Position numbers and translations under genes: made by a program. Of a stretch of 64,000 bases of DNA, positions 1 through 64,000 are shown one piece after another. Every line of letters begins with the position of its first letter. Position 1 is the first letter of the stretch. Location: positions 62,001 through 126,000 of the forward strand of contig NZ_FOXW01000003.1 in NCBI RefSeq assembly GCF_900115825.1, written 5' to 3'. Source of the DNA: Desemzia incerta (GTDB taxonomy: Bacteria > Bacillota > Bacilli > Lactobacillales > Carnobacteriaceae). The notes beneath the pieces were generated by a model. The model was given only the letters and a program-made list of their open reading frames with translations, did not search any database and had not been told where the DNA came from.

Positions 1-717
1 CGCTCAGCGGAGATTGTTCTCGAAGGTGAACAGTTCCATCACATGATTCGAGTCATGCGAATGGAAGAGGATGATGAAGTTATACTGGTCTTACCGGACC
101 AAACGGCTTTTAAAGCAGCAATCACTGCTGTGTCAAAAGATGAAGTTCATTTGAAATGGACGGCAGATGAGGACCAAAGTAAAGAATTGCCTGTAGACGT
201 AACAATCGCCAGCGGTCTGCCTAAAGGGGATAAACTAGAATGGATCGTTCAAAAGGGAACAGAATTGGGTGCGCACGCTTTCTTACCTTTTAAATCAGAT
301 TTTACGATCGTGAAGTGGGACGCAAAAAAAGCTGCAAAAAAACAAGAGCGTTTGAGCAAAATCGCCCAAGAAGCTGCTGAACAAGCTCATCGGACAAAGG
401 TGCCAGAAGTACATTCCATCGCAACTTTTAAAGAATTGCTTCAACAAAGCGGTACGCATGATTACTGTATCGTAGCATATGAAGAGAATGCTAAAAATGG
501 AGAAATGCAGAATTTTCGTTCTGTATTGAACCAACTCCAACCTGGTCAGTCTGTTTTGATTGTGTTTGGACCTGAAGGCGGTTTGTCGCCAAAAGAAATT
601 CAATTGCTGGAAGAACAACGTTTTGTAGTGTGTTCTTTAGGGCCGCGTATTTTACGTACGGAAACGGCTCCATTGTACGCGTTGTCGGTTATTTCTTACA
701 TTACAGAATTAAATTAA
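1..717 (+). CDS. rsmE: 16S rRNA m3U1498 methyltransferase RsmE (5' end cut by window)
   Basis: RsmE methylates N3 of U1498 in 16S rRNA of assembled 30S subunits. The frame is already open at base 1 and reads GEQFHHMIRVMRM near its start, which is the conserved N-terminal PUA-like segment, so the true start lies left of the window and the ATG at 43 is internal. The C-terminal SPOUT-type knot is present: FGPEGGLSPKE and LGPRILRTETAPLYAL, the SAM-binding signature of the family. In related genomes prmA precedes this gene. Identification is secure; only the start is missing. Confidence 0.95.
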   Translation, partial: RSAEIVLEGEQFHHMIRVMRMEEDDEVILVLPDQTAFKAAITAVSKDEVHLKWTADEDQSKELPVDVTIASGLPKGDKLEWIVQKGTELGAHAFLPFKSDFTIVKWDAKKAAKKQERLSKIAQEAAEQAHRTKVPEVHSIATFKELLQQSGTHDYCIVAYEENAKNGEMQNFRSVLNQLQPGQSVLIVFGPEGGLSPKEIQLLEEQRFVVCSLGPRILRTETAPLYALSVISYITELN

Positions 718-791
718 TGATAAAATGTGTTTTTTTAACCGTTGAAGTAAGGTATACTATTAATGGAATATGATGAAAAGAGGGATGTATT

Positions 792-1475
792 GTGATAAAC
801 GATTTAAACAAATATGTTGACCATACATTATTAAAAGCGGATGCGACTGAAGAGCAAATCAAAGTATTGTGTGAAGAAGCAGCAGCTCATCATTTTATGT
901 CAGTATGCGTTAACCCTACATGGGTCAAAAAAGCAGCGGCATACTTAACAGGATCAGATGTAGCAGTATGTACAGTAATCGGCTTTCCTTTAGGAACAAC
1001 AACTCCTGAAGTTAAAGCATTTGAAGCAAAAAATGCTATTCAAAACGGCGCAACAGAAGTAGATATGGTTATCAATATCGGTGCGTTGAAAGATAAAGAC
1101 GACGAGACTGTAGAACGCGATATCGAAGGCGTTGTAAAAGCTGCTGAAGGCAAAGCGTTGACAAAAGTAATCATTGAAACAAGTTTATTGACCGATGAAG
1201 AAAAAATCAGAGCATGTGAAATCGCGAAAAAAGCTGGAGCAGATTTCGTTAAAACGTCTACTGGATTCTCAACTGGCGGTGCAACAGTAGAAGACATCAA
1301 ATTGATGCGCAGTGCTGTTGGTCCTGAACTAGGAGTGAAAGCAAGCGGCGGCGTTCGTACCACTGAAGATGCTGAAGCTTTCATCGAAGCAGGAGCAACT
1401 CGTTTAGGTTCTTCTAACGGAATTGCTTTGCTTGGAAAATCTTCTGATCAAGCAGACAGTTCTTCAAGCTATTGA
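792..1475 (+). CDS. deoC: Deoxyribose-phosphate aldolase
   Basis: DeoC splits 2-deoxyribose 5-phosphate into glyceraldehyde 3-phosphate and acetaldehyde in deoxynucleoside catabolism. The 227-aa product has the usual length. The Schiff-base lysine is in [14 protein letters not shown] and the second conserved lysine in [17 protein letters not shown] near the N-terminus is also typical. The start is GTG at 792 behind AAGAGGG. The gene stands alone, with an intrinsic terminator 50 bp downstream. A TATACT lies upstream at 753-758 without a convincing -35. Functional link: cdd and the nucleoside hydrolase/NupC genes elsewhere in the window feed the same salvage pathways. Confidence 0.95.
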
Positions 1476-1522
1476 AATAGAAATACGTAAAGAGTATAAT
1501 TAATCTAAGATTAGACAGTTGG

Positions 1523-1550
1523 ATAGCACTCGCTTCGAGTGCTATTTTTA
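1523..1550 (+). terminator. Intrinsic terminator after deoC
   Basis: A perfect 10-bp stem (ATAGCACTCG / CGAGTGCTAT) closes on a 3-nt loop and is followed by TTTTTA. It separates deoC from rel. Confidence 0.9.
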
Positions 1551-1583
1551 TACACCTAGTTAAATTAAAGAGAAGGTGACAAA

Positions 1584-3797
1584 ATGCCTAAAAATAAAGA
1601 GTATACCGCCAAAGAAGTTATTGCGTTAACATTGACTTATATGAATAGCAACCATGTGGCGTTTGTCAAAAAAGCAAGTGATTTTGCCGAAAGAGCTCAC
1701 GAAGGTCAATTTCGTAAATCTGGCGAACCGTACTTTACACATCCGATTCAAGTTGCAGGCATTCTGGCAGAATTGAAAATGGATCCGGTAACTGTAGCAA
1801 CAGGATTCTTGCATGATGTAGTAGAAGATACTGATTTTACATTTGATGATATCGCGAATGAGTTTTCTCAAGAAGTCGCTGAATTGGTAGATGGAGTAAC
1901 CAAGCTTGGGAAAATCCAATTTCAATCCTTGGAACAACACCAAGCGGAAAACCATCGTAAAATGCTGTTGGCAATGGCCAATGATTTAAGAGTGATCATG
2001 GTCAAATTGGCTGACCGTTTACACAACTTGCGTACGTTAAAATACCATCGTCCTGAAAAACAACGTCGTATCGCTAATGAGACGTTGGAAATTTATGCGC
2101 CGTTAGCTGATCGATTAGGGATCAATCGGATCAAATGGGAACTAGAAGATACTTCTTTACGCTATTTGAATCCGCAACAATATTACCGCATCGTGCATTT
2201 GATGAGCTCGAAACGCGAAGAGCGCGAAGGGTATATTGCAAATGCGATTGAAGAGATCCAGCATTCAGTAGACGATTTGAATATTGATGCTGAAATCACT
2301 GGACGTCCGAAACACATTTATTCGATCTACCGGAAAATGAGAGATCAAAAGAAACAATTCAATGAGATCTATGACTTGTTGGCTATACGGGCCATCGTAG
2401 ATTCCATTAGGGATTGTTATGCTGTTTTAGGGGCGATCCACACTAGATGGAAACCAATGCCTGGAAGATTCAAAGATTATATCGCAATGCCAAAAGCTAA
2501 CATGTACCAGTCGTTGCATACGACAGTCATTGGTCCTGGCGGCAATCCTGTAGAGGTCCAAATCAGAACCAAAGAAATGCACCATATTGCTGAATATGGG
2601 GTCGCAGCACACTGGGCTTATAAAGAAGGCATTACCCAAAAAGTCGAAGGACCACAAATCAACGACACAGTTCCTTGGTTTAGAGACATCATTGAATTGC
2701 AGGATGAGTCGGATGATGCCGGCGACTTCATGCAAAGTGTAAAAGACGACATCTTTAGAGATAAAGTGTATGTCTTCACACCAAAAGGCGACGTTACGGA
2801 ACTTCCTTTAGGTTCAGGTCCTTTGGATTTTGCTTACAGCGTGCATACCGAAATCGGAAATAAAGCTGTAGGAGCCAAAATCAACAGCAAAATCGTTCCC
2901 TTGAATTACAAGTTAAAAACAGGGGACATTGTTGAGATTTTAACGTCGACCAATTCATACGGTCCTAGTAGAGACTGGTTGAACTTCGTTTCGACTTCAA
3001 AAGCCAGAAACAAAATCAAGAGATTCTTTAAACTGCAAGACCGTGAAGAAAACATTATTAAAGGAAAAGATTTAGTCGAAAAACAATTGCTGGAAATGAA
3101 TTTTCAGCCAAAAGAATATTTGACTAAAGCGAACATGAAAATGCTTTTGGATCGATTCAACTTCAGCAGTGAAGAAGATTTATTAGCGGCTATTGGGTAT
3201 GGAGAGCTGACGGCTTTAGTGGTAGCCAATCGCTTGACCGAAAAAGAACGTCGTGATCGTAAAAACGATGAGAAGTTCGCTGAAATGGATACCATTGAGC
3301 TGAAACCTAAGAAACCTGAAACTGAAAAGATGAAGATCAAGCACGAAGACGGTGTCGTCATCCAAGGAGTAGACAACTTGTTGACTCGCTTGAGTCGTTG
3401 TTGTAACCCTGTTCCTGGAGACGAAATCGTGGGCTATATTACAAAAGGTAGAGGAATCTCTATTCACCGTAAGGACTGTGCCAATGTGAACTCTTCTTCC
3501 GAGGTAGAGGATCGGTTGATTGATGTGGAGTGGGAAGACACTTCTAACGCCAAAAAAGAATACAATGCGGAACTTCAAGTTGAAGGATACAACCGTACTG
3601 GTTTGTTGAATGAGATTTTACAAGTAGTGAATACACAAACAAAAAATCTCAGCAACGTCAATGGCCGTATAGACAATAATAAAATGGCGACCATTACGTT
3701 AACAATCGGGATTGTCAATCTGAGCCAATTGGAAAAAATCGTGGATAAGATCAAGAATATTCCAGATGTATATACCGTAAGAAGAATCACTTCTTAA
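1584..3797 (+). CDS. relA: Bifunctional (p)ppGpp synthetase/hydrolase Rel
   Basis: Long RSH enzyme that makes and degrades the stringent-response alarmone (p)ppGpp. The 737-aa product has the full order: HD hydrolase domain (about residues 40-200, with HDVVEDTDFT), synthetase domain (about 230-370, with YQSLHTTVIGPGG), TGS domain (about 395-455, VYVFTPKGDVTELP), zinc-finger/helical region with SRCCNPVPGD, and a C-terminal ACT domain. The HD-ED residues are intact, so hydrolysis should work. ATG follows AGAAGGTGAC. It is followed by dtd, the order seen in many Firmicutes. In related Listeria, ppGpp inhibits PgpH, whose gene is also in this window. Confidence 0.97.
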   Translation: MPKNKEYTAKEVIALTLTYMNSNHVAFVKKASDFAERAHEGQFRKSGEPYFTHPIQVAGILAELKMDPVTVATGFLHDVVEDTDFTFDDIANEFSQEVAELVDGVTKLGKIQFQSLEQHQAENHRKMLLAMANDLRVIMVKLADRLHNLRTLKYHRPEKQRRIANETLEIYAPLADRLGINRIKWELEDTSLRYLNPQQYYRIVHLMSSKREEREGYIANAIEEIQHSVDDLNIDAEITGRPKHIYSIYRKMRDQKKQFNEIYDLLAIRAIVDSIRDCYAVLGAIHTRWKPMPGRFKDYIAMPKANMYQSLHTTVIGPGGNPVEVQIRTKEMHHIAEYGVAAHWAYKEGITQKVEGPQINDTVPWFRDIIELQDESDDAGDFMQSVKDDIFRDKVYVFTPKGDVTELPLGSGPLDFAYSVHTEIGNKAVGAKINSKIVPLNYKLKTGDIVEILTSTNSYGPSRDWLNFVSTSKARNKIKRFFKLQDREENIIKGKDLVEKQLLEMNFQPKEYLTKANMKMLLDRFNFSSEEDLLAAIGYGELTALVVANRLTEKERRDRKNDEKFAEMDTIELKPKKPETEKMKIKHEDGVVIQGVDNLLTRLSRCCNPVPGDEIVGYITKGRGISIHRKDCANVNSSSEVEDRLIDVEWEDTSNAKKEYNAELQVEGYNRTGLLNEILQVVNTQTKNLSNVNGRIDNNKMATITLTIGIVNLSQLEKIVDKIKNIPDVYTVRRITS

Positions 3798-3809
3798 CAA
3801 AAACAATTG

Positions 3810-3868
3810 AAGCACATTTCATCAAAGCGACAGAAGAGCAAAACTTCTCTGCTTAATGGAATGTGCTT
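3810..3868 (+). terminator. Long stem-loop between rel and dtd, possible weak terminator
   Basis: AAGCACATT and AATGTGCTT form a 9-bp outer stem, enclosing an inner AGAAG/CTTCT hairpin. The sequence after it is TATCT, not a T-run, so it may be an RNA-processing or partial termination structure. Dtd may be cotranscribed with rel. Confidence 0.35.
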
Positions 3869-3899
3869 TATCTAATGAAACAAAAAAGGAGTTCATAAA

Positions 3900-4346
3900 G
3901 TGAGAGTAGTTATTCAACGTTCAAAAAAAGCATCCGTTTCAATCAATCAAGAAATAGTAGGAGCTATCGATCATGGCTTTGTCTTGCTGGTTGGGATAGG
4001 AGAAGAAGATACTCAAGAAGATGTAGAGTACTTAGTGCGCAAAATCAGCAAAATGAGAATTTTTGAAGATGGGGAAGGAAAAATGAACCTTTCTTTAGCT
4101 GATGTAGGAGGAGAGATCCTGTCTATCTCTCAATTTACATTGCATGCCAACACAAAAAAAGGCAACCGGCCAAGTTTTATCGAAGCTGCCAAACCGGACC
4201 GGGCTATCCCTCTGTATGATGCATTCAATCAACAACTGAGAGAACAAAGTTTTAAAGTTGAAGTCGGACAATTTGGTGCCGACATGCAAGTCTCTTTAGT
4301 GAACGACGGTCCAGTCACGATTTTGATCGACAGTAAACAGAAATAA
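3900..4346 (+). CDS. dtd: D-aminoacyl-tRNA deacylase
   Basis: Dtd removes D-amino acids mischarged on tRNA. The 148-aa product is full length and carries the two active-site motifs SQFTLHA and NDGPVT. The start is GTG at 3900 behind AAAAGGAG. It follows rel by about 100 bp, a conserved pair in Firmicutes, and ends at a bidirectional terminator shared with the convergent amidase gene. Confidence 0.95.
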
Positions 4347-4355
4347 ACGAAAAAA

Positions 4356-4388
4356 CAGTTGAGTCGCTGGACTCAACTGCTTTTTGTT
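4356..4388 (+). terminator. Bidirectional terminator between dtd and the amidase
   Basis: A 10-bp perfect stem CAGTTGAGTC / GACTCAACTG with a 4-nt loop is preceded by A6 and followed by CTTTTTG. It can therefore stop transcription from both convergent genes. Confidence 0.9.
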
Positions 4389-5711
4389 TTAAGGTGCAAA
4401 ATATTGATTTAATGCTTGATAGATACCTTCGACTACTTGAGAACGGTATTGGTTCGTATTAACGATTTGTTGATCTCTGTCGTTGTTCAAATACCCTAAT
4501 TCCAACAATACAGCAGGTTGGTAATTTTCTCTCAAGACATAATAGTCGCCTCGTCGGACACCATTATTTGGAAGAGGTCCGTACTGACTTAAGTTTTGAT
4601 TGATTAAATCCGCCAGACCTTTTTCATCTTCATGATAGTAATACGTTGTTGTACCGCTGATCTCATTGCGAACTTCAGTTGAATCGTAATGGATACTGAT
4701 GAAGGCATCGGCATGAGCATTGTTACTAATGTATGCACGATCACGCAGCTCAATAAATTCATCGGATTCCCGTGTCAAAATGACATTTGCCCCGGCATTC
4801 CGTAAGCGGTTGGCTAATAGGATAGCTGTTGCCAAAGTGGCATCTTTTTCATAGAAAGAACTTGCTAAAGCTCCGGAGTCTTTACCGCCATGTCCGGCAT
4901 CAATAACGATCGTAGCTTCGGAAATATTGGTTATCGTCGCTGTCGGTGCGGCTTCACTGTTGGCTGATAAATCGACTACCCAGTTTGCAACATAACCTTG
5001 CGAGCCATCAGCCAGTTCTATAATGTACCAGTCTCCGACAGCTTCTACAAACGCAAATGTTTCTCCTTTAGAAGCGGAATGTACTACACCTTCTTCAATA
5101 GAAGGGCCGCTGCGGATATTAGTACCGTTGGAACGAATCGTTACTTTTTGTACAGGTGCTGCAGCATTTTCTTTTGTCGCTACTGTAGAAGGAGCTTCTT
5201 GCTTAGGTTGTACACTGACTTCAATCAAATCAGAACTGATCCACGCGACTTGGCCATTGTACTGTACTTGAGTCCAGCCTTCTTGTTGGAAGAGGACTGT
5301 CAATTGAGTCCCTTCAGGTACGACACCCAATATAGCACTGTCTGTGCTGCTTTCAGCTCGCACATTCGCTTCGGTATACGTAATGGTTCCGACTGAATTG
5401 GTTGCTGCACTGATCTCGCTATTGTCGACCAACCAGCTGGCTATCCAGCCGACCTGGTCATTACTAATGCGTACTTTGTACCATTCATTTTCTTCAGAAA
5501 TGACTTGTACTTTTTGATCCTGAACTACTTGAGACATAACGTCATAAGACAGTCCAGGTCCTGTACGAACGTTTACTACACTGGCATTGATCGTTACGGT
5601 ACTTGTCTGAGCCATTGCAATAGTAGCGTAAGTGGTCAATAAAAGAAATAATCCCATAATAAGGAGTATCGTTGTTTTTTTAGGTTTATGTATTGTCGTG
5701 GAATCGGGCAT
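4389..5711 (-). CDS. Secreted N-acetylmuramoyl-L-alanine amidase with three SH3b domains
   Basis: Exported peptidoglycan hydrolase that cuts the MurNAc-L-Ala bond. I place the start at ATG 5709-5711, giving 440 aa with a basic N-terminus, a hydrophobic signal segment (ILLIMGLFLLLTTYATIAMA) and probable cleavage after AMA. The frame extends upstream to 5840 but that part is not signal-like. Three SH3b repeats follow (NVRTGPG, NVRAESS, NIRSGPS), then Amidase_3 at about 270-440 with the zinc-site motifs VIDAGHGG, E in FIELRDR, ISIHYDS and the catalytic ELGYLNN. It resembles Bacillus YrvJ/LytC-type enzymes, which often sit beside hisS. Confidence 0.93.
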   Translation of the reverse strand: MPDSTTIHKPKKTTILLIMGLFLLLTTYATIAMAQTSTVTINASVVNVRTGPGLSYDVMSQVVQDQKVQVISEENEWYKVRISNDQVGWIASWLVDNSEISAATNSVGTITYTEANVRAESSTDSAILGVVPEGTQLTVLFQQEGWTQVQYNGQVAWISSDLIEVSVQPKQEAPSTVATKENAAAPVQKVTIRSNGTNIRSGPSIEEGVVHSASKGETFAFVEAVGDWYIIELADGSQGYVANWVVDLSANSEAAPTATITNISEATIVIDAGHGGKDSGALASSFYEKDATLATAILLANRLRNAGANVILTRESDEFIELRDRAYISNNAHADAFISIHYDSTEVRNEISGTTTYYYHEDEKGLADLINQNLSQYGPLPNNGVRRGDYYVLRENYQPAVLLELGYLNNDRDQQIVNTNQYRSQVVEGIYQALNQYFAP

Positions 5712-5919
5712 AAAAATCACTACTTTCTCAACATATCTTATGTAAAAAAGATTATTTTTGTCATGATTAAGTATAACAATTGTTTCGACCATTAAGCAAT
5801 TAAAATCTGAAAGAGAAACAGGAATTATAGAAGCAAACATGGAAAAATGAAAAAATAATATCTTAAAAACTCATAATTTGGCACTGGATAAGAACATTTA
5901 ACGGCTCTTAGAATGTGTC

Positions 5920-5948
5920 TTGACAATTTATAGGCTTTCTAGTAATCT
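5920..5948 (+). promoter_or_regulatory. Promoter of the hisS-aspS T-box operon
   Basis: A consensus -35 TTGACA (5920-5925) is followed at 17 bp by TAATCT (5943-5948), just upstream of the T-box leader. Confidence 0.85.
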
Positions 5949-5954
5949 AGAGCT

Positions 5955-6213
5955 AATACAATAGATCTGAACCCGTTGAAAGAGAAAGTAATATTATTTT
6001 CCGTATCCTAAGAGAGAATTTTCGTTGGCTGAAAAAAATTCTGCGTGAAATAATATGAAAGACACTCCGGAGGGACAGTAGTGAAAAGCTGCTGCGTCAC
6101 GAGCGTTAATCGTAAAGGAAAGCTACCCAGCTTTCAAAACAAGGTGGTACCACGTGCTGACAAGTTCACTCGTCCTTATTTTGCTTATGGCAGAATAAGG
6201 ACGAGTTTTTTTT
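5955..6213 (+). promoter_or_regulatory. T-box leader controlling hisS-aspS
   Basis: tRNA-sensing riboswitch. The T-box core AAGGTGGTACCACG is at 6141-6154. The terminator is a 13-bp stem (6168-6180 with 6194-6206) followed by T8. In stem I the specifier loop has the expected AGTA on the 5' side and GAA on the 3' side, after which the sequence reads GACAC (6061-6065). GAC is an Asp codon and the overlapping CAC a His codon, matching the two synthetase genes downstream. Uncharged tRNA should favour readthrough. Confidence 0.93.
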
Positions 6214-6248
6214 GTATAAAAATGTGATTGATAAGAGGAGAGAAAACT

Positions 6249-7577
6249 ATGAGATTCCAAAAACCAAAAGGAACAGCTGATTTATTACCAGAAAATACAA
6301 AACAATGGCAATATGTAGAAGATACATTTAGAGCCGTATTTGCAGATTACCAATTTGAAGAAATCCGTACACCGATTTTTGAAAGCAAAGATTTATTTTC
6401 AAGAGGTGTAGGAGAATCCAGTGATATCGTTTCGAAAGAGATGTATATCTTCAAGGACAAAGGAGATAGAGAATTAGCATTACGTCCTGAAGGAACCGCA
6501 TCGGTTGCTAGAGCTTTTGTTGAAAATAAATTATTTGGTCCAGAACATACTAAACCGTATAAAGTTTATTACCAAGGTCCAATGTTCCGTTACGAGCGTC
6601 CTCAAAGCGGAAGAATGCGCCAATTCCACCAAATGGGTGTAGAAGTGTTCGGCAGTAAAAATCCTGCAACAGATGTAGAAACGATTGCATTAGCGATGGA
6701 TCTATTCCAAGAGTTGGGACTGGAAAGCTTAAAACTAGTGATCAATTCATTAGGGGATGTAGAAAGCCGTTTAGCTTATCGTGAAGCTTTGATCGCTTAT
6801 TTAGAACCTCATTTTGAAGAATTGAGTGAAGATTCTAAAACTCGTCTACACAAAAATCCATTACGTGTGTTAGACAGTAAAGACAGAAGAGACAAAGAAA
6901 TCGTAGCGAATGCACCATCGATTTTGGACTATCTGAATGAAACGTCTAAAAAACATTTCGAAGTCGTTAAAGAAATGCTGGACGCTTTGGAGATTCCATA
7001 TGTTATCGACAGCAATATGGTTCGTGGATTAGATTACTATAACGATACTATTTTTGAAGTCATGACAGAATCTGAAGCGTTTGGAAGTTTGACAACGATT
7101 TGTGCTGGTGGACGATACGACGGTTTAGTAGAAGAAGTCGGCGGACCAGCTACACCAGGTTTTGGATTCGGTATCGGAATGGAACGTTTATTAATGATCT
7201 TGGAAGCTGAAAACATTGAACTTCTTGAAGAAGAAGAGTTGGATGTATATGTGATCGGTATTGGAGAAGAAACAAACTTAGAAACATTGAAAGTTGTACA
7301 AGCCATCCGTGCTGCAGGAATGTCTGCTGACCGCGATTACTTGGACCGTAAATTGAAAGCTCAATTCAAAGCAGCCAACAAGAAAAATGCTCGTGTAGTA
7401 TTGACGCTTGGTCAAAATGAATTGGAACAAGGCGTGATCAACTTCAAAGTAATGAAAACAGGAAAAGAATCTGCTGTTGAACTAGAAGAGATCTATGATG
7501 GCGATTTTGAAAAAATCTTCAATTTAAAAGTTGCTGATATGACTGCATTTAACGAATTTTTCAAAAAAGAAGACTAA
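6249..7577 (+). CDS. hisS: Histidyl-tRNA synthetase
   Basis: Class II synthetase charging tRNA-His. The 442-aa product shows motif 2 ([17 protein letters not shown]), the HisA signatures [12 protein letters not shown] and [12 protein letters not shown], motif 3 ([11 protein letters not shown]), and the C-terminal anticodon-binding domain. The start is ATG 6249, because GAGGAG lies 9 nt before it; an in-frame TTG at 6228 would put the ribosome site inside the gene. It is the first gene of the T-box operon, with aspS 35 bp downstream. Confidence 0.97.
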
Positions 7578-7612
7578 GAACGAATTAAAGAAGAATAGAA
7601 GGGTTGATTAAA

Positions 7613-9403
7613 ATGGCTAAACGAACAGTATATTGTGGCAAAGTCACTGAAGAACTAGTTGGAGAAGAAATTGTCTTAAAAGGTTGGGTACAAAAGCGCA
7701 GAGATTTAGGTGACTTGATATTTGTTGATTTGCGTGACCGTGAAGGAATCGTTCAAATCGTTTTTAACCCTCATTTTTCTAAAGAAGCTTTAGAGATTGC
7801 TGAATCTATTCGTAACGAATATGTCATCGAAGTAAAAGGAGCTGTAGTGAAGCGTTCGGCTGGAATGGAAAACGATAAATTACAAACAGGGCGTGTAGAG
7901 ATCGAAGCTCATGAAGTCACTGTTTTGAACGAAGCAAAAACTACTCCATTTTACATCGAAGACGGAGTATCGGTTTCTGACGAAAAAAGAATGGAATACC
8001 GTTACCTTGACTTACGTCGTCCGGAAATGACAAAAAACTTGATTTTACGTCACCAATTGACTAAAACAGTTCGAAACTTTTTAGACAACCAAAACTTTAT
8101 CGACATTGAAACACCGTATTTAACGAAATCAACTCCTGAAGGTGCAAGAGACTATTTAGTGCCTTCTAGAGTACATCCAGGACATTTTTATGCTCTTCCT
8201 CAATCACCGCAGTTGTTCAAACAATTGTTGATGGGAGCAGGATTTGACCGTTACTACCAAATCGTTCGTTGTTTTAGAGACGAAGATTTACGCGGAGACC
8301 GTCAACCAGAGTTTTCTCAAATCGATATCGAAACGAGTTTCCTGGAGCCTGAAGAGATCCAAACATTTACAGAAGAAATGCTGGCTAAAGTAGTTAAAGA
8401 AACTAAAGGAATCGATGTAACATTGCCGTTCCCTCGTATGTCTTATGACGATGCAATGAATCGTTACGGAAGCGACAAACCAGATATCCGTTTTGGGTTG
8501 GAATTGATCGCGCTAGACGATGTTGTAAAAGATTCTGGATTCAAAGTGTTTAGTGGAGCAGTAGCCAATGGCGGTATGGTAAAAGCGTTGAACGTTAAAG
8601 GAGCAGCAGATAACTATTCTCGTAAAGATATCGATGCTTTAGGTGAGTTCGTCGGTATTTACGGTGCTAAAGGTCTTGCTTGGTTGAAAGTCGACGAAGA
8701 AGGATTAAAAGGACCGATTGCTAAGTTCTTCAAAGAAGACGCAGAAGCATTGATGGAACGCACTCAAGCTGAACCTGGAGACTTATTATTGTTCGTAGCA
8801 GATAAATCATCTGTTGTATATGACGCTTTAGGAGCTTTACGTGTGAAATTAGGAAAAGAATTGAACTTGATCGATCAAAGTCAATTTGCTTTCTTATGGA
8901 TCGTTGACTGGCCTTTAGTAGAATACGATGAAAACGAAGACCGTTATACAGCTGTTCACCATCCGTTTACTATGCCGGAAGCAGATACTCTGCAATACTT
9001 GGAAGACCAACCAGATAAAGTAAGAGCTATTGCTTACGATATCGTATTGAATGGTTACGAATTGGGTGGAGGATCTATTCGTATCCACAAACGTGACATC
9101 CAAGAAAAAATGTTTAAAACATTAGGTTTCACTAAAGAACAAGCAGAAGAGCAATTTGGATTCTTGTTAGATGCTTTGGAATACGGATTCCCACCACACG
9201 GAGGAATCGCTCTAGGATTAGATCGTTTTGCTATGCTGTTGGCTGGGGAAGAAAATATTCGTGAAGTGATCGCATTCCCTAAAAATGGTCGTGCGGTTGA
9301 TCCGATGGCTAAAGCGCCAAGCATTGTAGAAGTAAAACAATTAGATGAACTGTCTATTCAAACCGCTCAAATCGAATCAGATGAAGAAGCAACGGAAGAA
9401 TAA
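7613..9403 (+). CDS. aspS: Aspartyl-tRNA synthetase
   Basis: Class IIb synthetase charging tRNA-Asp, 596 aa from ATG 7613. It contains an N-terminal OB anticodon-binding domain ([21 protein letters not shown]), motif 2 ([16 protein letters not shown]), the bacterial GAD insertion (about 290-420), and motif 3 ([15 protein letters not shown]). An in-frame TTG at 7604 is less likely because AGAAGGG lies just upstream of it and is better spaced for the ATG. Cotranscribed with hisS under the T-box. The C-terminus is strongly acidic. Confidence 0.97.
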
Positions 9404-9473
9404 TAACGAAGTTCTTTTTCGTAATCAGTCTCTTATAATAGAAATAAGTGTTTAGAAAAGGCAGGAGAATAAA

Positions 9474-10376
9474 ATGGTTTTGATTGGATCACACGTTTCA
9501 ATGAAAGGAAAAGAGATGTTGCTGGGAGCTGCCCAAGAAGCAGCCAGCTACAATGCCTCTACTTTCATGATTTATACTGGAGCACCTCAAAATACGCGTC
9601 GTAAAGCTTTAGACGAGATGAACATTCCAGCTGGAGAAGCCTTTTGCAAAGAAAATGGACTCTCTGATATTGTTGTTCATGCTCCGTATATTATCAATTT
9701 AGGCAATACCATAAAACCTGAAAACTTTGGGTTTGCTGTTGAGTTTTTAAGAGCAGAGATCGTGAGAGCAGAAGCATTAGGAGCTACTCAAATTACGATG
9801 CACCCAGGAGCTCATGTCGGAGCAGGAGCAGAAGCTGCTATCCAACAAATTGTTAAAGGATTGAATGAAGTATTGCATCCTGGACAAACAGCTCAAATCG
9901 CTCTAGAAACAATGGCGGGTAAAGGAACTGAAATTGGACGCTCGTTTGATGAGATTGCTAAGATCATTGATGGCGTCACATTGAATGAAAAACTATCCGT
10001 TACTCTGGATACGTGTCACACGAATGATGCAGGGTATAACGTGAAAGAAGATTTCGATGGAGTATTGAATGAATTTGACCACATTATCGGATTGGATCGC
10101 TTGAAAGTTGTCCACGTCAATGACTCTAAAAATCCAATGGGCAGTCATAAAGACCGTCATGAAAATATCGGTTTTGGAACGATTGGATTTGAAGCATTGA
10201 ATAAGATCGTTCATCATGAAGCATTGACTAAAGTGCCGAAAATTTTGGAAACACCTTTTGTTGGAGAAGACAAAAAGAACAAAAAAGCCCCTTATGGACA
10301 TGAAATCAATATGTTCCGCAAACAAGAATTCAATCCAAACGTATTGGATGACATCTTAAACGGAACAGCTTACTAA
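9474..10376 (+). CDS. nfo: Endonuclease IV (AP endonuclease)
   Basis: Zinc-dependent AP endonuclease of base-excision repair. The 300-aa TIM barrel carries the family motifs [30 protein letters not shown] and [21 protein letters not shown], which supply the three-zinc ligands. ATG follows GGCAGGAG. A TATAAT at 9434-9439 may be its -10 element. In Bacillus nfo (yqfS) lies near zur, as it does here. Confidence 0.96.
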
Positions 10377-10393
10377 ATCTTTAATAGATACTA

Positions 10394-10452
10394 AAAACTC
10401 AGATGATTGCACCGGCTTTATCTAAAAGCGCGGGCAGTCGTCTGAGTTTTAG
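10394..10452 (+). terminator. Terminator after nfo, likely bidirectional
   Basis: AAACTCAGA-GA-TGC pairs with GCA-TC-TCTGAGTTT around a 27-nt loop region and ends in TTTTAG. A-rich sequence on the left lets it serve convergent ppsR too. Confidence 0.8.
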
Positions 10453-10480
10453 TTATCTCTCTTAGTTGTCCAAATAGGAA

Positions 10481-11326
10481 TTAGTTATACTCTTCTAAAT
10501 GATTGAGTTTCTTTTTGTCGAGTTTCAACGTGCTGACGATAATCGCGGCTGTTTCTTCAATTGATCTTTTTTCTACGTTGATAACGAGACAGCCTAATTT
10601 TTCATACAGATCATTTGAAAATTCCAATTCTCTTTCAATGCGTTCTTTATTGGAATAAGGAGTTTCTGGATTCAATCCGTAAGAAATCATCCGTTCTTGA
10701 CGAATAGAGTTGATCATATCTAGATTATTTGTCAAACCTACGATTTTTTTAGGATCCACTTGCCATAACTCTTCAGGGATATGTGATTCCGGAACAAGTG
10801 GCAGATTAGCTACCTTATAATTCAAATTAGCTAAGAACATGCTTAAGGGAGTTTTAGACGTTCTCGAGATTCCCAGCAATATGATATCTGCTTCTAAAAA
10901 TCCTTTAGGATCTCTTCCGTCGTCATACATTACAGCGAATTCAATAGCTCTGATACGGTCAAAATACGTTTCATCCATTTCATGCAAAGCACCCGGTTTA
11001 TTTGCAGGCTGCACGCCGGATCTCTTTTGAATCTCTCGAATGATTGGGCTCAGCAAATCGACACAATAAATTTCGTGTTTGGAGCAATATTCTTGAGCTA
11101 CTTTTGTTAAGTCATCAGATACCAAGGTATGCAGAACCATCGCATTCTCTTCAGCTGCTTTTTCGAGAATTGAAATCAAGGTATCTTCACCTCTGATAAA
11201 AGGGTATCCGTGTAATTTAATATTGGCGGAAGGGAATTGAGACATAGCAGCTTTCCCTAGTGAATTGGCTGTGCCGCCTACTGAATCTGAAACAATATAA
11301 ATATTTACTGGATGGTTATTTTCCAT
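10481..11326 (-). CDS. ppsR: PEP synthase/PPDK regulatory protein (bifunctional kinase/pyrophosphorylase)
   Basis: DUF299/PPRP family enzyme that switches pyruvate,phosphate dikinase or PEP synthase on and off by reversible threonine phosphorylation. The P-loop-like motif is GISRTSKTPLS, with DSVGGTA at the N-terminus. The ATG at 11326 has AGGAG at 8-nt spacing; an ATG two codons earlier (11332) is only 2 nt from it, so I prefer the inner one (281 aa). It is convergent to nfo and divergent from the Fur-family gene. Its target dikinase is not in this window. Confidence 0.9.
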   Translation of the reverse strand: MENNHPVNIYIVSDSVGGTANSLGKAAMSQFPSANIKLHGYPFIRGEDTLISILEKAAEENAMVLHTLVSDDLTKVAQEYCSKHEIYCVDLLSPIIREIQKRSGVQPANKPGALHEMDETYFDRIRAIEFAVMYDDGRDPKGFLEADIILLGISRTSKTPLSMFLANLNYKVANLPLVPESHIPEELWQVDPKKIVGLTNNLDMINSIRQERMISYGLNPETPYSNKERIERELEFSNDLYEKLGCLVINVEKRSIEETAAIIVSTLKLDKKKLNHLEEYN

Positions 11327-11421
11327 ATCCATCTCTCCTTTTTCTGTCTACTATAGTAGTAAGCCTTATTTTCTATACTCTTTTAGTATAACGGATAAAT
11401 GATATAAAGCACAGAAAGAAC

Positions 11422-11449
11422 TTGATTTCCTAATAGAGAGTGGTATAAT
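11422..11449 (+). promoter_or_regulatory. Promoter of the Fur-family gene
   Basis: TTGATT (11422-11427) and TATAAT (11444-11449) are 16 bp apart. The next bases, AAATCGAAACGAGTACGTTTT-like, are weakly symmetrical and might hold an autoregulatory Zur box, but I cannot confirm it. Confidence 0.65.
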
Positions 11450-11490
11450 TCAAATCGAAACGAGTACGTTTTAAAGGAGGCAAGTATCCT

Positions 11491-11913
11491 GTGAACGAAG
11501 TAGAAAATGCAATTGGAATTTTAAAAGATAATGGGTACAAATATACGGACAAAAGAGAACGTATATTAAGCTATTTTAATCAAGAAAATCGTTACATTAC
11601 GGCTAAAGAAGTCCAACAGACGTTAAAAGTCAAATACCCTAATATCAGTTATGACACGATTTACCGCAATTTATATACATTTGTGGAATTAGATATTGTA
11701 GAAGAAACTGAACTGAACGGAGAAAAACTGTTTCGCTTAAACTGTTCTCATTCTGGTCACCATCACCATTTTATTTGTACAGTATGTGGTAAAACCAAAC
11801 GCATTGAGATGTGTCCAATGAATTTCTTTGAAGACCAGTTAAACGGTTGTCAGATAAACTCTCATCGATTTGAAATTTTTGGTCAATGCGAGCAGTGTCT
11901 GCAAGCTAGTTAA
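11491..11913 (+). CDS. zur: Fur-family metalloregulator, probably zinc repressor Zur
   Basis: DNA-binding repressor of the Fur superfamily, 140 aa. The N-terminal winged helix spans about 1-80. The C-terminal half has the regulatory metal cluster CSHSGHHHHFICTVCG and a second CxxC in FGQCEQCLQ, giving a structural zinc site. The HHHHFICTVCGKTKRIEMCPM pattern and the position beside nfo favour Zur over PerR or Fur. The start is GTG behind AAAGGAGG. PerR remains possible, since the distinguishing aspartate needs an alignment. Confidence 0.78.
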   Translation: MNEVENAIGILKDNGYKYTDKRERILSYFNQENRYITAKEVQQTLKVKYPNISYDTIYRNLYTFVELDIVEETELNGEKLFRLNCSHSGHHHHFICTVCGKTKRIEMCPMNFFEDQLNGCQINSHRFEIFGQCEQCLQAS

Positions 11914-11984
11914 CAATTGATTGGGAATAACGTCTGATTCAGAAAATAAAAGTGTGTTTTTTGTTGAATATAGCTAAAGTCATA

Positions 11985-12013
11985 TTGACGTAGCGAAAAC
12001 GTTTAGATATAAT
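11985..12013 (+). promoter_or_regulatory. Promoter of rpsU-yqeY
   Basis: TTGACG (11985-11990) and TATAAT (12008-12013) with exact 17-bp spacing, a near-consensus strong promoter suited to a ribosomal protein gene. Confidence 0.88.
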
Positions 12014-12095
12014 GTAGTAGGACAGTTTGTTAATTATGCATGTTATGCATATGAAATAACGGTTACTTAAATAGCACGGAGGGGGGTAATTGAAT

Positions 12096-12269
12096 ATGTC
12101 AAAAACAGTCGTTAAGAACAATGAATCTCTTGATGATGCTCTTCGTCGCTTCAAACGTTCCGTTTCTAAAACAGGTACTATGCAAGAAGCTCGCAAACGG
12201 GAATTTTATGAAAAACCTAGCGTAAGACGTAAGAAAAAATCTGAAGCAGCTAGAAAACGCAAGCATTAA
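12096..12269 (+). CDS. rpsU: 30S ribosomal protein S21
   Basis: A 57-aa, highly basic protein of the small subunit. It begins [20 protein letters not shown] and ends in the lysine/arginine-rich tail [14 protein letters not shown], both diagnostic for S21. The leader has GGAGGGGGG 10 nt before ATG, and a strong promoter lies about 80 bp upstream. YqeY follows after 35 bp without a terminator, the conserved Firmicutes pair. Confidence 0.97.
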
Positions 12270-12304
12270 TCCTTGCAAGTCTTTAGAATTGAGGTTGAAG
12301 AAGC

Positions 12305-12748
12305 GTGACTCTATTAACTACGATCAATGAAGATGTTAAAACAGCAATGAAAGCTAGAGATAAAGAAAAGCTTTCTGTATTGCGTATGTTGAAATCTGCA
12401 TTGCAAAACGAACAAATCAAAAAAGGTACGGAATTGAATGAGGAAGAAGAATTGTCAGTTCTTTCTCGTGAAATGAAGCAAAGAAGAGACTCACTAACTG
12501 AATTCAAGAATGCAGATCGTCAAGATCTGGTCGAGAAATTGGAAAATGAGATCGTCATTGTGGAAAGCTACCTGCCTAAACAGTTAACTGAAGAAGAACT
12601 TCAATCGATCGTTCAAGAAGTAATTGCTTCTGTGAACGCAACGTCCACCAGCGACTTTGGGAAAGTTATGGGTGCCATAATGCCCAAAGTTAAAGGCAAA
12701 GCTGATGGCAACGCAGTAAATCGAATCGTGAAAGAACAACTTTCTTAG
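12305..12748 (+). CDS. yqeY: GatB/YqeY domain protein
   Basis: 147-aa protein made only of the helical GatB/YqeY tail domain, found in the amidotransferase subunit GatB where it contacts tRNA. As a free protein its role is not settled. Recognisable are [19 protein letters not shown] near the start and [20 protein letters not shown] at the end. The start is GTG. It is cotranscribed with rpsU, and an intrinsic terminator follows 26 bp after the stop. Confidence 0.92.
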
Positions 12749-12773
12749 GAAAGCTTTGTATCAGCGATTTTAA

Positions 12774-12812
12774 AAGATGGTTTCGAATAACTATTCGAAG
12801 CCATCTTTTTTT
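12774..12812 (+). terminator. Terminator after yqeY
   Basis: AAGATGG-TTCGAATA pairs with TATTCGAA-CCATCTT with one G-T, followed by T7. Confidence 0.93.
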
Positions 12813-13027
12813 GTGCAATGAAAGAGTGTTTCTTATTGAAAAGGTTTTCTTTCTTAAGAAGACGAAATCCATACATTACCTTGATAATACCCGTTAAGAG
12901 AACACGATTTTACGATAAAGGCATCAAAACATTCGTTGAAAACTCTTGATATAGTTGCTAGATAGCTTCTTTTTACCGTTAAAATATGCTATGATTTGTA
13001 TAAATAAAAAAAGGAAGTGTTTGCCGA

Positions 13028-14032
13028 TTGTCTGAACTTACAAATGAAACTCGTATGCTAGAACTAAAAAATCCTGATAAAGCCATTAATCTTTTCGGTT
13101 CACAAGATCGGAATTTGACATTGATCGAAGAATCTATGAATGTGGTCATCCATACCCGCGGAGATAAGTTAGAGATTGTAGGATCTAAAGAAAACGTAGA
13201 TTTAGTAAGTGAAATGTTTATCCAGTTGCAAGAATTATTGAAGACAGGTATACAAATCGGACAAGCCGATATCGTTACAGCTGTGAAAATGGCCAATCGA
13301 GGTACATTATCGAAATTCATCAGTATGTATGAAGAAGAGATCGGCCGAGACCATGATGGCAAACCGATTCGGATAAAAACCTTTGGTCAGCGGCAATATG
13401 TCCATTCTATCCAAAAGAATGATGTAGTCTTTGGGGTTGGACCAGCCGGGACAGGTAAAACTTACCTGGCAGTTGTTATGGCTGTTTCTGCTTTGAAAAA
13501 AGGGGAAGTTAAACGAATCATCATCAGTCGACCTGCTGTGGAAGCTGGAGAAAGTTTAGGTTTTTTACCAGGCGATTTGAAAGAAAAAGTCGATCCATAT
13601 TTGAGACCGATCTATGATGCCATGTACAGCATTTTCGGTTCTGAGCATACAGCTCGTTTGATGGATCGCGGAGTCATCGAGATTGCTCCTTTAGCTTACA
13701 TGAGAGGGAGAACATTAGATGACGCATTTGTTATCTTAGATGAAGCTCAAAATACAACTGTTCCACAAATGAAGATGTTCTTGACTCGTTTAGGATTTGG
13801 CTCAAAAATGATCGTCAATGGCGATGTGACCCAAATCGACTTGCCAAGAGGAACGACAAGTGGTCTAGTTCATGCAGAACGAGTATTGCGTTCTGTTAAG
13901 GGCATTAAATTCAGCACCTTTGATGCTGCGGACGTTGTGCGTCACCCTGTAGTAGCAAGCATCATTGAAGCCTACAGCGAAGAAAAGACTGAATCGTTGC
14001 TGAACCAAGACAAAGAAGAGAAGAAACAATAA
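13028..14032 (+). CDS. phoH: PhoH-family ATPase
   Basis: 334-aa PhoH/YbeZ-type P-loop NTPase. Walker A is GPAGTGKTYLAVV (about residues 139-147), Walker B FVILDEAQNTT. The N-terminal 100 residues form the usual KH-like region (NLTLIEESMNV). The start is TTG at 13028, with AAGGAAG 10 nt upstream. It leads a tight operon phoH-pgpH-ybeY-dgkA-cdd-era-recO; the partner YbeY is an rRNA-maturation endonuclease, so an RNA-related role is likely. A TATGAT at 12990-12995 may be its -10. Confidence 0.95.
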   Translation: MSELTNETRMLELKNPDKAINLFGSQDRNLTLIEESMNVVIHTRGDKLEIVGSKENVDLVSEMFIQLQELLKTGIQIGQADIVTAVKMANRGTLSKFISMYEEEIGRDHDGKPIRIKTFGQRQYVHSIQKNDVVFGVGPAGTGKTYLAVVMAVSALKKGEVKRIIISRPAVEAGESLGFLPGDLKEKVDPYLRPIYDAMYSIFGSEHTARLMDRGVIEIAPLAYMRGRTLDDAFVILDEAQNTTVPQMKMFLTRLGFGSKMIVNGDVTQIDLPRGTTSGLVHAERVLRSVKGIKFSTFDAADVVRHPVVASIIEAYSEEKTESLLNQDKEEKKQ

Positions 14033-14051
14033 ACAACAGAGGAGAATACAC

Positions 14052-16241
14052 ATGATGAAAGTGTTCACTATAGTGAAAAACAAATTAGGAAAGTTTTTTA
14101 TTCCTTTGATCATGTTGTTGTTCTCCTCTGTTTTGTTTGCCTTAATGTATTCAGGATTGAAGCCGGATGTGTTGGATATTCAGTTGTATGAAGTAGCAGA
14201 CACAACCATACGAGCAAATTCAACCGTTGAAGACACTGCTCAAACAGAAATCAATCAAAAAATTGCTGCAGAAAACGTTGCACCTGTTTATAGTTTCAAC
14301 TCGGAGTTGAAAAATAAACAACTGTCAAAGGTCCAGCTGTTATTTGTTACTATTGAAGAGATCCAAAAACTGGAGAAAGCTCGCACAACTAAACCTGAAG
14401 GTAATGATGGAGAAAATGATCCTGCCGCTGTGGTAGAAGAAGAGCCATTAACGACAGAAGAGAAATACAGTCTTTTTCAAGAAAAAACCAACAACTTAGA
14501 ACAAGCTGCACAAGATTTTATAGCGGAAATTCCTGAGTGGATCATTGTAGAGTTATTAAATACTCCTTCTGATACGCTAACTAAACTAAGTGATTTGGTC
14601 ACTACAATCACTTCCGAAAAAATGTCTGAACCTATACGAGCGGATCAATTAAAAGAAACGATTGAAGACGCCCAAGACACGATCCAATACAGCGATCTTG
14701 ATAATTCGTATCAACGAATAGGGTATTTGATTGTGGATCAAGCTATTGTTGAAAATAATATCTATAATGATCAAGCAACCGAACAAGCTAGACAACAGGC
14801 CATGGATAACGTACAGCCGGTCATGATCTTGCAAGGGCAAGTAATCGTTCAAGAAGGGCATGTGGTAGACAGTACAGATATTCACCACTTAGAACTGTTA
14901 GGCATGCTGGATAACGAACCATCCTATCAAATGTTGTACAGCTTACTGGTTTTACTAGCTGCTCAAATTACTGGAATCTATTACATCACTAAGATCGAAA
15001 CCACGTCTTCTGAGAAAATGACAAAAATCATTGTACTGTACAGTTTATTGGTGATTGTCAGTGTAGCGATAATGAAAGGCTTGCAGCTGCTGCAATTAGC
15101 TGGAATCAACAATATTGCTTTTCTTTATCCTGCAGCCTTAGCGCCAATGCTGGCAAATGCATTTCTATCCAGTCGGTTCAGTTATTTCTTAAACAGCTTC
15201 TTGCCCGTTTTTTCGATTTTTGTTTTTGCAGATTACAAAGGAACCACTAGCGCATTGATTATTGCTGTTGTTTACAGCTTGAATGGCTTGTTTGGTGCCT
15301 TTACGAAACAGCGAAAAGAGCAGATAATATCCGGCAGCTTACTTTGGTTAATGATAATAGGAAATGGTATAGTAATGTTATCAATGATTCTTTATCTAAA
15401 CCAACCTGTATTTACGGCCCAAACGCTTATGATGCTTGTTTATTCGATTTTAGGCGGAATATTGTCTTATGTATTTTCCATTATGTTGATTCCTTATATT
15501 GATGTTTACTATGACGATAAAGCTGTATTGACTATGAATGAGTTGTCTAATCCGAATCAGCCATTATTGAAATTGCTGCTCACGAAAGCTCCTGGAACCT
15601 ATCACCATAGTTTGATGGTGGCTAATCTAAGTTCCAACGCAGTGAGTGCGATTGGCGGGGATTCGTTATTCACTCGTGTGGCGTGTTATTACCATGATGT
15701 CGGGAAGCTGACGCATCCATTGTTTTTTGTAGAGAATCTGCCAAGCGGTATGGATAATCCTCATCGGCTGTTATCGCCATACGAAAGCAAAGACATCATT
15801 TTAGGACATGTCTCTGAAGGTGTGAGGATATTAAAAGAAGCCAATATGCCTGAGTCGATCATTGATATTTGTGCGCAACATCATGGAACAACACTGGTCA
15901 AATATTTTTACGCGGAAGCTAAAAAAGAAAATCCAGATGTAGATGAAAGCGAGTTTCGCTATCCTGGTCCTAAACCTCAATCAAGAGAAGCAGCGATTAT
16001 CAACATCGCTGATAGTGCCGAGGCAGCATGTCGTTCAATGTCCAACCCGACGAAAAAATCGATTGAAGACTTTGTACACTCTTTGATTGCCGAGCGTTTT
16101 AGAGAAGGTCAATTCAATGAATGCTCAATTACTATGGAAGAGCTGCACATTGTTGAAAATTCATTAGTCGAAAGTTTAGTGGGAACGTTCCATAGTCGGA
16201 TCGAATACCCAAAAATGGAACCTCACAATGAAAAATCTTAA
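14052..16241 (+). CDS. pgpH: c-di-AMP phosphodiesterase PgpH (7TM-HD protein)
   Basis: Membrane phosphodiesterase that hydrolyses cyclic di-AMP. The 729-aa order is: one N-terminal membrane segment, an extracytoplasmic 7TMR-HDED domain (about 50-285), seven membrane segments (about 290-500), and a cytosolic HD domain with HHSLMVANLSSNA, CYYHDVGKL and ICAQHHGTTLV. ATG follows GAGGAG. In Listeria its homologue is inhibited by ppGpp, so it may respond to the rel gene at 1.6 kb. It is the second gene of the phoH operon. Confidence 0.93.
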   Translation: MMKVFTIVKNKLGKFFIPLIMLLFSSVLFALMYSGLKPDVLDIQLYEVADTTIRANSTVEDTAQTEINQKIAAENVAPVYSFNSELKNKQLSKVQLLFVTIEEIQKLEKARTTKPEGNDGENDPAAVVEEEPLTTEEKYSLFQEKTNNLEQAAQDFIAEIPEWIIVELLNTPSDTLTKLSDLVTTITSEKMSEPIRADQLKETIEDAQDTIQYSDLDNSYQRIGYLIVDQAIVENNIYNDQATEQARQQAMDNVQPVMILQGQVIVQEGHVVDSTDIHHLELLGMLDNEPSYQMLYSLLVLLAAQITGIYYITKIETTSSEKMTKIIVLYSLLVIVSVAIMKGLQLLQLAGINNIAFLYPAALAPMLANAFLSSRFSYFLNSFLPVFSIFVFADYKGTTSALIIAVVYSLNGLFGAFTKQRKEQIISGSLLWLMIIGNGIVMLSMILYLNQPVFTAQTLMMLVYSILGGILSYVFSIMLIPYIDVYYDDKAVLTMNELSNPNQPLLKLLLTKAPGTYHHSLMVANLSSNAVSAIGGDSLFTRVACYYHDVGKLTHPLFFVENLPSGMDNPHRLLSPYESKDIILGHVSEGVRILKEANMPESIIDICAQHHGTTLVKYFYAEAKKENPDVDESEFRYPGPKPQSREAAIINIADSAEAACRSMSNPTKKSIEDFVHSLIAERFREGQFNECSITMEELHIVENSLVESLVGTFHSRIEYPKMEPHNEKS

Positions 16242-16278
16242 AAAATGAATGAAAAATTTAAGGAGTTGGTCAAGTTTT

Positions 16279-16758
16279 ATGGAATTAGATTTATTTGATG
16301 AAACAAATACGGTATCTTCAGAACAAACAGAACTAGTCCGTACATTGTTGGAGTTTGCGGCAGGAAAGCTGGAACTGCCGGAAAATACTGAGGTCTCTGT
16401 TACCTTTGTCACGAATGAACGGATTCAAGAGATCAATCGCGAATACCGGGACAAAGATCAGCCAACAGATGTCATCAGCTTTGCGTTAGAAGACGAAGTG
16501 GATGATGAGCCGGATTTCTTCTTAGGAGATTTTGAAGGTCTTATTCCTAAAAATATCGGGGATATCATTATTTCGATCGATAGAACAAAAGAGCAAGCTA
16601 TCGAGTATGGACACTCATTCCAAAGAGAACTTGGTTTTCTAGCCTTACATGGATTTTTGCATTTGAATGGTTACGATCATATGGAGCCGGAAGATGAGAA
16701 AGAAATGTTCGGTCTGCAAAATGAAATACTAAAGGAGTATGGTCTTGGACGAGAATAA
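16279..16758 (+). CDS. ybeY: rRNA maturation endoribonuclease YbeY
   Basis: Zinc-dependent single-strand endoribonuclease for 16S rRNA 3'-end maturation and ribosome quality control. The metal-binding motif [11 protein letters not shown] is present (H-x3-H-x5-H), with DVISFALE upstream. ATG 16279 is chosen since AAGGAG lies 13 nt before it; an ATG at 16249 would put that site inside the gene. 159 aa, the family length. Overlaps the next gene's start. Confidence 0.95.
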
Positions 16759-17134
16759 AAAAAGCACTAAAAACCGAAGATACATTGATTCTTTTAAATA
16801 TGCTTTTATAGGAATCACCACTGTATTTCGTGAGGAACGAAATATGCGTACACATGTAACGTTAGGTTTGACAGCTATTTTATTGAGTCTATTTTGCAAT
16901 CTTACCACGATAGAATGGCTTTGGATGTTGCTGTGTGTGTTTCTAGTCTTTGTGATGGAAATTTGGAATACAGTTATTGAAAATGTCGTAGATTTGGTAG
17001 TAGATCACCATTTTCACCCTATAGCTAAAAAAGCTAAAGATATGGCAGCGGCGGCGGTATTGTTAACGTCACTGTTTTCACTGATTGTCGGCGGAACCAT
17101 TTTGCTGCCTAAGATTTTTAGTTGGTTTGTATAA
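16745..17134 (+). CDS. dgkA: Undecaprenol/diacylglycerol kinase family protein
   Basis: Small three-helix membrane kinase. In Gram-positives the family phosphorylates undecaprenol to replenish the cell-wall lipid carrier. Conserved [33 protein letters not shown] and [15 protein letters not shown] are all visible. The TTG at 16745 has AAGGAG at 7 nt; an ATG two codons earlier (16739) is too close to it. The gene overlaps the end of ybeY, implying translational coupling. Confidence 0.92.
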
Positions 17135-17184
17135 ATTTACGTTTAATCCTATAAAAAAATACTTATTCAAGGAGCTATTATTTC

Positions 17185-17595
17185 ATGAAACCAAATGACA
17201 CTGTAATCGAAACACTTATCCATGATGCAACTGCTATGCTGGACCGTGCATATGTACCTTATTCTAAATTTCCAGTGGGAGCTGCTTTAGTCACAAAAGA
17301 AGGAGAAATTTTTTCCGGCTGCAATATTGAAAATGCATCTTACGGACTTTCCAACTGTGCTGAAAGAACAACGATTTTTAAAGCTGTATCTGAAGGTAAG
17401 AAAGAATTCGACTACTTAGTAGTGACGGGTGATACTGACGGCCCAATCTCACCATGCGGCGCGTGTCGTCAAGTGATGGCTGAGTTCTGTCATCCGGATA
17501 TGCCTGTCTTACTAACCAATAAAAAAGGAAATAAACACGAAACCACCATTAAAGAATTATTACCAGGTGCATTTCGATCGGAGGATATGGATTAA
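17185..17595 (+). CDS. cdd: Cytidine deaminase
   Basis: Converts cytidine and deoxycytidine to uridine/deoxyuridine in pyrimidine salvage. 136 aa with zinc ligands and catalytic glutamate in [11 protein letters not shown] and [12 protein letters not shown]. It sits between dgkA and era in the order conserved in Bacilli, and its TAA overlaps the ATG of era (TAATG). Its product uridine would be a substrate of the nucleoside hydrolase encoded at 43.9 kb. Confidence 0.96.
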
Positions 17596-18500
17596 TGAGT
17601 AAAAAAAGTTATAAATCAGGTTTTGTTTCTATTGTAGGAAGACCTAACGTAGGGAAATCAACATTTTTAAATCGAGTTGTAGGTCAAAAAATCGCGATTA
17701 TGAGTGATAAAGCTCAAACCACTAGAAATAAGATCCAAGGTATCTACACAACAAAAGAAGAGCAGATTATTTTCATCGATACGCCAGGGATTCATAAGCC
17801 AAGACACCGCCTAGGAGACTTTATGGTGGATTCTGCGTTGAGTTCTTTCAAGGGTGTAGAAGTGATTCTCTTGATGGTTAATGCAACTGAAAAACGTGGT
17901 CCTGGAGACAATTTCATTATTGAAAAATTAAAAGACAGCTCAACTCCAGTATTTTTAGTGATCAACAAAATCGATGAAGTTCATCCCGATAAATTATTTG
18001 CGATTATTGAAGACTACAAAACCACTATGGATTATGCGGAAATCGTTCCAATTTCTGCCAAAGAAGGAAACAACGTTCAAACGTTGCTAGCCCAAGTTAA
18101 GAAATACTTGCCTGAAGGACCTCAATTCTATCCTGAAGACCAAGTTACGGACCATCCTGAATACTTTATCATTTCTGAATTGATTCGTGAAAAAGTATTG
18201 GAATTGACTCGTGAAGAAATACCGCATTCTGTAGCAGTAGTGGTAGAAGGTATTGAACGCAATGAAAACGACAAAGTCCAAGTTCACGCAGCGGTCATTG
18301 TAGAACGTTCTTCTCAAAAAGGCATTATTATCGGTAAAGGCGGTAAAATGCTGAAAGATATTGGGATCCGTGCGAGAAAAGATATCGAAATACTGCTTGG
18401 AGATAAGATCTATTTGGATTTATGGGTAAAAGTGCAAAAAGATTGGCGAGACCGTCAAACCAATTTGCAAGATTATGGATACAGAAAAGACGACTATTAA
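17595..18500 (+). CDS. era: GTPase Era
   Basis: Essential small-subunit assembly GTPase. 301 aa with G1 GRPNVGKS, G3 DTPGIH, G4 NKID and a C-terminal KH domain containing [15 protein letters not shown]. It binds the 3' end of 16S rRNA, close to the site processed by YbeY from the same operon. Start overlaps the cdd stop; recO follows after 25 bp. Confidence 0.97.
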
Positions 18501-18525
18501 ATTGAGTTAAAAGGGAGTGGATGAA

Positions 18526-19326
18526 TTGTCTCAAATTGAAGAATTTGAAGGCATTGTTTTGTCTGTTAAAAAACATCGAGAGCAAGACCATTTAGTAAAG
18601 ATTTTTACAGATCGGTTCGGCAAGTTGATGTTTTTTACTCGAGGAACAGGGAAGAGAAACAACAAACTAAAGACAGCTATCCTCCCTTTTACAAAAGCAA
18701 CTTATATTGGAGACGTTCGAACAACGGGGCTTTGTTTTTTGAATGACGCTAAAGACCAGCAGCAGTACCAGAGCATGCAAACGGATATCTTCTTAAATGC
18801 ATATGCCACTTATTTGTTGAATCTGACAGATGTCGCATTAGAAGACAGACAGCCTAACCCTGCTCTATATCATAAGTTAGCGGCCAGTTTACAAGAAATC
18901 GATGAAGGATCTGATCCGGAAATCATCATGAATATTTTTGAAATCCAGCTGCTGCCTTATTTTGGAGTTGCTCCAGAGTTAAGAGGATGCCGGGTTTGCG
19001 GCAATACGGAAGGTCCTTTTGATTATTCTCAGACATATGGAGGACTGTTGTGCCAGAAACACTGGCATATGGATGAACACCGATATCATGCGACTCAAAG
19101 GAGCATCTACTTCATTCGTTTATTTTCGAGGGTTTCCTTAGATCAAATTGGGTCTATCAGTGTGAAAGAAGAGACAAAAAAAGAGATTCAATCTTTGGTG
19201 GACCATATATACGACGATTCCGTTGGGATCAAATTAAAAAGTAAAGGGTTCATCAAGAAAATGGATAAGTGGGGCAGCGTGTTGAAAGATGCCCGCAACC
19301 CTGAAAAAAATGACAGAAAAGATTGA
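18526..19326 (+). CDS. recO: DNA repair protein RecO
   Basis: Recombination mediator that loads RecA on SSB-coated DNA. 266 aa: N-terminal OB fold (EGIVLSVKKHREQDHLV), helical region, and a zinc motif CRVCGN...LLCQKH. I choose TTG 18526 because GGGAG (18513-18517) is 8 nt upstream; a GTG at 18517 overlaps that site. Last gene of the phoH operon; its final codons overlap the -35 of the glyQS promoter. Confidence 0.94.
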   Translation: MSQIEEFEGIVLSVKKHREQDHLVKIFTDRFGKLMFFTRGTGKRNNKLKTAILPFTKATYIGDVRTTGLCFLNDAKDQQQYQSMQTDIFLNAYATYLLNLTDVALEDRQPNPALYHKLAASLQEIDEGSDPEIIMNIFEIQLLPYFGVAPELRGCRVCGNTEGPFDYSQTYGGLLCQKHWHMDEHRYHATQRSIYFIRLFSRVSLDQIGSISVKEETKKEIQSLVDHIYDDSVGIKLKSKGFIKKMDKWGSVLKDARNPEKNDRKD

Positions 19327-19352
19327 CAATGAGTTAGCAAAGAAGCTATTAT
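19323..19352 (+). promoter_or_regulatory. Promoter of glyQS
   Basis: TTGACA (19323-19328), overlapping the recO stop codon, and TATTAT (19347-19352) at 18 bp. A TATAAT shifted 3 bp downstream is an alternative -10. Confidence 0.75.
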
Positions 19353-19357
19353 AATAA

Positions 19358-19590
19358 AGAATTGAAGAAACAGCGTTGAAGGAAGAAGTAAAGATCTGAC
19401 CCTTGTTTAAAGCGATTTTGGGATAGTGCGAGCCAAATAACAAGAAGATTTTGAAAGGCATCTGGAGCTGAGACCAACAAAGATGCTAGTAGTGTTTCGA
19501 TAACAATACTAGAATTAGGGTGGAACCGCGGTTAGTGTATATAATCGTCCCTATGCTTAACGAACAGTGTTGAGCATAGGGACTTTTTTT
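19358..19590 (+). promoter_or_regulatory. Glycine T-box leader of glyQS
   Basis: T-box core TTAGGGTGGAACCGCGG is at 19515-19531. The terminator is an 11-bp stem (19547-19557 with 19573-19583) followed by T7. In the specifier loop GAAA is followed by GGC (19457-19459) and then A, giving a glycine codon as expected for glyQS. Confidence 0.94.
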
Positions 19591-19622
19591 ATTTTCAAAA
19601 AAATTCTAGGAGTGAATCAAAA

Positions 19623-20531
19623 ATGAAAAAAGACAGTTTAACTTTTCAAGAGATCATTTTGACATTGCAAAATTTTTGGTCTGATAAAGGTTGTATGCTG
19701 ATGCAAGCATACGATACAGAAAAAGGTGCTGGAACGATGAGTCCTTATACGTTCTTACGTGCTATTGGTCCAGAACCATGGAACGCGGCTTACGTTGAGC
19801 CTTCAAGAAGACCAGCAGACGGCCGTTATGGAGAGAATCCAAACCGTTTGTTCCAACATCACCAATTCCAAGTTGTGATGAAACCATCTCCTGAAAATAT
19901 CCAAGAGTTATATTTGGAAAGCTTGGAATTATTAGGCATCAATCCTTTAGAACACGATATTCGTTTCGTAGAAGACAACTGGGAAAACCCTTCTATGGGA
20001 TGTGCAGGACTAGGATGGGAAGTGTGGTTGGATGGAATGGAAATCACACAATTTACTTACTTCCAACAAGTCGGCGGATTAGAGTGCAAGCCTGTTACCA
20101 GCGAGATCACATATGGTCTTGAGCGTTTAGCTTCTTACATCCAAGAAGTAGACAGTGTATACGATATTGAGTGGACTCAAGGCGTAAAATATGGAGAAAT
20201 CTTTATTCAACCAGAAAATGAACACTCTCAATATGCGTTTAACAACAGCAATCAAGAGATGTTGCTGCACTTCTTTGAAGAGTACGAAAAAGAAGCTCAA
20301 AAACAAATCGATGCTGGGTTGGTACATCCAGCTTATGATTACGTGCTTAAATGCAGTCACACATTCAACTTGTTAGATGCACGAGGAGCTGTTTCGGTAA
20401 CAGAGAGAGCTGGTTACTTAGCACGTATTCGTAACATGGCTCGTTCGATCGCAAAAGCCTTCGTCAATGAGCGTGAAAAATTGGGATTCCCATTATTGAA
20501 AGAAGACATTACAGTGGAGGGAGCTGAATAA
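19623..20531 (+). CDS. glyQ: Glycyl-tRNA synthetase alpha subunit
   Basis: Catalytic subunit of the heterotetrameric bacterial GlyRS. The 302-aa product starts with [19 protein letters not shown] and contains [17 protein letters not shown] and [12 protein letters not shown], all signatures of the alpha subunit. ATG behind CTAGGAG. The T-box lies directly upstream, and glyS starts 1 bp after the stop. Confidence 0.97.
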
Positions 20532-20532
20532 G

Positions 20533-22602
20533 ATGAGTCACAATGTATTGCTTGAAATCGGATTAGAAGAAATGCCCGCTAACGTGATCACTCAAAGCCG
20601 CATCCAGTTAATGGAGCGCGTGGAAAAATTTCTGACAGAAAACCGCTTGTCTTTTGGACAAGTCAAATCTTATTCTACACCGCGCCGTTTGGCCGTTTTG
20701 ATTCATGATGTAGCTGAAAAACAAGAAGATCAAGAAGTAACCGCTAAAGGTCCAGCGAAGAAAATTGCTTTAGATAACGAAGGAAACTGGTCAAAAGCAG
20801 CTCAAGGATTTGTTAGAGGTCAAGGATTAACGCCAGAAAATATTTATTTCAAAGAGTTGAAAGGTGTAGAATACGTTCACGTAGACAAATTCATTCCTGG
20901 AAAATCTGCTATGGATATTCTTCCGCAATTGTCTGAAGTCGTGACATCAATGACTTTCCCAGTGAGCATGCACTGGGCAGATCATTCGTTAAAATACATT
21001 CGTCCTATCCACTGGATCGCTGCTATGGCAGATGAGAAAGTGATTCCTTTTAAAGTGTTGGATGTAGAAACGTCAAATACCAGCCGCGGACATCGTTTCT
21101 TAGGTGAAGATGTTGTCTTCGAAACGGCATTAGATTACGAAGCAGCTCTAAGTGAGCAATTTGTGGTAGCCGACAACGAAAAACGTACTGCTTTGATCGT
21201 TAGTCAAATCAATGCGTTAGCTGAAAAACATCAATGGACGGTTCCATTAGACGAAGAGTTACTAGAAGAGATCACTAATATCGTAGAATACCCAACGGCT
21301 TTCTACGGAACATTTGATGAATCTTACTTAGCGATTCCAAATGAAGTCTTGATGACTTCGATGAAAGATCATCAACGTTATTTCTACGTGATGAATCAAG
21401 AAAAAGATATCTTGCCGTACTTTATTTCTGTACGTAATGGAAATGCGGACCACATCGAAAACGTAGCTAAAGGAAATGAAAAAGTATTAGTTGCTCGTTT
21501 AGATGATGCTCAATTCTTCTTTGAAGAAGACAAAAAATTGTCTATCGATGCATGCCTAGAAAAATTGAAATCTGTTACTTTCCATGAAAAAATCGGTTCA
21601 TTGTATGAAAAAATGCAACGGACTGGACTATTCGCTGAAGTGATCGGGAAACAAATCGGGTTGACTGAACAAGAAATGACCGACCTGAAAAGAGCAGCCG
21701 ACATTTATAAATTTGATTTGGTAACGAACATGGTAGATGAGTTCCCTGAACTTCAAGGAATCATGGGCGAGAAATATGCCTTATTATTTGGTGAGACACC
21801 AGCAGTTGCTCAAGCGATTCGTGAGCATTACCAACCGATTTCTAGTGAAGGTGCATTGCCAACTAGTCGTGTAGGGGCTGTTCTAGCTGTTGCGGACAAA
21901 TTAGACAGTGTAATGAGTTTGTTTGCTGCTGGAGTTGTTCCAACAGGATCAAATGATCCGTTTGGTCTAAGAAGACAAGCTTACGGAATGATTCGTATCG
22001 TTGTCGACAAACAATGGTCATTCCCAGTCCGTACGATTTGGGCAAACATTTCTTCTCAGTTACATGAAAAGCCAGAATTGATGTTGAGCGGATACGCTGA
22101 GACACAAGCTGATGCATTAAGCTTCATCAAAGGCAGAATCCGTCAATTATTGACAAGTCTTCAATTGAATTACGGGGTAGTGGATGCTGCTTTAGGTTCT
22201 ACTCAAGACGATATCTTGCAAATCATTGAGATCGCTCAAGTATTAGAAGCTGAAAGCCAATTAGAAACCTTTAAATCAACTATCGAGGCTGTCCAACGTG
22301 CAATCAATTTAGCTGAAAAAGCTTCTGATGAGACTTCTATCGAGACCGATAAGTTCGAAACAGCCAGTGAAAAGAATCTATACGACGCTGTTCTTTCTGT
22401 TAAAGAGCGTTATGCTGACTTCTCTGTAAGAGAACGATACGCTGCTTTATCCAACTTAGCGCCTTCCATCCATGAATTCTTTGAAGAAAACATGGTCATG
22501 GCAGAAGACGAAACAGTACGAAACAATCGTTTGTCTATGCTTCGTGAGATCGCACAATTTGCATTATCTTTTGCTGATTTAGATAAATTAGTGATCAAGT
22601 AA
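20533..22602 (+). CDS. glyS: Glycyl-tRNA synthetase beta subunit
   Basis: tRNA-binding subunit of GlyRS, 689 aa, beginning with NVLLEIGLEEMPANVI. Conserved YSTPRRLAVLI and the HD-like core DEFPELQGIMGEKYA are present. The ribosome site GGAGG lies within the end of glyQ. An intrinsic terminator follows the stop, ending the glyQS operon. Confidence 0.97.
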   Translation: MSHNVLLEIGLEEMPANVITQSRIQLMERVEKFLTENRLSFGQVKSYSTPRRLAVLIHDVAEKQEDQEVTAKGPAKKIALDNEGNWSKAAQGFVRGQGLTPENIYFKELKGVEYVHVDKFIPGKSAMDILPQLSEVVTSMTFPVSMHWADHSLKYIRPIHWIAAMADEKVIPFKVLDVETSNTSRGHRFLGEDVVFETALDYEAALSEQFVVADNEKRTALIVSQINALAEKHQWTVPLDEELLEEITNIVEYPTAFYGTFDESYLAIPNEVLMTSMKDHQRYFYVMNQEKDILPYFISVRNGNADHIENVAKGNEKVLVARLDDAQFFFEEDKKLSIDACLEKLKSVTFHEKIGSLYEKMQRTGLFAEVIGKQIGLTEQEMTDLKRAADIYKFDLVTNMVDEFPELQGIMGEKYALLFGETPAVAQAIREHYQPISSEGALPTSRVGAVLAVADKLDSVMSLFAAGVVPTGSNDPFGLRRQAYGMIRIVVDKQWSFPVRTIWANISSQLHEKPELMLSGYAETQADALSFIKGRIRQLLTSLQLNYGVVDAALGSTQDDILQIIEIAQVLEAESQLETFKSTIEAVQRAINLAEKASDETSIETDKFETASEKNLYDAVLSVKERYADFSVRERYAALSNLAPSIHEFFEENMVMAEDETVRNNRLSMLREIAQFALSFADLDKLVIK

Positions 22603-22614
22603 GTTGAATTACCT

Positions 22615-22655
22615 GCTCCATTAGGAAGAGTCATTTCTAGTGGAGTCCTTTTTTT
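22615..22655 (+). terminator. Terminator after glyS
   Basis: GCTCCATTAG pairs with CTAGTGGAGT (two G-T pairs, one at the end), 12-nt loop, then CC and T7. Confidence 0.8.
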
Positions 22656-22692
22656 AACTATCGTACTTGAATAAGGAAAAGGAGCTGTTCAT

Positions 22693-23058
22693 ATGTCTCA
22701 TAAAGTGAAAATGAAACGAGTATATGAAGCTGCATCGTCGACAGATGGGTACAGGATTTTAGTAGACCGTATTTGGCCTCGAGGGATAAAAAAAGAAGCA
22801 GCAGCTGTTGACGAGTGGAACAAAGATATCGCACCTACTACAGAAGCGCGGAAATCTTTCCAGCATGATCCGGAAAAGTTTGATTCTTTCAAAGAGAAGT
22901 ACCTTCAAGAATTAGACGCCAATCCAGAAACACCGACTTTTATTCAACAACTAAACGACTGTTTAAAGACACAAGATGTGACATTGGTGTATGCGGCAAA
23001 AGATGAAGTGTATAATCATGTTGTGATCTTGAAAGAATACATTGAGAAAAAACTATAG
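22693..23058 (+). CDS. DUF488 family protein
   Basis: 121-aa member of DUF488 (YeaO-like), recognised from YRILVDRIWPRGIKK, W-K-D-IAPT, and LVYAAKDEVYNHVVILK. Family members are small cytosolic proteins of unproven function, sometimes linked to metal or stress conditions. ATG follows AAAAGGAG. It sits 30 bp before the ABC exporter gene and may share a transcript with it. Confidence 0.88.
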   Translation: MSHKVKMKRVYEAASSTDGYRILVDRIWPRGIKKEAAAVDEWNKDIAPTTEARKSFQHDPEKFDSFKEKYLQELDANPETPTFIQQLNDCLKTQDVTLVYAAKDEVYNHVVILKEYIEKKL

Positions 23059-23088
23059 CGACTAGGGATCGTTCATTAGGGGGATATT

Positions 23089-24804
23089 ATGTTAACACGA
23101 TTTTTTGATTACTACCGACCGTATAAAACACTTTTTACCATCGATTTCATTTCCGCTGTAGTGGTAGCTGTCTTGGAACTGGCATTTCCAATCGTTGTCA
23201 GTCAAGTAACAGATGAACTGCTGCCGACTGCCAATTGGACTTTGATCGTGGCAGCTTCTGTAGGAATGCTGTTATTGTATATCATTACCACATCACTGCA
23301 GTTTGTAGTGACGTACTACGGACATAAATTGGGAACGAATATTGAGACTGATATGCGTAGAGACTTGTATTCTCATTTGCAGCGGCAATCTTTTCGATAC
23401 TTCGACAACCGTGAGACAGGCCAGCTGATCACAAGACTGACTTCTGATCTTTTTGAGATCGCAGAAGTCGCTCACCATGGTCCGGAAGATATTTTTATTA
23501 CGATTTTCACCTTAACGGGTGCTTTTTATATGATGCTTCAAATCCATACCGGATTAGCGATCGCAACCATTATCTTGGTTCCGTTTATTGCTTTGGCATT
23601 AGCTTTTTTCAATAAGCGCATGACGAAAGTCAATACAGATATTTACAACAGCTTAGGGAACTTCAGTGCTGGGATTGAATCTGCTGTTGGCGGTATCCGC
23701 GTGGTTCAAGCCTTTGCAAATGAAGCTCACGAAAGTTCTCTATTTGAAGGATTGAACCAATCGTACCGCAAATCTAAAATTTTGTTTTTCAAAATGCTGG
23801 GCATCAGTCATGCCTACAATTACTTACTGATTCGTTTAATTAGTTTGTTTGCTTTGTTTTTTGGAGCATACTATACGATCCAAGGAGAAATCAGTTATGG
23901 TGACTTCATCGGTTTTATTTTATTAGCGAACGTCTTCGTTAGACCGATAGAGAAAGTCAACAATATGATCGAAAGTTACCCCAAAGGTATAGCAGGATTC
24001 AAGAGATTTTCTGAAGAATTGGATCTGGAACCTGATATCAAAGATAAACCAGGTGCAGTAGAAGTCAGTGGTCTCACTGGGAAGATCGAATACAAAAATG
24101 TGTCCTTTACTTACGAAGGCAAAACTCCTGTATTAGATGGAATCAATTTAACGATCCATCCTGGAGAGACTGTTGCTTTCGTCGGACCGAGTGGAGCCGG
24201 GAAATCAACAATTTGCAATTTGTTGCCGCGCTTTTATGAGATCGATTCAGGTGAAATTACGATTGATGGATACAATATTCAAGATATCACGTTAGATTCT
24301 TTGCGTAATCAAATCGGTGTCGTCCAACAAGATGTGTTTTTATTCCCAGGAACGATTCGTGAAAATGTTCGTTATGGGAATTTAGAGGCTACAGATGAAG
24401 AAGTTTATAGAGCTATCCGTTTGGCACATTTAGAAAGTGTAGTTCAAAATATGCCTGAAGGTCTCGACAGTGTTGTCGGAGAAAGAGGCGTCAAGCTTTC
24501 TGGAGGTCAAAAACAACGATTGTCTATCGCACGGATGTTTTTAAAGAATCCGCCGATTTTGATTTTGGATGAAGCTACTTCAGCGCTGAATACAGAAACA
24601 GAGAAAGTGATTCAAGAGTCCTTGAATTCATTAGCAGAAGGGCGCACAACATTGATCATTGCCCATCGTTTAGCAACGATCAAACATGCGACTCGTATTG
24701 TGGTAGTCAATGAAGACGGGATTGCTGAAGAAGGAAACCATGAAGAGCTGATGGCTTTGAATGGAGTTTATCGTAACCTTCATGATGCACAATTTGCTTC
24801 TTAA
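23089..24804 (+). CDS. ABC exporter, fused permease and ATPase
   Basis: 571-aa half-transporter of the type I exporter class. Residues 1-310 hold six membrane helices; the ATPase follows with Walker A GPSGAGKST, signature LSGGQKQR, Walker B PILILDEATSAL and H-loop IIAHRLATI. It probably works as a homodimer, as no second half-transporter is adjacent. It resembles YfiB/BmrA-like lipid or multidrug exporters, but the substrate cannot be read from sequence. ATG behind AGGGGG; a strong terminator follows. Confidence 0.92.
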   Translation: MLTRFFDYYRPYKTLFTIDFISAVVVAVLELAFPIVVSQVTDELLPTANWTLIVAASVGMLLLYIITTSLQFVVTYYGHKLGTNIETDMRRDLYSHLQRQSFRYFDNRETGQLITRLTSDLFEIAEVAHHGPEDIFITIFTLTGAFYMMLQIHTGLAIATIILVPFIALALAFFNKRMTKVNTDIYNSLGNFSAGIESAVGGIRVVQAFANEAHESSLFEGLNQSYRKSKILFFKMLGISHAYNYLLIRLISLFALFFGAYYTIQGEISYGDFIGFILLANVFVRPIEKVNNMIESYPKGIAGFKRFSEELDLEPDIKDKPGAVEVSGLTGKIEYKNVSFTYEGKTPVLDGINLTIHPGETVAFVGPSGAGKSTICNLLPRFYEIDSGEITIDGYNIQDITLDSLRNQIGVVQQDVFLFPGTIRENVRYGNLEATDEEVYRAIRLAHLESVVQNMPEGLDSVVGERGVKLSGGQKQRLSIARMFLKNPPILILDEATSALNTETEKVIQESLNSLAEGRTTLIIAHRLATIKHATRIVVVNEDGIAEEGNHEELMALNGVYRNLHDAQFAS

Positions 24805-24816
24805 ACAACAAAATAT

Positions 24817-24853
24817 AAAAGGATCCTCCGTTGTATTATGGAGGATCCTTTTT
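24817..24853 (+). terminator. Terminator after the ABC exporter
   Basis: A perfect 13-bp stem AAAAGGATCCTCC / GGAGGATCCTTTT with a 10-nt loop and terminal T-run. Its loop contains the -35 of the next promoter. Confidence 0.93.
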
Positions 24854-24860
24854 GTATAAT
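24831..24860 (+). promoter_or_regulatory. Promoter of niaR, nested in the preceding terminator
   Basis: TTGTAT (24831-24836, inside the terminator loop) and TATAAT (24855-24860) with 18-bp spacing. I see no NiaR-type palindrome here, so niaR itself may not be autoregulated. Confidence 0.65.
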
Positions 24861-24895
24861 GAATACATTAAGGACAAAAAAGGATGGATAAGATC

Positions 24896-25426
24896 ATGGA
24901 TGCTGCTCAAAGAAGAGAATCGATTATTGCAAGATTAAGACAAGAAAGCGAACCATTCAGCGCGTCAAAGCTGGCTAAGCAGCTTGGTGTCAGCAGACAA
25001 GTGATTGTAGGGGACGTTTCTTTACTGCGTGCTTCTGGAGTAGATATTATTGCAACCCCGCGCGGTTATGTGTTAGACGCTGCTGCCCGGTCGAAAAATA
25101 CACACCGGCAATATACCGGTACCATAGCTTGTCAGCATACAGGCAACCAGACGAAACAGGAATTGTATGCCGTGGTCGATAAAGGTGGGGAATTGTTAGA
25201 CGTCATTGTCGAACACCCAATTTATGGAGAGTTGGCCGGGCGGTTGAACATTGCTTCTCGAAAAGACGCAGACCGATTTACGAAACGGGTGCTAGAAACG
25301 GAAACAGGATTGCTTTCAGACTTAACCAATGGAATCCATTTACACACCATTGCCTGTGAAGACAGTGAAACGTTTGAAGAAATCAAAGAAGAACTGAAGC
25401 GACTAAATATATTGTACGTAAGCTGA
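24896..25426 (+). CDS. niaR: Nicotinate-responsive repressor NiaR
   Basis: Transcriptional repressor of NAD/niacin genes that uses nicotinic acid as corepressor. N-terminal HTH_11 (ASKLAKQLGVSRQVIVGDVSLLR) and C-terminal 3H domain, named for three histidines that bind metal; VEHPIYGELAGRL and GIHLHTI are visible. The start is uncertain: ATG 24884 is adjacent to AAAAAAGG, whereas ATG 24896 is better spaced (176 aa). The next gene, niaX, has a perfect palindrome at its promoter, the expected NiaR target. Confidence 0.92.
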   Translation: MDAAQRRESIIARLRQESEPFSASKLAKQLGVSRQVIVGDVSLLRASGVDIIATPRGYVLDAAARSKNTHRQYTGTIACQHTGNQTKQELYAVVDKGGELLDVIVEHPIYGELAGRLNIASRKDADRFTKRVLETETGLLSDLTNGIHLHTIACEDSETFEEIKEELKRLNILYVS

Positions 25427-25433
25427 TTTTATA

Positions 25434-25461
25434 TTGACATTTTTCGGATAACTTATATAAT
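25434..25461 (+). promoter_or_regulatory. Promoter of niaX
   Basis: TTGACA (25434-25439) and TATAAT (25456-25461), 16-bp spacing, beginning 8 bp after the niaR stop. The predicted start site falls in the downstream operator. Confidence 0.88.
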
Positions 25462-25463
25462 TG

Positions 25464-25491
25464 TTTTACAGGTGTCAAGACACCTGTAAAA
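25464..25491 (+). promoter_or_regulatory. Probable NiaR operator
   Basis: A perfect 28-bp inverted repeat: arm TTTTACAGGTGTC, two central A, arm GACACCTGTAAAA. It starts 2 bp after the -10 and covers the transcription start, so a bound repressor would block initiation. Position between niaR and niaX supports the assignment; it is not followed by a T-run sufficient for termination. Confidence 0.85.
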
Positions 25492-25513
25492 AACCTATAA
25501 GGATCGTGAAAAA

Positions 25514-26086
25514 ATGAAAACAAAAACAAATCAGACATTAAAATTAACGTTAACAGCTATATTGATCGCTATCGGGATTTTGATTCCGATGATCAGTCCG
25601 GTAAAGATCATTTTAGAACCAGCCTCATTTACTTTAGCGAGTCATGTTGCTATATTTATTGCTATGTTCATTTCTCCAGGAGTGGCGCTGACCGTTGCAC
25701 TTGGAACAACAATGGGCTTCTTTTTAGGCGGTTTCCCAATAGTGGTAACATTAAGGGCACTGACGCATGTAGTATTTGTAGTCCTCGGTTCTCAACTATT
25801 GAAAAAGCGCCCATCTCTACTGAATAATAAAGGTCAATCTCTTCTTTTCTCATTAGGGATCGGTATTGTTCATGCTGTAAGTGAGATTGCAGTAGTTTCG
25901 TTGTTTTATTTCGGAGGGAACATGACAGAAGGTTATTATGCACAAGGGTTTATGACTTCAGTATTATTGCTAGTGGGATTAGGCACAGTCATACACAGTA
26001 TGATTGATTTCACTATCGCTCAAGTCATTTGGTTAGGACTTGAAAAACGGACGAATATCGGTAAAAAAGTAGCCTCCATTCAATAA
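25514..26086 (+). CDS. niaX: Niacin ECF transporter S component NiaX
   Basis: 190-aa, highly hydrophobic membrane protein with about six helices. IPMISPVKI, SFTLASHVAIFIAMFISP and GFFLGGFPIVVTLRALTHV match the niacin-specific substrate-binding (S) subunit of energy-coupling factor transporters, which borrows a shared EcfA/EcfT module encoded elsewhere. Its own promoter and the palindrome, plus the neighbouring niaR, fit niacin-dependent repression. No clear terminator follows. Confidence 0.87.
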   Translation: MKTKTNQTLKLTLTAILIAIGILIPMISPVKIILEPASFTLASHVAIFIAMFISPGVALTVALGTTMGFFLGGFPIVVTLRALTHVVFVVLGSQLLKKRPSLLNNKGQSLLFSLGIGIVHAVSEIAVVSLFYFGGNMTEGYYAQGFMTSVLLLVGLGTVIHSMIDFTIAQVIWLGLEKRTNIGKKVASIQ

Positions 26087-26162
26087 TGAGGATTCGATTC
26101 AGAATAGTCTATGAATCCTTAGCAAATGTACGCCGAAAAGCGGATCATATAATATTTTGACT

Positions 26163-26191
26163 TTGTAATTTAAAGCCTTACATGCTATAAT
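26163..26191 (+). promoter_or_regulatory. Promoter of dnaG-rpoD
   Basis: TTGTAA (26163-26168), 17 bp, TATAAT (26186-26191) with an extended -10 (TGC before TATAAT). It lies about 130 bp before dnaG. Confidence 0.75.
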
Positions 26192-26233
26192 ACATTATGT
26201 ATTGTTGCGTGTAATAATAAATGAAAAATAATT

Positions 26234-26262
26234 GAGTCGCACTTATTTGATGAGTGCGACTC
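26234..26262 (+). promoter_or_regulatory. Perfect hairpin in the dnaG leader
   Basis: GAGTCGCACT and AGTGCGACTC form a 10-bp stem with a 9-nt loop, between promoter and dnaG start. The sequence after it (TTAGATACTTTT) is not a clean T-run, so it could be an attenuator, an RNA-stability element or a processing site. Confidence 0.6.
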
Positions 26263-26322
26263 TTAGATACTTTTACTGTTTATTTAGTAGACAACAGTCT
26301 TGAATGGATTGAGGTGGAGTAT

Positions 26323-28188
26323 TTGGCAGTAAGGATTCCTGAAGAGACAATTAATGAGATTCGGCAAAAAACCAACATCACGGATGTCGTAAGTCAGTAT
26401 GTGCAATTGAAAAAACAAGGAAAGAACTTGTTTGGATTTTGCCCATTCCACGAAGAACGAACACCATCATTTTCCGTTACAGAAGAAAAACAAATTTATC
26501 ATTGTTTCAGTTGCGGGCGTGGAGGGAACGTCTATTCATTTTTAATGGAAGTAGATGGATTATCTTTTCCAGAAGCGGTCATTAAGACAGCTGAATTGGC
26601 TAATATCCCTGTAGATAATGAGTTGTTGCCGCAGCAGAATGGTTTTCAAGCAGCAGGAGACTCGAAAAAAGATCAATTGATCCAAATGCATGAAGATAGT
26701 GTGGAGTTATACCACCATATCTTGGTCAATACGACTGCTGGTGAAGAAGCGTTACAGTATTTACTGGATCGCGGATTGACTATGGAGACAATTGAAACCT
26801 TTAAAATCGGTTTTTCTCCTAAAGAACGAACAGTGTTGCTGCAATATTTACAAGGAAAAGAATATACAGAGCAGCAGATGGAAGAATCTGGACTCTTTAT
26901 CACTCGTGAGAATGGGGATAAAATGGATCGATTTTCTAACCGGATCTTATTTCCGGTAGAAAACCAGCAAGGAAAAGTCGTGGCTTTATCTGGCCGGCTG
27001 TTCAAAGTGACTGAAAATCCGCATTTCAATGAACCTAAATACCTGAACAGTCCAGAAACGTATTTGTTCAATAAACGAAAAGTATTGTTCAACTATAAGC
27101 GGGCACGTTCAACGATCCGAAAAGAAAAAGAAGCAATTCTATTTGAAGGTTTTATGGATGTTATTTCGGCTTATCAAGCCGGTGTGACCAATGCCTTGGC
27201 TACCATGGGAACCAGCTTAACGAATGAACAGATTCATATGCTGGATCGAATCACAGATAAAATCGTAGTAGCTTATGATGGGGATAATGCCGGGATTGAG
27301 GCAACCAAAAGAGCTACGGATCTTTTGACGGAAGAAACACATTTTGATGTAGAAGTAGTGAGTTTTCCAGAAGGTCTGGATCCTGATGACTACATCAAGC
27401 AAAAGTCTCCGGAATCATTTGTTGAATTTGTCCGTCATGGACGAGATACGTTATTCAACTTCAAGATGCGCTATTACCGAAAATCGCTCAATTTAAACAA
27501 TGAGAGCGAACGGTTGGGGTATATTGAAAAAATTCTCAATGAGATGCTGACAATTCCTTCAGCAGTAGAACGAGAAGTGTATCTGAAGCAGTTGTCTGAA
27601 GAGTTCGATTTGACTCTCGAGACACTGAAAGAGCAGTTCCAACAGACGTTCTATGCGTACCAAAGCAAGAAAAACAAAGGGAAACAAACAGAACAGCAAG
27701 AGCCGCCCAGAAGAGCAGTCGCTCCTCAAGTTCAACAGCAAAGGCGAACGATTGGGCCGATTGAACGGGCAGAAAGATTATTGCTGAATCGCTTGTTCCA
27801 TTTTGAAGCTGCTTGGGTACAGCTGAAAAGCATCGATGAACACTTTCACTTTCTTCACGATGAGTACCAAATGCTGTATGTGTTGTTTGAGAGTTTTAAA
27901 GAACAGACAGATAATCAAGGAACTGTAGAAGCTTTTATGGATTTCGTAAAAGAACCTGAATTACGGAACCATATTGCGGAACTTGAATTGATGTCTGTGA
28001 GTGAAGAAATGTCTAACCAGGAAATTATCGACTGTGTAGATGTTATTTCTAGAAAATCCACTTTAGAAAATCAGCTCAAAGAAAAGCAGCAGCAAATAAA
28101 AGAAGCTTCCAGACAAGGAAATCGAGATGAATTGCGTATCCTAATGAAGGAAGTCGTGGATCTATCTCGCTTATTGAAAAACAAGTGA
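26323..28188 (+). CDS. dnaG: DNA primase DnaG
   Basis: Makes RNA primers for replication. From TTG 26323 (AGG 8 nt upstream) the 621-aa product starts MAVRIPEETINEIRQ, the normal primase N-terminus; the frame continues upstream to 26254 but that part includes the leader hairpin. The zinc finger is CPFHEERTPSFS...HCFSCGRGG, TOPRIM motifs are LFEGFMDVISAYQAG and VVAYDGDNAG, and the C-terminal helicase-binding domain follows a glutamine-rich linker. First gene of the macromolecular-synthesis operon with rpoD. Confidence 0.95.
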   Translation: MAVRIPEETINEIRQKTNITDVVSQYVQLKKQGKNLFGFCPFHEERTPSFSVTEEKQIYHCFSCGRGGNVYSFLMEVDGLSFPEAVIKTAELANIPVDNELLPQQNGFQAAGDSKKDQLIQMHEDSVELYHHILVNTTAGEEALQYLLDRGLTMETIETFKIGFSPKERTVLLQYLQGKEYTEQQMEESGLFITRENGDKMDRFSNRILFPVENQQGKVVALSGRLFKVTENPHFNEPKYLNSPETYLFNKRKVLFNYKRARSTIRKEKEAILFEGFMDVISAYQAGVTNALATMGTSLTNEQIHMLDRITDKIVVAYDGDNAGIEATKRATDLLTEETHFDVEVVSFPEGLDPDDYIKQKSPESFVEFVRHGRDTLFNFKMRYYRKSLNLNNESERLGYIEKILNEMLTIPSAVEREVYLKQLSEEFDLTLETLKEQFQQTFYAYQSKKNKGKQTEQQEPPRRAVAPQVQQQRRTIGPIERAERLLLNRLFHFEAAWVQLKSIDEHFHFLHDEYQMLYVLFESFKEQTDNQGTVEAFMDFVKEPELRNHIAELELMSVSEEMSNQEIIDCVDVISRKSTLENQLKEKQQQIKEASRQGNRDELRILMKEVVDLSRLLKNK

Positions 28189-28263
28189 GGTATGGTAAGA
28201 TCATAATTAATGGATTTAAGTATTTTTTAAATCATTCAGTTGGAAAAGGGGAGGCATTTTTTG

Positions 28264-29370
28264 ATGGCAGAAAAACAAACTGCAAATAAAGAAACGTATG
28301 AACAAGCGGTAAAAAGAGTTATCAGCGAGTACAAGGCAAAAGGGATTATCAAGTACAATGAATTAGCTGATCAAATTGCAACGCCTTTCAGTTTAGACGC
28401 TACAGATATGGATAATTTAATCCAACGCGTTGAAGATGCTGGAATTGGTGTTGTCGGAGAAGATGGAAATCCTACTGAACGACAACTGAAAAAAGAAGAA
28501 GAGGAAGAAAAACCAGAAGATCTGACTGCTCCTCCAGGCGTTAAGATCAATGATCCTGTTCGTATGTATTTAAAAGAAATCGGTCGTGTAGATCTATTGT
28601 CTGCCGGCGAAGAAGTTTCTTTAGCTAAACGAATCGAAGAAGGAGATCCTGAAGCGAAACAAAGTTTGGCTGAAGCCAACTTGCGTTTAGTAGTAAGTAT
28701 TGCAAAACGTTATGTAGGACGTGGAATGCAATTCTTAGACTTGATTCAAGAAGGTAACATGGGATTGATGAAAGCTGTTGAGAAATTCGACTATACTAAA
28801 GGGTTTAAATTCTCTACGTATGCAACTTGGTGGATCAGACAAGCAATCACTCGTGCTATCGCTGACCAAGCGAGAACGATCCGTATTCCAGTGCACATGG
28901 TTGAAACCATCAACAAATTAGTGCGTATCCAACGTCAATTATTACAAGATTTGGGAAGAGATCCTACACCAGAAGAAATCGGTGCTGAAATGGATTTGCC
29001 AACTGAAAAAGTACGTGAAATCTTAAAAATCTCTCAAGAGCCTGTTTCATTAGAAACGCCTATTGGTGAAGAAGATGATTCTCATTTAGGAGACTTCATC
29101 GAAGACCACGACGCAACTAGTCCTGAAGACAATGCTTCTTACGAATTGTTGAAAGAACAATTAGAGGATGTATTGGATACTTTAACAGACCGTGAAGAAA
29201 ACGTATTGCGTTTACGTTTTGGTTTAGATGATGGCCGTACAAGAACACTTGAAGAAGTAGGTAAAGTCTTCGGTGTTACTCGTGAGCGTATCCGTCAAAT
29301 CGAAGCAAAAGCTCTACGCAAATTACGCCACCCAAGCAGATCTAAGCAATTGAAAGATTTCTTGGAATAA
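28264..29370 (+). CDS. rpoD: Primary sigma factor RpoD (SigA)
   Basis: Housekeeping sigma-70. 368 aa from ATG 28264, behind GGGGAGG at 9 nt; the upstream in-frame start at 28240 has no site. Region 1.1 is short, region 1.2 begins [17 protein letters not shown], region 2.4 contains [17 protein letters not shown], and region 4.2 ends [18 protein letters not shown]. It closes the dnaG operon and is followed by a strong terminator. Everything to its right until 60.4 kb is accessory. Confidence 0.97.
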
Positions 29371-29376
29371 AAATTT

Positions 29377-29424
29377 AAGCTGTTCATTACATGAGTTTAA
29401 CTCATGTAATGAACAGCTTTTTTG
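29377..29424 (+). terminator. Terminator after rpoD
   Basis: AAGCTGTTCATTACATGAG pairs perfectly with CTCATGTAATGAACAGCTT (19 bp) over a tiny loop, then T-run. It marks the end of the conserved left block. Confidence 0.95.
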
Positions 29425-29470
29425 TTTTTGAAATATGACTAAAGAAAAGTTCTTCATCAAATGAGGTTGA

Positions 29471-29681
29471 TGAGAAAGTTTGAGAGTTTTATGTTCTCAC
29501 GTTGACAAACTATTTCCTTCGGATAATGTGATGTCTTAAGAATAGCCGTGAGACCGCTTTGAGCCAAATACCGTCTCAAGGCTTGCAAGCTTCAAACTTA
29601 GTGTAACGGCTAAAGCCGTACATTAAGTAATTCACATTGCCTCCTTCTTCATGGCTATAAGCCATCCCGTATTCCTACAGA
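29471..29681. other. Structured intergenic element, possible ncRNA or palindromic repeat remnant
   Basis: The 620-bp gap after rpoD holds no convincing gene but many nested inverted repeats. TGAGAA/TTCTCA (29471-29499) is followed by a long-range stem AATGTGA..CTTAA (29525-29539) with TTAAG..TCACATT (about 29623-29638). Enclosed are GCC-TGAGAC/GTCTCA-GGC (29545-29582) and ACGGCTAAAGCCGT, and just after lies ATGGCT/AGCCAT. This is a multi-branched fold. On the - strand a 29-codon open frame (29576-29665) overlaps it, without homology I recognise. The rest of the gap to 29987 is AT-rich with nothing seen. Confidence 0.5.
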
Positions 29682-29987
29682 AATAGTCAGTATTACTTTT
29701 TTAAAAGGATAGACTTCAAAAAAATTCTTCCGGAATCAGGGCTGCTGAGGAAAAATTATAAAAATTCAGTTAATGACTTAGAATAATTGATAAAAGCAGA
29801 AATGATTACTCATAAAGATTCTCTTACTAAGGTTGCCTTTTAGTAAAAGAATTTTTTAACTAATAACATAATGTATACAATAGGCTACATCTTATATGAT
29901 ACAATGATTAAAATAAGATGAAATAAAAATGATATTAAATAAGGGGTTAAAGAATAATTGGGTTGCAAGATCAGAAAGGATTTAAAT

Positions 29988-31220
29988 ATGTTTACAAAGG
30001 AACAGATTTTTGAAGATATCCAAAAAATTATGGGTGAAGACTATGCAGGATACATAGACTGCAAGCCATTGAATCATCCTGAAAATTATAAGGTATCCAA
30101 TGACATGAGTGATCAAGAATTTGAAGAAATGATTCAAGATTATTTATTGGATTTTAATGATGGGCATTTATGGCTCTCTGCAAAGAACAGTAAAGTACCA
30201 TTCATTGGGTTTTCTGTCAGACGGTATGAAGAAGTATTGTATGTTACCAGTAATCAGCAAGAACAGCGCTTAAAAATCGGTGATAAGATTACGATGATTG
30301 ACGGAGTCAGTATTCCAGAATTAGCCATTACTTATAATAAGCTATTGGAAGATGACATCCCAGAACGCCAACTATGGAATGCTGTTTTGAGTAAATTGAA
30401 AACGGTAAAAGTGATCAGTGAAGAGAATTCATACGTATTGACTCTGGCAGATTACGAAAGACTCCCTTATACACCTGAATATTCATTCCAACAAATCAAT
30501 TCGGACATTGCTTATATTAAGCTGACTGATTTTGCTCAAGAAGCGCCAATTAAAAAGCTTCTGAACAAGAATCAAAAAGCTTTAGAAAGCAGTGATAACT
30601 TGATTATTGATGTAAGAGTAAATAAAGGGGGAAACGATTCATTTTACTTTTCTCTATTGGACTACATGTTTGCTGAACCCACTTGGTTTTCAAGTTTATT
30701 TGCAGAAGATCAGCAAATGTCTACCAATCATACCGAACGAAATTATCAGCTTTGGATTCCAGTATTGAAGGACTATTTAGAACAAGAGTTGGATGACCTT
30801 ACAACAAATATGTTGAAAGAAGAAATTGCATTATTTGAGGAGAATAAAGGAAAAGGGTTAATCAAAATGATAGATGATGACGACTACCTAATCAAAGGAA
30901 ACGCGACACCAGCAAATGTTTATGTATTATCAGATGTTTATTGCGGAAGCTCTGGAGATACGCTTGTTGCAAATGCAAAAAAATCGCCTAAAGTTACGGT
31001 AGTGGGACGCTCTACAATGGGTACCATCGATTACGTAAATGTGGTTACTATGGATTATGGGAAATACGAATTCAATTACAGTATTGCGAAGATGGATCAA
31101 AAATACGCGACAAATGGCAAAGGAATTGCACCCGACATCTATATTCCTTGGACACCCGAACATCTGAAAGAAGACGTTGATTTAACTTATGTACTTGAAT
31201 TGATTGAAAAGCAAAGATAA
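29988..31220 (+). CDS. S41 family peptidase, cytosolic paralogue A
   Basis: 410-aa member of peptidase family S41 (tail-specific/C-terminal-processing type). Conserved DFNDGHLWL near residue 60 is the family N-terminal motif; the PDZ-like segment follows (IGDKITMIDGVSIPEL), and the serine protease core has VYCGSSGDTLV with the probable catalytic serine and VGRSTMGTIDY. There is no signal peptide, so it should act in the cytosol, unlike most CtpA enzymes. ATG 29988 follows AAAGGA. A close paralogue lies at 35.8 kb and a lipoprotein member at 37.2 kb. Substrate unknown. Confidence 0.8.
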   Translation: MFTKEQIFEDIQKIMGEDYAGYIDCKPLNHPENYKVSNDMSDQEFEEMIQDYLLDFNDGHLWLSAKNSKVPFIGFSVRRYEEVLYVTSNQQEQRLKIGDKITMIDGVSIPELAITYNKLLEDDIPERQLWNAVLSKLKTVKVISEENSYVLTLADYERLPYTPEYSFQQINSDIAYIKLTDFAQEAPIKKLLNKNQKALESSDNLIIDVRVNKGGNDSFYFSLLDYMFAEPTWFSSLFAEDQQMSTNHTERNYQLWIPVLKDYLEQELDDLTTNMLKEEIALFEENKGKGLIKMIDDDDYLIKGNATPANVYVLSDVYCGSSGDTLVANAKKSPKVTVVGRSTMGTIDYVNVVTMDYGKYEFNYSIAKMDQKYATNGKGIAPDIYIPWTPEHLKEDVDLTYVLELIEKQR

Positions 31221-31245
31221 CCATATCATCAATAAGGAGGATGTA

Positions 31246-31992
31246 ATGATTTTACATACAGATGTGCGTGGAGAAGGGACGCCTTTAATGCTGTTTCATT
31301 CATTTGGCAATACTGGCTCTTCTATGAATGAAGAAGTCATGCAGTTTTTTGTCGATAAAAAGTATCAAGTCTTTCGTCCAGATTTAAGAGGACACGGCGG
31401 ATCTGTGGGAGAGATAAAAAATTATTTTAGTTATGCGGCAGATGATGTGAAAGATACATTAAATTTTTTTGGAATTAAAAAATGTCATATAGCAGGTGTT
31501 TCTTATGGCGGTATTGAAGCACTGTTGTTTGCACAAAAATATCCTGATTACGTGAGTTCACTGACTGTATCAGGCATTTTTCCAATCAAGCCTACAGGTT
31601 GGGAGCAAAGCGAACAAGAAGAAGCTGAAGGATTAAAGAGTATTCGATCCAATAGCGATATAGCGTCTATTTTAGACGAGATGCATGGTGATGGTGATTG
31701 GAGAAGTTTATTTCAGTCTGTGATTGAAGGTGGAGAAGATTACCCATTTGATCAAGTAAGCAACGTTTCCGATATTAGTGTACCAATGCTCTGTATTTCC
31801 GGCGGCTCTTCTAAAAAGGAAGTAGCTAATGCGTTAAATTTCAAGAGACTCAATCCTGATATCCACATTTCTGTCATTCCTTTTGCAGGGCACTTAGTTT
31901 CTGAAGATCAACCTTTGATATATGCGCAGACCCTTCATTGCTTTGTAGGCGAAGTAGAGAGAAATAAAAAGAAGGGAACTGATTTGTCGTAG
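31246..31992 (+). CDS. Alpha/beta hydrolase
   Basis: 248-aa alpha/beta-hydrolase fold enzyme. The oxyanion region is LFHSFGNTGSS, DLRGHGGS is typical, the nucleophile elbow is GVSYGG (Ser), and the C-terminal catalytic histidine is in FAGHLVSEDQP. TAAGGAGG is 6 nt before ATG 31246, so the longer frame from 31204 is rejected. Close to the 3-oxoadipate enol-lactonase/esterase-like branch, but substrate cannot be told. It follows the S41 gene by 25 bp and may be cotranscribed. Confidence 0.85.
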   Translation: MILHTDVRGEGTPLMLFHSFGNTGSSMNEEVMQFFVDKKYQVFRPDLRGHGGSVGEIKNYFSYAADDVKDTLNFFGIKKCHIAGVSYGGIEALLFAQKYPDYVSSLTVSGIFPIKPTGWEQSEQEEAEGLKSIRSNSDIASILDEMHGDGDWRSLFQSVIEGGEDYPFDQVSNVSDISVPMLCISGGSSKKEVANALNFKRLNPDIHISVIPFAGHLVSEDQPLIYAQTLHCFVGEVERNKKKGTDLS

Positions 31993-32061
31993 ATTATTTT
32001 ATACATACGACTGGACATTCTAAGTGTCTCAAGACTTGATTTGTTAGGAGCTGCTATATTA

Positions 32062-32613
32062 ATGGATATTGAAATTAGAATGAAAGATAATTCAACGATA
32101 ACAGACGAAGAGCTGAAGGATATTGAACAGTTGTTTAACAATGAATACACTGATGAAGATGATGTCTGGGAGAAAAATGCTCCTTATGGATTCTCACCGT
32201 CAGATATTCGGGCCATGGCTTACATGAATGGTAAATTAATTGGGCATATTGGTGCAGACAAAAGATGGATAGCCGTAGGAAAAAGCAAGGTAAAAGTTGC
32301 AGGTATTGGTGGTGTATTAGTAGAAAGAGATTATCGTGGTTTTGGGATAGCTAAAATGTTAATGCATCAGTTGATAAATAACCTGCAACAAAAGGAATAT
32401 GCTCACTTTGGATACTTAGGTTGTAGAGAAGAAGTTGTTTCTTTTTATAATTCATGCGGATTTGAAAGAATTGACCGAACTGAAACGGTGAAAAAAAACT
32501 ACTCTAATGAGTATATGACGAGAACCGGTTTTCCTATTCTTATCTGCTCGATTACAAAAGATGTGAGTACATTTCCAACTGGTAATATTTATTTGCATGG
32601 TACGGCATGGTAA
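32062..32613 (+). CDS. GNAT acetyltransferase, AAC(2')/NodA-like
   Basis: 183-aa acetyl-CoA dependent transferase. The CoA loop is RDYRGFGIAKMLM (RxxGxG/A type). The layout resembles aminoglycoside 2'-N-acetyltransferases: GIGGVLVERDYRG, then LGCREEVVSFYNSCGF, then a closing GNIYLHGTAW that matches the family's terminal G-x-I/V-x-L-x-G-x-x-W. Whether it acetylates an antibiotic is not known; most such GNATs in genomes are uncharacterised. ATG 32062 is preferred over TTG 32041, though both are weakly spaced from TAGGAG. Confidence 0.6.
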   Translation: MDIEIRMKDNSTITDEELKDIEQLFNNEYTDEDDVWEKNAPYGFSPSDIRAMAYMNGKLIGHIGADKRWIAVGKSKVKVAGIGGVLVERDYRGFGIAKMLMHQLINNLQQKEYAHFGYLGCREEVVSFYNSCGFERIDRTETVKKNYSNEYMTRTGFPILICSITKDVSTFPTGNIYLHGTAW

Positions 32614-32714
32614 TACTAGGAATGAATAGTGATACATAGATAGAATCAACTTAATTCTTTCAAATCACAAAACTATTAAAGCATACATTAACTTCACTAA
32701 GGAAGTGATATGAG

Positions 32715-33164
32715 ATGATTGAATTTGTACCAGTTAATGAAGAAAATTTTAAGGATGTAATCCATTTAGAAATTGCTGAGAAGCAGAAATATTTTGTTGC
32801 TCCTAATGTCCATTCTTTAGCGGAATGTTATTTGTATCGCAATAATAATGATGTATTTCCCTATGCTATACAGGACGGAAATAAGGTTGTAGGTTTTCTA
32901 TTGTTAGATATAGATGAGGATGAAAAAGAAATCATGATTTGGCGTATGATGATTGGAAAACAATATCAAGGGAAAGGCCATGGCCGAGCAACGATAAGAA
33001 AAGTTATACAAATGAGTAAAGAAAAAAATAAATACACTGTTTTAATTGCAGATTATGTTAAAGGTAATGAAGTAATGGGAAATCTATTGCGTTCAGAAGG
33101 ATTTAGAGACTATTCTTTTAATAAAGAAGATAACGAATATGTTTTACATTATGAACTTAAATAA
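32715..33164 (+). CDS. GNAT acetyltransferase, BltD-like (polyamine type)
   Basis: 149-aa GNAT. FVAPNVHSLAECYLY and the CoA loop QYQGKGHGRATI resemble spermine/spermidine acetyltransferases such as BltD and diamine acetyltransferase PaiA. ATG follows AAGGAAG. Part of a run of small acetyltransferase and ASCH genes. Polyamine acetylation is inference from resemblance only. Confidence 0.75.
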   Translation: MIEFVPVNEENFKDVIHLEIAEKQKYFVAPNVHSLAECYLYRNNNDVFPYAIQDGNKVVGFLLLDIDEDEKEIMIWRMMIGKQYQGKGHGRATIRKVIQMSKEKNKYTVLIADYVKGNEVMGNLLRSEGFRDYSFNKEDNEYVLHYELK

Positions 33165-33196
33165 TTTTTTAATCTATAGAATGAGAGGGAATATGA

Positions 33197-33640
33197 ATGA
33201 AAGCAACAGAATTATGGGAGCAATTTATTAGGGACTATCCAGAACAAAAGAATGCTAACTATGAAGCTTGGAGTTATGGTGCGTATCCTGACGAATTAGC
33301 TGAATTAACTTTACAAGGAGTTAAAACGGCTACGACTTCAGGATATGAACTGTATGAAATAGAGGATGAAGCGATACCGCAAGAAAATGAATTAAGCATC
33401 ATTTTAGATGGAAATGGCAATGCTGTTTGTATTATCAAAATAACAAATGTCTATGTGACTTCTTTCAATAAAGTATCAAAAGATCATGCATTTAAAGAGG
33501 GCGAAGGCGATAGAACTTTGGATTATTGGAGAAAAGTGCATATTGACTTCTTTTCAAAAGAATATGCAAATAACAACCGGGTTTTCGATGAAGAAGCTTT
33601 AGTAGTGTGTGCAGAATTCGAGGTTGTCTATAAACCTTAG
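33197..33640 (+). CDS. ASCH domain protein (YhfF-like)
   Basis: 147-aa protein that is almost entirely an ASCH domain, a PUA-like RNA-binding fold. Motifs: AWSYGAYPDELAELTLQGVKTATTS, here cited by position 24-48, and GEGDRTLDYWRKVHIDFF at about 105-122, characteristic of the YhfF subfamily. Some ASCH proteins have nucleoside/RNA amidohydrolase activity. ATG follows GAGAGGG; located between two GNAT genes. Confidence 0.85.
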   Translation: MKATELWEQFIRDYPEQKNANYEAWSYGAYPDELAELTLQGVKTATTSGYELYEIEDEAIPQENELSIILDGNGNAVCIIKITNVYVTSFNKVSKDHAFKEGEGDRTLDYWRKVHIDFFSKEYANNNRVFDEEALVVCAEFEVVYKP

Positions 33641-33655
33641 TTAGGAGTGGGCACT

Positions 33656-34501
33656 ATGTTTATTCTATATAAACCAACCTTCGATGAAGCAATAAATCAA
33701 CTATTAAAAACTACTTCTTACTCTTTAATTTGGGGTAAGGAAGCAAAGATAACTTTTCTATCTATAGAAAACGAAAATCTTATAGGGATAGGAAGCTTAT
33801 GGAAAAATTCAATTCACCCTTACAGAGAGTACATAGGAATTTATATTCACCCAGACTATCGCAAGAAAGGAATCGGGAGAGAACTTTTTGATCAGTTGTA
33901 TCTAACTTCAGATACTAAAAAGCTTCAAGTCTCCGTTAAATCAACAGATCATGCAGCTACAAATTTTTTAATCAAGTGTGGATTCGAATTAGTACGGAAA
34001 TGTTATACACCCAATTTAACGGGAGCGAAAATCAGCAACCTAGAAACATCTCAAGTAAATGGAGAGATCTATTCATTAGGAATGGTGACTGATAAAATTC
34101 AGGATCAAGCCTTTAAATTGCAATTGAAAAATTATATAGATTTTCATAAAAGAATCAATCCATTACGAGAAGACATCACAACGGCTCAGTGGAAGGAAAT
34201 AATAATCGATGATTTAAATTTCCAGGAGTCTAAATTACTTATAAAGAATAAAGAAATTAAAGCTTATGTATTTTGTTACAGTACAGAAAGTGATAACGAG
34301 ATAGAAATAGGATATATTGGCGGAACTGACATTTACGATATCAAAAACTATATGCAATTTTATAAAAAAGTAATCGATGATCTGATAGCTCAATTTGAGA
34401 TAGTAAACATTGAAGCTGATGACGTAGATCCTTATGCTTTTGCTACATTGAAATGTTTTAAGTATGATGCTAGTTTGTCATTAGATGCTTATATTTTGTA
34501 G
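33656..34501 (+). CDS. GNAT family protein with long C-terminal extension
   Basis: 281 aa. An N-terminal GNAT domain (about 1-125) has IGIYIHPDYRKKGIGRELFDQL. The remaining 150 residues look like a degenerate second GNAT-like half (IEIGYIGGTDIYDIKNYMQF) without a clear CoA loop. The start is ATG 33656 with TTAGGAG at 8 nt; GTG 33647 is too close. Bidomain GNATs of this type often pair one active with one structural half. Substrate unknown. Confidence 0.75.
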   Translation: MFILYKPTFDEAINQLLKTTSYSLIWGKEAKITFLSIENENLIGIGSLWKNSIHPYREYIGIYIHPDYRKKGIGRELFDQLYLTSDTKKLQVSVKSTDHAATNFLIKCGFELVRKCYTPNLTGAKISNLETSQVNGEIYSLGMVTDKIQDQAFKLQLKNYIDFHKRINPLREDITTAQWKEIIIDDLNFQESKLLIKNKEIKAYVFCYSTESDNEIEIGYIGGTDIYDIKNYMQFYKKVIDDLIAQFEIVNIEADDVDPYAFATLKCFKYDASLSLDAYIL

Positions 34502-34555
34502 AAAGGAACAATGATTTTTTCATCCATTTCAAAAAGTTAAGACAGGGAGAATCTG

Positions 34556-35124
34556 TTGCTTATGAATAAGGCAATAATTTGGGATCTTTTAGGTACTTTA
34601 GGTGCAGATAGTCAGACTCTAATAAATAATAATTTTAAATTCTTTGACCAAGCTGTACTAGCGTTGCAAAAAGCTGACGAGAATGGTTTTCTAAATATAA
34701 TAATTACGAATCAAAGTCATATCGCTCATGAGCGAATGACACTGGAAGAATACAATGATTCTCTAGGAAAATTATTGAATAAATTAGAAAATGAAGGGGT
34801 TAAGATAGCAGAAGTCTATACTTGTCCTCATGCTAGAAAAGATAACTGTAATTGTAAAAAGCCTCTGCCTTTTTTTGTTAGGGAAGCTATAAAAAATATG
34901 ATTTAGACTCGAAAAAATGTTATGTAGTAGGAGATTCTGGGGAAAATGATATGCTCCTTGCTAAAAATTCCGATATGAAAAGCGTTCTAGTCTTAACAGG
35001 TGAAGGAATTGAAAGTTTAACAAAAAATAGGCACTTATGGAATGAAACAAAACCAACTCATATTGCAGAAGATTGTTTAGATGCTATAGAGAAAATTCTT
35101 TTTAAACAAATCGAGGATTTATGA
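34556..35124 (+). pseudogene. HAD-IIIA phosphatase (GmhB/HisB-like), frameshifted
   Basis: Two frames together make one HAD hydrolase. The first part (to the stop at 34906) has motif I WDLLGTLG, motif II IITNQS and the zinc-loop-like CPHARKDNCNCKKPLP. After a -1 shift at ATAAAAAAT (about 34890-34897) the frame continues with CYVVGDSGENDMLLAKNS (motif IV) to 35124. The junction heptamer is A AAA AAT in the reading frame, so either a one-base deletion or programmed slippage. Motif I has L where the +2 general-acid Asp should be, so phosphatase activity is doubtful. The start may be TTG 34556 or ATG 34562. Confidence 0.75.
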
Positions 35125-35234
35125 AATCTTTTATTCTAGCAGGAGAAAATTCGCCCATTTCTAAAGAACTTTTGCAAAATACATTCAATGAATCTATTGA
35201 AGAACCTAATGTAATCTTTGGGGTTATTAAATAA
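35121..35234 (+). CDS. Short unknown ORF coupled to the HAD gene
   Basis: 37 codons beginning MKSFILAGENSPISKE; its ATG overlaps the TGA of the frameshifted HAD frame (ATGA). That junction suggests translational coupling and a real reading frame, perhaps the 5' remnant of a longer gene. I recognise no family. Confidence 0.35.
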   Translation: MKSFILAGENSPISKELLQNTFNESIEEPNVIFGVIK

Positions 35235-35254
35235 GATGGGGGAGAGGTGATACT

Positions 35255-35734
35255 GTGAGGAAATTTAAAGATTTAGAATTTGAAGACCAATTACGTTTTT
35301 ATGAACGGCTATTCAAAACTCCTGTGCTGATAGTTTTAATTTCCTTAATCACATATGAAGCAAATTATGTCCTGATAGGTTATTTACTCCTGATAAATAT
35401 AATTGCAGACTTAATCTTTTTTGGCATTTTAGATTATCAAAAAAATTATCATTACTATAATTTGATACGAGATGCTGGTTGTTTATTTATAGCAAATTAT
35501 CTGACAACATCTTTTATGGTTCCAACTATTCTTTCTTTGATGAACAAAGTTGGCCTTTTACCTGCTACTAGCTTTTGGGTGAATTCTGTAGCTGCTATGA
35601 TATCTGTATGGGTGTTATTTTTACTTTGGTATATAATAATTTGCATTCAAAGAAAAATGTCTCCAAATTTTGAGAATTGGAAGTGGAAGCAATCAGGACT
35701 TTTTAGTTCAACATACGGACTTAAGGCGAGATGA
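35255..35734 (+). CDS. Unknown membrane protein, about four helices
   Basis: 159 aa. A charged N-terminus (RKFKDLEFEDQLRFYERLF) is followed by about four hydrophobic segments (around 25-45, 50-65, 72-98, 105-130) and a polar tail. GTG start behind GGGGGAGAGG. No recognised family. Lies between the broken HAD gene and S41 paralogue B. Confidence 0.6.
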   Translation: MRKFKDLEFEDQLRFYERLFKTPVLIVLISLITYEANYVLIGYLLLINIIADLIFFGILDYQKNYHYYNLIRDAGCLFIANYLTTSFMVPTILSLMNKVGLLPATSFWVNSVAAMISVWVLFLLWYIIICIQRKMSPNFENWKWKQSGLFSSTYGLKAR

Positions 35735-35800
35735 AATTCGGAAGAATTAACTATTAAAATTATAACCTATCAGTCTAGGATACTGTAAGAGGAGGCTATT

Positions 35801-37048
35801 ATGCATACAAAAGAAGAAATATTTAAAGATATACAAAAAATTATGAATGAGGATTACGCGGGTTACATCGATAGTCAGGATTTAAATCATCCTGAACTCT
35901 ATACTGTAGCTAATGACATGAGTGAAGAAGGATTTTTGAACACTATTGAGGAATATTTACTAGACTTTAATGATGGGCATTTATGGTTCGAATCAAAAAA
36001 GAAAAATCCAACTTATGTTGGTTTTTCTGTAAGACGCTATGAGAATACTCTATATGTAATAGACGTTTCTAAAGAGAGTAAATTGATAGTTGGAGATGAA
36101 ATTACTCTCATTGATGGAGTCAGCATTAAAGAATTAGGTGAAATACATCAAAAACGTCTAAAAGATACTATTCCGGAAAGACAGAATTGGAATGCAATTC
36201 TAAATAAATCAACTAGTGTACAAGTTATGAGAGGAGATCAATCTTTTGTACTAAATCTTTCCAGTTATGATAAAGAGTATACAAGTGCTGAATATTCATT
36301 TAAGCAAATGGATTCAAACACTGCATACATCAAATTAACTGATTTTGCTCAAGAGGCTCCTATCAGAGAAATAATCAAAAATAACAAAGAAACCTTAGAA
36401 AAAAGTGAAAACTTAATTATTGATGTACGAGTGAACGGGGGCGGAAATGATTCTTTCTATTTTCCTTTATTAGATTACATTTTTGATCAACCGGTTCATT
36501 TCAAAGATTTGTTTGCCGAAGATCAAAATGTGTTCACGAATCATACCGAACGAAACTATCAACTTTGGATTCCAGAATTGAAAGACTACTTAACGCAAGA
36601 ATTAGATGATTATACAAGAGCTATGTTAGAAGAAGAAATAACCATTTTTGAAAAAAACAGAGGGAGGGGATTGATAGAATTATCTGACGATGACGATTAT
36701 CTTATTAATGGGCACTCAATGCCTGAAAATGTTTATGTGTTATCAGATGTCTATTGCGGTAGTTCTGGAGATACATTTGTAGAAAATGTTAAAAAATCAC
36801 CTAAAGTTACGGTAGTAGGACGTTCAACGAGGGGGATTATTGATTATATAAATGTTGTTACAGTAGACTACGGAGAGTACGAGTTTGTTTATAGCATCGC
36901 TAAAATGAATCAAAAATACGCAACCAATGGCATAGGTATCTCACCTGACATCTATATCCCATGGACTCCAGAACATTTGAAAGAAGATAAAGATTTAGCA
37001 TATGTTCTTGAGTTGATTAAAAGTAATTCTTTGAAAAGACAAAAATAG
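35801..37048 (+). CDS. S41 family peptidase, cytosolic paralogue B
   Basis: 415 aa, clearly homologous along its full length to the gene at 29.99 kb: shared DFNDGHLW, KLTDFAQEAPI, VYVLSDVYCGSSGDT, IAKMNQKYATNG and SPDIYIPWTPEHLKED. No signal peptide. ATG behind AAGAGGAGG. The pair with intervening GNAT/ASCH genes looks like a duplication inside a changing region. The third-base differences between copies are many, so the duplication is not recent or one copy was imported. Confidence 0.8.
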   Translation: MHTKEEIFKDIQKIMNEDYAGYIDSQDLNHPELYTVANDMSEEGFLNTIEEYLLDFNDGHLWFESKKKNPTYVGFSVRRYENTLYVIDVSKESKLIVGDEITLIDGVSIKELGEIHQKRLKDTIPERQNWNAILNKSTSVQVMRGDQSFVLNLSSYDKEYTSAEYSFKQMDSNTAYIKLTDFAQEAPIREIIKNNKETLEKSENLIIDVRVNGGGNDSFYFPLLDYIFDQPVHFKDLFAEDQNVFTNHTERNYQLWIPELKDYLTQELDDYTRAMLEEEITIFEKNRGRGLIELSDDDDYLINGHSMPENVYVLSDVYCGSSGDTFVENVKKSPKVTVVGRSTRGIIDYINVVTVDYGEYEFVYSIAKMNQKYATNGIGISPDIYIPWTPEHLKEDKDLAYVLELIKSNSLKRQK

Positions 37049-37057
37049 TTTTTAGCC

Positions 37058-37096
37058 ATTCTATCCATTAAATAGCAGCAAGGGATAGAATTTTTT
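37058..37096 (+). terminator. Terminator after S41 paralogue B
   Basis: ATTCTATCC pairs with GGATAGAAT (9 bp) across a 16-nt loop, followed by T6. Confidence 0.8.
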
Positions 37097-37207
37097 AACA
37101 GGCATCAGTAATCTTTAACTATAGTACTCTATTTTTGAAATTACATATGAGAAGGCGAGTACGTAAATTTATTTATCATTAACAATATTGTTTCCGGAGG
37201 GCAATCG

Positions 37208-39106
37208 ATGAATAAACCAAAGTATAGACGAATACTTAATGTAAAAACGTGGAAAACTATTTTATGGTGCTTTATTTTCTTGTTTTTAACAGCTTGTCAA
37301 ACTGAACAAGAATCATCACAGAAAGAAACTTCAGAAGAGAGACTTGGGAAAAATCAAATTGTTGAAAATGAGTATGCTTTCAGCAAACTATATGGATACA
37401 TTCGCTTTTTTCATCCGAGTGATGAGGCAAGTGATATCAATTGGCACAATTTTGCTATTTATGGAGCGGAAAAAGTTCATAGTTCCCAAACCAATGAAGA
37501 ATTGAGAGAAACGTTAGAAGAACTGTATTTACCTATTGCACCAACCGTCGTTTTCTATGATCCATCGACGGAAGAGGTTCCTGATATTGATACGACAACT
37601 GATGAACTTATTGCTTGGCAACACAAAGGGTTGGCGATGGATGACTTGGCAGGCCCATCTATTTACAGTAGTGAGCGTGTGGAGGCAAAGATAGAGAATG
37701 GTGAATTAATATTGAGTGAAAATGCCTTGTTTAATGATTATCCTAGTAAGGAAGATGTTATAAACGTTCAGTTAACAGACGAACTGGCTGTTAGCATTCC
37801 TCTAACACTCGGAACTGAGAAGATTGAAGGAGAAACAATCAATAACTTAACGCTGAAAGATACACGAACTCTTGGAGGGACCAAAGATAGTATAAATGCC
37901 TTTAAAAATTTACAAAAAGAGTTATCTCGAGTTTCAGAAGACTTAGATGACAAACAAGTTCAATTTGCTGCTACAACAGTCGTATGGAATAATTTCCAAC
38001 ACTTTTACCCAAACTTTCATGTTATGGACACCGATTGGGAAAAACAATTGATAGCTTACTTAGAAAAAACTTATGAGGCTAGTACAAATGAAGATTATAG
38101 GAATGTGTTAATGGAATTACTAGAAAAAACAGGAGATGGGCATGCAAATATCAGCGACACTCGGATTCCTTTCACCAGCTCATTAACTTTAGAATCGAGA
38201 GAATATTGGCCATTTCAGGTAGATGTTATAGATAGTGAAGTTATTTTGACGGTCACAGATGAGGAGTCACCTTTTGAAGAAGGCGACCGATTGATTTCTA
38301 TTGGAGATAAGAATGTAAAAAGTTGGTTAGAAGACGTTACGGATTTTATTCCTGGGTCATCACAGTTGAAGGAATATCGATCACTTCAATACGTTCATGA
38401 ATTATCTGGAGAAGAGATTGTGATTGAAAGAGACGGAACTAAACACACTTTTACAGAGATTGAAAAGTCTAAGGTATCATTAGACGAATTTAAACGAGAC
38501 AGTCCTTTAAAAGAATTGGAAGACAACATATGGTATGTAAATCTTACTCAACCAGTTTTAGATGAAATAAAAGAAAATAGAACGAATTTGAATGCTGCAA
38601 AAGGTATCATTTTTGATTTACGTGGGTACCCATACTCATTTGAAGAAACGTTAGAAATCATTCAACTTCTGACAGACCAAACACTAATTGGACCGATTTT
38701 TCGTTTTCATGGAGCAATTTATCCAGATAGAAAATCTCCAATATTAATTGATGAACAAACTGGATTTGAAGCCGGCAAAGGAACTATTAATAGTGAAATT
38801 GTATTCTTAAGCTATTCAGGGTCTATGAGTATGCCTGAGTACTTCTTAAAGTATGTAAAAAATAACCAATTAGGAACGATTATAGGAGAAGCTACTGCAG
38901 GTGCGGATGGCAATATGTACACATACTCTATACCTGGAAAATTGCTTGGCGGGATTACTATGGCTGAAGTACTCAATACAGATGGTTCTCAAACACATTT
39001 AGTGGGGGTAGAGCCTGATATCTGGGTAGATAGAACTAGAGACGGTATAAAAAGTAAACAGGATGAGTATATTAATAAAGCCCTTGAATACATTCGAGCC
39101 AAATAG
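37208..39106 (+). CDS. S41 family peptidase lipoprotein
   Basis: 632-aa surface lipoprotein: basic N-terminus, hydrophobic stretch and lipobox LTAC at about residue 30, then a 250-residue N-terminal domain of unknown type. The S41 module follows with TGDGHANI, a PDZ-like part (FEEGDRLISIGDKNV), and a catalytic region SYSGSMSMPEYFLKY...GEATAGADGN. ATG behind CCGGAGG. It is more distant from the two cytosolic S41 genes, and its presence beside them suggests a shared peptide or protein-processing theme, which is inference. Confidence 0.82.
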   Translation: MNKPKYRRILNVKTWKTILWCFIFLFLTACQTEQESSQKETSEERLGKNQIVENEYAFSKLYGYIRFFHPSDEASDINWHNFAIYGAEKVHSSQTNEELRETLEELYLPIAPTVVFYDPSTEEVPDIDTTTDELIAWQHKGLAMDDLAGPSIYSSERVEAKIENGELILSENALFNDYPSKEDVINVQLTDELAVSIPLTLGTEKIEGETINNLTLKDTRTLGGTKDSINAFKNLQKELSRVSEDLDDKQVQFAATTVVWNNFQHFYPNFHVMDTDWEKQLIAYLEKTYEASTNEDYRNVLMELLEKTGDGHANISDTRIPFTSSLTLESREYWPFQVDVIDSEVILTVTDEESPFEEGDRLISIGDKNVKSWLEDVTDFIPGSSQLKEYRSLQYVHELSGEEIVIERDGTKHTFTEIEKSKVSLDEFKRDSPLKELEDNIWYVNLTQPVLDEIKENRTNLNAAKGIIFDLRGYPYSFEETLEIIQLLTDQTLIGPIFRFHGAIYPDRKSPILIDEQTGFEAGKGTINSEIVFLSYSGSMSMPEYFLKYVKNNQLGTIIGEATAGADGNMYTYSIPGKLLGGITMAEVLNTDGSQTHLVGVEPDIWVDRTRDGIKSKQDEYINKALEYIRAK

Positions 39107-39138
39107 AAAGGTGAAAAGAAAGGAGTTTGTGAAACTAT

Positions 39139-39621
39139 ATGGAAAACATCCTTCTTTACCCAGTTCAAGAAAGAAAAGATCTACCGAAGATATTGGAAAT
39201 CCAAAAAGAAGCCTTTAAACAATTCTACTTAAAATACAGAGACAAAGAAACATCGCCTTATAAAGAAATCTTGCAGGATATCGAAAGAAAATTCGCTATG
39301 GCGAATAGTCGATACTATCTTATTCAAGTAAATTTCATTAACGTAGGATTTATTAGGATTATTACAAATAGGAATAAATCAGCGGCTCGAATTTCTCCAA
39401 TGGCTATACTGCCTCAGTTTGAAAACAGAGGGTATGGAAAACAAGCAATATATGACATTGAAAGTAGATTTCCAACCATAAAAGAGTGGAATTTAGATAC
39501 CATAAAGCAAGAAACAAAGTTGATTAATTTTTATTTGGATTTAGGCTATAAGTGCTTAGATAAAGAAGTTGTCATTCATAAAGGTATGCACATTTCTTAT
39601 TTTAGAAAAACCATTCAATAG
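39139..39621 (+). CDS. GNAT acetyltransferase
   Basis: 160-aa GNAT. The CoA-binding segment is LPQFENRGYGKQAI (Q/R-x-x-G-x-G), preceded by the SPMAILPQF strand and ending with NFYLDLGYK. Starts 32 bp after the S41 lipoprotein, behind AAAGGAG, so possibly its operon partner. Substrate unknown. Confidence 0.78.
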   Translation: MENILLYPVQERKDLPKILEIQKEAFKQFYLKYRDKETSPYKEILQDIERKFAMANSRYYLIQVNFINVGFIRIITNRNKSAARISPMAILPQFENRGYGKQAIYDIESRFPTIKEWNLDTIKQETKLINFYLDLGYKCLDKEVVIHKGMHISYFRKTIQ

Positions 39622-39710
39622 TAAGTTTACTTTATTAATTAAAATACTTGAAACAAACCTTTATGCGAATATCATTTTTAATTGAATTAAATTTAGGAGG
39701 AGAAAACTAT

Positions 39711-40178
39711 ATGAATCTACTCTTAATCGTTATTGTTGTTCCCATTAGCTTAATGCTGCATGAAATTGGTCATGGTATTGGGACTGCATTGACTTCTAAA
39801 ACTCATCATGTACATATTTATTTAGGAGATGTTGGAGACAATAATAAAGAAAACTTTCAAGTAGGGCGATTTCACTTCCATCTTCAATGGGCTTTTAATG
39901 GTCGTTGTAGATGGGGAGGGGGATTAAATAAGCAGCAGGCTTTTTTCAGCTTACTTGGAGGACCGATAATGACTGCACTCATTATGATACTATGTGTGTT
40001 TCTCCTTAAACTTGATATAGAAGGTTGGCTACGAATTATTTTGATCGCATTTGCGGAGATTAATCTCTATATTTTAATTTTTACTCTTGTTCCTAACCAA
40101 CTTCCTCGCCGTCTAGGTCCCAATTGGAGTTTTCCTTCAGACGGGTTGCAAATAGTACGCTTATTGAGAAATGAATAA
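39711..40178 (+). CDS. Small M50-like membrane metalloprotease
   Basis: 155 aa, three to four membrane helices. HEIGHGIG in the first helix is the HExxH zinc motif, and NQLPRRLGPNWSFPSDGLQ near the end corresponds to the N-P...D-G motif of site-2 proteases, giving the third ligand. It is shorter than usual S2P enzymes and lacks a PDZ domain. ATG 39711 follows GGAGGAG at a good distance; the upstream frame from 39648 is AT-rich leader. Likely intramembrane protease; substrate unknown. Confidence 0.7.
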   Translation: MNLLLIVIVVPISLMLHEIGHGIGTALTSKTHHVHIYLGDVGDNNKENFQVGRFHFHLQWAFNGRCRWGGGLNKQQAFFSLLGGPIMTALIMILCVFLLKLDIEGWLRIILIAFAEINLYILIFTLVPNQLPRRLGPNWSFPSDGLQIVRLLRNE

Positions 40179-40327
40179 ATATATAGGTATATTAAAGAAT
40201 TTAAAGTAGTTTACAAATCATAAATCAATAAAAATAAACTTCTAGAAAAAGAGCTTGAGGAAGATGACAAGCAGGTTTTTTGGAAGTTTTTTTATTGTTT
40301 AAGTGATGACAACTTTTAAACCGGTTA

Positions 40328-41089
40328 TTATTCTTTCTCTAAGTACTGGTCCAATCTTTTTCTAAGGAAATCTTCCTCTTGTTCATTGTAAAATCCAGTT
40401 AAAGGAAAATACACTACGTGTCCGGTATTATTCAAGATGCGATGATGGACATATAGATTAAAGCGTATTGCTGCCATAAATATTTTTTTATTTTTTGTTA
40501 ATGGTTTTCGATGTTTTGTGTGTGATTCTTTGAAAAAAGGAGTCATGGAAAGGACAAGAATATAGCCATCCTTAAAGGGAATAGAACGAATAATATCTTG
40601 TTCGATATAAGACACATGGAGCGGAGTGTTTTGCGTAGGAAACTGAGTGTTAAATTGAAAATAATAATTTTGTGGATCTACACTGACTTCTAAAACAGTA
40701 TCCTGAACAGCAATGTTCTTGGCAGGACGTTTTACTGCGCGTTCATTTGACAGCCAAATAGCATAAAAAAAGACAATTCGGAGGATGAAATAGCCAACCA
40801 ACAGAGTACTTAGAACAGTTAATAAATTGGATGTGAATGCAGACAATTCTTCAGACGTCAAAAGAAGCTTAGGCAGAGTGTCTTCGTAATAAAAGTTATA
40901 TTCTTTTACATATTCAACAGCGATAGCTAACAGATAAATCAATCTATATGATAAATAAGCAGCAAATATAGACAAAGCTCCAACTAACCATGTTTTGATA
41001 TGCACCCAAGGTTTAATTGGTCGAATCAGTTTAGCGAACTCTTTACGATCGTCATTGTTTAATTGATAAGCAATGATATGTTTGTTCAT
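40328..41089 (-). CDS. Unknown membrane protein, possibly YcxB-like
   Basis: 253 aa with two hydrophobic hairpin segments (about 35-60 and 90-112) and a C-terminal cytosolic domain that ends VVYFPLTGFYNEQEEDFLRKRL. The two-helix plus small beta domain with a closing I-P-x-x-x-F-like motif recalls YcxB proteins, but the match is weak. ATG behind AGAAGG on the - strand. Single - strand gene in this stretch. Confidence 0.6.
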   Translation of the reverse strand: MNKHIIAYQLNNDDRKEFAKLIRPIKPWVHIKTWLVGALSIFAAYLSYRLIYLLAIAVEYVKEYNFYYEDTLPKLLLTSEELSAFTSNLLTVLSTLLVGYFILRIVFFYAIWLSNERAVKRPAKNIAVQDTVLEVSVDPQNYYFQFNTQFPTQNTPLHVSYIEQDIIRSIPFKDGYILVLSMTPFFKESHTKHRKPLTKNKKIFMAAIRFNLYVHHRILNNTGHVVYFPLTGFYNEQEEDFLRKRLDQYLEKE

Positions 41090-41425
41090 GGATATCCTTC
41101 TTTCTAAGGTTTTGAAAAAATGCGAAATGGAAATAATATTTGGAAATTAAGTCCGTATAAAAAACAAAGTAATTATAACATAAGAATTACACGTGGATAT
41201 AGATAAATAATGACGATTACTTTATTGTAAAGTGAAGTGGCGTACTGATGATTAACTTTTCTATTTATGTTATACCCTTTAGTATTAAGATAATACTAAT
41301 AGTGTTGGACCTGGTAAAAACCGAATGAATAAAAAAACTTCATTTAGATTGTTTACCATCCCAACTATTCTATCACTGTAATCATTCTCATTATTGATAC
41401 ATATACCAATAAGGCGGCTATATAC
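41090..41425. other. Divergent intergenic region without a recognised gene
   Basis: 336 bp of AT-rich sequence between divergent genes. A small hairpin AGTATTA/TAATACT (41281-41297) is the only clear symmetry. Promoters for both sides must lie here but no convincing -35/-10 pair was found. Confidence 0.5.
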
Positions 41426-41653
41426 ATGAAAAATTTTATTCCTTATATTACTAAATTTATTTTGACCATCATGTTTTTTTACCATATCAATCAAGTAATC
41501 AGTTGCTTTTTTGGTTCTGTTATACCAGCACCGGAGGAAATGAAAGGTGCGATTTTGATTTATTTCTTAATCTTTATCGTTGAAATTGTATTGGCTAATT
41601 TGTGCACGTATTTAGTGTTTCGAGTGGCTAAAAAAAAAAATAGTTTAAATTAA
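41426..41653 (+). CDS. Small membrane protein
   Basis: 75 aa with two hydrophobic helices (about 5-30 and 42-65) separated by a short polar loop, and a basic tail (RVAKKKNSLN). AAGGCGG precedes ATG at 11 nt. No known family. The tail includes an A10 run, a possible slippage tract. Confidence 0.5.
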   Translation: MKNFIPYITKFILTIMFFYHINQVISCFFGSVIPAPEEMKGAILIYFLIFIVEIVLANLCTYLVFRVAKKKNSLN

Positions 41654-41686
41654 TAATAGACGATTAATTCTTAAAGGGGGATTTTC

Positions 41687-41980
41687 TTGAAAAAGCCTAA
41701 TTACAATAACAGCATCGAGAATAATAAAAGAAATGAATTTAATGCGAATATAAAGAAACATTTCAAAGCTAAATTAGAACAAATATTTAAGGAAAACTTG
41801 AGAGTTGTGCCTAAAGTAGCCATAATATTTTCTAGTGCAAATATTATAGGCCAATACCTCGTTAATAGGGAAATCGATCTCAAATCAGTTTTGCTTTCAG
41901 CAGTAATGTTTTCAGTTTTGGCTTTATTAGGATTTTTTCCTAAAAGCTCCAAAAAAGAAAAAGCGAAAATTGAACAGTAG
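41687..41980 (+). CDS. Small membrane protein with basic N-terminus
   Basis: 97 aa: 45 polar, lysine/asparagine-rich residues followed by two hydrophobic segments (about 48-62 and 68-85) and a lysine-rich end. TTG start behind AAAGGGGG. No recognised family; probably cotranscribed with its neighbours on both sides. Confidence 0.5.
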   Translation: MKKPNYNNSIENNKRNEFNANIKKHFKAKLEQIFKENLRVVPKVAIIFSSANIIGQYLVNREIDLKSVLLSAVMFSVLALLGFFPKSSKKEKAKIEQ

Positions 41981-42019
41981 TTTTTATACTACTGTATCCT
42001 ATCAAACAGGGGTGAGACT

Positions 42020-42430
42020 ATGTCAGTAACAATCAAACGTAAGACTGATTTGTCAGGTATAGCATCAAAATTGTCTATTAAGGTTAATGGAGAAAAGGTC
42101 ACGAAAATCGCTAATGAAGAAGTGGTGAATATTGACATCGATGCTGAAAGCACATTACTGAGAGTGACCCAATTCGGGACTCGAAGCAACCAAATCGAAG
42201 TAAAAGATGGAGACGTTGTTGAAATCAACACAACAAAAATCTATTACATCATATTCTTATTTCCTTTTATTTCTCTCTTCGTAAGCAATTTTCTCAAAGA
42301 TCAACCTTATACGCTAAACACTTTTTTAATGCTATTCCTAGGCATGTTGCTTATTTTATTCTTATTTGAAGGTTATCATTTGAAAAAAATAGATAATAAA
42401 TCGAGTGAGAAAACTATACCTCAATCATAA
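42020..42430 (+). CDS. Beta-domain plus two-helix membrane protein, paralogue 1
   Basis: 136 aa. An N-terminal 70-residue soluble part with alternating pattern (VNGEKVTKIANEE, LLRVTQFGTRSNQIEVKDGD) looks like a small beta-sandwich similar to PEGA-type modules. Two membrane helices and a charged tail (YHLKKIDNKSSEK) follow. A clear paralogue sits at 54578-54958 with the same architecture. ATG behind AGGGGTGAG. Function unknown. Confidence 0.6.
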   Translation: MSVTIKRKTDLSGIASKLSIKVNGEKVTKIANEEVVNIDIDAESTLLRVTQFGTRSNQIEVKDGDVVEINTTKIYYIIFLFPFISLFVSNFLKDQPYTLNTFLMLFLGMLLILFLFEGYHLKKIDNKSSEKTIPQS

Positions 42431-42459
42431 CTATCTTGTCCATATGGGAAAAACGATAC

Positions 42460-42500
42460 TGCAAATAAACCAACAGCATCATCCTGTTGGTTCATTTGCA
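42460..42500. terminator. Hairpin between convergent genes
   Basis: TGCAAAT-AACCAACAG pairs with CTGTTGGTT-ATTTGCA (17 bp, one mismatch). T-runs are short, but the position between convergent genes suggests shared termination. Confidence 0.65.
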
Positions 42501-42509
42501 TTTCTGGAT

Positions 42510-43274
42510 TTACTCAGTCATTAATTCTGCTAAAGAATAAAGATCGTCGTGAGTATTGTTTGAGGAGACTTTGAAGTATTCTATTCCATTGGAATCTTGA
42601 ATGATTGTATCACTTAATTTTTTGAACTCTTGACTATAACCATAAGCAGAAACAATATAAGTATCTCCTTTTACTTCAATAGTGACATCTTCATACGTAG
42701 CAATACCTTCTACTAAACCCATTTCCAACCAACGTCCATGTATTTCACTTATTTCTTCATCTTCCATGTCCAAGGTAATATTTGCCATATAATTCCGGTT
42801 GTTCCAAAGAACCAGGCTTTTTTCGTCAAATGACAGAATAGATTGTTGTAATTCGTCGAGTGGAGTGTAATTCATCTCCCATGTGGAATTCAATAGGTCA
42901 TTTGGCTTCAAACCTTCTTGATTTATATGTGCATTCAATTGGCTATGCTGGTACTGTTTGATGCCATAAATAATACTTGTACTGGTTACGATCAGAAGAA
43001 GCACAGCTAAAATGATGCTGGTGATTTTTCTTCGTTCACTTTTCTTCACTTTTTCGGAAATATCTTTGATCACTTGCGAATCCTCCTTTAACAAATCGTC
43101 CAGAGGAGTGGCAAACAATTCACTGATTTTTACTAGAGTCTCTAGATCAGGATAAGTTCTGCCGACTTCCCAACTAGAAATCGTTTGCCTTGAAACAAAC
43201 AAAAGGTCTGCTAATTCCTTTTGAGTTAAGTTGGCTTCTTGTCTTTTTTGTTTCAATCTTTTTCCGATGTCCAA
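42510..43274 (-). CDS. Membrane-anchored XRE-family regulator
   Basis: 254 aa. N-terminal HTH (KRLKQKRQEANLTQKELADLL and SRQTISSWEVGRTYPDLETL, cited in parts), a basic linker, one membrane helix (about 85-108), then a 145-residue extracytoplasmic domain. Thus a one-component sensor that could carry an outside signal to DNA. TTG 43274 is chosen because AAAGGAGG is 7 nt upstream. The target is unknown; the divergent genes begin more than 550 bp away. Confidence 0.8.
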   Translation of the reverse strand: MDIGKRLKQKRQEANLTQKELADLLFVSRQTISSWEVGRTYPDLETLVKISELFATPLDDLLKEDSQVIKDISEKVKKSERRKITSIILAVLLLIVTSTSIIYGIKQYQHSQLNAHINQEGLKPNDLLNSTWEMNYTPLDELQQSILSFDEKSLVLWNNRNYMANITLDMEDEEISEIHGRWLEMGLVEGIATYEDVTIEVKGDTYIVSAYGYSQEFKKLSDTIIQDSNGIEYFKVSSNNTHDDLYSLAELMTE

Positions 43275-43649
43275 GTCTATTCCTCCTTTTTTCAAGTATA
43301 CTTTACTGTTGTTTTTCCAGCTAGCAACAAGTTGAAGATTGATTAAAAATGATTGATTTAGTTATGCTACACTTTGTAGAGCCTTGAAACTAAGCCTTTT
43401 TAAAGCTTTGAAGCAACTAGTATTGCAAGCCAGATCAGAAATGTTTGATTATAAAAAAACTATCTAAATTATATCATAGAATACTAATGCTGTTTTAATG
43501 CTCTAACAACTTAGAAAATATATTTTATACTGCTAAACTTTCAAAACAAATAGTATAAAAAAAAAGAAAGATTGATGTAACAGAGATCCTATTGAAATTA
43601 AATTGAAAATTCCGTGTTCATTATTAATAGACAACCTTGAAAACGGCGT

Positions 43650-43678
43650 TGACATTTTCAGAAAACAACTACATAATC
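43650..43678 (+). promoter_or_regulatory. Promoter of the nucleoside hydrolase operon
   Basis: TTGACA (43650-43655), 17 bp, CATAAT (43673-43678). The predicted start falls just before the PyrR binding loop. The remaining part of the gap (43296-43649) is AT-rich with no gene seen. Confidence 0.8.
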
Positions 43679-43686
43679 AATAAGAA

Positions 43687-43813
43687 CTAATTCAGCGTTT
43701 TAATACAGTCCTGTGAGGCTGACAAGGAAGAATTATGCAAACGGATAGTCTACACTTTTGTACATAAAAGCGGAGGGTCCTTTGTCATATTCATGACAAA
43801 GGGTCTTTTTTTT
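43687..43813 (+). promoter_or_regulatory. PyrR-type attenuator upstream of nucleoside hydrolase/nupC
   Basis: AGTCCTGTGAGGCT (43707-43720) exactly fits the PyrR RNA consensus ARUCCNGNGAGGYU. It forms an upper stem CAGTCC/GGCTG, with TAATTC/GAATTA (43688-43693, 43730-43735) as lower stem. Downstream is an intrinsic terminator: a 15-bp stem (43776-43788 onward with 43793-43805) and T8. UMP-loaded PyrR should stabilise the binding loop and cause termination. The pyr genes are not in the window. Confidence 0.88.
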
Positions 43814-43853
43814 GGACATAAATACTGAATAGTCAATCAAAGGAGGAGTTACT

Positions 43854-44801
43854 ATGCAACGAATAATCATTGACACAGATACCGCTGGAGATGACGTAAA
43901 CGCCTTATTGACAGCTCTTCATTACTTCAAAGTTGAAGGAGTCACTATTGCTGGAGGAAATGTAGCATTTGACCAAGAAGTAGAAAATGCTCTTTACACC
44001 ATCCAAGTGGCAAATCCTGGGTATAGAGTACCGGTCTATAAAGGTCACAACAGTCCAATGCTGTCATTTGCGCAAAAAGAGCATAAAACTGTTGAAAATA
44101 TTCATGGCAATTACGGGATGGGCGATGCGGAATTTGAAAAGGCAGAACAGAGGCCTGAAGAACAGCATGCTGTTGATTTTATCATTGAGACAGTAAAAGC
44201 CAATCCAGGTGAAGTTACGTTGTTGGCTATTGCACCATTGACAAATATTGCTATGGCTTTGAAAAAAGACCCTACAATAGCAGCAGATATTCCCCACCTG
44301 TATGTTATGGGCGGCACTAACAATACCCTAGGGAACATCACGCCTTCTGCGGAGTATAATTTTTACGTTGATCCTGAAGCCGCACGAATCGTTCTGCATG
44401 CTGGTATCCCAATCACCATGATTAGCTGGGATATATGTACTAAGTATTCGGTGATGTATGAGGATGATTTAAACGAAATCGAAGCTTTAAACACAAAAGG
44501 TTCTCGATTCTTTATGGAAATCAACAATTTCGTGCGCAGAGCTAATAAAGCGACACACAACATTGACGGGTCGACTCATCCGGATGCTATATTAGTTGCG
44601 ATAGCAGCCAATGAAGCTCTAATGACTCAGTCGAATCAGTACTATGTCGATATTGAAACTGCCGGAGAACTAACTCGAGGCTACAGCTTAGTTGATACCA
44701 ATAACGTGACAGGCAATACGCCTAATGTGCGAGTATGCGAGGCAGTTGATCGTGCTGGATTTAAAGCCGCATTAATCGAAGTTTTAAATGCACTAGTGTA
44801 A
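43854..44801 (+). CDS. Nucleoside hydrolase, probably pyrimidine-preferring
   Basis: Splits ribonucleosides into base and ribose. 315 aa with the calcium-binding motif DTDTAGDDVNALL at the N-terminus, LLAIAPLTNIAMAL, the conserved VMGG, EYNFYVDPEAARIV and the C-terminal THPDAILVAIA. The first motif varies from the usual DxDPGxDD (A in place of P-G order), but the aspartates are kept. PyrR control and the neighbour NupC suggest uridine/cytidine as substrates. ATG behind AAAGGAGG. Confidence 0.88.
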   Translation: MQRIIIDTDTAGDDVNALLTALHYFKVEGVTIAGGNVAFDQEVENALYTIQVANPGYRVPVYKGHNSPMLSFAQKEHKTVENIHGNYGMGDAEFEKAEQRPEEQHAVDFIIETVKANPGEVTLLAIAPLTNIAMALKKDPTIAADIPHLYVMGGTNNTLGNITPSAEYNFYVDPEAARIVLHAGIPITMISWDICTKYSVMYEDDLNEIEALNTKGSRFFMEINNFVRRANKATHNIDGSTHPDAILVAIAANEALMTQSNQYYVDIETAGELTRGYSLVDTNNVTGNTPNVRVCEAVDRAGFKAALIEVLNALV

Positions 44802-44887
44802 AAAAGCGAACAAACAAAAGACCTCTTTGATTGGTTTCTAAAGAAGTGATTTAACAATATTCGTTGGAGTAAGAAAGGTTGATAAAA

Positions 44888-46123
44888 GTGTCAGTAGTAA
44901 ATGTATTATGGGGTATTTTGGGAGTTATCACAGTATTAGTATTAGGATTCATTTTAAGTGTAGATCGGAGAAACATTCAAATCCGAACAGTTCTGGGTGC
45001 TTTAGCGATTCAATTTGTCTTTGCTTTTATCACTTTAAAATCTGAAGCAGGAAGAGCTGCCTTACTTTGGGTCAGTGAAGCTTTAGGTGGAGTAGTTGGC
45101 TATGCCAATGAAGGAATAAAATTCTTATTTGGTCCATTGGTAGGTAATGGAGCAGTCTTTGCTCTTGAAGTATTGACCATCATTATTTTCTTTTCAGCCT
45201 TGATTTCTATTTTTTATTATTATGGCATTATGCAAAAAATCATTGATATTTTAGGCGGAGCTTTATCCAAGTTTTTAAAAACTACCAAAGTAGAGTCCTT
45301 ATCTGCTGCAGCAAATATTTTTCTAGGGCAGACAGAAGCACCACTTGTGGTAAAACCTTACTTAAGTTCTATCACTGAATCAGAACTCTTTGCGATCATG
45401 GTCGGCGGTTTTGGTTCTGTTTCTGGGACAGTTCTAGTCGGTTATTCTCTTTTGGGAATCCCATTGGAATACTTATTGGCGGCCAGTTTCATGTCCGCTC
45501 CATCAGCGTTATTGCTGTCTAAAATTGTTTATCCACTTTCAAAAGAAACTTTAGTACAAATGGAACAAAATGAATTAGATGTTGATTTTGAAGAAGATCC
45601 TGAAGAAAAAGCTACGAATGTGATTGATGCCGCAGCTTCAGGAGCCATCACTGGTTTGAATATGGCTGTTCAAATTGCTGCAATTCTATTAGCTTTTGTT
45701 TCTCTTATTGCTTTACTGAACGGTATGCTTACAGGTGTTGGAAATTGGTTCGGAATCGATAACCTGACAATGGAAAGTATTTTAGGAATCGTCCTTTCGC
45801 CATTAGCCTTTCTAATTGGTGTACCTTGGGAAGAAGCTGCTACAGCAGCCCAGTTCATTGGTCAAAAAGTGGTCGTGAATGAATTTGTAGCTTTCAGCGG
45901 TGTAGGTCAAATTATGGATACTATTTCAGAAAAAACATTGATGATCTTAAGCTTTGGGTTGGCCGGATTTGCAAATATCGGAGCCATTGCTTCTCAAATC
46001 GGAGGACTAGGAGCACTAGCACCGAATAGAAGAAAAGATATTTCTCGCTTAGGTGTGCGCGCGATGATTACTGGTACCTTGGTATCATTATTGAATGCTG
46101 CAATAGCTGGAATGTTCATTTAA
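44888..46123 (+). CDS. nupC: Concentrative nucleoside transporter NupC
   Basis: CNT-family nucleoside:cation symporter, 411 aa with many helices. Motifs FLGQTEAPLVVKPYL, GGFGSVSGTVLVGY and GFANIGAIASQIGG are the family signatures. GTG 44888 has AGAAAGG at 9 nt; TTG 44879 is too close. With the hydrolase it forms a two-gene uptake-and-cleavage operon, apparently under PyrR control. A terminator follows. Confidence 0.94.
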   Translation: MSVVNVLWGILGVITVLVLGFILSVDRRNIQIRTVLGALAIQFVFAFITLKSEAGRAALLWVSEALGGVVGYANEGIKFLFGPLVGNGAVFALEVLTIIIFFSALISIFYYYGIMQKIIDILGGALSKFLKTTKVESLSAAANIFLGQTEAPLVVKPYLSSITESELFAIMVGGFGSVSGTVLVGYSLLGIPLEYLLAASFMSAPSALLLSKIVYPLSKETLVQMEQNELDVDFEEDPEEKATNVIDAAASGAITGLNMAVQIAAILLAFVSLIALLNGMLTGVGNWFGIDNLTMESILGIVLSPLAFLIGVPWEEAATAAQFIGQKVVVNEFVAFSGVGQIMDTISEKTLMILSFGLAGFANIGAIASQIGGLGALAPNRRKDISRLGVRAMITGTLVSLLNAAIAGMFI

Positions 46124-46132
46124 TTTATAGCA

Positions 46133-46170
46133 AAGCCAAATCTATTTATACAATAGGTTTGGCTTTTTTG
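46133..46170 (+). terminator. Terminator after nupC
   Basis: AAGCCAAATCTATT / AATAGGTTTGGCTT (one G-T) with a short loop and T6. Confidence 0.92.
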
Positions 46171-46255
46171 TGTGGTGAAATTAATCATAGCAGCTATATT
46201 CTTGAAAGAAATCACTTAAAATTTAAACTATTTTATGCAATAGTCTAGTAAATAT

Positions 46256-46288
46256 TTTACAAAGTGTAGCGTACGTGCTACACTTTGT
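46256..46288 (+). promoter_or_regulatory. Promoter and operator of the HigBA module
   Basis: TTTACA (46256-46261) and TACACT (46279-46284), 17 bp apart, overlap a perfect inverted repeat: ACAAAGTGTAGC and GCTACACTTTGT separated by GTACGT (46259-46288). The site covers the -35 to -10 region, as expected for autorepression by the antitoxin or toxin-antitoxin complex. Confidence 0.8.
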
Positions 46289-46312
46289 TCATAAAGAATA
46301 ATGGGGTGTGAA

Positions 46313-46667
46313 ATGGTAAAGCCTGAATTCGACTGGGGAAAAGACTTTGATGAATATCTTGAATCTTTAAGTTTGAAAGATGAAGCAAAGATAAGAGCTT
46401 TGATAGATCGAATTGAAAATAATGAATTGCAGGATTCTATTCGTAAAGATCGTGTAAAAAAATTAAATGATACCATTTATGAAATTCGCGCACAAACAGA
46501 TGAGCATTGGCTCAGAGGTTGTTATTTTCAAATTAAAGGCACGCATTATTATATTACACATGGATTTAATAAAAAAAACGAACAAAACACCTAGTAAAGA
46601 GATAAGTAGAGCTAAAAGATTAGACAAGACTTTCTTTCTCAAAATAGGAGGAATGAAAAATGAGTAA
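46313..46667 (+). pseudogene. RelE/HigB-type toxin, C-terminus frameshifted
   Basis: Family RelE/HigB (phage-derived Gp49-like) mRNA interferase. The first frame runs to a stop at 46594, ending YYITHGFNKKNEQNT. The expected family tail KKTNKTPSKEISRAKRL is in the next frame after an A8 tract (46571-46578) and runs to 46667, where it overlaps the antitoxin ATG. One extra A explains both. As read, the toxin loses about 30 C-terminal residues; it could be inactive, a sequencing error, or restored by slippage on A8. ATG 46313 preferred. Confidence 0.75.
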
Positions 46668-46950
46668 AAATAGCGAAGCAATTAAAAAAAGAATGTTAGA
46701 AAGTACAGAATTTAAGCAAGCTTTTGAGGAAGAAAAAAGTAAATTAGATTTAGCGGATCTTATATTTGATTTGAGAAATCAAACAGGTTTGAATCAAACA
46801 GATTTTGCCAAGAAGGTAAACAAGTCTAGGTCTACTATTGCAAGAATTGAAAGTGCTAGAATAGAGCCATCGCTTTCTACAATAGAGGATATAGCACATT
46901 CTTTAGGTAAGAAAATTGAAATCAAAATAGTTGATAATGTTAATGTATGA
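46660..46950 (+). CDS. HigA-type XRE antitoxin
   Basis: 96 aa with a C-terminal HTH (RNQTGLNQTDFAKKVNKS and TIARIESARIEPSLSTIEDIA). It follows the toxin in the HigB-HigA order and starts 8 bp before the intact toxin frame would end. ATG behind TAGGAGG. It should bind and neutralise the toxin and repress the promoter palindrome at 46259-46288. A terminator follows. Confidence 0.85.
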   Translation: MSKNSEAIKKRMLESTEFKQAFEEEKSKLDLADLIFDLRNQTGLNQTDFAKKVNKSRSTIARIESARIEPSLSTIEDIAHSLGKKIEIKIVDNVNV

Positions 46951-47002
46951 AAAACGTTAAATTAGTTGGGAATTCTTTGGTAATTTAATGACAAATGTAA
47001 TA

Positions 47003-47042
47003 AATCCTAGAATATTATATTTTTAATATTCTAGGATTTTTT
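47003..47042 (+). terminator. Terminator after the HigBA module
   Basis: AATCCTAGAATATTA / TAATATTCTAGGATT, 15-bp perfect stem, 6-nt loop, T-run. Confidence 0.93.
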
Positions 47043-47146
47043 ATTTTGTACTCGATTTCTAAGGTATACTTGAATGGGACATTGTTCTTTTACGTAATGA
47101 GTTAATAAGTATAATATACGAGAAATTAGTTTTTAGGAGGTCTAGT

Positions 47147-47803
47147 ATGTGGTACAAAGAAATATTTGAGCAGTTAGAAGCGCTAAGAGACCCGGTTCGC
47201 GCAGCGCAAATGGAAGCTTATATGCGGAATCAATTTCCTTTTCTAGGGATACCGGCTGCTCCTCGAAAAGCTGTTTATCAAAAAGCGTTTCGAAACGCAC
47301 TAAAAGAAAAGAGAATTGATTTTGATTTTGTAGAAACTTGTTTTTCTAAACCAGAAAGAGAATTCCATTACGCTGGTGTCGACTATCTGTTAGCCATTCA
47401 ATCGCTCCTTATACCTCAGCATTTACCAAAAATCAAGGAATACATTCAAAAAAAATCTTGGTGGGATACAGTAGATGGACTTGACGGGTTAGTAGGATCT
47501 CTCGTACTTCGCTATCCAAATTTGAAAAACACAATGATTGAGTGGAGTTTAGAAGACAATATTTGGTTGCGTAGAGTCGCCATTGATCACCAGTTATTGT
47601 TCAAAGAGAAAACAGACACAGATTTATTAGCTGCGATCATCAAAAACAACTTGAATGATACCGAGTTTTTTATCAATAAAGCGATTGGATGGAGTCTACG
47701 AGATTACAGCAAAACGAATCCTAAGTGGGTGGCAAATTTTATTCAAGAAAATCAGTCAGCTATGTCTACATTGAGCATTCGGGAAGGTAGTAAGTATTTA
47801 TAG
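47147..47803 (+). CDS. DNA alkylation repair enzyme, AlkD-like
   Basis: 218-aa HEAT-repeat DNA glycosylase for alkylated bases. Opening pattern RDPVRAAQMEAYMRNQFPFLGIPAAPRK (positions 16-43) and WWDTVDGLDGLVGSLVL plus WLRRVAIDHQL match the AlkD family, including W and D residues that contact the lesion. ATG behind TAGGAGG. Stands alone; not obviously part of a neighbour operon. Confidence 0.9.
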   Translation: MWYKEIFEQLEALRDPVRAAQMEAYMRNQFPFLGIPAAPRKAVYQKAFRNALKEKRIDFDFVETCFSKPEREFHYAGVDYLLAIQSLLIPQHLPKIKEYIQKKSWWDTVDGLDGLVGSLVLRYPNLKNTMIEWSLEDNIWLRRVAIDHQLLFKEKTDTDLLAAIIKNNLNDTEFFINKAIGWSLRDYSKTNPKWVANFIQENQSAMSTLSIREGSKYL

Positions 47804-47950
47804 TAATCCTGGAACAATTCTTTTAGCATTTGCTTAGATTGCTAAGATATATTTCAAAAACAAAAAATATATCAAAGAGATTTATCCAGAGGTAGTTGAA
47901 AGAACTGAGTGAAGTATAGAATAAGATATTGCACTTTCTTATACAGAAAC

Positions 47951-47998
47951 CTGCATCAGCCTAAAGAAAAAAACTCTTTTAGTTGATGCAAGTTTTTT
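47951..47998 (+). terminator. Terminator downstream of the AlkD-like gene
   Basis: CTGCATCA and TGATGCA(A)G pair, extended by CTAAAGA/TCTTTTAG, and TTTTTTG follows. The other parts of the 320-bp gap (47804-48124) show no gene. Confidence 0.75.
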
Positions 47999-48124
47999 GA
48001 TTCTATTTGTATAAATTGTATGTTATGCCTTATTCGTTATTAAAATACTAGTAAATAGTTTAGTTTGTTTAGCATCACAATAAGCTAGAAGGACTATTTT
48101 GTTTTAATAAGACGATAGAAAAAG

Positions 48125-48376
48125 TTATTCAATTTCTGCAGAAATAATAGTGATTTCTCCATCGGGCGAGACTTTGCTTGTTCCTCTCTCTTTATTTTCT
48201 GTATTTTCCCATTGAATATAGTAGTCATCGTTTTCTTTTTCTGTTGAAATGATTTTAGCCGTTCCTAAGTGATTGCTGTACTTTTCAATAACCATCTTTT
48301 CAGCTTCGGTTTTGGAGATAGAAGAACATTCTGCTAATAAAGAGAACAGAGAAAATAGTAACGTGATTTTTTTCAT
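48125..48376 (-). CDS. Small exported PepSY-like protein with unusual lipobox
   Basis: 83 aa. ATG 48376 follows GGAGG at 7 nt; the longer frame is rejected. Signal segment MKKITLLFSLFSLLAECSS has the form of a lipoprotein signal but with Glu just before the Cys, where G/A/S is normal. The mature part, TEAEKMVIEKYSNHLG...KVSPDGEITIISAEIE, resembles a short PepSY-type domain. Probably surface-anchored or secreted; function unknown. Confidence 0.6.
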   Translation of the reverse strand: MKKITLLFSLFSLLAECSSISKTEAEKMVIEKYSNHLGTAKIISTEKENDDYYIQWENTENKERGTSKVSPDGEITIISAEIE

Positions 48377-48600
48377 GAGAGAGCCTCCGCATCTAATTTT
48401 TTGGTAAAAAAATCTAGTATTATTTATTTTGATTAACAAACGAGTTGTATCATTCTTTACAAGAGAACGCTTTAATATTTACAGAAATTTTTATTTTTAT
48501 GTAACTAAGTAAGCTATAAATGCAGGATACAGAAATTAGATTGAATCACTATAGACTACTCCTGTAAACTAAATTTAAATAATAAGAAAGGAGAACTTAC

Positions 48601-49041
48601 ATGAAAATAATTTTAAAAGAAGATAAAAGTTTAACAGAGTCTATTATTGATATTACTTACAATATTTTCGATCAAAGAATAAAAAGGGTAGTGGAGTTAG
48701 TAAAAACAAATGGGGTTCAACTGAAGGGAGAAAAAGAGGGCAGTATACACTTGATGCCTAGTTCAGACATTTACTATATTGAAAGCGTCGATAATGTCTC
48801 GTTTCTGTATTCCGAACTAGATGTTTTTGAAAGCCGGGAAAAATTATACTCTTTAAACAATCAGCTAAAGAATACTTCATTTATCCAAATCAATAAGAGT
48901 ACTATTTTAAATATGGATTATTTAAAGGATGTAAGTCCGTTGTCTAATTATCGGTTAGAAGGCCAGCTGGATAACGGTGAAAAAATAATCATCAGTCGAC
49001 ATTATATGAAGAATGTAAAACAATATTTAGAAATTCAATGA
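48601..49041 (+). CDS. LytTR-domain transcription regulator
   Basis: 146 aa. The C-terminal 100 residues are a LytTR DNA-binding domain (IYYIESVDNVSFLY, FIQINKSTILNMDYL, ISRHYMKNVKQYL); the N-terminal 45 residues are not a receiver, so it is not a standard response regulator. AAGGAG precedes ATG. Partner DUF3021 membrane protein follows immediately, a recurrent pair in Lactobacillales where the membrane protein likely modulates the regulator. Confidence 0.88.
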   Translation: MKIILKEDKSLTESIIDITYNIFDQRIKRVVELVKTNGVQLKGEKEGSIHLMPSSDIYYIESVDNVSFLYSELDVFESREKLYSLNNQLKNTSFIQINKSTILNMDYLKDVSPLSNYRLEGQLDNGEKIIISRHYMKNVKQYLEIQ

Positions 49042-49055
49042 AGGGTGGTTTAGCC

Positions 49056-49448
49056 ATGAAACAATTTTTTTCCGCAAATTTAAGCAATATGACCTTTATT
49101 TTCTCATTTATTATCTTATTGAATGCCATACTTGGTAATTTAGGAGACTTTAATAAGTTAGTCTTGTATTTAGCCGCTGTCACTTTGATTCTCACTATTC
49201 TTTCGTACGGCATCTCCTATATTAATTTTCATTTAGAATGGACCTATCATATTGTTCAATTGAGTTTTCTGTTTAGTGCATTTCTGTTATTGGGACATGT
49301 AATGAAACTAATATCATTTTCTCTCGAGAATATCTTAGTGAATGGTATTGTATTTTCAATCGTATACTTTTTAACTGTCAGACTAAGAAAACAGCAGCTC
49401 AATCAATTGGCGGATGCCATAAATGAACAATTAGGAGATAGAAAGTAA
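49056..49448 (+). CDS. DUF3021 membrane protein
   Basis: 130 aa with four hydrophobic helices, typical of DUF3021 (KQFFSANLSNMTFIFSF, YLAAVTLILTILSYGISY). Starts 14 bp after the LytTR gene behind AAGGGTGG; an ATG at 49038 overlaps the LytTR stop but is too early. The pair likely acts as a membrane-linked regulatory unit; the signal is unknown. Confidence 0.8.
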   Translation: MKQFFSANLSNMTFIFSFIILLNAILGNLGDFNKLVLYLAAVTLILTILSYGISYINFHLEWTYHIVQLSFLFSAFLLLGHVMKLISFSLENILVNGIVFSIVYFLTVRLRKQQLNQLADAINEQLGDRK

Positions 49449-49720
49449 TTATTTCAATAGATGATTAGTGGGAGCGTCAATAATTTTGTGTAAATAACTC
49501 GTCCTTCTGCAAAATAATGAGTTACTCATTAAAAACATTGAAGATAATTTCTGAAAATCTTTATAGCTTCTGTTTTCAAAATTTTGATTATATGTTTCAA
49601 AGATGGATACCAGGAAAAACTTTAATGTTTCTTCATTTTGAAACTGCTTTTAGACAGATGTATGTTTCGATTTACTTATTTTGTATGTCTAACTTAATTT
49701 GATAAACGAAATCTTTATTG

Positions 49721-49779
49721 TTTACAAAATGATTTTTTTGGATTATCATTGACTAGTCAATTGTTGACGCGTCAACAAT
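49721..49779 (+). promoter_or_regulatory. marR promoter with twin operator palindromes
   Basis: TTTACA (49721-49726), 17 bp, TATCAT (49744-49749). Immediately downstream are two copies of TTGAC-N2-GTCAA: TTGACTAGTCAA (49749-49760) and TTGACGCGTCAA (49764-49775), centres 15 bp apart; the second extends to a 20-bp palindrome. Both lie at the start site, so MarR autorepression is likely. The rest of the gap from 49449 holds no gene I accept. Confidence 0.85.
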
Positions 49780-49800
49780 ACCCTGGAAAGGAGGTATATT

Positions 49801-50220
49801 TTGAATCTTAGAGAATTTAGTGGTCTTCTTTATCAGATAAAGATTGCTAACCAAGAAATGACATCCAGATTTGAGGAAGTAACAGGATTTAGCTTGACCA
49901 GATATGAATTAATGATGCTTCTTAATGAAACAGGAAAATGCTCACAAAAGCAAATACAGCATAAGCTACGAATAGATAGTGCTGCTGTAACGAGACATTT
50001 AAAAGTTCTAGAAGAAAAAGAATATGTAATTCGAGAAAGAAATAAAGAAAATAATCGAGAAATTTTCGTAGAAATTACTGAGAAAGCAAAAAAAGATCTT
50101 GAAATCTGTGAAAAAGAACATGATGAACTACAAAATCCTTTATATCATCTACTTAGTTCGGCAGAAGGAGAACAGTTACAACTATTACTTAAAAAATTTA
50201 TCAAACAAGAAGAGGTTTAA
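49801..50220 (+). CDS. MarR-family regulator
   Basis: 139-aa winged-helix repressor: LTRYELMMLLNETGKCSQKQ, IDSAAVTRHLKVLEEKEYVIRE and a C-terminal dimer helix. TTG start behind AAAGGAGG. It heads a compact operon with a nitroreductase (2-bp gap), an antibiotic-biosynthesis-type monooxygenase and DUF1304, a gene set that suggests response to quinones, nitroaromatics or other electrophiles, comparable to YodB/MhqR/HypR-type regulators. It has one cysteine in the dimer-helix region (EICEKEHDE) that could sense thiol stress. Confidence 0.88.
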   Translation: MNLREFSGLLYQIKIANQEMTSRFEEVTGFSLTRYELMMLLNETGKCSQKQIQHKLRIDSAAVTRHLKVLEEKEYVIRERNKENNREIFVEITEKAKKDLEICEKEHDELQNPLYHLLSSAEGEQLQLLLKKFIKQEEV

Positions 50221-50222
50221 AA

Positions 50223-50852
50223 ATGACATTAAATAATGATTTTTCAGATATCGCTTATAATAGAAAATCTATCAGATTGTACGATGAGAGTGTCAAAATT
50301 TCTAAAGAAGAAATGCTTGAAATGATCCAGAAATCAACTGTAGCACCGTCGTCAGTAAATATGCAGCCTTGGCGTTTCGTAGTCGTCGAGAGTGCTGAAG
50401 AAAAACAAAAATTGAAACCATTAATTCGTTTCAATACAAGACAAAATGACACATCTTCAGCAATGATACTTATATTTGGAGATATGGAATGTTATGAGTA
50501 TGGGGAAGCGATTTATAATCAGGCAGTAATTGAAGGTAAAATGTCTCCAAAAGTGAGAGATGAACAATTAGATGCAATCATCCCTTATTACAAAAATTTC
50601 ACTAGAGAAGAAATGAATGATGTCGTAAAAATTGATTCCAGTTTAGCTGCTATGCAATTTATGCTTGTTGCACGTGCTCATGGATATGATACGAACCCTA
50701 TTGGTGGATTTGAAGCCGATAAATTAGCAGAAGCATTTGGATTAAAAAAAGACCGTTATGTACCGGTCATGATTCTATCCATTGGTAAAGCATTAGAAGA
50801 AGGATATAATTCTATTCGACTGGATGCAAAAGAATTCACTACTTTTAAATAA
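50223..50852 (+). CDS. Nitroreductase family protein
   Basis: 209-aa FMN-dependent oxidoreductase. YNRKSIRLYDESVKIS, APSSVNMQPWRFVVVE and the late GGFEADKLAEAFGLKKDRYVPVMILSIGKA are standard NfsB/YodC-like motifs. ATG two bases after the marR stop with AGAAGAGG upstream. It probably reduces quinones or nitro-compounds with NAD(P)H as part of a detoxification operon. Confidence 0.92.
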   Translation: MTLNNDFSDIAYNRKSIRLYDESVKISKEEMLEMIQKSTVAPSSVNMQPWRFVVVESAEEKQKLKPLIRFNTRQNDTSSAMILIFGDMECYEYGEAIYNQAVIEGKMSPKVRDEQLDAIIPYYKNFTREEMNDVVKIDSSLAAMQFMLVARAHGYDTNPIGGFEADKLAEAFGLKKDRYVPVMILSIGKALEEGYNSIRLDAKEFTTFK

Positions 50853-50869
50853 GAGAGGAAGCTGATCAA

Positions 50870-51157
50870 ATGAAAGTTATTAATGCCTCATTTTTTATCA
50901 AAGGGAATCAACGTGAGAATTTTCTATCAGACACCAAAGAATTAATTTCAGAAACTAGAAAAGAAGAAGGTTGTTTAGCCTACAATCTTTACGAATCCCT
51001 AGAAGAAAGAAATACCTTCATTATGGTAGAAAATTGGAAAGATCAATTTGCAATTGATATCCATAATCAAAATCCTTTACTACAAAATTTTATTAGTAAA
51101 GTAGCTGATTACAGCATAAAAGCACCTGACTTAAAAATTTTCGAATTTGGAGGATAA
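50870..51157 (+). CDS. Putative quinol monooxygenase (ABM domain)
   Basis: 95-aa dimeric alpha-beta barrel of the antibiotic biosynthesis monooxygenase/YgiN family. ISETRKEEGCLAYNLYESLEERNTF and MVENWKD are typical. Encoded between the nitroreductase and DUF1304, consistent with quinone handling. ATG behind AGAGAGGAAG. Confidence 0.87.
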   Translation: MKVINASFFIKGNQRENFLSDTKELISETRKEEGCLAYNLYESLEERNTFIMVENWKDQFAIDIHNQNPLLQNFISKVADYSIKAPDLKIFEFGG

Positions 51158-51160
51158 GTG

Positions 51161-51520
51161 ATGACTATATGGTCTATTATTTTAACAGTAGTCGTTGCTA
51201 TTGAGTTTTTTTATATCATGTATATCCAAACAATTATTACAACTTCTAGCAAGACAAGTCGTATATTCAATATTGATCAGAAAGAATTAAGTCAAAAGTC
51301 ACTTAATGTGTTACTCAAAAACCAAGGAGTATATAATGGATTAATTGGGTTCGGATTGCTCTATGGTGTATTTTTATCACCAAATTCTCTTGAAGTCACA
51401 AGATTACTACTAGTTTACATTATAATTGTTGCTTTATATGGTAGTGTCACAAGTAGTAAAAAAATTATTTTTATACAGGGTGGTCCAGCTCTAGTAACCT
51501 TAATTTCAACACTCTTCTAA
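51161..51520 (+). CDS. DUF1304 membrane protein
   Basis: 119 aa, four helices; LLKNQGVYNGLIGFGLLYG is the DUF1304 hallmark. ATG 51161 has GGAGG at 8 nt. Last gene of the MarR operon. Function of the family is unknown, though members recur beside oxidative or electrophile-stress genes. Confidence 0.85.
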   Translation: MTIWSIILTVVVAIEFFYIMYIQTIITTSSKTSRIFNIDQKELSQKSLNVLLKNQGVYNGLIGFGLLYGVFLSPNSLEVTRLLLVYIIIVALYGSVTSSKKIIFIQGGPALVTLISTLF

Positions 51521-51680
51521 TTTTATAATTATGCTGCTGTGAAAGCTCTAGTGTAAAAAAATTCCGTATTATAAATATACAATATACCGCGATGTAGTCC
51601 CTTAATATAAACTAAAACTAGTTAACATGGGCTTGGTTTCAAAGGCAATAAAAAAGAGGATTAAATAGAAGACTAAGAAG

Positions 51681-51718
51681 CTGATTCCAGTGCTGTACTG
51701 GTGTCAGTTTTTTTTATT
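51681..51718 (+). terminator. Terminator after the MarR operon
   Basis: CTGATTCCAGT pairs with ACTGGTGTCAG (two imperfect positions), 5-nt loop, then T8. The rest of the 510-bp gap (51521-52031) is AT-rich; I see no gene in it. Confidence 0.75.
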
Positions 51719-52031
51719 TCCATTGCCCCCTTCATTAAGTGTAGTATTGTATATAGTTTTATCAATATAAGTCTTTAATTCTATTAAATTACTGTAATTA
51801 TTCTAAGAAAATTTATCTTTAAACTAACCAAATGGCTAATCCTTTTATGCAGACAGTTCGCCTTTAAAAGTATGTACACAGCAGATAGAAGCAGCGGCAA
51901 CACCAAAATCACTTTTCTTAACAATTAAACAAACATATGTAATTTATATATCTTTTTAGTCAAAACACGAGTATAGTTGAGTTAATAAAAAAGGTGTTTT
52001 TAAATTTAATCTTTTGAAAATAAGGATAAGA

Positions 52032-52493
52032 ATGAATTTTACAGCAAGTGGTAGTTACTACTGTAGTCAAGAGGAGATGATTATTATAAAACGTATAAAT
52101 GTAATCGCTATTTTTTTAGGAGGTATTCTTTTGTTTACATTAGGACATTTTTCTACATACACGTTTGAGGAGCCCGGTCCGAACTTAAGAGGAAACTACC
52201 AAGCCGGTGGAGGTGCTGCTTACGGACCTGGGAGTTATCAATTGATTTTTCATGAGGGAAAGCTTTACGAGTACTCTGATGACGAGTACACAGATACCGG
52301 GGAATATGTAGAAATTGAAGACAAAGTATATGCATTAAGCAGTGAAACGATAGAAGACTATATTGTACTGCAAGAGGATGACAGTTTCTATTTTCAGCCT
52401 GAAATCGGTGCAGATAAACCTGTTTACCACATGATTTCGGTCAGTAAGGTACCAACCTTTAATACTATGGACTACACCTCCGAAACAGATTAA
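52032..52493 (+). CDS. Unknown exported or membrane-anchored protein
   Basis: One hydrophobic segment (IAIFLGGILLFTLGHF) followed by an acidic extracytoplasmic domain of about 110 residues with a glycine-rich start (GNYQAGGGAAYGPGSYQLIF). Start uncertain: ATG 52032 has AAGGAT nearby; ATG 52077 touches GAGGAG with no spacing. Domain pattern (growth of short beta strands, LYEYSDDEY, VYALSSETIEDY) is like small secreted lipocalin-like proteins, but no family is recognised. Confidence 0.55.
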   Translation: MNFTASGSYYCSQEEMIIIKRINVIAIFLGGILLFTLGHFSTYTFEEPGPNLRGNYQAGGGAAYGPGSYQLIFHEGKLYEYSDDEYTDTGEYVEIEDKVYALSSETIEDYIVLQEDDSFYFQPEIGADKPVYHMISVSKVPTFNTMDYTSETD

Positions 52494-52551
52494 CTTTCAT
52501 GAATTCATTGTGCTACTATTGTAGTAGTTATTATAGGGGGAGGCAGACAAA

Positions 52552-52746
52552 GTGTTTTTTGAACTTTTATTGATAGTAGGAGTGTTAACGATCCCGATTT
52601 GGGGAGTTGTCTTTTGCCTTAATCTGATTTCCATTATAGAAAAAATTCAGTATAAAAAAGATTTTACAAAAAATAAAGTATGGTTTACTATCTCATTTGT
52701 TATTATGGTCTCAACCATTACGTATGGTCTTGTAGCAAGTAGTTGA
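52552..52746 (+). CDS. Small two-helix membrane protein
   Basis: 64 aa: helix 1 (about 2-26), short charged loop (EKIQYKKDFTKNK), helix 2 (about 43-62). GTG start with GGGGGAGG 9 nt upstream. No known family. Confidence 0.55.
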   Translation: MFFELLLIVGVLTIPIWGVVFCLNLISIIEKIQYKKDFTKNKVWFTISFVIMVSTITYGLVASS

Positions 52747-52893
52747 TCAACACCAGCATGGATTCATCATTTTATTTTCTTACATATTCATTGTGTTTGT
52801 CTGATTCAAATTCCCTTCTTCTTAAAAGGGGGCTAAGTTTCTTAAAGTGATGTATAGCGCTTGTATTTAAAATAAAAGAGAAGAGGGATATAC

Positions 52894-53178
52894 ATGAAAA
52901 AGGGATACTTATTGGTCGGTTCAATTGGATTAATTTTGTTGAGTTACTTGGGGAGTATGTTATTCGATTATTCTTTTTATGCAGCCGTTCAGTGGATCGC
53001 TGGAGCTTTGACAATCGTGGCGATCATTTTATCAGGCGCTTTAACAAATGGCGACCGGGTAAGGTCTAATTATGCAACTAATCAAGAACGGACGAAAACA
53101 GGCATTTTTACTGGATGGAATATTTTAATTTTTGCGATTCCGTTTTATTTAGTCATGATGTATATTGAGTTGTTTTAG
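52894..53178 (+). CDS. DUF5316-like membrane protein
   Basis: 94 aa with three helices. The loop SGALTNGDRVRSNYATNQERTKT and the closing hydrophobic stretch resemble DUF5316 proteins of Bacilli. ATG behind AAGAGGG. Stands alone with a terminator after it. Function unknown. Confidence 0.6.
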   Translation: MKKGYLLVGSIGLILLSYLGSMLFDYSFYAAVQWIAGALTIVAIILSGALTNGDRVRSNYATNQERTKTGIFTGWNILIFAIPFYLVMMYIELF

Positions 53179-53209
53179 GGAAGTCAACAGTATAAGAGAA
53201 ATTCATTAG

Positions 53210-53250
53210 AGAGCAGCAGTCATTCTGGGACTGTTGCTCTTTTAATTTAG
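53210..53250 (+). terminator. Terminator after DUF5316-like gene
   Basis: AGAGCA-CAGTC pairs with GACTG-TGCTCT, with one mismatch, followed by TTTTAATTT. Confidence 0.75.
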
Positions 53251-53403
53251 TAAGTATTTTACTGTATTTTTTTGAAGACCATGAACAACTCAATGAAGAA
53301 AAAACTTTTATTGAGAAATGAAAAAGGGTTATACTTTTTATAAAAACTGTATGTTATAATTGTCTAAATGTAAAATATAGTTGTCATTAAAAGGAGCAGA
53401 TAT

Positions 53404-53601
53404 ATGGCTAAAAACATTCGATTAAAGACAGCTCGTACACAAAAAGACCTCTCCCAAGAACAACTAGCAGATGCAGTGGATGTCACTAGGCAGACGATCA
53501 GTGCTATTGAAAGAGGAGATTATAATCCAACGATCAACTTATGCATCAAGATTTGCAAAGTACTGGGTGTAACATTAAATGATTTATTCTGGGAGGAATA
53601 A
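53404..53601 (+). CDS. Minimal XRE regulator (YozG-like)
   Basis: 65 aa, essentially one HTH: KTARTQKDLSQEQLADA, VTRQTISAIERGDYNPT, and the closing CKVLGVTLNDLFWEE. AAAAGGAG precedes ATG; a TATAAT with extended TG (53355-53360) lies upstream. It is followed at 2 bp by two paralogous membrane proteins, a frequent XRE-plus-membrane-protein arrangement in Firmicutes. Confidence 0.88.
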   Translation: MAKNIRLKTARTQKDLSQEQLADAVDVTRQTISAIERGDYNPTINLCIKICKVLGVTLNDLFWEE

Positions 53602-53603
53602 TA

Positions 53604-54050
53604 GTGAAAAAATATGATGAATATCAAATTTTCATGAAGTACAAGTGCGCTAACCATTCTTTTAATCTTCTTACTGGTCTACTGTTGGTGAATGCTTTCT
53701 TAGGAGTCCGATTAGGTTCCCGATGGGAATGGGGAACAATGAAAGAGGTAGAGGTACTGGTGATTCTGCTTATAGCATCGCTGTTCAATACGATTATCAG
53801 TGTTTACCATAATGCGTGGTACACAAAAGTGAATGAAAAACGAGGGTATATGTGGTTTTTCTTGATAAGTGGGATTATAAATTTAACTTTTACTATTGAA
53901 TATTTCATTTCTAATCCAAATAGTCTTCTGATTAATGGCAAAATCGGATTTGAAATTTTTAAACTCATGCCTGCATTATTAGGATTATCTATCTCAATCC
54001 CTTACTTTATTCGAGAATGGAATGAAAAAAGGATGGAAAAGAATGAGTAA
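53604..54050 (+). CDS. Four-helix membrane protein, tandem copy 1
   Basis: 148 aa beginning MKKYDEYQIFMKYK with about four helices and the internal motif SVYHNAWYTK. Its tandem neighbour has MKDYDEYQKIMRYK and TIYHNAYFSK, so the two are paralogues. GTG start behind GGGAGG, translationally close to the XRE gene. No known function; likely controlled by that XRE protein. Confidence 0.65.
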   Translation: MKKYDEYQIFMKYKCANHSFNLLTGLLLVNAFLGVRLGSRWEWGTMKEVEVLVILLIASLFNTIISVYHNAWYTKVNEKRGYMWFFLISGIINLTFTIEYFISNPNSLLINGKIGFEIFKLMPALLGLSISIPYFIREWNEKRMEKNE

Positions 54051-54079
54051 ATAATCAATCACATGGAGGAGGAATAAAG

Positions 54080-54517
54080 ATGAAGGATTACGATGAGTAT
54101 CAAAAAATAATGCGATATAAATATGGATACTATTCATTTATTTTACTCTTAGCTCTTTTATTGCTGAACGAATTTATTATGACTTCCCCCGATCCTCAAT
54201 GGGGAGAAACTAATGGGCTTGAAACATTATTTATTATGGGTATAGTACTTTTTGTTTTTAACATTGCTACTATTTATCATAATGCGTATTTTAGTAAAAG
54301 AGAGAACGTCGCTTGGTATCTGTTATTCGATGTCCTAATGAGCGCGTTTTATATATTTATTCTTTTCTCTAATAAAGCAGGATTTCCTGACAATTTATTT
54401 ATTGAAGGAAAATTAAGTTTCAATTCTTTTAATCTTTTAATTGGACTGATATTTTTAACTCGACCTATTACTTATTTGATCAGGAAAGGAATAGACAAAT
54501 TTAGGGATAAAGAGTAG
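54080..54517 (+). CDS. Four-helix membrane protein, tandem copy 2
   Basis: 145 aa, same layout as the preceding gene (DEYQ start, four helices, YHNA motif, LFIEGKLSFNSFNLLIGL near the end). ATG behind GGAGGAGG. Only 29 bp after copy 1. The copies are quite diverged, so this is an old duplication or family expansion. Confidence 0.65.
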   Translation: MKDYDEYQKIMRYKYGYYSFILLLALLLLNEFIMTSPDPQWGETNGLETLFIMGIVLFVFNIATIYHNAYFSKRENVAWYLLFDVLMSAFYIFILFSNKAGFPDNLFIEGKLSFNSFNLLIGLIFLTRPITYLIRKGIDKFRDKE

Positions 54518-54577
54518 CGTAGTAATAGAGATAACTTTTTATCTTGAAGCTTATGTAAAATTAGGAGGAGAATTTTA

Positions 54578-54958
54578 ATGTCCATTAAAATAATCAGAAA
54601 AACCGGATTTATGGGTATGGCAGTTCGTTTAGCAGTAAAAGTAAATGGAGAAAAAATTGCTAAAATATCTCATCAAGAATCTTTACAATTAAATATTAAA
54701 GAAAAAGAAGCTTTATTAAGAGTTTCGCAGTTAGGGACTATAAGCAACGAGATAAAAGTTAATGATGGAGATGTAATTGAAGTCAAAATGTCAAATTGGA
54801 GTTATCTCTTCGTTTTTTTATTATTTTTCAATATATTATTAAGTTCTTTAAACATACATTCTGGTTATCAAATAGCTGTAATGGCTATTGTAGTTATATT
54901 ATGGCTGCTAACTCTGTTTGTTCTTAACGGTTTTCGGTTGAGGAAAATAAATGAATAA
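54578..54958 (+). CDS. Beta-domain plus two-helix membrane protein, paralogue 2
   Basis: 126 aa. It aligns along its length with the gene at 42.0 kb: IRKTGFMGMAVRLAVKVNGEKIAKI, LLRVSQLGTISNEIKVNDGDVIEV (cited in parts), two helices and the tail NGFRLRKINE. ATG behind TAGGAGG. It closes the XRE cluster. Function unknown; the domain resembles PEGA-type beta modules. Confidence 0.6.
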   Translation: MSIKIIRKTGFMGMAVRLAVKVNGEKIAKISHQESLQLNIKEKEALLRVSQLGTISNEIKVNDGDVIEVKMSNWSYLFVFLLFFNILLSSLNIHSGYQIAVMAIVVILWLLTLFVLNGFRLRKINE

Positions 54959-54986
54959 AAAAATATTTTCTCAAAATACATACAAG

Positions 54987-55018
54987 TAACCATTCATAAA
55001 TTGAATGGTTATTTGTTT
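54987..55018 (+). terminator. Terminator after the XRE/membrane cluster
   Basis: TAACCATTCA / TGAATGGTTA, 10-bp perfect stem, 5-nt loop, then TTTGTTT. Confidence 0.8.
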
Positions 55019-55126
55019 AGGCTTTTTTTCTAAAAAAACTATTGTATCTGGACTACTTCAATAAGAACATCTTAAACAAAGTGAGTTTTTTATACAAATT
55101 GTTATTTCACTTTCTTTCAACTAAGG

Positions 55127-55151
55127 TATAATGATGTTGTGAACGTTATCA
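55127..55151 (+). promoter_or_regulatory. -10 element and candidate CcpA (cre) site
   Basis: TATAAT at 55127-55132 is followed by TGTGAACGTTATCA (55138-55151), which fits the cre consensus TGWNANCGNTNWCA at every position and is embedded in a palindrome TGTGA..TCACA. Its position at the start site predicts catabolite repression. The -35 is weak (TTTCAC). Confidence 0.7.
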
Positions 55152-55169
55152 CAGAAAGTGGTGTGTAAG

Positions 55170-55535
55170 ATGAGTAACAGAGACCATCAAAATAAATACG
55201 ATAAAGAGAATAATATTTCCAGTTCTATGTATGACCGGGTAAACGCGAGTCAGACATCAGGTAATACAAATACTAATCGTACTACTGGCAGCATGAACAA
55301 CAGTGACGAAAAAGCACCAGATCCTTCTTCATTTTCTACGACACTGTTTAATTATATATTTCGCTTAGTATTTACTTTAGGTTACATTTTTATTGGACTA
55401 TGGGTCTTTAAGGATTACTTTTATGGAGAGAGCATTGATCAATTACTGCCTTCAGTAATTTTACTATTTGTTTCAATCGTTTTAGGCTTTATTTCTACAA
55501 AAATGATTCAAAAAGCAGTTTATAAATACAAATAG
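55170..55535 (+). CDS. Unknown membrane protein with disordered N-terminus
   Basis: 121 aa. The first 60 residues are polar and rich in Asn/Ser/Thr (TSGNTNTNRTTGSMNNSDEK), the rest forms two helices. ATG 55170 preferred over GTG 55158 on spacing. Followed at 16 bp by another small membrane protein, and preceded by a cre-like site, so it may respond to sugar availability. No family recognised. Confidence 0.6.
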   Translation: MSNRDHQNKYDKENNISSSMYDRVNASQTSGNTNTNRTTGSMNNSDEKAPDPSSFSTTLFNYIFRLVFTLGYIFIGLWVFKDYFYGESIDQLLPSVILLFVSIVLGFISTKMIQKAVYKYK

Positions 55536-55551
55536 AATGGAGTGTCGATTG

Positions 55552-55746
55552 ATGAAAATTCTTTTGAAACGATTCTGGAACCATATGACTCAACCCAGCT
55601 CAGTCATGTGGGCATTCATGTATTCTCTTTTTACCTATTTTATAAGTAGCCCCAGCACAAAATACTTAAGTTTTATTTTTTTAGCTATTTCTATAATCTT
55701 TTTAGCAGGAATGATTTATCAAAAGAAAAAGAATCCTACTATTTAG
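55552..55746 (+). CDS. Small membrane protein
   Basis: 64 aa with two hydrophobic segments (about 18-33 and 38-56) and a lysine-rich end. ATG 55552 has GGAG at 9 nt. Probably cotranscribed with the neighbouring genes. Unknown family. Confidence 0.5.
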   Translation: MKILLKRFWNHMTQPSSVMWAFMYSLFTYFISSPSTKYLSFIFLAISIIFLAGMIYQKKKNPTI

Positions 55747-55759
55747 AGGAGGGAATGAT

Positions 55760-56290
55760 ATGCCTGACCAGCATTGGAGTAAGCTAAGGAAAAGGTTAGA
55801 AAATTTAATTTGTGAATCCTTAAGAGATCGCGTCAAATTCACGGTAACAAATTATCGTAAGGCTCATGATCAACTGGGGAGAGCTTTCATTTCTGTCGAC
55901 AAAAATGAAGTGTTCAATATGTGTACTTTAACCTCTAATAATGCGCTTTTTGAAAAAGAAGAAGAACTTCTGGATGATCTCCAACTGAAATATGACGTAT
56001 TTAATAAAGAACAAAACTGCAGTATTCAAAATAAATCTCATGAAATAATCACGACAGAAGGAATTTTTGCTCAACACGATTTTTTTGAAGCTGTAGAAAA
56101 ATATCTCAATTCTTCTATTGAAGTATCCTTGCAGTCAAATCATATCATCATTAAGATTCTATCTTTGATTGATAGAAGAGTTGGGAAAAGAACGTTAAAA
56201 AAGATGGCGGATTTTATAGCACAAGAAAAAGAAATCGTTCAATACTTTTATCATTTACGTTGTGAAGCAGAAGGGCTAGAAAACATATGA
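55760..56290 (+). CDS. SF0329-like unknown protein
   Basis: 176-aa soluble protein. The N-terminal pattern WSKLRKRLENLICESLRDRV and VTNYRKAHDQLGRAFISVD recalls the uncharacterised SF0329 family, from memory and not verified. The C-terminus (RRVGKRTLKKMADF..FYHLRCEAEGL) is conserved-looking. AGAGGAGGG precedes ATG. The next gene starts inside its stop codon, so the two are translationally coupled. Confidence 0.6.
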   Translation: MPDQHWSKLRKRLENLICESLRDRVKFTVTNYRKAHDQLGRAFISVDKNEVFNMCTLTSNNALFEKEEELLDDLQLKYDVFNKEQNCSIQNKSHEIITTEGIFAQHDFFEAVEKYLNSSIEVSLQSNHIIIKILSLIDRRVGKRTLKKMADFIAQEKEIVQYFYHLRCEAEGLENI

Positions 56291-56730
56291 AGAGAAATAT
56301 AAACCGAAATATAAAAGGAAACAAATACAAGAATTTAATCAACCAACTCAGTGAATCTGCGGTCACTTTTTCTTTTGTAACTAGGGAAGACATCGGCATC
56401 AGTGATAACTCTATAAGAATCATAGAACGATTAACAGATTACCTTGTGAATTCTTATCCCACAAACGCGTGGTTGACCAATGAAGTTATAGATAGCCCTA
56501 TTATTGGTCATATTTATTTTTATAAATTGAATTCAGAAACTAAAAATATTTTATTAGAAGTTTCGAACTCCTTATTTGAGTGGGGTGACGATGCTATAAG
56601 TGATTTACCCGAAGATATAGCATTTTACGATAAAGAGGAGAAACCTCTCTTATATGTTAACGGGCATGAAAATTACGCGGTGATAGAGGCATTATCCTTA
56701 AAAGATTATCTTAAAATAGTATTGCTTTAA
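56287..56730 (+). CDS. Acidic unknown protein, immunity-like in character
   Basis: 147 aa. The ATG overlaps the previous stop (ATGA). Basic first 20 residues, then an acidic soluble body ending SDLPEDIAFYDKEEKPLLYVNGHENYAVIEAL. That ending resembles SMI1/KNR4-like or other immunity proteins, but this is impression only. No toxin is next to it. Confidence 0.5.
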   Translation: MKRNINRNIKGNKYKNLINQLSESAVTFSFVTREDIGISDNSIRIIERLTDYLVNSYPTNAWLTNEVIDSPIIGHIYFYKLNSETKNILLEVSNSLFEWGDDAISDLPEDIAFYDKEEKPLLYVNGHENYAVIEALSLKDYLKIVLL

Positions 56731-56860
56731 CAATGTATATTTTTAATAATTAGTAAATTAGAAAATGTAAATGTCCCAAATTGTCTATGAATATATACTT
56801 CTGAAGTTGAGAATTCAGTAAGATTAAACTAGTTTCTAAACTAAAAATAGGGAGATGAAA

Positions 56861-57262
56861 ATGTCTATGAAAAAAACAACTTTTTATGGTTTGTTTGTGT
56901 TAATTCCGACAATTTTGATGATTGGTTACCGATACTTTTTACAAGTAACAGAAGAAGCTTTTTTGAGAGGTGAATTTATTTCAGAACCCCATGTTCAGGT
57001 GCTTTATACCTTAACTCCTACTTTCTTGGTTATGTTACTAATCTTTATCGCGTTATATTCAGTAAAATATATGAGAGAAGTGAATTTTCGTTTGATTGCT
57101 TTTGTTTGTTTCGCAATTTATTTGACGCTGTCTGTCTCTCATTTATTCACACCAATTTTGATAGAAAATGTTTCAGCGATTAGATATCTTTTACAAGATT
57201 TTCCTAAATATGCGGGGTTTTATGGTGGGATTTTTGTATACTCTATATTCCATAAAAAATAA
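56861..57262 (+). CDS. Four-helix membrane protein
   Basis: 133 aa, four hydrophobic stretches with short loops (FLQVTEEAFLRGEFISEPHVQ between 1 and 2). ATG 56861 has GGGAG at 6 nt; two further in-frame ATGs are close. No family recognised. Confidence 0.55.
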   Translation: MSMKKTTFYGLFVLIPTILMIGYRYFLQVTEEAFLRGEFISEPHVQVLYTLTPTFLVMLLIFIALYSVKYMREVNFRLIAFVCFAIYLTLSVSHLFTPILIENVSAIRYLLQDFPKYAGFYGGIFVYSIFHKK

Positions 57263-57307
57263 AGTTGATTAAAGAGCCTTTATTTCTATTGAAAGGGAGA
57301 TGTTCAT

Positions 57308-57643
57308 TTGGCAGAAGAAGTTGTTTATTTTGAAGTGTTGAATGAGAAAGATTTACTAGAAGCGTTTCAACGCAAAGAAGACTACATATTGATTAAAGGT
57401 GAATACAATCAGGAAGTAAAAAGATTAGTAGACACCAAGTTGTCTGATGAGGAGCTGTTAGGGCTTGAATTAGGTTCTTCAGGACTGATCTATATAATTT
57501 CAGAATTGGTTTATAAATTATTAAACGCATTCAGCGATGAGCCAAAAACAAAGAGAACATTAGAATATGCTATTAGACAGTACAATGCAAAATTTGATGA
57601 AAAAAAGAGAATTATTTTGTATTTAAGACAGCTTGACTATTGA
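57308..57643 (+). CDS. Small acidic unknown protein
   Basis: 111 aa, soluble, starting MAEEVVYFEVLNEKDLLEAF with a ISELVYKLLNAF amphipathic helix. TTG start behind AAGGGAG. A terminator follows at once. No known family. Confidence 0.5.
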   Translation: MAEEVVYFEVLNEKDLLEAFQRKEDYILIKGEYNQEVKRLVDTKLSDEELLGLELGSSGLIYIISELVYKLLNAFSDEPKTKRTLEYAIRQYNAKFDEKKRIILYLRQLDY

Positions 57644-57654
57644 TAAAACACATA

Positions 57655-57697
57655 ACAGTTTTCCTAAAATCGATGTTTGGGGAGAACTGTTTTTTAT
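57655..57697 (+). terminator. Terminator before the SDR gene
   Basis: AACAGTTTTCC / GGAGAACTGTT, 11 bp with one G-T, then T6. Confidence 0.85.
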
Positions 57698-57783
57698 TGA
57701 TAATGTGATGCGTATCAATAGCCATATAAAAATTATCTTGTTATCCTTATTTATGTAATCATAAAAAAGGGAGATGACTTTTG

Positions 57784-58677
57784 ATGGAAAACTCACATTT
57801 AACAGATCCACGTAACAAGTATTATGCGGATAAATTTCCGGAACAAGAACAAAATACCCCAGCATTACAAAGTAAGATGGAGCCTAGACCAGATTGCGGT
57901 GAAGAATCGTATAAAGGGTATAACCGACTTGAAGGACGCAACGCTTTAATCACAGGCGGCGACTCAGGTATGGGACGAGCAGCTGCTATAGCTTATGCTC
58001 GAGAAGGTGCCAATGTGGCGATTCATTTCTTCCCAGGTGAAGAAGAAGACGCGAATGAAGTAAAAGAATTGATCGAAAAAGAAGGCAGAAAAGCATTGCT
58101 ATTGCCATATGACTTGCGTGAAGATGGGGCAGCAACAGAAATCGTTGAAAAAACGGTTGGGGCTTTTGGCGGCTTAGATATATTAGTATTGAACGCTGCT
58201 CAGCAAATTGCTCGCCCTTCGTTAAGCGATTTGTCGATGAAACAAGTACACGATACGTTCAAAGTAAATATCATCAGTATGTTTGAATCTGTAAAAGCTG
58301 CAGAAGAACATTTAAAACCAGGAAGTGCGATCATCACGACAACTTCCGTTCAATCATTTAATCCAAGCGAACCATTAATGGACTATGCGTCTACAAAAGG
58401 TGCAATCAGCAACTTTACAGTTTCCTTGTCTTCTTACTTTGCATCAAAAGGCGTGCGCGTCAATGGTGTAGCACCTGGTCCAATTTGGACACCGCTGCAA
58501 TTGGACAATGGAAAACTAGAAGGGCAAGTTCCTGAATTTGGACAAAACAGCCCACTTGGACGTGCAGGACAACCTGTCGAATTAGCTCCAGTCTATGTTT
58601 TACTGGCATCAGATGAAGGAAGCTATATCACTGGTCAAATCTATGGTGTAACGGGTGGGCAACCAATCGATCTATAA
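57784..58677 (+). CDS. Short-chain dehydrogenase/reductase, general-stress type
   Basis: 297-aa NAD(P)-dependent oxidoreductase. The N-terminal extension of 45 residues, the cofactor motif TGGDSGMGRAAAIAYAREG and catalytic Y-x3-K in DYASTKGA, plus APGPIWTPLQ, match the YdaD/YhdF/GsiB-like SDR group of Bacilli linked to stress. Start ATG 57784 behind GGGAG. Substrate unknown. Own terminator at both ends. Confidence 0.9.
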   Translation: MENSHLTDPRNKYYADKFPEQEQNTPALQSKMEPRPDCGEESYKGYNRLEGRNALITGGDSGMGRAAAIAYAREGANVAIHFFPGEEEDANEVKELIEKEGRKALLLPYDLREDGAATEIVEKTVGAFGGLDILVLNAAQQIARPSLSDLSMKQVHDTFKVNIISMFESVKAAEEHLKPGSAIITTTSVQSFNPSEPLMDYASTKGAISNFTVSLSSYFASKGVRVNGVAPGPIWTPLQLDNGKLEGQVPEFGQNSPLGRAGQPVELAPVYVLLASDEGSYITGQIYGVTGGQPIDL

Positions 58678-58698
58678 ACTTGATATTGATTATCGAAA

Positions 58699-58730
58699 AG
58701 CCTGAAACATTTCTGTTTCAGGCTCTTTTT
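58699..58730 (+). terminator. Terminator after the SDR gene
   Basis: GCCTGAAAC / GTTTCAGGC, 9-bp stem, 6-nt loop, TCTTTTT. Confidence 0.9.
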
Positions 58731-58799
58731 ATGTATCGTTTGAGAATTTCTATATTATATTGCAACTAACTATAGTCAAAAGAGACAAGGAGGTTTAAA

Positions 58800-58868
58800 A
58801 TGATAGTAATAAATCACGGTTATTATTTATACATATCAGCATACAGAAAAATTTATGATATTCCATAA
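58800..58868 (+). CDS. 22-codon ORF with strong ribosome site
   Basis: MIVINHGYYLYISAYRKIYD plus IP, preceded by a near-ideal AAGGAGG at 6-7 nt and followed 14 bp later by the next gene's start. Could be a leader peptide, a tiny hydrophobic protein, or the tail of a decayed gene. Not in any family I know. Confidence 0.35.
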   Translation: MIVINHGYYLYISAYRKIYDIP

Positions 58869-58882
58869 ATGGAGGTCACATG

Positions 58883-59068
58883 ATGTCAGTTAAAACGACT
58901 GTTCAAACAATACTCAATTTTTTAGCACTCGATATTATTTTTAATCCAATTGCAAATGCAGTTATTCCTATTAATGGAATAGGTGTCTTCTTGAGCTTTA
59001 CTTATTGGGGGATATTGGCTCTTTTCGCATACATAGTGACTCATTTCTTGAATAAACAAACACGATGA
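58883..59068 (+). CDS. Small two-helix membrane protein
   Basis: 61 aa, helices at about 5-30 and 32-55. Two adjacent ATGs at 58880 and 58883; GGAGG spacing favours the second. No recognised family; begins just after the 22-codon ORF. Confidence 0.55.
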   Translation: MSVKTTVQTILNFLALDIIFNPIANAVIPINGIGVFLSFTYWGILALFAYIVTHFLNKQTR

Positions 59069-59125
59069 TTTCTATAAAATGTACAAACTTCGTTAGCCAA
59101 ATTAATCAGAAAAGAGGTTTTTTTA

Positions 59126-59323
59126 GTGGGAAAGAAAGTTATCAGTTTTATTCTGCGTATATTGATATTGGTTATTTTTTATATCTGGGCTTATGAATAT
59201 TTATTAGATAGATCTATGTCTGCTTTGTTTATCGTTATCGGCGTTGTAATAGTGCCTGAAATAATTCTATTCTTTTGGAGATTGTTCAAAAAAAGACGCA
59301 GTACTCCTGACGCAACTAAATAA
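59126..59323 (+). CDS. Small two-helix membrane protein
   Basis: 65 aa with two helices (about 5-25, 29-50) and a basic C-terminus (RLFKKRRSTPDATK). GTG start behind AAAGAGG. Member of the run of small membrane proteins between 58.8 and 59.6 kb. Confidence 0.5.
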   Translation: MGKKVISFILRILILVIFYIWAYEYLLDRSMSALFIVIGVVIVPEIILFFWRLFKKRRSTPDATK

Positions 59324-59344
59324 TGAAATGGGGCCTAGTTTAAG

Positions 59345-59611
59345 ATGAAATCCACAAGATTGTATGTTAGCTTACGAATAGCGATTTTTGTATCGATGTT
59401 ATTACTCTTGATTCCATATTCTATGCACAAGATAACTTTCGGTACTTGGCAAGTGTCAACTTATATCCTATTAGCTGGAAACTTTACTTTGATTGCTTTG
59501 AGGCATTATAAAAATCCCGTTCAAGGAGCTAAATTTGCTGTCGTTTTGAACAGTTTAGTAGCTGTCTCTTTCTTAATTGCAGCTTTTTACTGGGCTGTTT
59601 TTATTATTTGA
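59345..59611 (+). CDS. Small three-helix membrane protein
   Basis: 88 aa, hydrophobic segments at about 8-24, 35-50 and 62-88. ATG with ATGGGG upstream. 21 bp from its neighbour, so probably one transcript. Ends before a strong terminator. Unknown family. Confidence 0.55.
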   Translation: MKSTRLYVSLRIAIFVSMLLLLIPYSMHKITFGTWQVSTYILLAGNFTLIALRHYKNPVQGAKFAVVLNSLVAVSFLIAAFYWAVFII

Positions 59612-59697
59612 AGATGAAGAAAAAGTTTTATTACAACTGAGAGAAGAAGGACAAAAAAAACAATAACTTTTCAATTATCAACTACCTATAAACAACA

Positions 59698-59749
59698 CTA
59701 CACCCCTCGTACTTATCTAAATAAGATAGGCACGAGGGGTGTAGTTTTT
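59698..59749. terminator. Strong bidirectional terminator
   Basis: CTACACCCCTCGT-C-TATCT pairs with AGATA-G-ACGAGGGGTGTAG, followed by TTTTTA, between convergent genes. Confidence 0.92.
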
Positions 59750-59769
59750 AGTATAATTAATATATATAT

Positions 59770-60192
59770 TTATTTCTGGATTAAATTCAGAAAGGACTGC
59801 GTATTTTTCACTTGAATATCTGATCCAAATTGGTCATTTACCATTTCAATGAATTCAGTTAACCAAGATCCAGATGGATAATCAACTTCAAAATCACAGT
59901 TCAAGCCAAAAAAATCGACAGAATAATCAATATCGTATTTGTAACTTAATAAACCCTCAGCAAAAGACAATATCCATTCTTTTTGTTTTTCAGTTAAATC
60001 GTCTAATACACCAACTTTTACAGAAAAGTCATTGTCTGAAGGCTCGAAGGAATCATCAAATAGAGCTTTTCCATAAGACTCAGGAGTACGATTTTTTGTA
60101 TCGGTTATTAGGAAGTAAGCAATCGTTTCGGAATTTTCATCAAAACGGTAAAACTCATGCTTCTCCGTTAAAAAGTATCTTGAAAAATTCAA
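59770..60192 (-). CDS. Acidic unknown protein
   Basis: 140 aa, soluble and acidic (DDSFEPSDNDFSVKVG, FEVDYPSGSWLTEFIEMV). TTG start at 60192, behind AAGAGGTGG on the - strand. Its composition resembles immunity or anti-toxin partner proteins, but no family is identified. Confidence 0.55.
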   Translation of the reverse strand: MNFSRYFLTEKHEFYRFDENSETIAYFLITDTKNRTPESYGKALFDDSFEPSDNDFSVKVGVLDDLTEKQKEWILSFAEGLLSYKYDIDYSVDFFGLNCDFEVDYPSGSWLTEFIEMVNDQFGSDIQVKNTQSFLNLIQK

Positions 60193-60459
60193 GAGACCAC
60201 CTCTTTTGTAGATAATTCCGCAATTTTGGTTTCCAACGAATGAATATCATTGTTTTATTGCCTTCTCGTTATTTTATCCGTTTACAGAACACTAATCAAT
60301 AGTCTTAGATTTTATAATCGGTTTAAGACCATCATATAATACTCGTCCACATGTTTATTCGTAAAGGATATCTAACTAAAAAATCATACTTATCTAAGTA
60401 ATTTCACTGAAAAACTGCTATACTGAAAAGGAACGAAAGTATGAGTGAGGAGCAATTAC

Positions 60460-60921
60460 ATGTTATCATTTGAAGAAAAAAAGGCTATTTTTGACAGCTA
60501 CCCAGAACTAACAGCTACACCTGTATCCATGAACCGAGTGAATTATCATTTTGAAGGAAGTGCTATTGCCAAAACGATGGTCGTACGTTTCTTACACCCA
60601 AATGGCAATGCCTTGATTTATGCAGGGTACATGCCTAAAGAAGAAACGGAAAAAGAAGGGTATATTTCTGTTTTAGAAGCTTCTGAAGCGGAAATCAGAG
60701 ACCTAGTAGATAAAGCTTTAGAGTATTTGAAGAAAAAAGAAAACGGCTATGAAGTGGGATACCAAGAATTATGGACCAATCATTACGGCGAAAAATTGAT
60801 TTTGCAGTATGATCACCCTATGTGGGCTGTACTCGTTGAGAACGGACAAATCGAAGGCATCTTCAAATCTAAAGAGGCAGCTGAAGGCTACTTGATGGAT
60901 GAAGGATTCTTGGAAGAGTAA
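60460..60921 (+). CDS. Conserved unknown protein upstream of trmK
   Basis: 153 aa, alpha-beta, beginning MLSFEEKKAIFDSYPELTA, with a central YHFEGSAIAKTMVVRFLHPNG and ending AEGYLMDEGFLEE. An extended -10 (TGCTATACT, 60416-60424) lies upstream. ATG 60460 has GAGGAG at 8 nt. It is likely the first gene of the trmK operon and looks more like core than accessory DNA. Function unknown. Confidence 0.7.
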   Translation: MLSFEEKKAIFDSYPELTATPVSMNRVNYHFEGSAIAKTMVVRFLHPNGNALIYAGYMPKEETEKEGYISVLEASEAEIRDLVDKALEYLKKKENGYEVGYQELWTNHYGEKLILQYDHPMWAVLVENGQIEGIFKSKEAAEGYLMDEGFLEE

Positions 60922-60956
60922 TTTAAAGAAATTGTACGTGGAGGAACGTTGTTGAT

Positions 60957-61661
60957 ATGGATGAAAAAAATTTGTCTTTGCGTCTGGAAAAAGTCGCAAA
61001 CTATGTCAGAAAAAATGATCGTTTGGCAGACATCGGTTCAGACCATGCTTATTTGCCTAGTGCATTAGTCTTGAATGGAACGATTGACTATGCGATAGCA
61101 GGAGAAGTAGTGGATGGACCTTATCAATCTGCTAAATCGCATGTTTCTGAATTGGGATTTGAAAATAAAATCGATGTTCGTTTTGGAGACGGACTGGACG
61201 TCGTAGAGTTGGAAGATAATATTACAGCCATCTCGATCTGCGGAATGGGCGGCAGCTTGATTGCGTCTATTTTAGATAAAGGTTTCAACGCCGGGAAATT
61301 GAGTGGAAAAGAACGTTTATTGTTGCAGCCGAATGTTGGAGAATATACTTTGCGCAAATGGTTGGTCGAACATGATTACAAAATCGTTGCTGAAGACTTA
61401 TTGGAAGAAAATCATAAACTGTATGAGATTATGGTTGCTGAGAAGAGCGATCAGCCTGTAGAGGCAACAGAAGCTGATTTGCAATTCGGATTTTTATTAA
61501 AAGAGGATCAAACGCCATTGTTCAAAAAGAAATGGCAACAAGAATTGCAGAAAAATCAGTATATCCAAACCAGTCTTGAGCAATCAAAGTCAGATCAGAC
61601 AGAAAAACTTAAAATCGTGAAAGAGACAATTCAACAAATAGAGGAGTTGTTAAAGGCATGA
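60957..61661 (+). CDS. trmK: tRNA (adenine22-N1)-methyltransferase
   Basis: SAM-dependent enzyme that makes m1A22 in tRNA. 234 aa: RLEKVANYVRKNDRLADIGSDHAYLP is the family N-terminus (positions 8-33), with GMGG and LQPNVGEYTLRKWL downstream. ATG with GTGGAGG upstream. Overlaps nif3 by 4 bp, the gene pair conserved across Firmicutes (yqfN-yqfO). In many relatives it sits shortly after rpoD. Confidence 0.95.
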   Translation: MDEKNLSLRLEKVANYVRKNDRLADIGSDHAYLPSALVLNGTIDYAIAGEVVDGPYQSAKSHVSELGFENKIDVRFGDGLDVVELEDNITAISICGMGGSLIASILDKGFNAGKLSGKERLLLQPNVGEYTLRKWLVEHDYKIVAEDLLEENHKLYEIMVAEKSDQPVEATEADLQFGFLLKEDQTPLFKKKWQQELQKNQYIQTSLEQSKSDQTEKLKIVKETIQQIEELLKA

Positions 61662-62779
61662 GAATAACTGGAAAAGAACTTGTACAAAAATTCGAAGCAT
61701 TTGCACCGTCTCATTTAGCTGAAGAGGGAGACCCAATCGGCTTGGCAGTTGGAACGTTAGACAAGCCAGTTTCGAAAATGATGGTCACATTAGATGTGCG
61801 TCCTGAAGTGGTGGCAGAAGCGATTGAAAACGGAGTGGATTTTATTTTTGCACATCATCCGCCGATTTTCCGTCCTTTAAAAAATTTGACGAGTGATATT
61901 CCGCAAAACAAGATGTTCCATGATTTAATCAAGCATGACATTACGGTTTATGCAGCACACACCAATTTGGACATTACAGAAAACGGGATGAACGACTGGT
62001 TGGCAGAAGCAATCGGTTTATCCGACACAGAAGTAATGACAGAAACGACAAGGGAGTATTATAAAAAATTGGCTGTGATGGTGCCAGTTGAAAACGCTGC
62101 TGAAGTACGAGATGCTTTAACAGCTGCTGGAGCTGGACAAATCGGAACGAATTACGTCGATTGCAGCTACACGATTAAAGGAACGGGAAGATTCACGCCG
62201 ATAAAAGGGGCGTATCCAACCATTGGGGATGTCAATGAAGCGGAAGAAGTGACGGAATTAAAAGTAGAAGTTGTCGTGCCGAATCGTTTAGTGAAAGCCG
62301 TAGAACAAGCGCTGATTCAAGCTCATCCTTATGAAGAACCGGCTTATGATCTATACACGATCGAAAATTTATACGACAGTTTTGGGTTAGGCCGTGTAGG
62401 AAATCTAGCAGAACCGATGACATTCATTGATTTTGCTCAAAAGATGAAAGAAACGTTCCAAGTAGAGGGACTGCGCTATATCACGGGTGATGAAAACCAG
62501 CTCATCCAACGAGTAGCCGTTTGTGGAGGTGATGGCGGCAAGTTTTATGCCGACGCACTCAAAAAACAAGCGGATGTCTACATCACTGGAGACGTGTATT
62601 ACCACGTTGGACATGATATGGAAGCAGACGGCCTTTCTGTTATAGATCCAGGACACCACATTGAACAAATTTGCAAACCGAAGCTGGTCGAGTTGTTTAC
62701 AGAATGGAAATCCGAATTGGATTGGGATGTAGAAATCGTCTCTTCCTCTTTGAATACAGATCCGTTTAAATTTTTGTAG
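61658..62779 (+). CDS. Nif3-like dinuclear metal-centre protein
   Basis: 373-aa member of the NIF3/DUF34 family, a hexameric protein with a two-metal site. Histidines in FAHHPPIF, AAHTNLD and GHHIE... plus the inserted PII-like domain (about 130-250) match the YqfO form of Bacilli. ATGA overlap with trmK. Biochemical role is not settled. Confidence 0.93.
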   Translation: MRITGKELVQKFEAFAPSHLAEEGDPIGLAVGTLDKPVSKMMVTLDVRPEVVAEAIENGVDFIFAHHPPIFRPLKNLTSDIPQNKMFHDLIKHDITVYAAHTNLDITENGMNDWLAEAIGLSDTEVMTETTREYYKKLAVMVPVENAAEVRDALTAAGAGQIGTNYVDCSYTIKGTGRFTPIKGAYPTIGDVNEAEEVTELKVEVVVPNRLVKAVEQALIQAHPYEEPAYDLYTIENLYDSFGLGRVGNLAEPMTFIDFAQKMKETFQVEGLRYITGDENQLIQRVAVCGGDGGKFYADALKKQADVYITGDVYYHVGHDMEADGLSVIDPGHHIEQICKPKLVELFTEWKSELDWDVEIVSSSLNTDPFKFL

Positions 62780-62787
62780 ACTAGTAC

Positions 62788-62817
62788 TTGCACAAAAGGA
62801 CTATAGTAAGAGATAAT
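62788..62817 (+). promoter_or_regulatory. Promoter of pepT
   Basis: TTGCAC (62788-62793) and GATAAT (62812-62817) spaced 18 bp, just after the nif3 stop. Confidence 0.6.
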
Positions 62818-62864
62818 ATTCTAATAAGAATCATCATTACCGCAATGGAAGGAAGTTAATGCAC

Positions 62865-64000
62865 ATGTATGAAAATCTAATCCCACGTTTTATCCGCTAT
62901 GTCAAAATGGAAACTCGTTCAGACGAAACTAGTACAACGATTCCAAGTACACAGTCACAAGTAGAATTTGCTGAAAAATTGATGGAAGAGTTGAAAGAAA
63001 TCGGCTTGTCTGATGTTTCTTTCAACACTAAAAACGGTTTTGTAACAGCTACCGTTCCAAGTAATGTCGATGAAGACGTTCCTACGATCGGATTTATTGC
63101 GCATATGGATACAGCTGATTTCAATGCAGAGAATGTATCTCCGCAATTCCACGAGAACTACGATGGAGAAGCAATCGTTTTAAACGAAGCAGAAAATATT
63201 GTACTTTCTCCAGAAGATTTCCCCAACTTGAAAAATTATGTTGGCCAAACATTGATCACAACAGACGGCACTACTTTACTAGGTTCTGATGACAAATCAG
63301 GTATCGCTGAAATCGTGACCGCTATGGAAACATTGATCAACGATGAGAACATCAAACACGGAAAGATTCGTGTAGGGTTTGGACCCGATGAAGAAATCGG
63401 AATCGGAGCGGACTTATTTGATGTAGAAGAGTTTGACGCTGACTTTGCGTATACGATGGATGGCGGTCCAGTAGGAGAGCTGGAATTTGAAAGCTTTAAT
63501 GCAGCTTCAGCAATCGTTACGATCCAAGGGAAAAACGTCCACCCAGGTACGGCTAAAGGAAAAATGGTGAATGCCATCAAATTGGCGATGGCTTTTGATG
63601 CTAAATTGCCTCAAGATGAAGTTCCAGAGAAAACTGAAGGCCGTGAAGGTTTCTATCACTTACTAAACATCTCTGGAGAAGAAGAACAAGCTCAGTTGTC
63701 TTACATCATTCGTGATCACGACAGAGCAAAATTTGAAGAACGCAAATCAACGATTGAACAAATCGCAAAAGAAATGAATGAGACATTAGACAGCGATCGC
63801 ATCCAAGTGGTCTTGAAAGATCAATACTACAATATGGGTGAAATCATCGAAAAAGATATGCGTCCGATCGAGTTGGCTAAAGAAGCGATGGAATTCTTGA
63901 ACATCGAACCGGTTATCGAACCGATTCGTGGCGGAACAGACGGCTCGAAAATTTCTTTCATGGGTCTTCCTACACCAAATATCTTTGCCGGTGGAGAAAA
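62865..64000 (+). CDS. pepT: Peptidase T (3' end cut by window)
   Basis: Zinc tripeptide aminopeptidase. The frame from ATG 62865 (GGAAGG upstream) stays open to the window edge, about 378 of some 410 residues. Visible are the metal ligands in IAHMDTADF, the bridging DDKSG in [12 protein letters not shown], the general base in [20 protein letters not shown], and [16 protein letters not shown]. The missing part holds the last histidine ligand. Follows nif3 with its own promoter. Confidence 0.96.

Follow-up and report, generated by a model that had tools for sequence, protein, structure and literature searches.

The window, i.e. the 64,000-nucleotide stretch of Desemzia incerta DNA analysed here, contains a T-box leader followed by the hisS and aspS genes, which are separated by 35 bases between the hisS stop codon and the aspS ATG (Table 1). 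The hisS gene shares 88% identity with its counterpart in Desemzia sp. RIT 804, and the genome belongs to the Carnobacteriaceae. A probable promoter lies ahead of the leader; the same arrangement of TTGACA and TAATCT is also found upstream of Carnobacterium-type leaders, and the site is absent from the output of a simple promoter scan. The stretch that separates aspS from the gene after it (9404–9473) yielded no terminator-like site. This next gene, at 9474, reads as endonuclease IV-like and has a TATAAT-like motif ahead of it (near 9434), so it may be co-transcribed with the operon or may have its own promoter. A preliminary description of this DNA had stated that the operon encodes exactly hisS and aspS; curated protein models bear out both genes, while "exactly" is slightly too strong since no terminator was detected after aspS.

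Table 1. Features of the hisS–aspS operon and its leader (positions are those of the window).
Feature	Position	Strand	Basis
Probable promoter (TTGACA, 17 bases, TAATCT)	5920–5948	+	Inference from reading of the sequence
T-box leader (RF00230) of the hisS–aspS operon	5967–6180	+	cmscan, 95.1 bits, E 1.4e-19, full model 1–219
GAG, 5′ strand of the helix under the specifier loop	5982–5984	+	Partition function; G5984 pairs with C6065
AGUA, 5′ side of the S-turn (loop E) in Stem I	5987–5990	+	Sequence, Rfam alignment
GAA, 3′ side of the S-turn	6057–6059	+	Sequence; unpaired in the fold
GAC, Asp specifier codon	6061–6063	+	Place relative to GAA and the lower helix; unpaired
CAC, overlapping His triplet with its last base in the helix	6063–6065	+	Fold; rate equals that of control T-boxes
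A, conserved purine stacking 3′ of the specifier	6064	+	Fold; role per PMC7583486
T-box bulge UGGUACC; N of UGGN is U6148, facing tRNA base 73	6145–6151	+	Sequence
Strong intrinsic terminator, an 18-pair hairpin followed by a U run	6168–6206	+	Overlaps the 3′ arm of the antiterminator
hisS, histidine–tRNA ligase	6249–7577	+	TIGR00442, 523.5 bits, over cut-off
aspS, aspartate–tRNA ligase	7613–9403	+	NF001750, 894.4 bits, and TIGR00459, 823.7 bits, both over cut-offs

The leader is a T-box, far beyond a chance match, with a full-length score of 95.1 bits against an RF00230 gathering score of 93 bits. It has the hallmarks of the family, i.e. an S-turn formed by AGUA and GAA, a UGGN bulge, a terminator that competes with an antiterminator (CGUCCUU is common to the antiterminator and the 5′ arm of the terminator) and the hisS–aspS genes downstream. 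The specifier loop reads, in order, GAA (6057–6059), A6060, GAC (6061–6063), A6064, C6065 and U6066. The GACAC reported earlier after GAA is correctly read and correctly located, with a single A (6060) between the two, and its GAC and CAC triplets do share one base (C6063). In the partition function of Stem I, GACA (6061–6064) is unpaired (pairing probability ≤0.1), while C6065 is paired with a total probability of 0.86, mainly to G5984 (0.69), and forms the first pair of the GAG/CUC helix. The GAC codon lies wholly inside the loop and is followed by a purine (A6064), and the stacking of such a purine under the codon–anticodon helix has a role known from crystal structures (PMC7583486). By contrast, CAC has no 3′ stacking purine, its next base being U6066, and a CAC reading would require opening of the first helix pair (G5984–C6065). 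The preliminary description had noted this difference in the following base and had concluded that Asp may dominate; this likely dominance is supported here, as are the single T-box, the Asp specifier in frame with a stacking purine after it, and the overlapping CAC.

We then compared this loop among homologous leaders. The hisS loci came from 148 genomes of the order and 121 genomes of the class, with some genomes in both sets, and from a further 80 named loci. Leaders were read from these loci and from fetched stretches, and specifiers were placed by a finder with codon and helix anchors, AGUA being used as an anchor. Leaders scoring below 13 were excluded (for the matched table and the tyrS/pheS control the threshold was 12 or 12.5), and 122 hisS–aspS leaders were placed after removal of identical contexts. 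Their specifiers are GAC (107 leaders), AAC (14) and CAC (1). The two bases that follow GAC are AC (50), AU (32), AG (6), CU (6), AA (5), CC (3), GA (2), UU (2) and CA (1), so that CAC or CAU (hereafter CAY) occurs in 82 of the 107 distinct GAC leaders and no His codon in the other 25. Leaders of the latter kind are found in all Trichococcus species seen (GACAG), in Alkalibacterium (GACGA) and in families f12 (GACCU, GACUU) and f19 (GACAA). The stacking A after GAC is present in the window and in most of the 107 relatives.

An in-register GAC with a 3′ purine is conserved across these 107 distinct homologues, as in a T-box for tRNA-Asp, and the GAC specifier is not a matter of chance. In a T-box working through two codons both should be conserved among homologues, and the preliminary description had held that homologues keeping only one codon would speak against such sensing; over the five bases, Trichococcus, Alkalibacterium and other groups keep GAC without CAY. 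On the hisS tree (FastTree, 140 rows), at least 11 gains or losses of CAY are needed among the GAC leaders. In 97 of 107 leaders the fifth base has a pairing partner on the 5′ strand (G–C 50, A–U 40, C–G 3, U–A 3 and one G–U); this count is mildly circular, as the 5′ helix entered into the score by which specifiers were located. As pairing is kept with changing partners, the fifth base behaves as a helix position.

The rate of CAY was also compared with that of T-boxes that have no reason to carry a His codon. T-boxes of the same genome were read locus by locus, some by eye, with gene names read from translations. Eight of 12 other NNC specifiers also give CAC or CAU out of frame: CAC in five cases (pheS UUC-AC, argG CGC-AC, tyrS UAC-AC, argS CGC-AC and thrS ACC-AC) and CAU in three (glyQS, a Cys T-box and the His-transporter T-box). 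In the tyrS T-box (UAC-AC-UCUG), the same out-of-frame CAC is followed by the same UCUC-like helix strand, but the specifier is Tyr and there is no histidine link. In a control drawn from 30 genomes and from two genes that are not linked to His, CAY occurs in 17 of 24 tyrS leaders and in all 15 pheS leaders, i.e. in 32 of 39 combined, compared with 82 of 107 GAC leaders (Fisher p 0.65). CAC by itself is less frequent in the GAC leaders (50 of 107 versus 30 of 39, p 0.001), which is the opposite direction. The second codon is, therefore, not commoner than in T-boxes without a reason for it, and the overlapping His triplet shows no sign of selection. Because the controls show an equal rate, the overlap needs only the shape of a T-box as its explanation: a specifier ending in C is followed by a stacking A and then by a helix base that is often C or U. 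Other T-boxes were seen alongside these. A second T-box in the window (19367–19555) precedes a glyQ-like gene, with specifier GGC and N = A, and was missed by the standard scan because it scores 77.6 bits in the genome search, below the gathering score. Tandem T-boxes in the same genome (contig C16, 16188–16456 and 16514–16769) precede an ABC transporter operon and both apparently have an AUG specifier.

The variable base of UGGN separates the two tRNAs further. Base 73 in the tRNAs of the same genome is G in tRNA-Asp and C in tRNA-His, the latter also carrying G-1. Among the 107 GAC leaders N is U (80) or C (27) and never A or G, and it is U in the window. Either base pairs with G73 of tRNA-Asp and not with C73 of tRNA-His, so UGGN is complementary to base 73 of tRNA-Asp in all 107 leaders; in the window this pair is a wobble only, which counts against the Asp reading. 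This discriminator evidence carries less weight for His than for other tRNAs, since pairing inside the tRNA can occupy C73 of tRNA-His; for this reason the His predictions of TBDB omit the discriminator (PMC7778990). A canonical His T-box does occur in the same genome, at an amino acid ABC transporter (L003/L431), with specifier CAC-A and UGGA. It resembles the hisS–aspS leader in architecture and in having CAC in the specifier loop, but its CAC has A as the next base and is entirely above the helix. His-transporter T-boxes across the family, which serve as a positive control, likewise have CAC then A above a UCUC helix, and their N is mostly A. The genome of the window thus appears to have a separate His sensor. 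The loop of these transporter T-boxes (L003 and L431–L447) is near-constant, reading GAACACACAUCUC (or GAAAACACAUCUC). Throughout the family, they stand ahead of the binding protein of a His-type ABC transporter.

The anatomy of the leader, the position of its specifier, the helix, the terminator, the discriminator match and the comparative pattern, all of which are read from the sequence itself, suggest that it is very probably a standard transcriptional T-box that measures tRNA-Asp charging and sets both hisS and aspS, with CAC as a by-product of RNA shape. For tRNA binding and the direction of regulation we infer from the T-box family that the anticodon GUC of uncharged tRNA-Asp would pair with GAC (6061–6063) and stack on A6064. 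The G73-CCA end would then pair with UGGU, the antiterminator would form and polymerase would read into hisS–aspS, while with charged tRNA-Asp the terminator (6168–6206) would win. The hisS gene would be carried along with aspS, and histidine status would be sensed elsewhere, e.g. by the transporter His T-box of the same genome.

A tentative extension, compatible with this tRNA-Asp explanation of the window leader, is that GACAC forms an evolutionary bridge: the leader would be Asp-specific today, and one G to A change would move GACAC to a CAC or AAC reading, as may have happened several times in Bacillales. Of the 14 leaders with AAC in place of GAC, 13 come from outside the order and 13 keep CAC or CAU (the Bacillales-type leaders L140, L142, L144–L147, L149–L150, L156, L224, L226, L233 and L263), and GAC and AAC interchange five times on the hisS tree, with at least four of these changes forced by starred branches. 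If every leader of the family were read by tRNA-Asp only, the AAC leaders with CAY would be left unexplained. However, N varies among the AAC leaders: family f11 has A, the base of most His-transporter T-boxes, and the others have C or U. Nor is loss of asnS an explanation: sensing of tRNA-Asn by AAC leaders through asnS loss was rejected as a general cause because asnS is present in 14 of the 16 AAC genomes examined and absent in one GAC genome. That the AAC leaders moved to histidine, a shift eased by GACAC, is speculation. Two other leader types were observed. In genome G034, a T-box about 300 bases before hisS of hisS–aspS reads AAC-AA with N = C, has neither an Asp nor a His codon and may be an Asn T-box. 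In the leaders of family f17 (L221, L228, L236 and L237, all upstream of hisS), which have GAACAC without GAC, UGGC-AACACG replaces UGGNACC; in L228, L236 and L237 the loop reads GAACACAAG, so that CAC comes straight after GAA in a different layout.

Joint sensing of both tRNAs by one leader, as the preliminary description had proposed, is unlikely from the present comparison. Such a leader would work in two registers, with GAC read by tRNA-Asp or, once G5984–C6065 opens, CAC read by tRNA-His, so that shortage of either amino acid would induce the operon. The loop does hold a triplet for each of the two genes, and CAY is the majority state, kept in the window's own genus and in many relatives. 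The idea also has a published history, as that description correctly indicated. PMC5313534 describes GACAC in the hisS–aspS T-box of L. parabuchneri (FAM21731_02461) as characteristic of such operons and credits Gutierrez-Preciado et al. 2009 with the suggestion that it mainly interacts with tRNA-Asp, while PMC4342826 credits the same work with two alternative structures sensing both tRNAs and lists a hisS–aspS GACAC leader for B. methanolicus. Since both GACAC and the sensing of both tRNAs are already published, neither the observation nor the idea is new. The window leader differs in nothing essential from the published ones, which have the same gene pair and a single T-box (with the same five bases in L. 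parabuchneri), and it adds a new species; the hisS–aspS leader is not named in the available part of Wels 2008. PMC7778990 further indicates that TBDB checks three frames and that one alternative-frame case from another operon has been studied by experiment (Saad et al. 2013, cited therein), in which a T-box with two codons in one specifier loop, for which two tRNAs were proposed, bound both. The window leader differs from that T-box in that its putative second codon is not conserved. The experimentally studied T-box is reportedly from C. acetobutylicum, with tRNA-Asn and tRNA-Glu as its partners.

Several observations argue against CAC as a second working specifier: (i) it reaches with its last base into the lower helix of Stem I and is not followed by a stacking purine; (ii) it has been lost repeatedly, in several clades that keep GAC; (iii) tyrS and pheS leaders have it just as often; and (iv) the U of UGGN cannot pair with C73 of tRNA-His. 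Slightly more doubtful again is the combined proposal that GACAC of the Desemzia group responds to both tRNAs through opening of G5984–C6065 and was a stepping stone to histidine-only AACAC leaders of Bacillales. It is most improbable that CAC is the sole working codon, because the window leader and its relatives in the order keep GAC at the standard position, lose CAC repeatedly and have U or C rather than A at N, although the S. aureus hisS–aspS leader is placed under histidine in PMC7927825, the f17 leaders lack GAC and the f11 leaders combine AACAC with the N of most His-transporter T-boxes.

In brief, an out-of-frame CAC or CAU is the usual look of a T-box specifier ending in C, and its rate in the controls means that overlapping codons alone are no ground for reading dual specificity. 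Dual sensing, if true, would make a single RNA an OR gate for two amino acids. The phylogenetic spread singles out the AACAC leaders of Bacillales as being of interest for tRNA binding.
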